Shown: positions 1 through 34,279 of the stretch, in pieces | Layout: each line of letters opens with the position of its first letter | Numbering within the stretch: the first letter of the stretch is position 1 | Assembly: GCA_031262545.1 (NCBI GenBank) | Contig: JAISHP010000080.1 | Coordinates: 1-34,279 of the forward strand | Direction: 5' to 3' | Source: Candidatus Ancillula hodotermitis | GTDB lineage: Bacteria > Actinomycetota > Actinomycetes > Actinomycetales > Bifidobacteriaceae | Length of the DNA: 34,279 nucleotides | The notes under the pieces: model-generated | The model's input: the letters and a program-made list of their open reading frames with translations, nothing else | Told to the model about the DNA's origin: nothing | The model's database searches: none | Made by a program: the position numbers and the translations under genes

Positions 1-1095
1 AAATCAAAGATTTTAAAACAATATGCTGATTTACTTGTATCATTGGGTGTTTCAAAAGAAAATATTATTGAATTAAATCTGGAAAATCTGCAATTTGAAG
101 ATTTAAAAGATTATCATAAATTAAATGAATACATACTTTCAAGAGTTACGGATAACAAGGATAATTATTATGTCTTTATTGATGAAATTCAAGAAGTTTA
201 TAATTACGAAAGAGTTATAAATTCATTGAACCTAATGCCGAATGTTGATATTTATATAACGGGTTCTAATGCTTATTTTTTGTCTGGAGAATTTGCAACG
301 TATTTATCAGGAAGATATATAGAAATACCAGTCTATACTTTGAGTTTTGCTGAGCTGTCTGGAAAAAATTCAGATGAATTAAGTTTATATTTACAGCAAG
401 GAGGATACCCATATATACGAACAACCAATATATCTGAAGAGTTAAAACAGGATTATCTCAGGGGTATTTATAACACGGTTGTGTTAAAAGATGTTGTCCA
501 GCGTAAAAGGGTAAATGATGTAGATATGCTTAAAAGTGTAGCAAAATTCTTATCTAACAATATAGGTAATTTGACCTCTGTACCGAAAATTGCCAATTCA
601 TTAACAAGTTACGGGCGAAAAACTAATCCGATTACAGTTGAAAATTATATTTCTGGTTTAGTCGATGCCCTTCTTTTTTATAGGGTTAGTCGTTATGATA
701 TTAAAGGAAAAGAATCACTGCGTAACTTAAATAAGTATTACATTTGTGACATCGGTTTACGTAATTATGTTTTAAGCAATAAAATAACTGACTATGGATT
801 TCTGTTAGAAAATGTTGTGTTTTTGGAATTGAAAAGACGAGGGTATGAAGTTAGTGTTGGAAAAATTAATGACTTAGAAGTTGATTTTGTCGCTTCTAAA
901 AGAGATGGTGAGGTAGAATATATTCAAGTCTCTTTAACTGTTCGCGATCAGACAACGCTAGAGAGAGAATTGAAACCTATGCAAAAGATTAGAGATTCGT
1001 ACCCCAAAAAATTAATTACTTTAGATAACGACCCTTATCGAATAATTGACGGAATTCCGCAAATTTATTTGCTTGACTGGTTAATAGATTATTAA
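1..1095 (+). CDS. AAA ATPase / DUF4143-family protein, 5'-truncated by window edge
   Basis: Frame is open from base 1 (KSKILKQYADLLVSLGVSKENII...), so the TTG at 43 is not the true start. FIDEIQEV (Walker B), ITGSNAYFLSGEFATYLSGRY, C-terminal EVDFVASKRDGEVEYIQVS. Paralogous to 1755..2948. Confidence 0.85.
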   Translation, partial: KSKILKQYADLLVSLGVSKENIIELNLENLQFEDLKDYHKLNEYILSRVTDNKDNYYVFIDEIQEVYNYERVINSLNLMPNVDIYITGSNAYFLSGEFATYLSGRYIEIPVYTLSFAELSGKNSDELSLYLQQGGYPYIRTTNISEELKQDYLRGIYNTVVLKDVVQRKRVNDVDMLKSVAKFLSNNIGNLTSVPKIANSLTSYGRKTNPITVENYISGLVDALLFYRVSRYDIKGKESLRNLNKYYICDIGLRNYVLSNKITDYGFLLENVVFLELKRRGYEVSVGKINDLEVDFVASKRDGEVEYIQVSLTVRDQTTLERELKPMQKIRDSYPKKLITLDNDPYRIIDGIPQIYLLDWLIDY

Positions 1096-1096
1096 T

Positions 1097-1135
1097 GCTA
1101 ACGTCTAGTTCCAAGCCGAATATTTTGTTTAATTG
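1097..1135 (+). repeat. Copy A of a diverged 39-nt direct repeat (copy B 4045..4083)
   Basis: gctaacgtctagttccaagccgaatattttgtttaattg vs gctaacatctagctctaagtcgaacatcttgtttacttg; about 7 differences, mostly transitions. Confidence 0.6.
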
Positions 1136-1154
1136 CTAACATTATAGCTATTTA

Positions 1155-1591
1155 TTGAAAATATTAGTTGGCGGTGCAGACAAAAATCCGTACCAAGATC
1201 GATCCAACGAAAGGATCAAGATGAGATACCGTCATTATACAGAAGAATACAGAAAATCAATTAAGGAAAGATATTTAAATCAAGGATTAAAATTCCACAA
1301 GTTTTATAGTCTTAATAATAACACTATCTTGATGATTGAAGACCCAGAGGGCAAATCTGGGTTTTCATCCAAGGTGTGCCATATAAATGCTGGGACATAT
1401 ACAAATTTAAGGATACATCAATTCGTGTTTTTGAAAACGGTGTGTACGTAGGTCACGGAAATAATCGTAGAATATTAACTAAAATTGCTAAGCTGATTGG
1501 AATTGATGGCGCTGAACTTTGGGGAACTAATACTGTTCCAACTACAAGAATGAGAGGATCTAAAGTAATTAAAAAATTGCAGTCGTTATAG
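1155..1591 (+). pseudogene. Hypothetical protein ORF with probable frameshift
   Basis: Two overlapping ORFs in different frames (1155..1451 and 1376..1591) that read as one protein if frame-shifted near 1345-1376 (...LNNNTILMIEDP / GQIWVFIQGVPYKCWDIYKFKDTSIRVFENG...). Confidence 0.45.
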
Positions 1592-1754
1592 GGCAGAAGA
1601 TGTCATCATTCCAACTGGAACTATGATCGAAAGTGAAATTCTCTTAAATCAGCGTAAGATTAAAGGCTGCTGAAAATTTTCGATATATCGATAAAAAAAG
1701 AAAAAGATTTAATTTTTTTTCGGTATAAGTGTAAAAAAATGATATAATATTATT

Positions 1755-2948
1755 GTGATAGAAAGAGAAGATTTAATTGCCCCGATCCGTCCGTTTTATA
1801 AAGTGATGGATATGGTGAAAATTATAACTGGATTACGCAGATCTGGGAAATCTGTTTTAATGGATCAAGTAGCTGAAGAAATAAGAAAAACTACTATAAA
1901 TGTTAACATAATTAAGATGAATTTTGAATTGTTTGAATTCGCTAAAATTAGAACCGCTGAACAATTAAATGAATATATTATGGCAAATATTACTAAAGAT
2001 AAAGAAAATTATGTATTTTTTGATGAGATACAAAACGTTAAAGAATTCGAATTAGTTGTTAATTCGCTGAGAGCTAGAGGTAATGTAAGTGTATTTATAA
2101 CTGGCAGTAATGCTCATCTGCTCTCAAGTGATTTGGCAACAAATTTAGCTGGTAGATATGTTGAATTTAGAATTACACCATTAACTTTTAAAGAGTCTTT
2201 AGAGCTCTCAAACTTCAAAACAACAGAGCAAGCTTTTCAGGATTATCTAAAATGGGGTGGTCTTCCTGGGCGTTTTATTTATAATGAAGAGGAAGAAATA
2301 GAACGTTATTTACAAAGCGTTTATGATTCAGTTGTTTTAAGAGATATTGTTTATCGTTCAAAATTACGCGACTTGGATTTATTAGATGATATAATTCAGT
2401 TTATGCTTGACAATATCGGGCATATTTTTTCTGGTAATAAAATCATCAACTATATAAAATCAAACTCTAGAAAAATTTCACCTGAGACTCTTTATAATTA
2501 TATAAAGGTTATCGTCAATTCATTAGTGATGCAAAAGGTTAATCGTTATGATATTCGTGGTAAAAATGTATTTTCAACACTTGAAAAATATTATATTGCT
2601 GATTTAGGATTATTACAACTAAAACATAGCAAAATCGAAGAAAATCTAACAGGAAGACTAGAAAATTTAGTCGCTAATCAATTGACTGCAAAAGGGTGGA
2701 ATATTAACGTTGGTGTTTTACCAAAAGCTGAGGTTGATTTTGTCGCTGAAAAAAGCGGCGAGAGGCGATACGTTCAAGTAGCATATGTTTTAGATTCTCA
2801 AAAAGCCGTTGACAGAGAATTTGGAGCTTTCAAGGCAATTGATGATAACTATCCTAAATATGTTATTACAACCGATAAAATTAAGCAAAGTCAAAGTGGT
2901 ATAAAGCATTTAAATATTATTGACTGGCTGCTTAGTGATAAATTCTAG
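1755..2948 (+). CDS. AAA ATPase / DUF4143-family protein
   Basis: GLRRSGKSVLM (Walker A), YVFFDEIQNV (Walker B), FITGSNAHLLSSDLATNLAGRYVEF, C-terminal nuclease-like EVDFVAEKSGERRYVQVA; GTG start 6 nt after TATAAT. Confidence 0.88.
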   Translation: MIEREDLIAPIRPFYKVMDMVKIITGLRRSGKSVLMDQVAEEIRKTTINVNIIKMNFELFEFAKIRTAEQLNEYIMANITKDKENYVFFDEIQNVKEFELVVNSLRARGNVSVFITGSNAHLLSSDLATNLAGRYVEFRITPLTFKESLELSNFKTTEQAFQDYLKWGGLPGRFIYNEEEEIERYLQSVYDSVVLRDIVYRSKLRDLDLLDDIIQFMLDNIGHIFSGNKIINYIKSNSRKISPETLYNYIKVIVNSLVMQKVNRYDIRGKNVFSTLEKYYIADLGLLQLKHSKIEENLTGRLENLVANQLTAKGWNINVGVLPKAEVDFVAEKSGERRYVQVAYVLDSQKAVDREFGAFKAIDDNYPKYVITTDKIKQSQSGIKHLNIIDWLLSDKF

Positions 2949-2967
2949 TTGAAAAACTAGGTTTTTT
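2945..2967 (+). terminator. Rho-independent terminator
   Basis: CTAGTT-GAAA-AACTAG stem-loop followed by G then TTTTTT, overlapping the stop of the preceding gene. Confidence 0.7.
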
Positions 2968-3149
2968 GTTATTACGAGAACAAACGATTGTTCTCTAGCA
3001 CTTATTGGTCTTGCAGACAGCTTACTATAGTAATTGGAAAATATGAATCTTTTATACGAATAAGAAAAATTCGAGTAAACGAAAATCAAGGAGGTCAGTT
3101 TTATAGTGAATTTTATAAACAACTTAATAATAAATATTTGGAAATATCC

Positions 3150-3950
3150 TAAATAACTAAAGTAAGAGATATTGCCGAGTATGTTTGTCGAGGAGGTTGG
3201 CCTGTTTCAGTAGGGAAAAGCTTAAAAACTGCACTTAATCAGAGAGAAGATTATTATGAAGAGTTGATTAATTCGGATATCCCTAAAGTGATTAACACAA
3301 CAAAATCGTCGGCAAGAATTCGTAACTCACTTGAAGCAATTGCAAGAAATGTAGGGACAGCGATTAAAAGCACTACATTGATTCAAGATATGCATGAATT
3401 TATCGGGGCAGAGAAAAATATTCCAAGCGAGCCAACATTGATTTCTTATATGGACACATTAGAAAGACTTATGATTTTAGAACCATTGCCAGCCTGGACG
3501 CCGAGAATGCGTTCAAAAGTCGGACTTAGACAAACTTCACATTTGTATTTTGTTGATCCATCGTTAGCGGTTGTTGCGTTAAAAAAGAAACCAGATGATC
3601 TGCTAAAAGATTTAGGAGCACTAGGATTTTTATTTGAATCTTTAGTTGTTAGAGATTTACGAGTTTTTGCAGGCAAGCTTAGAGGAAGAACATATTTCTA
3701 TGGAAACTATGATGATGATGAAATTGATGTTATTATTGATTTAGGTGGACAGAAATGGGGAGCTGTTGAGATTAAACTAAATCCGATAAAATCTGAAACA
3801 GCAGCTGATAATATTAATCGCATTATTAAAAAAATTGATACTGATAAGGTGGGCTCGCCTGCATTTAAAATTGTTGTAACAGGATATGGAAATGCTAAGT
3901 TAATTAAAGATGATGTTTATCAAGTTCCAATTTCATTTTTAGGACCTTAA
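3150..3950 (+). pseudogene. C-terminal remnant of a DUF4143-family ATPase
   Basis: Reading frame upstream of 3264 continues as ITKVRDIAEYVCRGGWPVSVGKSLKTALNQREDYYEELINSDIPKV..., then LYFVDPSLAVVAL...GFLFESLVVRDLRVFA...EIDVIIDLGGQKWGAVEIKLN. The N-terminal P-loop half is absent. Confidence 0.75.
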
Positions 3951-3959
3951 TTCTCGCGG

Positions 3960-3980
3960 AGAGTGAAAACTCTTTTTTTT
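3960..3980 (+). terminator. Rho-independent terminator
   Basis: AGAGT-GAAA-ACTCT followed by a T run, just after the stop at 3950. Confidence 0.65.
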
Positions 3981-4044
3981 CGAAGAAAAATTTTTTAAAA
4001 TCTTGAATCTAAATAGCTATACTATTTAAAATCAGTAAAGCATA

Positions 4045-4083
4045 GCTAACATCTAGCTCTAAGTCGAACATCTTGTTTACTTG
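4045..4083 (+). repeat. Copy B of a diverged 39-nt direct repeat (copy A 1097..1135)
   Basis: See copy A; lies immediately upstream of the TATAAT at 4093. Confidence 0.6.
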
Positions 4084-4105
4084 TTTATATTATATAATGT
4101 AAATA

Positions 4106-6943
4106 ATGAAGTTTGCGTGTAGATTGGTTAATATTTTTTTTCTTTCCTCTCTTTTTATATTTTCAGTTGGTGGTTTAATTTTATGTTTGAACAATTCTGT
4201 TGCTCAAGCTGCACCAATTGCGAACTCTGTTGCTAAAAGTACATCAGTAAAGAGCGTATCAAGTAATTTAGTCCCAGATTGTTCAAACGCGTCTCAAAGT
4301 AAATTGGACAATTATCCTAAAAATTCAGAGGGGTATATCAAAATAGGTACTACTCAAGAATGGTTAAATGCTACAGGATGTTATGATTTACTAGATCGTT
4401 ATTCATCCCAACATCGTCAATTATTAATAGACACAAATAAAATACATTTTTTGCCATTGGACTATTCTGGACAAACGGTGAGTTTGCAAGTTGATTCCGT
4501 AAGCACAACTGCGGGTAAAGCTGACTGTGGCGTTTTCAAATTCGGAATTGTTGGTGAAACTTTAAAATATCCTTTAGAGATAGATAAAGATATGCGACAT
4601 GTTTGTTTTGCTGATTTTAATTCAACTTCAAGTGACTTATTTTATGATGGTAATGTTGTTGACAATGAAGTGGAGAGTTATGGTTCAGGCAATATCATAT
4701 CTCCTTCAAGATGGAATACTGTAATTCTTTATGATGTTATTGTGGATAATGTTACTGCAACTTGTCAAGTCGGTTTTGGTTTTGATGTTATTCAAACCCC
4801 TGGTTCTAATAATACAGTATATTTTCATTATGAATATAGCCATCCTGCGACTGAGACTGTAATGAATTCATGCGGTGTTCTGGGGACATACTCAAACGCA
4901 CATTATAATGATGTAATTTTAAAAAATACAAATTTAAAAGTTTCATTGAATTTTCCTGAGGACTATGATGCTGAAGGATTGTCTCCTCATGTTAGTCGTA
5001 ATAATAATTTAATCTGGGATTTGGAATACAGGCAGATTGGTTTACAGACATATTTTGCTGGATTGTTGAGTGGTTCGTTGTATGGCGGAACGGTTGTAAA
5101 TAGTTATGCTGATCACAATTCAAAAATTTCATTTATTGGAAGCGATAAAAATCAGTCAGAAAATTCAGATTACTCGCAGTGGTATGTCGGTGGATTGGTT
5201 GGAGCTTCAACTGATTATTATATAAATTCAGGTTCTTTTGGGGCTGCTGATATTGAGTGTGTTTATAATAATATTTCTTACGCAAAAATAAATATTGATA
5301 GTAGTGCAAAATATAATGGAGCTGATAGCTTTTCTTATGTTTTTGACTCTGTTTCTCCATTTGTTGAAGATGATTATTATAATAACTATTCTGCTAATTT
5401 TAGTTCAAAAATTGTTAAGGGTAAACATTCTGATGAAACCGGAACAGACCAAATTGTTTATCCACATCAACTAACTCACGCTGCTCAAGCATATTATCAA
5501 TTAGTTAATCTTTGTCAACCAACGGAAAAAATTGATTCAAATATCTGTTTCGAATATAATTTAAAACAATTGCCAGATACTTATACTGATAATGAAGATT
5601 CAGCTCCTTTTGAAAATCATCCTTTGTCTTTTTATTATCAAGATTATGCCGTTTCTTTTGGTTTCAGTTTATTTAAATCCTACGATGAATTTATTTTCAA
5701 TAATATTGGACATGCTCCAACAACAGATCTTATTCCTGAAGATTTTACTAAATTGCCAACAGATGATTTATATACATACAATAAAAACGCTATTAAAACT
5801 GTTAATACTTACGATGCAAATTATCTTGGGAACTCCAACGAGGCTCTGCCAACGGGGCAATATAATTCATTTAATTCTGCCAAGGAACGGTCCTCTCAGG
5901 CTTATCTTTCTTTGGCGAACGATAATCAAACTTCTTATCAAGATATTGCTAAACAACTGAACTATTTCATTCCAACGATTATGAAGTATAATTTAGCTAC
6001 TAGTGGACATAGCAAACCAGTTAGCGACGGGGGAACTCAAACTCTAGATATGACTGATGGGGGATATCCTCTAACTTTTGTTGCAACTTCAGATCCTGAT
6101 GAGCCAATTCAGTTTGGAGAGGTTGGTTTTAAAGTGACTTTACAAAGCGAAACGGATGTTAAAGTAAATCCAAACCAAACTGGAGAAGTCAATATTCCTG
6201 TTACGATAACACCTGAAAACTTAGATTCTTGGCCAACAAATGATTTTTATCAAGATATGAATGCTGAAATAACTAATACAAATTGCACAGGATTAGATAC
6301 TGATGCTGAATTGCATGGGTGTGCTTATAATGATTGGTGGAATGGTGTAGGAGTAACTTATAAAAGAGGAAAGATGAACCAAAATATATTACCATTTTAC
6401 GTTCAGGATAGTTTTTCTGTCAACCCGAATCAACTTCAATATCAGATAATGTCTTTTGAAGATGTCTTACCGGAATTGACGCAATACATTTTGGATGATG
6501 ATGAATCAGAGATAATTGATACTGCAACAATTGATAATTCTATACTTTCTAGCGATAATTTTATAAAGCAATTATTCTCATCAAATCAAGCACAAGTTGG
6601 AAATGTTTTTGCTAAAACAAATCCAAAATCAAAAATTGGAACATACTACGCTTCATATCTTGAAGCACCAAATTTGAATTCTAACATTGCTTCAAGAACA
6701 TCAAAGATAAAATTAATTGTCAAGCAGCCTGATTCAGGTAAAAACCCTTCTGATTCTGAAAATACAGACACAGGCAATCATCAAAAAGCAAAACCAATTA
6801 TTCATCCAGCTCAAAAAGCAAAAGCAATTACTCCTGATTCATCTGTTGCTTTAACAGGTGTTGATCTAGTCAATGTTTTTTTAATGTTGTTGATAATTTC
6901 AGTTTTTGCATATTTTATTAAGATAGAATACAATAAAAGATAA
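4106..6943 (+). CDS. Large secreted/surface-anchored protein of unknown function
   Basis: N-terminal signal peptide (MKFACRLVNIFFLSSLFIFSVGGLILCL...AQAAPIA), about 850 aa Asn/Tyr/Ser-rich ectodomain, C-terminal VALTGVDLVNVFLMLLIISVFAYFIKIEYNKR (TM helix plus basic tail). Confidence 0.85.
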   Translation: MKFACRLVNIFFLSSLFIFSVGGLILCLNNSVAQAAPIANSVAKSTSVKSVSSNLVPDCSNASQSKLDNYPKNSEGYIKIGTTQEWLNATGCYDLLDRYSSQHRQLLIDTNKIHFLPLDYSGQTVSLQVDSVSTTAGKADCGVFKFGIVGETLKYPLEIDKDMRHVCFADFNSTSSDLFYDGNVVDNEVESYGSGNIISPSRWNTVILYDVIVDNVTATCQVGFGFDVIQTPGSNNTVYFHYEYSHPATETVMNSCGVLGTYSNAHYNDVILKNTNLKVSLNFPEDYDAEGLSPHVSRNNNLIWDLEYRQIGLQTYFAGLLSGSLYGGTVVNSYADHNSKISFIGSDKNQSENSDYSQWYVGGLVGASTDYYINSGSFGAADIECVYNNISYAKINIDSSAKYNGADSFSYVFDSVSPFVEDDYYNNYSANFSSKIVKGKHSDETGTDQIVYPHQLTHAAQAYYQLVNLCQPTEKIDSNICFEYNLKQLPDTYTDNEDSAPFENHPLSFYYQDYAVSFGFSLFKSYDEFIFNNIGHAPTTDLIPEDFTKLPTDDLYTYNKNAIKTVNTYDANYLGNSNEALPTGQYNSFNSAKERSSQAYLSLANDNQTSYQDIAKQLNYFIPTIMKYNLATSGHSKPVSDGGTQTLDMTDGGYPLTFVATSDPDEPIQFGEVGFKVTLQSETDVKVNPNQTGEVNIPVTITPENLDSWPTNDFYQDMNAEITNTNCTGLDTDAELHGCAYNDWWNGVGVTYKRGKMNQNILPFYVQDSFSVNPNQLQYQIMSFEDVLPELTQYILDDDESEIIDTATIDNSILSSDNFIKQLFSSNQAQVGNVFAKTNPKSKIGTYYASYLEAPNLNSNIASRTSKIKLIVKQPDSGKNPSDSENTDTGNHQKAKPIIHPAQKAKAITPDSSVALTGVDLVNVFLMLLIISVFAYFIKIEYNKR
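6781..6830 (+). repeat. 20-nt direct repeat with 30-nt period in the stalk region of the surface-protein gene
   Basis: tcaaaaagcaaaaccaatta ... tcaaaaagcaaaagcaatta, one mismatch; encodes HQKAKPIIHPAQKAKAIT. Confidence 0.75.
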
Positions 6944-7025
6944 ACGAGATTTGGTTTAAAAACTTGTATTTTAAGATCAGGTAATGCCTGAGCAAATATT
7001 ATTAATGGGATAATGTAGTAAATAT

Positions 7026-8642
7026 ATGAAACATTGTAAAACTGGCACAACAAAAAAGAGGATTAAAAAACTTCTTCCGGTTTTGTTTTCGTTTTTTGGA
7101 TATTTGCTAATTCCTGTAATTGGGTATTCGGCGACTTTAAAAATATATAATCCAGGTAGTATCTATGTTGATTATATCAATGATGGAATTGGGCTTGGTT
7201 TAGGGTTTGGGCATCCTTCTAATTGGCATTCTGAATTATTTTCAGTTTACACTGGTGCTATGCTAAATTGGACAAATTGTAATTTTACTTTGATGATGGA
7301 GATTCAATTAGCGTTATATAGTTTAGTAATTGCTTATTTTGCAACAACTATTATGCTTTCTTTAAGAAGGCAAATTCAATCAAAGAAAATTCGGTGGTTA
7401 GTATATTTCTTACCAACAATTCCTACACTTATTGTTTGTGTTTTACCTCCTTTAGTTTGCACTGCAGAAACATTTAATGCTGATATTTTTGCTGGGATAT
7501 TTTATTTAATTTTTACTTGCCAGGTTTTTAAAATTATTGATACTAGAGGAACTTATTTTTTGAAACCTTTTTCTCTAGTTTTGATGGCAATAAATTCCGC
7601 AATACTAATAAGTTTAAGAACACAGATGGTTGCTGTTATAGTAGGAGTATTTATTATTTCATTAATTGCTTATAAAAGATATTCTTTTCAACAAACAATA
7701 TCTGTTTTAATGTGCGTAACTCTTTTGGGTGGGTGGAATATATACATGAATTTTATTGGGGTTACTAACCCTTCACAAAGAGAAATGTTATCCCAACCGC
7801 TTCAAGAAGTTGGTGCTGTCTATAAGAATAAAGGAAACATTAATGATGATCAAGCTGAGTTTTTTGGTAAATTCGGTAGTTCCGATTGGTGGTCAGAAAA
7901 ATATAATCCTGTTAACGCTGATCCTTTACGAGGAATAAATCAAAAAATGCCAGATGATGCTAATGCTAGTCAATTTGTTGGACAGACCCTAGTGCTTTGT
8001 AGTCAAAATATTAATATTTGTTCACAGGCTTTTTATGAGCAAAGTAAAGTTTGGTTTAATCCTAACGGTGGACCAGAAGTAAATTTTGATTATTACCGAG
8101 CAAATCCTAAAGATTATGCCCAGTGGATAAAAAATTCAATTTTGAAGAGAGAATATAATTCTCATGTGTCAAAAAAGAATATAATGAAAATTAATTCAGC
8201 TTTACAATATCCATTTAATCGCACAAGTATTATTGAGCAGGAGCAAAGAATAAATTACGAAAAATTTTGGGCGCCGAGTTTGGGAATAATCGGTAATTTT
8301 GCTTTACCTTTTATTTTATTATTAATAACTCTTATTATTTTATTAGTTACTTTTAGGTATAGAAGTTTATTGTTGCTGTTAGTTCCATTTATATTTTGGT
8401 TAACTTTAATCTTTTTTGGAACAGTTAATTTTCTCTATAGATTAATTTTCCCAATGGCGATGGTTATGCCTTTTGTGGTTTTGGGATGTTTTGTGTTAGA
8501 AAGAAAAAATAGAAGCCATAAAGTAAATTCTAGATTTTTGGTTGTTAGAAACTTTGTTAGAAAAATTTTTTCAAAAAATCATATTACAGTTCGTGATGCA
8601 GTTAACGCTGAGATTAAGAAAAATCGCATAAAAAATATTTAA
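7026..8642 (+). CDS. Polytopic membrane protein of unknown function
   Basis: 538 aa with many hydrophobic segments, a large central soluble segment, and a basic C-terminus. Confidence 0.8.
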   Translation: MKHCKTGTTKKRIKKLLPVLFSFFGYLLIPVIGYSATLKIYNPGSIYVDYINDGIGLGLGFGHPSNWHSELFSVYTGAMLNWTNCNFTLMMEIQLALYSLVIAYFATTIMLSLRRQIQSKKIRWLVYFLPTIPTLIVCVLPPLVCTAETFNADIFAGIFYLIFTCQVFKIIDTRGTYFLKPFSLVLMAINSAILISLRTQMVAVIVGVFIISLIAYKRYSFQQTISVLMCVTLLGGWNIYMNFIGVTNPSQREMLSQPLQEVGAVYKNKGNINDDQAEFFGKFGSSDWWSEKYNPVNADPLRGINQKMPDDANASQFVGQTLVLCSQNINICSQAFYEQSKVWFNPNGGPEVNFDYYRANPKDYAQWIKNSILKREYNSHVSKKNIMKINSALQYPFNRTSIIEQEQRINYEKFWAPSLGIIGNFALPFILLLITLIILLVTFRYRSLLLLLVPFIFWLTLIFFGTVNFLYRLIFPMAMVMPFVVLGCFVLERKNRSHKVNSRFLVVRNFVRKIFSKNHITVRDAVNAEIKKNRIKNI

Positions 8643-8657
8643 AAGTTAGATCTCAGG

Positions 8658-9584
8658 TTAGACCCAAAGAATTCTAGGGTCACGCGTAAACCAGCTTAAT
8701 TGACGTCTGACAAGTCGTTTTGTGTGATTAGCAATATTTGTAAAAGTGGAATCTAGAGTTAGAGGTTTATTGTCAGCAGGATTATTTTTATTTTCAAAGT
8801 AATCGATGAACTCTGAATAGCCAATAGCTTTTTTTGCAGTTGGGCCTAGCTCATTGTTTTGATACAAGTTTCTGACCTCATTTTCAAGTCCTAAGTCTCT
8901 CATTTTTTGAGTTCTAATATCAATTTTTTTATCAATTTCTTCACGAGATAATTTTAGACCTAATTGCAGAGTCTTAGGAAAGCGGTTGGTGTATTGAGGA
9001 AGATTAGGAATAAAAGGGAGACCTGTAATTTGAATAACTTCAAGAGCACGTATTATTCTTCGTGTATTTTCAGGATTTAAAGTTTTAGCTGTATTTGGGT
9101 CTTTATTCAAAAGTTCTTGATAAAGATGTTCTGTTCCTTCAGCTTCCGCTCTTTTTTCAAGTTGTTTTCTGAGGGACAAATCAACTGGTTGAAATTTAAA
9201 ATCATCTGTAATAGTTCTAACATATAAACCTGAACCACCAACAAGAATTGGGATTGAATTATTTTTGTGTAGAAAATTAATAATTTTTAAAGTTGAAGCT
9301 TGATATAGAGCAGCATTTGATATTTCTAAAGGGTCTAAGATATCAATTTGATAATATTTTACGCCTTGATTTTCTAATTTTTTTCGTTCGAGGATGTTAG
9401 GTTTAGCTGTGCCAATATCCATCTTTCGATAAAGAGAAAAACTATCAGCATTAATTAAAGCACATTTATTTCCGGAATTAACAATTTTTAATGCTAGTTT
9501 CTCAGCATAATCGGATTTTCCGGAAGCTGTTGGCCCAACAATTGCGATAAGCTGATAGGAAGAAAGAGGCTCCTTAAAATCCAT
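8658..9584 (-). CDS. miaA: tRNA dimethylallyltransferase (MiaA)
   Basis: IAIVGPTASGKSDYAEKLA, LINADSFSLYRKMDIGTAKP, VGGSGLYVR, NTRRIIRALEV, GLKLSREEIDKKIDIRTQKM. Confidence 0.95.
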   Translation of the reverse strand: MDFKEPLSSYQLIAIVGPTASGKSDYAEKLALKIVNSGNKCALINADSFSLYRKMDIGTAKPNILERKKLENQGVKYYQIDILDPLEISNAALYQASTLKIINFLHKNNSIPILVGGSGLYVRTITDDFKFQPVDLSLRKQLEKRAEAEGTEHLYQELLNKDPNTAKTLNPENTRRIIRALEVIQITGLPFIPNLPQYTNRFPKTLQLGLKLSREEIDKKIDIRTQKMRDLGLENEVRNLYQNNELGPTAKKAIGYSEFIDYFENKNNPADNKPLTLDSTFTNIANHTKRLVRRQLSWFTRDPRILWV

Positions 9585-10533
9585 TTTGTTTAAGAGTATC
9601 TCTTAGAACCGTAGCTGATTTTTGAAGCCCATCAAGTTCATCAACATTGAAATGGCAAGCTAGCGCACCGACAATTCCGTCTTTTCCGAGAATTCTTGGA
9701 AGAGATAGGCAAACATCGCTGACACCTTCAATATATCCAGAATTGCATTTTGGATTAACAAGTGTAGATACCGGCATAACACGATTCTCATCTTTTGCAA
9801 TTGCAGAAATTATGTCACAAGTGGCTAAAGCAATAGCGTAATTTGTTGCACCTTTTCCTTCAATAACGTGATAGGCCGCATTAACGACATCGTGATAAAT
9901 TTGATCGAGAACATCGCTAGTTAAAGGTTTACAGTTTTTTGACAGAGGAACCCATTCACGAATTGGAACATTACCAATTGTGGCACTGGACCAAAATGGA
10001 ATTTCACTATCGCCGTGCTCACCCACAATATATGCATGGACATTTTTGGCATTCACACCTGTCCAGTCTGAAATTCTTGATCTTAAACGAGAAGAATCAA
10101 GCCAGGTTCCTGAACCAAAAATTTGTGTCTCTGGCAAGCCTGAGATTTTTTGCGCAACATAAGTGATTACATCTACAGGGTTAGAAACAAGGATAAATTT
10201 GGCATGTGGACATTTTTCAACTAAAGGAGGAATAATCTTTTTGATAATATCAATTGAAGTTGCAGCTAATTCAATTCTAGATTGTCCAGGTAGTTGTTTT
10301 GCCCCAGCAGTAACTACAATAATATCAGACCCCTCAACTGCTTCAATATCATCGGTTCCTGTGATTGAGGCAGTTGGGTAGAATGAACTTCCGTGTTCAA
10401 TATCCATAGCTTGAGCTACAGCAAGAGACTTATTTATGTCTTGAATAACGATATCACGTGCAATTCCGTTTATTGCAGCAGCAAAAGCCGTAGCAGATCC
10501 AACAGCGCCAGCACCAATTATTGAAAGTTTCAT
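9574..10533 (-). CDS. ldh: L-lactate dehydrogenase
   Basis: IIGAGAVGSATAFA, VVTAGAKQLPGQSR, SNPVDVITYVAQK, IFGSGTWLDSSRLR, VGEHGDSEIPFWS. Confidence 0.95.
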   Translation of the reverse strand: MKLSIIGAGAVGSATAFAAAINGIARDIVIQDINKSLAVAQAMDIEHGSSFYPTASITGTDDIEAVEGSDIIVVTAGAKQLPGQSRIELAATSIDIIKKIIPPLVEKCPHAKFILVSNPVDVITYVAQKISGLPETQIFGSGTWLDSSRLRSRISDWTGVNAKNVHAYIVGEHGDSEIPFWSSATIGNVPIREWVPLSKNCKPLTSDVLDQIYHDVVNAAYHVIEGKGATNYAIALATCDIISAIAKDENRVMPVSTLVNPKCNSGYIEGVSDVCLSLPRILGKDGIVGALACHFNVDELDGLQKSATVLRDTLKQNGF

Positions 10534-10561
10534 AATCTTATCCCTAAATATAAATAATTAT

Positions 10562-10918
10562 TTATTGATCAGTTTCATTTGATGAGTTATTATTTGAATT
10601 ATAACCCTCATCAAATTTAGCTTTCATATCAGAAGTTACTTCAGTAACTTTTTTCATAAAATCACTTTTTTTGACAGAATTTACAGCCTTTTGAGTTGTG
10701 TCACTAGAAGCAACTTTTTCAAAAGTATTGTGTGCAACTCGAGCAGCTTTTCCAGCATTTTCTGCTGCTTTTTCAGAAATACCTTTTGGCCCACCAGCTT
10801 CATCAACTTTTTGTTTAACATAAGAAGCAGCCTCACCAGCTTTTTCAGTTACAGTTTCTGCAGCAACTTTAGCTTTTTCTTTTAATTCTTCAATATTGAT
10901 ATTGGTTTTTTCAGACAT
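10562..10918 (-). CDS. Small Ala/Lys/Glu-rich amphipathic-helical hypothetical protein
   Basis: ELKEKAKVAAETVTEKAGEAASYVKQKVDEAGG repeats; minus-strand AAAGGAG Shine-Dalgarno and an upstream TATAAT. Confidence 0.75.
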   Translation of the reverse strand: MSEKTNINIEELKEKAKVAAETVTEKAGEAASYVKQKVDEAGGPKGISEKAAENAGKAARVAHNTFEKVASSDTTQKAVNSVKKSDFMKKVTEVTSDMKAKFDEGYNSNNNSSNETDQ

Positions 10919-11248
10919 TGTCTTCTCCTTTTCTATATTTGTTATATTATACTCTGGAATTTAGGACTTAGGGTTAATCTTGCTAAACTGGAACCGTTCA
11001 TTCAAAGAGGAACTTATTTTCAGAACAAAAAAGCCTAGAATTTCGCACAAAATAATAAAATTGTTAACAAAATATAATTTTGCTCTTTTCTGACATAAAA
11101 AATGTATTACTTGAATATATAATATAAATGGTAGGGCTTGATTTCTTATTATATCCCTTTATATTCCCCGAGATCAATTTTGCCCTACCTTTTCTTTTTC
11201 TTTATTTTACTTATCATAAAAGGTGTTCACAAAAGGTATAATATCACT

Positions 11249-11719
11249 ATGTCTGTTGGAATAATTGCTGGATTAATAGCAGCTGTTGCTTTTTTAATTT
11301 TGTGTGTTGGAATTGTTGTTTTCTTATTTAAAGTTTTAGGAGAATTGCGACCAACACTTAGAAAAACTGATAAAGTTTTAGATGAAACGGCAGAAGCTTT
11401 GAATAAAGCGAATGAGATTGCAGAAAAAGCAGATAAGGTTTTGAATACTGCTCAGTCAGCTGCGGAGAAATTTGAACAAGCTGGTGAAAATTTTGGCAAA
11501 GTAACAGAAGTAACTTCAGACATTTTGTCACGTCCTCTTGACGCTGTTGATGGAGTTTTACAAGCAATTTTAGTAAAATTCGGTTTTTCGCCTTCTTCCA
11601 AAGAGACAAGAGAAACTGCTGCAAAGGTTTCAAAAGCTGCCGGTGTTACAGGTTTTGCTAGTAAATATTTATTTAAACATTTTAGAAAAAGGCATAATAA
11701 AAAACGTAATAAAAAATAA
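11249..11719 (+). CDS. DUF948-like single-TM protein
   Basis: MSVGIIAGLIAAVAFLILCVGIVVFLFKVLGELRPTLRKTDKVLDETAEALNKANEI...; ATG 6 nt after TATAAT (11237..11242), so the ORF-track start at 11138 is probably too far upstream. Confidence 0.8.
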   Translation: MSVGIIAGLIAAVAFLILCVGIVVFLFKVLGELRPTLRKTDKVLDETAEALNKANEIAEKADKVLNTAQSAAEKFEQAGENFGKVTEVTSDILSRPLDAVDGVLQAILVKFGFSPSSKETRETAAKVSKAAGVTGFASKYLFKHFRKRHNKKRNKK

Positions 11720-11774
11720 TTTGATTTACTAAATTTTCTTTACTTAAAATAAGAAAACAAGTATAATATATTTA

Positions 11775-14570
11775 ATGAAAACTGCAGAAATACGCCAGCG
11801 TTGGCTAGATTTTTTTGAAAAAAGAGGACACAAAATTGTTCCTTCAGCATCTTTGATTAGTCCTGATCCGACAACTTTGTTTACTATTGCTGGAATGGTT
11901 CCATTTATTCCTTATATGACAGGTGCACAAACTGCACCATGGAAGAGAGCGACTTCTGTTCAAAAATGTGTTAGAACTGCAGATATTGACGAAGTTGGTA
12001 AGACAACAAGACACGGAACTTTTTTCCAAATGAATGGGAATTTCTCTTTTGGTGATTATTTCAGGGAGCAAGCAATTGAGTGGGCTTGGGAATTTGTAAC
12101 TGGATCTCTTGAGTCAGGTTGTTTAGGGATGGACAAGGATAAGATTTGGGCAACTGTTTGGGAAGAGGACGATGAAGCTTATAATAAATGGTTGGAAGTC
12201 GGGTTATCTGAAAAACATTTACAACGCAGAACTAAAGAAGAAAATTTCTGGTCTACTGGTGGTCCTGGTCCTGCTGGACCTTGCTCAGAAATATTTTTTG
12301 ATAGAGGTCCAGAATATGGCGAAGAAGGTGGACCAATTCATGATGATGAAGTTGGTTCAGAGCGTTATCTGGAGATATGGAATTTAGTTTTTCAACTTTG
12401 GCAGATTGATACTGTTAAGTCAAAATATGAATTTAATATTGTTGGAGAGTTGAAGAAAAAGAATATTGATACAGGCATGGGTCTTGAAAGAGTTGCTTTT
12501 CTTTTACAAAATAAAGATAATCTTTACGAAATTGATGAGGTTTATCCTGTGATTGAAAAAGTTCAAGAGTTAACTGGGCTTAAATATGGAGATATTCATG
12601 AAAATGATGTTCATATGAGAATTTTAGCTGACCATATTCGCTCAAGTTTGATGATTATTAATGATGGGATTAAGCCTTCTAATGAAGGAAGAGGTTATGT
12701 TTTGCGTCGTTTAATGCGTCGTTCAATTCGTTCAATGCGTCTTTTAGGTTACGAAGCTCCAGCTATGGAAGCTTTGTTTACAGTGTCCAAAGAGGCTATG
12801 GAAGCAAGTTATCCTGAATTACATGAAAATTTCGGAAAAATATTAGAAATTGTTTTAGCAGAAGAAAAAACTTTTTCCAGAACTTTAAAAGCGGGTGAGA
12901 CCTTCTTAGAAAAAACTATTGATAAGGTTAAATCAGAACATAAAATTGGTGGTTTAATTACCGGTGCAGACGCCTTTAAATTGCATGACACACATGGATT
13001 TCCAATTGAATTAACTATGGAAGTTGCTAAAGAAGCTGGTGTAAAAGTTGATGAAAAAGCTTTTAAAGAATTGATGACACAACAAAGACAAAGAGCTCGC
13101 GAAGATGCTTTGAAAAAACGTGGAGCAGCTGTAGATGTTTCTGTGTATTCAGATTTAGCTAAAGATATCGCTAAAAAATTACATGCTGAAGATAAAATTG
13201 TTGTTGGAGATAATGCTGGTTTAAGTCAATTTGATGGATATGATGTTTTGACTGATGATGTTAGAATTGTTGGGATTGTGACTAAAGAAGGACCAGTTCA
13301 AGCAGTTGATTCAAAAGATGCTAAAGATTCAGAAGCTTTAGATGTTGAGTTAATTTTGGATAAAACCCCTTTTTACGCACAAAGCGGAGGACAGCTAGCT
13401 GATGAAGGCTTTATCCAAACTTCTTCAGGAGCAGAAATTGAAATTGTTGATGTTCAAAAACCAATTCCTCAACTTTCTGTGCACAAAGGACGTTTGCTTT
13501 CTGGGAAATTAGTTTTAGATGATACTGGTGTAGCTAGGGTTGATACTTTGCGCCGTGGTGAAATTGCTAAAGCTCATACTTCAACACATATTATTCATAA
13601 AGCTTTGCAAGAAGTTGCTGGGGCTGGAGCAACTCAAGCAGGATCTGAAGATGCTCCAGGTCGGACAAGATTTGATTTCCATTTAGACCATGGTCTTTCT
13701 GAACAAGATTTAGATCAAATAAGCAAAAGAATTAATGAAAAAGTTCGTGAAAATTCACCAGTCTATACTCAATATATGGGGATAGATAAAGCCAGAGAAG
13801 AAGGAGCAATGGCTCTTTTTGGTGAGAAATATGGAGATAGAGTTAGGGTTGTAAGTCTAGGAACTGATGATACTGACCAAGCAGGTTTAGAAGATTCTGA
13901 TAATTCTTGGTCAATTGAACTTTGCGGAGGGACACATGTTGGTTCAGTTGGTGAAATTGGTTCAATCCAGTTAGTTTCTGAAGGGTCTGTTGGTTCTGGC
14001 GTTCGCAGGATTGAAGCTTTGGTTGGTTCTTCTGCAACAGGATTTCACGCTAAAGAACATGCTTTAGTGTCTTCGATTTCGCAAATTTTAGGAACAAAAA
14101 ATCCTGATGAAATTACAGATAGAATTCAGAGTGTTATGGCTCGTTTAAAAGAATCTGAAAAGCAGTTGGAAAAATTTCAGGAACAGCAATTGTTGTCTCA
14201 AGTTGAAACTGTTATAAAAAATGCCCAAGATGTAAACGGAATTTTATATGTGAAATTAAATTCTAATCAAGCTGTTGGTGAAGTGTCTTCGGATGGATTG
14301 CGTTCAAGTGTTTTAGATGCAAAAAACCGTCTAGGGGAAGAAAAGCCAGCAGTTATTGCTTTTGCGGGTTCTAGTAAGGCAAAGCCTATTGTAATTGTCG
14401 CAACAAATCAATCTGCTCGTGATAAAGGAATAAAAGCTGGTGATTTAGTTAGAGTTGCTAGTAAGATTCTCGGAGGTGGCGGTGGCGGTAAGCCTGATTT
14501 AGCGCAAGGCGGAGGTCAAGATTTATCCCAAATTGATAATGCATTAATTGCTATTTCAAAAGAATTGTAA
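11775..14570 (+). CDS. alaS: Alanyl-tRNA synthetase
   Basis: MKTAEIRQRWLDFFEKRGHKIVPSASL, NMGLERV-type motif, AHTSTHIIHKAL, ELCGGTHV, C-terminal GGGGGGKPDLAQGGG. Confidence 0.98.
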   Translation: MKTAEIRQRWLDFFEKRGHKIVPSASLISPDPTTLFTIAGMVPFIPYMTGAQTAPWKRATSVQKCVRTADIDEVGKTTRHGTFFQMNGNFSFGDYFREQAIEWAWEFVTGSLESGCLGMDKDKIWATVWEEDDEAYNKWLEVGLSEKHLQRRTKEENFWSTGGPGPAGPCSEIFFDRGPEYGEEGGPIHDDEVGSERYLEIWNLVFQLWQIDTVKSKYEFNIVGELKKKNIDTGMGLERVAFLLQNKDNLYEIDEVYPVIEKVQELTGLKYGDIHENDVHMRILADHIRSSLMIINDGIKPSNEGRGYVLRRLMRRSIRSMRLLGYEAPAMEALFTVSKEAMEASYPELHENFGKILEIVLAEEKTFSRTLKAGETFLEKTIDKVKSEHKIGGLITGADAFKLHDTHGFPIELTMEVAKEAGVKVDEKAFKELMTQQRQRAREDALKKRGAAVDVSVYSDLAKDIAKKLHAEDKIVVGDNAGLSQFDGYDVLTDDVRIVGIVTKEGPVQAVDSKDAKDSEALDVELILDKTPFYAQSGGQLADEGFIQTSSGAEIEIVDVQKPIPQLSVHKGRLLSGKLVLDDTGVARVDTLRRGEIAKAHTSTHIIHKALQEVAGAGATQAGSEDAPGRTRFDFHLDHGLSEQDLDQISKRINEKVRENSPVYTQYMGIDKAREEGAMALFGEKYGDRVRVVSLGTDDTDQAGLEDSDNSWSIELCGGTHVGSVGEIGSIQLVSEGSVGSGVRRIEALVGSSATGFHAKEHALVSSISQILGTKNPDEITDRIQSVMARLKESEKQLEKFQEQQLLSQVETVIKNAQDVNGILYVKLNSNQAVGEVSSDGLRSSVLDAKNRLGEEKPAVIAFAGSSKAKPIVIVATNQSARDKGIKAGDLVRVASKILGGGGGGKPDLAQGGGQDLSQIDNALIAISKEL

Positions 14571-14648
14571 TATCTTCATTAAACTAAGTCGATGGTTACT
14601 TCGGCTTGTATTTAGAGGTCAGGAATTTTTTATACAGGATGAAATTAT

Positions 14649-14683
14649 ATGTAATATGGGTATTCCTAATACCCGTATTACAT
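14649..14683. promoter_or_regulatory. 35-nt near-perfect palindrome (16-nt arms, 3-nt loop)
   Basis: ATGTAATATGGGTATT-CCT-AATACCCGTATTACAT; the one arm mismatch is a G-U pair in RNA. Confidence 0.75.
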
Positions 14684-14691
14684 AAATTTGA

Positions 14692-15156
14692 TATATTGTT
14701 TTTAGGCTTTCACCTTATTATAAAAACTATAATAAACGAATAACAAAATCGCCGAAAATATACTTTTACGACACCGGTGTCGTTTGTTCCCTGCTCGGGA
14801 TCAAGTCAAAAGAAGAACTGCTCACACACAGTATATACGGTCATCTGTTTGAAAATGCAGTAATTATTGAATATATAAAAAAAATTTTGAACCGAGGATC
14901 ACGTGAAAAATTTTATTTTTGGCGTGACTCTAATGGTAATGAAGTGGATTTACTATCAGTTTTAGGTGATAAAATAAAAGCTTATGAAATAAAATCAAAC
15001 AAAACGGCTCGAAAAAAATTTTCTGATAATCTAGTGTCTTTTAGAAATGTTGCAAATATAAATCCTCAGGATACTGCGGTTATTTATGGTGGTTCAGAAA
15101 AATATATTTTCAATAATACAGATTATCTACCAGTTGCAAGTCACAAAGTTTGTTGA
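14692..15156 (+). pseudogene. C-terminal fragment of a DUF4143-family ATPase, internal deletion derivative
   Basis: YIVFRLSPYYKNYNKRITKSPKIYFYDTGVVCSLLGIKSKEELLTHSIYGHLFENAVIIEYIKKIL...FYFWRDSNGNEVDLL aligns by eye with the C-terminal half of 17513..18664; the frame opens directly after the palindrome/promoter-like spacer. Confidence 0.8.
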
Positions 15157-15469
15157 GAATATCAATAATCATGGTTTAAAGATAAAAATTACGCTAAATA
15201 TTCCTAGAAATAAATGTCAATAAAATGTCAAGTAATAAAAAATTAAAGGAATCAATTATTCTAAGTCGGGATATCCTGATATTATAGATATTTCATATCA
15301 AGAATTTGAAAACATGTACAATAAAGATATCAATCATTTCTATAGTTGATAGTAAGAGTTTATTTATCGCTGTTGTTGCAGGAATTTTGGTCTCTTTTGG
15401 TTTTTAATTACTTTTTAAAAGCGTCTGATTTTTTACTGCACCGCTGCCTAGGGTAGGTATAATATATTT

Positions 15470-15748
15470 ATGCCTGAAATTAGCAGATTCAGTAATGGAA
15501 TCGTTATACGGATGGAGTGGGGTGATAATCACCAACACCATAAACCACATATTCATGTCGCCTATAATGAATTTAAAGTATCGATTGCTCTTGATGGTGA
15601 GATTCTAAATACTGGCAAAAAAGGATTTCCTAATAAGATATTAAAGCTTGTTGCGGCTTGGATAATTCTTCATGAAGAAGAATTGTATTCAATGTGGATA
15701 AAAGCGGTAAAGGGGGAAGAAATTGGGAAAATCCCCCCTCTTTGTTAA
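15470..15748 (+). CDS. DUF4160-family protein (putative TA toxin partner)
   Basis: MPEISRFSNGIVIRMEWGDNHQHHKPHIHVAYNEFKVSIALDGEIL...KLVAAWIILHEEEL; followed by an overlapping DUF2442-like ORF. Confidence 0.8.
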   Translation: MPEISRFSNGIVIRMEWGDNHQHHKPHIHVAYNEFKVSIALDGEILNTGKKGFPNKILKLVAAWIILHEEELYSMWIKAVKGEEIGKIPPLC

Positions 15749-16088
15749 GACAAAACATTATCCAAAAAGCACGAATATATTTGACTTGGATAATGACAAT
15801 TACGAATACGTAATAGTTGATCCTAGCTCAAAAAAAGATGATAGTTTCTCTTATCCAAAAAAAATATTAAGTTCAGAAAATTCTATATTAAATATCTTAT
15901 TCGAAGATGGAGAAATAAGAAAATATGATGTTTCTTTAAAGATTAAAAGTAAAAATTATAAGAGGCTAAGCGACCCTAGCTTTTTTAAAAAAGCATCAAT
16001 TGATGGTGGCTTTATAGTTTGGGATGATTTAATTGACATAAGCCCAGAAGATTCTTATTACAATTCAGTACCGATTGCAAAGGTATAA
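15723..16088 (+). CDS. DUF2442-family protein (partner of DUF4160)
   Basis: ILFEDGEIRKYDVSLKIKSKNYKRLSDPSFFKKASIDGGFIVWDDLIDISPEDSYYNS; overlaps the preceding gene. Confidence 0.75.
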   Translation: MGKSPLFVKTKHYPKSTNIFDLDNDNYEYVIVDPSSKKDDSFSYPKKILSSENSILNILFEDGEIRKYDVSLKIKSKNYKRLSDPSFFKKASIDGGFIVWDDLIDISPEDSYYNSVPIAKV

Positions 16089-16302
16089 TATTAGCATTAT
16101 GAAAGTAAGTTTGGTTAAAGGTAGAATTGACAGAAACATTGGATATGTTGTCTGTATTGGTTACACACACACACAATAAAGAATACTTTCTAAGATTTTT
16201 AAATAAATTAAATATTTTTAACAGTCGGTTGACAAATTTTGTTAATCGATTGTTTGTTTTTAACGATATTTGTGTTTTCAAATTTATAAAAGAGAAAAAA
16301 TA

Positions 16303-16482
16303 ATGATAAATCAAAATGAAATTGTAAAAATAGTAGTATCGTGTATTTTGGTGTTGCTGGCAGTTGTCATTCTCATTATTTTTTTAATAAATGTCTTAAA
16401 AGGTCAGAGAAAATTAAAAGGTAGTCATGAAAAAGTTAAATATTTACAAAATAGAATATCAGATAGCAAAGAAAGGAGGTGA
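16303..16482 (+). CDS. Small single-TM protein
   Basis: MINQNEIVKIVVSCILVLLAVVILIIFLINVLKGQRKL...; Shine-Dalgarno-like AGAGAAAAAATA upstream. Confidence 0.55.
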   Translation: MINQNEIVKIVVSCILVLLAVVILIIFLINVLKGQRKLKGSHEKVKYLQNRISDSKERR

Positions 16483-16487
16483 TTAAA

Positions 16488-16685
16488 ATGGGATTATTCG
16501 GAGATATTTTTAAAATAATTGACAAAGACCCAAAGCCTTTAGGAGATTGTCAAATTGGTAAATATCATAATGGTAATCTTGTGGGTATGCAGATCGCTCA
16601 CTATAACGATATTCAAGGTAATAAGTCGGTTGGAGAAGAGGTAAAGCCATATCTTTTAAATGGTAATATTCAGAGATGGATGTAG
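16488..16685 (+). CDS. Small hypothetical protein
   Basis: Strong RBS GAAAGGAGGTGATTAAAATG; MGLFGDIFKIIDKDPKPLGDCQIGKYHNG... Confidence 0.6.
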   Translation: MGLFGDIFKIIDKDPKPLGDCQIGKYHNGNLVGMQIAHYNDIQGNKSVGEEVKPYLLNGNIQRWM

Positions 16686-16760
16686 TTAGTAAATATTCCT
16701 AGACAAGAATTTAAACTGTCTATTTTAAGTATAAATTTAATACAGAAAGGTTGTAGTAAG

Positions 16761-17210
16761 ATGACTGATGAGATGGAAAAAGTAGAAGAGAATAATGAAA
16801 ATTCTGTGTGGAAAGAAAAGGTATCAAAGGCAATCACAGATTTTTTGACTAATTTTTCAGATAAAATAATTGATGGCGAGGGAATTCTGACTATTATCCC
16901 AGAAAAATATCATGATGTTGTTGGTGAAATTGTAAAAAAAACCCCTATGTTAAAGTCAACAATGAAACCAGCAAAAACTGTCGCTGATGAATATAAACAA
17001 AAATTTAACGGTGATATTGAAAAGGCAGTTAAACAAGTTAAAAAAGATTGTATTGCCCAGTGTGCGATTGTTGGCGGGGTTACTGCTGCTCCTTCTGTTA
17101 TTCCTGGTGCAGGAACAATTTCTGAAATCGCACTATTTATTAGTGTTGATATCCCATTGACATATGACTTTGAAGTGACTTTGAAATTTGATAACCAAAC
17201 GCTTCTATAA
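16761..17210 (+). CDS. EcsC-like protein, probably 3'-truncated
   Basis: AIVGGVTAAPSVIPGAGTISEIALFISVDIPLTYDF resembles an EcsC-family segment; the C-terminal residues are encoded antisense to a transposase relic. Confidence 0.45.
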   Translation: MTDEMEKVEENNENSVWKEKVSKAITDFLTNFSDKIIDGEGILTIIPEKYHDVVGEIVKKTPMLKSTMKPAKTVADEYKQKFNGDIEKAVKQVKKDCIAQCAIVGGVTAAPSVIPGAGTISEIALFISVDIPLTYDFEVTLKFDNQTLL

Positions 17211-17301
17211 ACTCATCTAATATTCTACTCTTTTCCTTTCTTGATTTGGTTTTGACATATCTTTTTTGATAAGAGCGTTTAAGCTCATTTCTTGTACTTA
17301 T
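17188..17301 (-). mobile_element. N-terminal relic of an IS transposase
   Basis: Minus-strand reading gives ISTRNELKRSYQKRYVKTKSRKEKSRILDEFIEAFGYQ, resembling the N-terminus of IS transposases (..KRY..ASKKEK..ILDEF...GY); preceded on that strand by AAGGAGG. Confidence 0.55.
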
Positions 17302-17458
17302 ACTTACCTCCTTGCACATAATAATATTGTATCGCTAGAGTAAGATTTTTAACTTTGGGAATTAATTAGTCTAAACTTCATTTAGGTAAGAAAAACTTTT
17401 GGGAACGTCGATGAACTATACTGGGAACATGAATTAAATAATTGAGTGTTATAATTTA

Positions 17459-17490
17459 TGCAAATCAGGGAATTGATTCCCTAATTTGCA
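17459..17490. promoter_or_regulatory. 32-nt palindrome overlapping the -35 region of a DUF4143 gene
   Basis: TGCAAATCAGGGAA-TTGA-TTCCCTAATTTGCA, one arm mismatch; TATAAT at 17501..17506 downstream. Confidence 0.75.
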
Positions 17491-17512
17491 GATATTTTGT
17501 TATAATATTTTT

Positions 17513-18664
17513 ATGATTAAAAGAGAAATTGAAGCAACCTTATTAAAAACTGCGAAAAGTTTTCCTGTTGTATTTTTGACTGGACCAAGGCAATCTGGAA
17601 AATCGACATTGCTTAAGTACTCTTTTCCTGACTATACCTATGTAAACCTTGAAGATCCTGATCGTCTACTTTTAGCTAAAGAAGACCCAAGGGGGTTTTT
17701 GTCTTCTTTGGGAGAGAAGTCTATCATTGACGAGGCGCAATTGTATCCAGAGCTATTTTCCTATATCCAAGGAATAGTTGATAAAGTAAATAAACCCGGA
17801 ATGTTTATTTTGTCTGGTTCCCAAAATTTTCTTCTTTTTGAAAAGATTACCCAAAGTCTAGCAGGAAGAGTAGGAATTCTTGAATTATTACCTTTTTCAA
17901 ATTATGAACTAGTAAACTCTAAAATTTCATTTAGCAATATTGATGATTGGCTTTTTAATGGGAGTTATCCAAGACTATATGACATGAAAATTGATCCAGA
18001 TCTATACTTTGCAAATTACATTAGAACTTATATTGAACGAGATGTCAGACAAATTAAGAACATTACAAGTCTAGAAAAATTTATTCGATTCATGAAACTA
18101 CTTGCCGCTAGAGTTGGACAACAGTTAAATATTTCTAACTTATCAAATGAAGCAGATATAGATTCGAAAACTGTTCGAGATTGGCTATCAATTCTTGAAG
18201 CTAGCTACATTATCAAAATTCTCTATCCCTACCATCCGAATTTTAATAAACGCTATACAAAAAGCCCTAAAATTTATTTTTATGATTCTGGAATAGTTTG
18301 TTCACTTCTCGAAATTGAAAGTGCTAAATCTTTAAATCTAAGCCCTATTAGAGGGCATCTTTTTGAGTCGCAAATAATCAGTGAATACATAAAACGCCGA
18401 TATGCCAAAGGCAAAACCGCTAACGTTTATTTTTATCGGGAATCTGAAATTGATGAAATAGACTTAATTTACTCTGATCAAGGCAAAATACATCTTTGCG
18501 AGATAAAAAGTTCTCAAACAGCTAAATCTAATTTTGCAAAAACTGTCAACAAATTATCGGATCGAATCAATAAAGACGCCAAAAAATTAGTTATATATTC
18601 AGGGCAAGAAGAAATGCATATAAATAATGTTACCTACAAACCTTGGAGTAAGTTCTTAATGTGA
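17513..18664 (+). CDS. AAA ATPase / DUF4143-family protein
   Basis: LTGPRQSGKSTLLK, KSIIDEAQLYPELF, LSGSQNFLLFEKITQSLAGRVGILELLPFSNYEL, YIRTYIERDVRQI, FYRESEIDEIDLIYSDQGKIHLCEIKSS. ATG 17513 lies 6 nt after TATAAT, so the 17486 start is unlikely. Confidence 0.93.
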   Translation: MIKREIEATLLKTAKSFPVVFLTGPRQSGKSTLLKYSFPDYTYVNLEDPDRLLLAKEDPRGFLSSLGEKSIIDEAQLYPELFSYIQGIVDKVNKPGMFILSGSQNFLLFEKITQSLAGRVGILELLPFSNYELVNSKISFSNIDDWLFNGSYPRLYDMKIDPDLYFANYIRTYIERDVRQIKNITSLEKFIRFMKLLAARVGQQLNISNLSNEADIDSKTVRDWLSILEASYIIKILYPYHPNFNKRYTKSPKIYFYDSGIVCSLLEIESAKSLNLSPIRGHLFESQIISEYIKRRYAKGKTANVYFYRESEIDEIDLIYSDQGKIHLCEIKSSQTAKSNFAKTVNKLSDRINKDAKKLVIYSGQEEMHINNVTYKPWSKFLM

Positions 18665-18677
18665 CAAATGTTGTCCC

Positions 18678-18700
18678 ACAATTTTAATACTTAAAATTGT
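18678..18700 (+). terminator. Stem-loop terminator
   Basis: ACAATTTTAA-TAC-TTAAAATTGT perfect inverted repeat soon after the stop at 18664. Confidence 0.5.
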
Positions 18701-18836
18701 AGCACATTTTAGCAAGTTTTCATTTATATTATGAAAAGTTTTGATGGGTGTTTTTCTGCACCGCCATGTCAGGTTCAGTGGGTTTAAAAAATTTCGCTGG
18801 TATAATAGAATAAAGTAAAAAGAGAAAGGAAAAAAG

Positions 18837-19349
18837 ATGACAAATAATGATGTTCTTTTAATGGCTGATGATGGAAGCGGAGTATTTGGTATTCTTGCGG
18901 GGTTAGGAATTTTTGCGATTCTTGTATATGCGCTTGAAATTGCAGGCTTTGTTTTCGCTTATATTAATGTTTCACACTCACTGAAGAGAAGAATTAATAA
19001 AGGTGAAGAGTGGAGTGCAGCTAATTTGTTCTTATTTATTTTAGGATGGGGATTTGCAGGTGCTTACACTTGTGGTCTAGCAAATATTATTTATTTCTTT
19101 GTAAAACGTCAAGAAATTCAGGCTACTAATGAAGAATATAAGCAAAGAATGAATAGAACTTTACAAGAAAATATGCAAAATGGAACAAATGGATTCACGT
19201 CAAACAATTTTGGACCAGTGCCAAATCCAGCTCCTACTGGACAAGCTCAAAATCCAACTCAAAATTCAGGAATGCAAAATCCAATTCAAGGTGATAATAA
19301 TCAGGATAGTGCAAATAATAATTTTGGATTTGGTGGACCAACACAATAA
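18837..19349 (+). CDS. Membrane protein with Asn/Gln/Pro-rich C-terminal tail
   Basis: GAAAGGAAAAAAG RBS; two hydrophobic segments; tail NGTNGFTSNNFGPVPNPAPTGQAQNPTQNSGMQNPIQGDNNQDSANNNFGFGGPTQ. Confidence 0.75.
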   Translation: MTNNDVLLMADDGSGVFGILAGLGIFAILVYALEIAGFVFAYINVSHSLKRRINKGEEWSAANLFLFILGWGFAGAYTCGLANIIYFFVKRQEIQATNEEYKQRMNRTLQENMQNGTNGFTSNNFGPVPNPAPTGQAQNPTQNSGMQNPIQGDNNQDSANNNFGFGGPTQ

Positions 19350-19373
19350 ATATATATAAAACTATTATTGCAA

Positions 19374-19401
19374 GAAGGAGGCTCTGTCCTCCTTTTTGTT
19401 T
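19374..19401 (+). terminator. Rho-independent terminator
   Basis: AAGGAGG-ctctgt-CCTCCTT followed by TTTGTTTTT. Confidence 0.75.
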
Positions 19402-19431
19402 TTAATATGTGGGATAATGTAAAAGAGATTT

Positions 19432-20556
19432 ATGCTAGAAGAAGAAATTGAAGATTTACACAAGAAATTTAAGCAAATTGTTGCAGTATTAAAGCCTGCT
19501 CAGATGGAAGATGAGCTAAATACTTTAAGAAAAGAAGCTAGTGATCCAGATTTGTGGAGCAATCAAGAAAATGCTCAAAAAATCACAAGTCAATTAAAAC
19601 ATACTGAATCTAGTTTAAATAAAATTAAAAATTTAAGAAGTGAATTAAATGACTTAGACGTCTTAATAGAATTTGCAAAAGAAGAAGTAAATAGTGGAAA
19701 CAAAGAAGCAAGTTCTCAATATTTAAGTCAAGCTAAAACCGAATTAGAAGGATTGCAAGAAAGAATAGATGAATTAGAAATTCAGACCTTGCTATCAGGT
19801 AAATTTGATGAACGTCAGGCAGTGATGACAATTCGTTCAGGAGCGGGTGGGGTAGAGGCCGCTGATTGGGCAAGTATGCTTTTAAGAATGTATTCTCGTT
19901 ATTTTGAAAAAAAGAATTATTCATATTCTGTTGATGATATTAGTTATAATGATGAAGCAGGAATTAAATCAGCCACAATAGAGATTCAAGAACCTTATGC
20001 TTTTGGAGAGTTGGCTTTAGAGGCGGGAACACATAGACTTGTTCGTCAATCTCCGTTTAATGCTAAAAGTAAAAGGGAGACATCTTTTGCTGCTGTAGAA
20101 GTAATTCCGTTAATTGAAGCAACTGATCATATTGATATTCCTGATTCAGAAATTAAAGTTGATGTTTTTAGAGCAAGTGGACCTGGTGGGCAATGTGTTA
20201 ATACAACAGATTCAGCAGTTAGATTAACTCATATTCCAACAGGAATAGTTGTTTCAATGCAGAATGAAAAAAGTCAGATACAAAATCGGGCTGCTGCTAT
20301 GAGAGTTTTACAATCAAGATTATTGATTCTAAAACAGGAACAAGAGGCTAAAGAAAAGAAAGAGTTAGCAGGAGATATCAAAGCTAGTTGGGGTGACCAA
20401 ATTAGAAATTATGTTTTGCATCCATATCAAATGGTTAAAGATTTAAGAACTGGAGTTGAAACTGCTCAAACTTCTGCTGTTTTGGATGGAGATTTAGATA
20501 AATTTGTTAAAGCAGAGATAAGATATCGGGCAATGAAGGAACGTAGTGAGAGATAA
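19432..20556 (+). CDS. prfB: Peptide chain release factor 2
   Basis: RF2-type SPF motif (RLVRQSPFNAKSKRETSFAAVEV), ASGPGGQCVNTTDSAVRLTHIPTGIVV, DLRTGVET. No frameshift site needed for the ORF. Confidence 0.95.
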   Translation: MLEEEIEDLHKKFKQIVAVLKPAQMEDELNTLRKEASDPDLWSNQENAQKITSQLKHTESSLNKIKNLRSELNDLDVLIEFAKEEVNSGNKEASSQYLSQAKTELEGLQERIDELEIQTLLSGKFDERQAVMTIRSGAGGVEAADWASMLLRMYSRYFEKKNYSYSVDDISYNDEAGIKSATIEIQEPYAFGELALEAGTHRLVRQSPFNAKSKRETSFAAVEVIPLIEATDHIDIPDSEIKVDVFRASGPGGQCVNTTDSAVRLTHIPTGIVVSMQNEKSQIQNRAAAMRVLQSRLLILKQEQEAKEKKELAGDIKASWGDQIRNYVLHPYQMVKDLRTGVETAQTSAVLDGDLDKFVKAEIRYRAMKERSER

Positions 20557-22897
20557 ATTTATTGAGAATCTTGGATTTATTCCTGACTCTTTTCAGCTTG
20601 AGGCTTTTAAATATATTGAAAAAGAGACAAATCTTTTAGTTGCTGCACCAACCGGAGCAGGTAAAACTCTAGTTGGCGAGTATGCAATTTGGTGTGCTGT
20701 AAATGATGCTTTAGAGGGAGAGAGAAATAAAGTATTTTATACAACTCCAATTAAAGCATTAAGTAATCAAAAATATCACGATTTATTAAAAGAGTACGGA
20801 TATGATAAAGTCGGGTTAATTACGGGTGATACTGTTATCAATTCAGAAGCTCAAGTTGTAGTAATGACAACCGAAGTCTTACGAAATATGCTTTATGATA
20901 ATTCTACGACTTTAATTGGATTAAAATCTGTTGTGATGGATGAAGTTCACTATTTAGGAGATAAATCCAGAGGGTCTGTTTGGGAAGAGGTTTTGATTCA
21001 TATAAATAAAGATGTGAATATTATTGCTTTATCAGCAACGGTTTCTAATTTGGAAGAATTTTCTGGATGGCTTGAAGAGGTTAGAGGAAATTGTGAAGTG
21101 GTTGTTTCAGAAAAACGACCTATTGAATTGAAACAATATATTATGCTTGGCAATGGGAAGACAGGTAATGGGAAGACAGGTAATGAAAAGTCAGAAAATT
21201 TATTATCTCTTTACGAAGATGATGGGAAAACTATAAACCCCATATTGTTTAAAAGAATGAGAACTGAATTAAAATTTAATCCAAGGGGGTATAAAAGGAA
21301 TTATCATAAAGGTAAACCGGGAAGATCAAGACCAAATTTAAACAAAAAAGCTGAAAGAGTTTTACCAAGAAGAGTTGATACAATAAAAGAATTGAAGAAA
21401 AAAGATATGCTGCCGTGTATATTTTTTATTTTTTCTCGAAAGGGTTGTGATGAAGCACTTTCAGGTGTTATGAAATTTGGTGAACAATTGACCACATCAG
21501 ATGAGGCTTGGGAAATAGCCAATTTTTTACGTTCTGAAGTTGAGTCTAAATTGGAAAATAGAGAGTTGATTACTTTGGGGTATGCCGACTTTTTAAGTGC
21601 GGCTATGGATGGATATGCGGCTCATCATGCTGGGGTTTTGCAGATTTTTAGAGAAGCCACAGAAAAGTTATTTGAAAAGGGTTTATTAAAATGTGTTTTT
21701 GCCACAGAAACTTTAGCTTTAGGTGTGAATATGCCAGCTAGGACAGTTGTAATTGAGAGATTGACTAAATTTAATGGTGTTGGTCACGAGAAATTAACTC
21801 CTGGAGAATTTACACAGTTTACAGGTAGAGCAGGAAGAAGAGGAAAAGATACTGTAGGATATTCGGTTGTTTTGGATCAAAAGGAATTACAGCCAACAGA
21901 TGTGGCTAACCTGGTTTCGAATAGAGTTTACCCATTAATTTCAAGTTTTCAACCTAATTATAATATGGTTGCAAATTTACTTAAAAAAGTTTCTGAAGAG
22001 CAGGCAAAAGTAATATTGAAAAAATCATATGCTCAATATCAGCTTGATCAAAAATCAAAAGAATTACAAGAAAGAATAGATGATTATTCTGGTGCGCTCG
22101 CAGGGTATCAAAAACATTTTGAAGATTCTAATCAAAATTCTGCGAAAAGGTGGAAAAATAGATATAATAAAACGATGGCGAAAAAGGGGAGAATTGAAAA
22201 TCAACTCGAGCAAAATAATTTACAATTAGTTAATGAATTCACGAAGATTAAAGCTTTACTAGTAAAATACGATTATTTAAATCAGAATAAATCAAAAGAA
22301 ATAAAATTAACTCAAAAAGGGCATATTTTAACACACATAAATTGTGAGCATGAAATTTTATTAATTGAATCGGTTTTAGAAGGTATTTTTGAAAATCTAA
22401 AACCGGCAGAAATGGCAGCAGTTCTTTCGTGTTTTATTTCTGTTTCTAAAGCAACAAGTTTGACAGATTCTTATATTCCAGGAATACCACAAGAGGTATT
22501 TCAAAAACTGTTTAAATTAGAGTCAACTTGGAAAAAAATTCATATTTTAGAAAAACGATTAGATATTAAATCTCCCAGAGCAGAATTTGAGCTAAATTTT
22601 TCTCTTGTGCAACCAGTTTTTGATTACGCAAACGGAGCAAGTTTAGAAACGATTTTAGATTGCTTTAATCCAAATCAATTTGGAAGGTTTGGCAAACAAA
22701 AAAGGAAAAGAAATTACACCAGAGGAGGAAGACCTTTAGGATTAGGTGATTTTATCCGTTGCACTAAAGGGGTAATTGATCTTTCTGGACAAATCTATAG
22801 AAATTTTGATAATCAACCTCAAATTGCAAAAACTGCAGATCAAGTAATCTATTCTCTAAAGCATGGTTTAATAGCTCTTTTGCTTGATGAGGCGTAA
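20546..22897 (+). CDS. DEAD/DEAH-box helicase, Ski2/Mtr4-like
   Basis: VAAPTGAGKTLVGEYA, TTPIKALSNQKY, VMDEVHYLGD, ALSATVSN, FATETLALGVNMPARTVV, QFTGRAGRRGKD; overlaps prfB by 11 nt. Confidence 0.92.
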   Translation: MRDKFIENLGFIPDSFQLEAFKYIEKETNLLVAAPTGAGKTLVGEYAIWCAVNDALEGERNKVFYTTPIKALSNQKYHDLLKEYGYDKVGLITGDTVINSEAQVVVMTTEVLRNMLYDNSTTLIGLKSVVMDEVHYLGDKSRGSVWEEVLIHINKDVNIIALSATVSNLEEFSGWLEEVRGNCEVVVSEKRPIELKQYIMLGNGKTGNGKTGNEKSENLLSLYEDDGKTINPILFKRMRTELKFNPRGYKRNYHKGKPGRSRPNLNKKAERVLPRRVDTIKELKKKDMLPCIFFIFSRKGCDEALSGVMKFGEQLTTSDEAWEIANFLRSEVESKLENRELITLGYADFLSAAMDGYAAHHAGVLQIFREATEKLFEKGLLKCVFATETLALGVNMPARTVVIERLTKFNGVGHEKLTPGEFTQFTGRAGRRGKDTVGYSVVLDQKELQPTDVANLVSNRVYPLISSFQPNYNMVANLLKKVSEEQAKVILKKSYAQYQLDQKSKELQERIDDYSGALAGYQKHFEDSNQNSAKRWKNRYNKTMAKKGRIENQLEQNNLQLVNEFTKIKALLVKYDYLNQNKSKEIKLTQKGHILTHINCEHEILLIESVLEGIFENLKPAEMAAVLSCFISVSKATSLTDSYIPGIPQEVFQKLFKLESTWKKIHILEKRLDIKSPRAEFELNFSLVQPVFDYANGASLETILDCFNPNQFGRFGKQKRKRNYTRGGRPLGLGDFIRCTKGVIDLSGQIYRNFDNQPQIAKTADQVIYSLKHGLIALLLDEA
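21152..21196 (+). repeat. 15-nt tandem repeat inside the helicase gene (2 exact + 1 degenerate copy)
   Basis: aatgggaagacaggt x2 then aatgaaaagtcagaa; encodes NGKTGNGKTGNEKSE. Confidence 0.85.
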
Positions 22898-23241
22898 TGA
22901 CCTGTATTCAATTTCATAACGTTTTGATTAAGTAGCTGCCTATTTCTTGGAAAATAGTTTATGTCTTCTAACACGCGTATGATTCGCTTCGCTCGTTATT
23001 AAGCTTGTTAGTGAAAATTAAATTTTATTTATATGAATCGCTAAAGCTCTTATAAAATCAAATTTTCTATTACGAAGACACAAATATTTTTAAGAAATAC
23101 AGCTATTCAATAAATTGCAAAATGTCATTCTGAAGTTGATCTAGTGCAGGATGACAGGGTGCTAAGTTCAGGAAGACATACGGTAAGATCCTATTTATTG
23201 TATTATATAAATAAAATAAAAACAAATAAAAAGGAGTGCTT

Positions 23242-24381
23242 GTGATTAATCCATTTACACCGTCTTTCGGGGATTTACCGCCTGAGCTGATCGGTCGAAA
23301 AGGAGTTCTTCGAGATATTACTGAGGCATTATTAGGTCCAATTACAGATCCATTCCGTGCTGTTTTATTTACAGGAGCGCGAGGAACCGGTAAAACTGTT
23401 ATGTTGGGCGAAATTTCGGATATTGGTTTAAAAAATGGATATATTGTTGTTAATGTAACAGCAGGAAAAAATTTAGCGCTTGATATTTTGAATCAATTAT
23501 CTGAGCGCTCTAATCATTTACTTGACAAAAAATCTCGTAAAGTATCTGGTATGAACATCGGTAAATTTGGGATAACTTATGTTGATGAAAAACAGGAAGA
23601 ATTGGGATTTAGAACTCGCTTAGAACGTTTAGTTGAAGCAATTAATGAAAAAGGCAGTGGCGTATTAATAACGGTTGATGAAGTCTATAAATATGCCCCA
23701 GGGCTAGAAGAACTTTCAACAGCATTTCAACATTTTAAGCAAGAAAAAAGAAACGTAGCTTTGATGTTAGCAGGTCTTCCTAAAAATATTTCTGACATTT
23801 TGGAAGAAGATGAAAATATTCGAAACTTAACTTTTTTGAGAAGAGCAATCAGAGAAACATTAGGGAATGTAGATATAGATCAAATTGAAAAGGGATATGA
23901 TGATATTATCACTCCTATTACAGGAAAGGTTGATAAATCAATATATGGATAGATAGCAAAAGCAACATTTGGCTATCCGTTTATGATTCAGTTAGTTGGA
24001 TATTACACATTGAGAGATTTTAATCGTAATAACGATAGTGGAATTTTGAGAATAGATAATGTTTCTAACGGTATAAATGAAGCAAAGAGGCAATTAGGCA
24101 ATTTGGTTTATTCTGCTTCGGTTAATGAGCTATCTCAAAGGGATAAAGATGTTTTGGTTGCAATTGCTAGTTTTGACTCAAAAGAAGTTGCAATTTCTGA
24201 TTTGAAAGAAAAGTTACAAGTTACTGGACAGTATCTACAACAATATAAAACTCGGCTTGTTGAAGACGGATTAATAGAAAGTACGAGACATGGATTGATT
24301 AAGATTTCGATTCCATATCTCAAGGAATATATTCTGGAAAATAATAAACGTTTAGACAAAATAGAGGAGTTTCAAGTATAA
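23242..24381 (+). pseudogene. AAA ATPase with C-terminal winged-helix region, interrupted by an in-frame TAG (23950..23952)
   Basis: ORFs 23236..23952 and 23983..24381 are in the same frame; SIYG*IAKATFGYPFMIQLVGYYTLRDF reads continuously. FTGARGTGKTVML, VLITVDEVYKY, LAGLPKNI. AAGGAG RBS 5 nt before GTG 23242. Confidence 0.75.
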
Positions 24382-24395
24382 TGTTTATATATCTT

Positions 24396-24469
24396 GGCGG
24401 GGTAGCTCAGCTGGTTAGAGCGCACGACTCATAATCGTGAGGTCGGGGATTCGAGTTCCCCCTTCGCTA
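24396..24469 (+). tRNA. tRNA with CAT anticodon (elongator Met likely; tRNA-Ile2 with modified C34 not excluded); no encoded CCA
   Basis: GGCGGGGTAGCTCAGCTGGTTAGAGCGCACGACTCATAATCGTGAGGTCGGGGATTCGAGTTCCCCCTTCGCTA: D-arm, anticodon arm ACGACTCATAATCGT, T-arm GGGGATTCGAGTTCCCC. Confidence 0.95.
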
Positions 24470-24475
24470 CAAATA

Positions 24476-24499
24476 AAAGCAGACTTGGTCTGCTTTTTT
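24476..24499 (+). terminator. Rho-independent terminator after the tRNA
   Basis: GCAGAC-TTG-GTCTGC then TTTTTT. Confidence 0.9.
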
Positions 24500-24647
24500 A
24501 ATTTAACGTGATAATCAGCCTTTATTTACTGGAGATATTGTTATTGCTGGTTGTTTTGAGCATTATGAGGAAATATGATATTTTGAAACTTGTAATATGT
24601 AGACTTTTAGTTTATAATATAATGAAATAAAAATAGAAAGGAAAATC

Positions 24648-25139
24648 ATGTCAAAATATAATTTCTTAGTTCCAACCCTCACAGAAGAGCAAACAGATGT
24701 TGCAGTTGAGCAATTGCAAATCGCTCTTGATGTGTTAAATGATTTAGCTCTTACGCTAAAACATGCGCACTGGAATGTTACAGGTCCTAATTTTATTGCT
24801 GTTCATGAAATGCTTGATCCTCAAATCGATGAGGTTAGAGGCGCCGTTGATACAATTGCAGAAAGAATAGCAACATTAGGAGGAGATCCTTGTGGTCTTT
24901 GTTGTGCAGTTTGCTGTGATGGTTGTCGTGATGTTTTGCCAGAATACCCTGTAAAAGGACGGGCAGCTACTGAAGTTCATTTGAAAGCGTTAGATGAACA
25001 ATATGTTGCTGTTTGTAAATTTATGCGCGAAGCAATTGCTAAGCTGGATGAAGCAGATGTAATTTCTTCTAATGTATTACAAGATGCATTACAAGGATTA
25101 GAGCAATTCCAATGGTTTGTTAGAAGTCATTTAATTTAA
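24648..25139 (+). CDS. dps: Dps/ferritin-like DNA-protection protein with Cys-rich insertion
   Basis: LNDLALTLKHAHWNVTGPNFIAVHEMLDPQIDEVRGAVDTIAERIATLGG is Dps-like (H-HWN, D/E ferroxidase ligands); then DPCGLCCAVCCDGCRD. Confidence 0.92.
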   Translation: MSKYNFLVPTLTEEQTDVAVEQLQIALDVLNDLALTLKHAHWNVTGPNFIAVHEMLDPQIDEVRGAVDTIAERIATLGGDPCGLCCAVCCDGCRDVLPEYPVKGRAATEVHLKALDEQYVAVCKFMREAIAKLDEADVISSNVLQDALQGLEQFQWFVRSHLI

Positions 25140-25170
25140 ATTTTTAGCAAATTTTTAAAACAATTTATTA

Positions 25171-25212
25171 ACCACACTTGAGATTAAATTATTAATCTTT
25201 GGTGTGGTTTCT
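25171..25212 (+). terminator. Imperfect hairpin terminator after dps
   Basis: AACCACAC...AGATTAA / TTAATCT...GTGTGGTT inverted repeat followed by TT; abuts the trpA promoter. Confidence 0.55.
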
Positions 25213-25226
25213 ATTATAATGTATTT

Positions 25227-26003
25227 ATGGTTAAAAAGAAGTTTATTGGGTATTTACCAGTTAGTTTCCCTGATTTTGAAACGTCGTTATCTGCGTTTAA
25301 AGTTTTAATAGATAACGGAGTTGATATTTTAGAGGTAGGTGTGCCTTATTCTGATCCTGTTATGGATGGACCAACCATACAAAAGGCAAGTAAAGAAGCT
25401 ATTGAAAATGGATTTCATATAGATGATTTATATCGTTTGTTGAGTGAAATTGCTCAATATATTCAAGGCAAAAAGCTTGAGACTCAAATGTATGTAATGA
25501 CATATTACAATATGGTTTATAGAGCAGAGCAAAATATTTTTGCTGAAAAACTTAAAGAAAATGGAGTTATTGGGACAATTGTTCCAGATTTGATTCCTGA
25601 TGAGTCAGGAGAATGGGTTAGCGCATCTGTTAGAAATGGATTAAAAAATGTTTTTTTAACAGCACCCAACTCAACAGAAGAAAGACTTGATATTGTAACA
25701 AAAAATTCTACTGGTTTTGTTTATGCTTCTTCTTTACTGGGAACAACTGGAGCGAGAGAAGATAAAAATCAATTTAAGACTGTTGGGGAAACAATTCAAA
25801 AAGTTCGTAATTCTTTAGACAGGATGAAAAAAGATACACCAGTATATTTAGGTTTAGGAGTGTCAAACAAAAAGCAAGCTAGTCAAATTTCAAAATTTGC
25901 AGATGGTGTAATTGTTGGTTCAAGACTGATAAAAGCACTGGATGAGGGCGGATTGGAAGAATTGGCTAAAGTAACACAAGATATTCGTTCAGGAATAAAA
26001 TAA
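25227..26003 (+). CDS. trpA: Tryptophan synthase alpha subunit-like protein
   Basis: ILEVGVPYSDPVMDGPTIQKAS (catalytic Glu and Asp motifs), GTIVPDLIPDE, FVYASSLLGTTGAR, GLGVSNKKQASQI, DGVIVGSRLI. Confidence 0.9.
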   Translation: MVKKKFIGYLPVSFPDFETSLSAFKVLIDNGVDILEVGVPYSDPVMDGPTIQKASKEAIENGFHIDDLYRLLSEIAQYIQGKKLETQMYVMTYYNMVYRAEQNIFAEKLKENGVIGTIVPDLIPDESGEWVSASVRNGLKNVFLTAPNSTEERLDIVTKNSTGFVYASSLLGTTGAREDKNQFKTVGETIQKVRNSLDRMKKDTPVYLGLGVSNKKQASQISKFADGVIVGSRLIKALDEGGLEELAKVTQDIRSGIK

Positions 26004-26004
26004 T

Positions 26005-29000
26005 CTAATTAAGAAGTTCTTTAATTGTATCAGAGTCTATTACACCAGTAAAATCATCAGAATTTCCAAGGACAGCGTCGAAGGTTCTTTGTTTTTTAGC
26101 TTTTAATTCCATAACTTTTTCTTCAATTGTGTTAAGAGCAACCATTCTGTAAACCATAACTTTTTTGTCTTGGCCAATTCTATGTGTTCTGTCAATAGCT
26201 TGATTCTCAACAGCAGGATTCCACCAAGGGTCCATTAGAAACACATAGTCTGCTTCTGTTAAATTTAGGCCAAAGCCGCCTGCTTTTAAACTGATTAAAA
26301 ATAATTGATTTGAGCCTTCCTTAAAATTTTTAATAACAGTGGCGCGATTTTTAGTCGCACCATCAAGGTAGGAGTATTTAAATTTATTGTTATCGAGCTC
26401 GGTTTTAATTAAATTTAAAAAACCAGTAAATTGACTAAAGATAAGACATTTGTGCCCAGCCGGGATAATATCATTCAACATTTCTATAAGTGTTTCAATT
26501 TTAGAAGAAGAAATATTTTTTAGAGAAGGGTCTACTAAAACAGGGGCAAGACTCATTTGTCGTAATTTAGTTAAAGAAGAAAGAACTTCGAAACGAGATT
26601 TGTTCATTTGCTCATCATCTGTGATTAAATGTAAGATTTTCATTCGCTCTCTTTGCAGACGAACATCATAGGCCTTTCTGTGCTTAGAGTTAAGTTCAAT
26701 ATTCAAAATTTGTTCATTTTTACTAGGTAATTCAGGGGTTACTTCTTCTTTGGTTCTCCTTAGAAAAAAAGGAGAAATCCTTCTACGTAATTGAGTAAGT
26801 GCTTTTTGTTTTCGTAGAATAATTTCTTTTGATTTATCTATTTTTTTTCTGGTGTAATTTCCGGTTGATCTATTCCAAGAATATTCGTATTCAAATTGTT
26901 TTTTTGGGAATTTTGTATTAATTTTATGTGTGTAGAGTTCTTTAAAGTCTTTTAAATTTCCGAATAGACCAGGAGAAGTAATAGCAAAAATTGACCAGAG
27001 TTCATCAACATTATTTTCGATTGGGGTTCCGGTTATAGCCAGTTTAAAGGGAATATTTGATTGTCTTAGGGCTGTAGATGCTTTAGATTTTGCATTTTTG
27101 ACCATTTGAGCTTCATCTAAGATTATTCCACCAATTTTTAAATTATGATTTTCTTCAGTACCATATTTTGCAATTTGGTCAATTTTATTTGCTTCTAATC
27201 TAAAAATAGAATAAGATAGAATTACAATATCGTTTTGATTAATTAAGTCGGAAATTTTTTTACCGTCAGCTTTCTCTGATTTTTCTTTTACGGTAGCTTT
27301 TAACCAAGGTGTAAATTTTCTGATTTCACTTATCCAATTTGGGACAACAGAAGCAGGTGCCACAATTAAGAAAGGTTTATAGTTTTCTTTTTGTGTCTCT
27401 TTTAGTTTAGCAACTAAAGAAAGACTTTGAATAGTTTTCCCCAGACCCATATCATCAGCTAAAATCCCACCAAAGTGGTGCTCATAAAGAAAGGTAAGCC
27501 AAGTGTAACCTCTTAATTGGTAGTCTCTAAGTTTATATTTAGCAAGTTTTGGAAGCTTTGCAAGTTGAATTTTTGATGATGAAAGATTTTTACTAAATTC
27601 GAGTAAATTTTTTGTTGCCTGAGTCCAAGCCAGAGCTAAAGATTGATTAGCTGAAATTTCACTAATTTCATTAACTAGATCCATATTGTATTTTGAAATT
27701 TTTCCGTGCTTATCCGAAAGTTTAACCGCTTCTTCTAAAAGTTTAGATAATTTAGATAATTTAGGATTGTCTTTAATTTGAACAATTTTGCCATTTTCTG
27801 TGATTAGATATTTTTTTTGTTCTTTTAAGGCAGTTATTACGCTAGCTAAAGGAAGACGATTACCGTTTACAGAAATTGCAATATTTAAATTAAACCAATC
27901 TGTATCGCTACTTTCATTGATAGAAGATTTAGAATTTTCGTCTTCAACATCAATATCAATTTCGATATCTCCGTTGATCTCTTCATATTCTGGTATATCG
28001 TTATCAATTATTAAATTAACATTACTAAGTTGGGAAAGAGGTTTTGCTAAATAGTGCAAAAAAGAGGCAAGTTCAATATCGCTAAGAAAAATATCATCTC
28101 GCTTGATAAAATATCTCATTTCTTGAAGCGTGTCGGAAAGAAGATTGTTGTCAGAAAGGTGTTCTTTAATAATGTCTGAAGTTTTATTGATAATTTGATT
28201 AATTATTTCTTTTTCCGCATTGAGATTTCTAATTTGAATATAAGGAATATTGTAAATAAAATTAGGTAAAGAACCGAATTTATTGTTTTCGGCAATATCT
28301 ATATAAACTGGGGCTACAGGAGGAAGATTTAAAACATCTTTTCCGTATTTGTATTGAACATAAACTTTAAAATCTGAATTACTAAGAACCTCATTGTTTT
28401 TATGAACATAAAAAACAAATTTAGGTAAAGAGCGTTGTTCAGGAAGAAAAGAATTGTCAGGAGAAGAAAAATCAATAGATTCGGAAAAACTTAATAAATC
28501 AGATTTAAGAATAAAAATTTCTTCAGAATCGTTCTCTAAATTATATGTTCCTGATCCGGAAATAAGGTAGGAAAAATATTTCGGATCTTTAATTTCAAAA
28601 TCTTTTGATATATTACCTAAAACAGTCATAAATTGAGGTTTTAGATTACTTGAGTTATTTGGTAATTGAACAACAAAAGCTAATCCATTTTTAGAAATTT
28701 TTTTAATCCAGCGAATATGAGATTTTGATTTCCCAAAAATTTCCCCGCTTTCACTTTCAAGCCAGGTCTCAAAATTGACTTCATTTTTTTTTGATATTGT
28801 TGTAAATTTAGGAATTAAATTTTTTACGAATTTGCAAGGTGTGGTATCAACATTAACTAAAGGAATTCCTTCATTAATTGCGTTGTTAATTTTATTAAAA
28901 AGATCAAGATCTTCAACATTGGTTAAATCTACAAATTTTGTAATTTGCCAATTAAGTTTAGATTGTTTATGAATAGAGTTTGATAAAACTTTTAGTGCTA

Positions 29001-29262
29001 AATCTTGATTGGGGGGAATAATTGTAATTTTATTTCTAGCACTATTTTGACTTTGGTGAGTTTGCCAGTTAAAAAAATTGTCTGTTTTAAAAATTTCTTC
29101 GGTTTGGTTTTTGTCTTTTTTGTCCTTAAAACCAATTCCTAAACGGACTTCAGACGAGTTATGTAAACCCCAAATTCCGACCTCATCAATGTGGTTTGCC
29201 ATTCCTTGAAATTGAACAATTAGAGCAACTTCTTTACTAATTGCATCAAGATTTTTTACCAC
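26005..29262 (-). CDS. SNF2-family DEAD/DEAH helicase
   Basis: [110 protein letters not shown]. Confidence 0.95.
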   Translation of the reverse strand: [1085 protein letters not shown]

Positions 29263-29315
29263 TTTAACATTATCGCATAGATATAGAATATAAAATTTAT
29301 ATGTATAATGTAAAT

Positions 29316-31208
29316 ATGGCGAAGTTCATCGGTGCACCTCAGAATCCAAGCCCAATGCCTTGGAAAAAATATGTTCCTTATAATAAGCAAATTAAAGTTG
29401 ATGGTTCGGGTAGGACTTGGCCAGATAAAGTTTTAACTCACGCTCCAAGATGGTGTTCTGTTGATTTAAGGGATGGGAATCAAGCATTAATTGAGCCGAT
29501 GGATAATGAACGAAAGTTGCGTTTTTGGAAATTGTTAATCAAAATGGGGTTTAAGGAGATAGAGGTAGGATTTCCTTCAGCTTCCGAAACTGATTATAAT
29601 TTTATTCGTTTATTAATTGAACAGGATTTAATTCCTGAGGATGTAACAATTGGCGTTTTAACACAGGCTCGTGAGCATTTAATTAAAAAAACTTATGAAT
29701 GTTTAAAAGGTGCGAAAAGAGCCTATGTTCATCTTTATAATTCAACATCAACCTTGCAAAGAGAAGTTGTATTTAAGATGTCAAAAGAAGAAATTATTGA
29801 TTTAGCAGTTGAAGGTGCAGAACTTTGTCGTTCTTTGGAATTTTTAATTCCGGAAACTGAACTTTATTACGAATACACTCCCGAGAGTTATACTGGAACT
29901 GAGCCTGAATTTGCTGCACAAATTTCTAATGCTGTAGCAAAAGTTTTTGAAGCAGAAAAAAAGCCGGTTATAATTAATTTGCCTTCAACAGTTGAAATGA
30001 CAACTCCAAATGTTTATGCTGATTCAATTGAATGGATGAGTCATCATCTTGGTAAACCGGATGATGAAAATCCTGATGACGGGACTGTTCTTGGTAGAGC
30101 AGAATTACCTTTTTCAAGAAACGATATTATTTTATCTTTGCACCCACACAATGATCAAGGAATGGGAATAGCCGCTACAGAATTAGCTATGTTGGCTGGG
30201 GCAGATCGGGTTGAAGGGTGTTTGTTTGGAAATGGTGAGCGAACAGGTAATGTTGATGTTGTGGCTGTAGCACTTAACTTATTTTCTGGAGGAATAGATC
30301 CTGAATTAGATATTTCAAATATTTTAGAAATTAGAAATATTGTTGAGTATTGCAATCAATTAAAAGTTGGAGAAAGACATCCTTATGCTGGTGATTTAGT
30401 ATTTACAGCTTTTTCAGGTTCTCATCAAGATGCAATTAAAAAAGGACTTGAAGTTAGAGAGAATAAAGCAAAAGCTGCTGGAATTCCAATTAAAGATTTT
30501 ACTTGGGCAGTGCCATATATTCCAATTGATCCAGAAGATATTGGACAGAGTTATGAGTCAGTGATTAGAGTTAATTCTCAATCTGGAAAAGGCGGTGTGG
30601 CATATATCTTAAAGAGTAAGCATAATCTAGATTTACCGAAACGTTTGCAAAGCGAGTTTAGTTCAGTTGTTCAAAAATTTGCTGATGAAAGCGGGAAAGA
30701 GCTCACAGATAGCACAATTTATGCATTGTTTTGTGATGAATATTTACCAACTGCTGAAGCCTCTTCTTCTTCAAACGCTTCTTTACGACCAAATAGTGCA
30801 CTCGCTCAAATAGATAATGGTCTTCAAGAATGGGGCAGAATTAAAATTTTATCAATTTCGGATAGTAATAATGGTGATGATTCGGATACTATATTAAAAG
30901 CTAAGATTTTAGATAGAGGAACCAGCGGTCTAGATAATAGTGAAATTGAATTAGTGGGAATTGGGAATGGACCTCTTGATGCATTTATTTCAGCACTTTC
31001 TTCAGGAATTTCTGGTTTAGGAGATATTCAAATTTTAGATTATGCTCAACATGCTCTATCTTCAGGACAAGATGCAAGTGCAGCTGGTTATGTTGAGTGC
31101 AGAGTAAATGGGAAAGATCTTTGGGGAGTAGGAATTGATTCTTCTACTACAAAAGCAAGTTTAAAGGCAATCGTTTCAGCGGTTAACAGGAGTTTAAGAA
31201 AGGCTTAA
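29316..31208 (+). CDS. leuA: 2-isopropylmalate synthase (long, actinobacterial-like type with C-terminal regulatory domain)
   Basis: [95 protein letters not shown] 29316 is 6 nt after TATAAT, so 29301 is probably not the start. Confidence 0.93.
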
Positions 31209-31209
31209 T

Positions 31210-32238
31210 ATGAGCGAGAATATTCATCATCTTTTATCTATTGCAGATTTGTCACCAGAACAAATTTTAAAAATTATGAATACAGCTCAGAAAATCAAAA
31301 AAGAACAAACTGGTGTAGATGTTGAAGTTCCAACTTCTGGACAAATTTTTGCAGGTAAACATATATTAATTGTTGGTGACATTTCGCACTCACGAGTAGC
31401 TATGTCTAATTTGCAATTAATTACTAAACTAGGAGGAAGGGTGACATTTGTCGCCCCACCAACGCTCTTAGCAACAAATATGAGTTTATTGCCTGAGGTT
31501 AAAATTGAGTATGATTTTGATAAAGCTATTTCTCGAGCAGATTTTGATGGAATTATGTTACTCAGAATTCAAGCGGAAAGAATGCTGGGAGGGAAAATGG
31601 GGCCAACTGGGTCTAAAGATGCAGGATATTTTCCCGATTTAGCAGACTATGTAAGTAATTATGGTTTAACTAATGAGAGAGTTGCTAGAATAGATCCTAT
31701 GGTTCCAATTTTACATCCAGCACCGATAAATCGTGGGTTAGAAATTAGTTCTGAAATTGCAGATTCCCCAAGATCATTAATCAATCATCAGATTGCTAAT
31801 GGGGTTTGGACAAGAATGGCATGCCTATCTTTGCTTGTTCCTGGAATTACAAATTCTAAAAAAACAGTTGTTAATCTTTTTTATGAAAATTCAACGAGAA
31901 CTCGCTTTAGTTTTGAAGCAGCAGAGAAAAAATTGGGAATGAATATAATGAATTTTTCGGCTTCAGGTTCTTCTGTTGCTAAAGGGGAAGGTCTAAAAGA
32001 CACAGTTTCTACTCTTTATGCAATGGGCATAGATGCTATTGTGATCCGACATCAACATTCTGGTGTTGCCTTTAGGTTAGCGAATTCAAATTGGATTGAT
32101 GTTCCTGTCTTAAATGCTGGAGATGGAACACATGGGCATCCAACTCAAGCACTTTTGGATGCTATGACATTAAGAGAGTATTTTTCGGGATTTTCTAGGT
32201 TGCACAATACAGCTGATCGTTTTGGAAAGCAAATTTAG
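31210..32238 (+). CDS. pyrB: Aspartate carbamoyltransferase with permuted (swapped) domain order
   Basis: Helix-1 region [21 protein letters not shown], then Asp-binding domain [19 protein letters not shown]...[10 protein letters not shown]...[12 protein letters not shown], then carbamoyl-phosphate domain [21 protein letters not shown]...[14 protein letters not shown]...VIRHQHSG...[22 protein letters not shown]; canonical ATCases have the last two blocks in the opposite order. Confidence 0.93.
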
Positions 32239-32263
32239 TTAGTTGCTGATAACGGGGTTATAG

Positions 32264-33064
32264 ATGGAAATATCACAAAAAAAACTTATTATTTTTGATC
32301 TAGATGGGACTTTGACAAAAAGTAAAACACCGATTAGAGAAGAAATGTGTGAGTTGTTATATCGTTTGCTGAGAGAAAAAAATGTTGTTGTAATTTCTGG
32401 TGGAAAACGAGAAATGGTTAAGCGAGATTTAGAAAATCCGATTGTTCAATATGTCCATCAGAAGAAATATGACTTTGCGGTATTAAAGAATTTACATATT
32501 ATGCCGACTTACGGAACTAGTTATTTTGTTTGGGGAGGTAATATTAATAGTAAACCAGAATGGCTTTGTAAATATTCAAATTACTTAACTAGTGATCAAA
32601 AAGAAAGAACTTTTAAAATCTTAGAAGAAATTCCTAAAAAAATGGGATATTGGGAACCAGAAAACAAGATTTTTGGAGAAAGAGTTGAAGATCGTGAATC
32701 TCAAATAACATATTCACCACTTGGGCAAGATGCCGCAAGAGAAGAAAAAGCAAAATATGATGTTGAAGATATGCTAAGAGATAAAGTTGTTCAAGCTGTT
32801 CAAGAAAAGTTGCCAGACTTAGAAGTTCGAAAAGGTGGATTGACTTCGATTGATGTTACAGAAAAAGGTGTAGATAAAACTTTCGGCGTAAAAAAAATGA
32901 TGCAAATGTATAAATACAAAATTGAAGATATGTTATTTGTGGCAGATAAAATTTACCCAGGAGGAAACGATTATCCAATAAAAGAATTTGGCGTAGAGTC
33001 TATTGAGGTTCAAAGCCCCGAAGAAACAGAGAAAATTATAGAAGGGATTTTAAATGACAACTAA
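32264..33064 (+). CDS. HAD-superfamily hydrolase, phosphomannomutase-like (HAD-IIB)
   Basis: [67 protein letters not shown]. Confidence 0.82.
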
Positions 33065-33677
33065 AAGAACAGATAAGCCAGCAGATAGGTTTGAGATTAC
33101 AAAAAATATGACAAATTACGAAAAAGCTTTGGCTGGAGAATGGTATATTTTTGGGGAAGATCAAGAATTGCACGATAGAGTTGTTGTTTGGGCAAGAGGA
33201 AAATATACTGAAATCAACAAAATAGCTTTAGAAGATAAAGAAAAAGCAATGGATATGTTAGTAGAATTTGCTCCAGGAATTGATAGATCTTGTGATATAG
33301 TTTTTCCTGTACAAGTAGAATACCCAGAGCAAATTACGATTGGAGCTAATACTTTTATAAATAATAATTTTATTTGTTTAAGTGGTGGGAAAATCACTAT
33401 AGGAAAACATTGTTTTATAGGACCAAACTGTTCTTTGTTTACCCCTAATCATCATCCTTCAGATATCAAATTGAGACGTGAGGGCTGGCAGTATGATGCA
33501 CCTATTTCAATTGGGAATGATGTTTGGTTTGGCGGGAATGTTACAATTTGTCCAGGTGTCTCAATTGGAGATAACGTTGTTGTTGGTGCTGGCGCAGTTG
33601 TAACTAAAGATATTCCTTCAAATTGTATTGTTGGAGGAAACCCAGCTAAAATTATAAAAGAACTAGCTGAAGAATAA
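33054..33677 (+). CDS. Maltose/galactoside O-acetyltransferase-like LbH acyltransferase
   Basis: [21 protein letters not shown]; hexapeptide repeats; [50 protein letters not shown]. Confidence 0.9.
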
Positions 33678-33686
33678 AGCAAAAAG

Positions 33687-34279
33687 TTACAATTTTCTAT
33701 AAATTTTGTAAAGGTTGGGCGAAATAATATATAATTTTGCAGAGAATTTTGTTTTTGCGGGTAGTTTTAGGTTTAATTTCAGAAGTTCTTTGAGTTTATT
33801 TTGAGTTGCAGATATTACATCTTTGTTTAATTTTCCTTTGTGGTCTAAAGTTTTAGCAAGTTCATTCATAATTTCATAAACTATTGTTTGATTAATTTCT
33901 TCTGTGATATCAATTTTTTTAGATTTTGCTTCGGTTAAGACAAAATCAAATGCTGCAAGATATTGTTTGAAAATATCAAGGGTTAATGCTTTGTAATTTG
34001 AGTTTGACTCATCTGGATTTTGTCTGTAAAAATATAATTTATATGGTAGCTGAACAGCAGAATGAATATAACGAATTAATTGAGAGTGAATAATGACATC
34101 TTCGCGAACTCTTTGGTTGGCAATTGTATATATAACGTGATTAAAAAGTGAAACTTTAAACATTCCTGCCCAAAGAGCCATATTTCCAACAGAATTAGAA
34201 AAATCAACAAATCTTTTATATCCACCAATTGAAAGATATAATATTTTTTTATCAGAGGTTTTAATAATATTTTTTTGAG
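33687..34279 (-). CDS. C-terminal part of a probable family 2 glycosyltransferase-like protein, truncated by window edge
   Basis: Minus-strand frame stays open past 34181 to the window end (LKKNIIKTSDKKILYLSIGGYKRFVDFSNSVGNMALWAGMFKVSLFNHVIYTIANQRVREDVIIHSQLIRYIHSAVQLPYKLYFYRQNPDES). Confidence 0.5.
   Translation of the reverse strand, partial: QKNIIKTSDKKILYLSIGGYKRFVDFSNSVGNMALWAGMFKVSLFNHVIYTIANQRVREDVIIHSQLIRYIHSAVQLPYKLYFYRQNPDESNSNYKALTLDIFKQYLAAFDFVLTEAKSKKIDITEEINQTIVYEIMNELAKTLDHKGKLNKDVISATQNKLKELLKLNLKLPAKTKFSAKLYIISPNLYKIYRKL

Follow-up and report, generated by a model that had tools for sequence, protein, structure and literature searches.

Dps mini-ferritins detoxify H2O2 and iron at ferroxidase centres located between two-fold-related subunits. 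In a metagenome-assembled genome of Candidatus Ancillula hodotermitis, a gene for such a protein encodes six cysteines within 12 residues, and this raises the question of what a dense cluster of thiols might do on a mini-ferritin, or whether it does anything at all. The gene lies in a stretch of 34,279 nucleotides (assembly GCA_031262545.1, contig JAISHP010000080.1, forward strand), hereafter called the window; the features of the locus are collected in Table 1. Our answer is a tentative one, to which we assign a probability of roughly 0.4: the thiols are predicted to bind a soft metal, Cu(I) most likely and Zn(II) as an alternative, at the two-fold axes of the Dps cage.

Identity of the protein and its genomic setting

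A first inspection of the window from its sequence alone (the sequence-only reading) had called the protein Dps-like, and our searches bear this out. The product matches Pfam Ferritin (1.1e-19), its best match in the PDB is Mycobacterium smegmatis Dps (E 4.6e-38), and its AlphaFold2 model, built from 39 homologues with a mean pLDDT of 93.5, retrieves 1vel (M. smegmatis Dps) at rank 1 in Foldseek with a TM of about 0.9. With the NCBIfam Dps equivalog model it scores 106.9 bits, slightly below the cut-off of 114. The Pfam match, the model and Foldseek all support the four-helix bundle of ferritins, complete with the short BC helix, and the inter-subunit ferroxidase ligands (two His, Asp, Asp and Glu) are all invariant among the 39 aligned sequences. 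M. smegmatis Dps1 (1vel, 1uvh) and Streptomyces coelicolor DpsA (4cya, 4cy9) share the fold of the window protein (TM about 0.9), with 44-46 % of residues identical when the folds are aligned, as well as its ferroxidase ligands and the position of its BC helix, whereas the BC segment of M. smegmatis Dps, SPKGTPGAIIKDRTWD, is shorter and free of Cys and its C-terminus is longer. A Lys/Arg-rich DNA-binding tail was found at neither end: the N-terminus, MSKYNFLVPTLTEEQ, has one Lys, and the C-terminus stops at HLI without an extension. Such tails are present in many Dps members and are not required of all; as the tail does not define the family, membership stands, and DNA binding mediated by a tail is not expected. 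Judged by its sequence, the ORF encodes a genuine Dps with an intact ferroxidase centre.

The gene is flanked by tRNA-Met upstream and trpA downstream, hence no metal-resistance gene adjoins it, and its neighbours differ in every relative examined. Also upstream, on the same strand, lies an AAA ATPase ORF (23236-23952) with a short ORF close behind it (23983-24381) that weakly matches a MarR-type helix-turn-helix; a stop or a frameshift may have divided what was a single ATPase gene. The assembly comprises 1,518,742 bases with a GC content of 34.5 % (sampled over 91 kb), and the published A. hodotermitis genome has 34.5 % GC and 1.51 Mbp, in a genus described as undergoing genome erosion (PMC11707648). 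Of its congeners, genome G001 has 1.8 Mb and 38 % GC, and G002 1.1 Mb and 50 % GC; neighbouring genera include the termite-gut metagenome-assembled genomes Ncb351_bin81 (Opitulatrix cubana) and Nm470_bin85 (Servula neotermitis).

Table 1. Features of the dps locus, in window coordinates.
Feature	Position	Strand	Basis or remark
dps gene, 163 aa	24648..25139	+	ATG start, TAA stop; ribosome-binding-like sequence GAAAGGA immediately 5'
Sigma-70-like promoter match TTGTAA-17-TATAAT, 5' of dps	24590..24618	+	consensus match only, not above shuffles
Ferroxidase-centre ligands H41, H53, D57, D68, E72	24768..24863	+	invariant in 39 Dps; roles assigned from homologous E. coli and M. smegmatis Dps
CxxCCxxCCxxC (C82, C85, C86, C89, C90, C93) in BC helix	24891..24926	+	sequence and statistics; not in relatives
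Region of the BC helix (helices 85-90 and 93-96 in the model), longer by one residue than in congeners	24900..24935	+	AlphaFold2 model; Cys-free relative with one helix 85-95
Seventh cysteine C123, helix C	25014..25016	+	nearly always Ile in relatives

The cysteine cluster and a predicted metal site on the BC helix

Bases 24885-24935 encode residues 80-96, DPCGLCCAVCCDGCRDV, with Cys codons starting at 24891, 24900, 24903, 24912, 24915 and 24924. Both the exact pattern first noticed, with its six positions, and its place following helix B were thus correctly read. Cysteine makes up 0.72 % of residues in the 25 other ORFs of the window, in none of which more than two occur per 12 residues; at this background, the binomial probability of at least six in 12 residues is 1.2e-10. 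In the 38 other Dps of our alignment, Cys content is 0.10 %. If the segment is helical, all six cysteines fall within a 140-degree arc, and only 0.3 % of random six-in-12 placements are equally one-sided. The pattern holds four CXXXC pairs (C82-C86, C85-C89, C86-C90, C89-C93) and three CXXC pairs. Outside the cluster the protein has one Cys only, C123, which the first inspection did not mention.

The cluster had been described as an insertion. What stands of this is a single extra residue compared with the congeners; there is no long insertion, and the segment stands in place of the canonical BC helix of Dps. In the AlphaFold2 model, C85 to C90 lie in a helix (85-90) and C93 in a short continuation (93-96), both modelled at lower confidence (block means 84 and 79), while the same region of a Cys-free relative from Opitulatrix cubana is modelled as one unbroken helix, 85-95 (block means 95 and 92). 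As the region is helical in this relative and only one residue has been added here, we regard the segment as a rewritten BC helix and not as an inserted module. The break near D91-G92 in the model is probably due to the extra residue; since the model helix is kinked at 91-92, the cysteine stripe may be discontinuous.

The proposed location of the thiols on the shell agrees with the model and with the literature. The BC helix is exposed on the outside of the Dps cage (PMC3179174), and in Nostoc NpDps4 two subunits place their BC helices antiparallel to each other, in contact via Phe95, Leu98 and Ala99 (PMC6675082). These contact residues are spaced i, i+3, i+4, and the cysteines of the cluster repeat the same spacing. 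By analogy with a solved Dps, in which these helices are antiparallel across the two-fold axis, thiols from both subunits could come together at every such axis.

Metal binding, redox sensing and disulfide-controlled assembly, the functions first suggested for the cluster, are all plausible; the E. coli Dps cage still forms when the BC helix is deleted (PMC3179174), which speaks mildly against control of assembly. We favour a soft-metal thiolate site. An otherwise ordinary Dps mini-ferritin would have had its BC helix turned into a cysteine stripe; in a 12-mer, the antiparallel pair of BC helices at each two-fold axis would gather as many as 12 thiols on the outer shell, giving six such sites and up to 72 thiols per cage, and these sites would bind the metal and buffer it beside the iron-oxidising cage. 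For this reading we infer the dodecamer, the proximity of thiols across the axis, the identity of the metal and the role in vivo.

CXXC pairs occur in CopZ. In the copper storage protein Csp3, Cu(I) is bound by CXXXC pairs whose two cysteines belong to the same helix (PMC5171941). Csp3 proteins likewise have CXXXC-spaced cysteines in the helices of a four-helix-bundle protein, a comparison that extends to the way of working only: the cysteines of Csp face the core of the bundle, in a protein that forms tetramers (PMC5171941), whereas those described here sit on the BC helix outside the bundle. Our protein is hence no Csp, as its cysteines do not line a bundle core and it has no Csp family match.

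Encoded in the genome are a copper-type P-type ATPase, whose score of 491.6 exceeds the TIGR01511 cut-off of 397, and, as a distinct protein, a CopZ-like HMA protein; their ORFs adjoin each other on contig C69 (1964-3813), and from these two genes we conclude that the organism handles copper. The ATPase ORF has 505 aa and a late start compared with a typical CopA, and its first membrane helices seem to be missing. CsoR was not found in the incomplete assembly. Congener G001 has genes for HMA and CsoR-family proteins and lacks the Cys cluster, which weakens the link to copper.

A far-reaching version of the proposal is a Dps nanocage whose two-fold axes each carry a thiolate metal cluster on the surface, six in all (polynuclear Cu(I)-thiolate or Fe-S), so that the mineralisation of iron would be coupled with the buffering of copper or with electron transfer, the second metal function having evolved on the BC helix in one endosymbiont lineage; we regard it as improbable. 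Should the cluster bind metal, a mini-ferritin would here have naturally acquired a second metal site, at a contact of the cage that assembly does not require, and would offer a small and testable system for asking whether Dps iron can be coupled to thiols or copper.

Distribution of the cluster and alternative explanations

The sequence-only reading had named absence from close relatives as grounds for refutation, and such an absence is what we observe: the cluster is missing from congeners G001 and G002, from the damaged copy of a third congener, G003, and from about 75 distinct Dps loops of Bifidobacteriaceae and other actinobacteria (nearly all actinobacterial). Dps of Ancillula, Opitulatrix and Servula, all termite-associated Bifidobacteriaceae, are 57-70 % identical to the window protein and have the same longer BC loop, but, unlike it, carry loops such as PNGLSTQTQKSASQLLPEY without Cys. 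A lone Cys at position 82 recurs in Dps of Pseudonocardia and Nocardioides. Identity to the nearest congener amounts to 65/79 (82 %) before the segment, 3/16 (19 %) within residues 80-95 and 45/68 (66 %) after it. Searches for CxxCCxxCCxxC DNA patterns in 189 genomes of the family and for the Cys pattern in 398 genomes of the phylum gave many unrelated DNA matches, part of which were checked; with the HWN-spaced CxxC across 396 genomes of the order, this gene alone carried it in frame among the Dps matches listed and checked. None of four distant Dps on viral contigs has the cluster (0/4), a pattern scan of viral contigs gave no in-frame Dps with it among the loci retrieved from the matches listed, and plasmid-borne Dps were all below 60 % identity. 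We found no published description of a Cys-rich Dps BC helix in the open-access literature. On these comparisons, the cluster is a lineage-specific variant of a well-known protein family, seen once, in one metagenome-assembled genome. As no relative shares it, the relatives offer no evolutionary test of function.

Occurrence in one genome only also fits an explanation without any selected function, in which drift in an eroding endosymbiont genome altered a dispensable surface helix by Ser to Cys steps from an NGLSSSV-like ancestor, or in which a local assembly or sequencing error created the cluster. We consider this unlikely, though a serious competitor. The genus undergoes genome erosion (PMC11707648), no other part of the aligned protein varies as much as the BC loop, the dps copy of G003 is itself damaged, and C85 and C86 align by DNA with Ser codons of G001, from which Cys is a short step. 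Against this stand the composition, by which six Cys in 12 residues at exact spacing have a probability of about 1e-10, the open and conserved remainder of the gene, and the six new Cys codons that a base-calling error would need to produce with the frame kept. If drift is responsible after all, the gene illustrates how little constrained the BC helix is in endosymbionts. The G003 copy (contig C147, 9860-10350) lies close to the end of its contig, with its coding sequence scattered over different frames, and represents either a pseudogene or poor sequence.

With regard to the origin of the segment, two candidates were rejected. For a frameshift, the other two reading frames are unlike the loops of relatives; the DNA alignment has a net change of +3, with a compensated local shift as a weakly supported possibility. 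For a tandem repeat, the three 12-base units agree at 3/6 non-Cys positions and TRF reports no array there. A genome search with a 38-residue segment returned this gene only, with no second copy elsewhere.

Less probable than drift or error appears a thiol redox switch, in which peroxide or disulfide stress would oxidise the clustered cysteines and thereby lock two-fold dimers or cross-link cages, so that the function of Dps or its clustering is adjusted. Such a switch would be well served by vicinal and CXXC cysteines where subunits are known to touch, in a protein that acts in peroxide stress, and thioferritin-type Dps-like proteins offer a precedent with a disulfide-capable Cys pair (PMC7465337). 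Their representative SsDPSL is a 12-mer of the ferritin family, as our protein is predicted to be, and has functional-looking cysteines, but these form one pair (C101, C126) elsewhere in the fold (PMC7465337), as opposed to six in the BC helix here. Six cysteines exceed what a switch needs, the cluster is not conserved, and assembly in E. coli does without the BC helix (PMC3179174). Least likely of all is a cluster of the Fe-S or Fe-thiolate type spanning the two-fold axis, which, in the manner of the haem of bacterioferritin, would supply the core with electrons so that iron is released: the cysteines within and between subunits would suffice for Cys4 sites near the ferroxidase centre, but in their spacing we recognise no known Fe-S motif, the segment has no Pfam or PDB match, and no Bfd-type ferredoxin was found in the genus.

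Other genes in the window

An aspartate carbamoyltransferase (PyrB-like; 31210-32238, forward strand) has a rearranged domain order: the start of the carbamoyl-phosphate domain is followed by the Asp-binding domain (residues 49-208) and then by the rest of the carbamoyl-phosphate domain (216-323). The same order is found in congeners G001 and G003, whose copies are 66-68 % identical over residues 5-342, and is thus unlikely to be an assembly error. From these sequences, we regard the protein as a natural domain-transposed enzyme, of which a limited literature search returned no published description. Two forward-strand ORFs (43-1095 and 17486-18664) were confirmed as AAA_14 plus DUF4143 ATPases. 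A third (1755-2948, forward strand) is similar to them by eye and another such ORF lies on contig C69, possibly members of a family that has expanded in a reduced genome.
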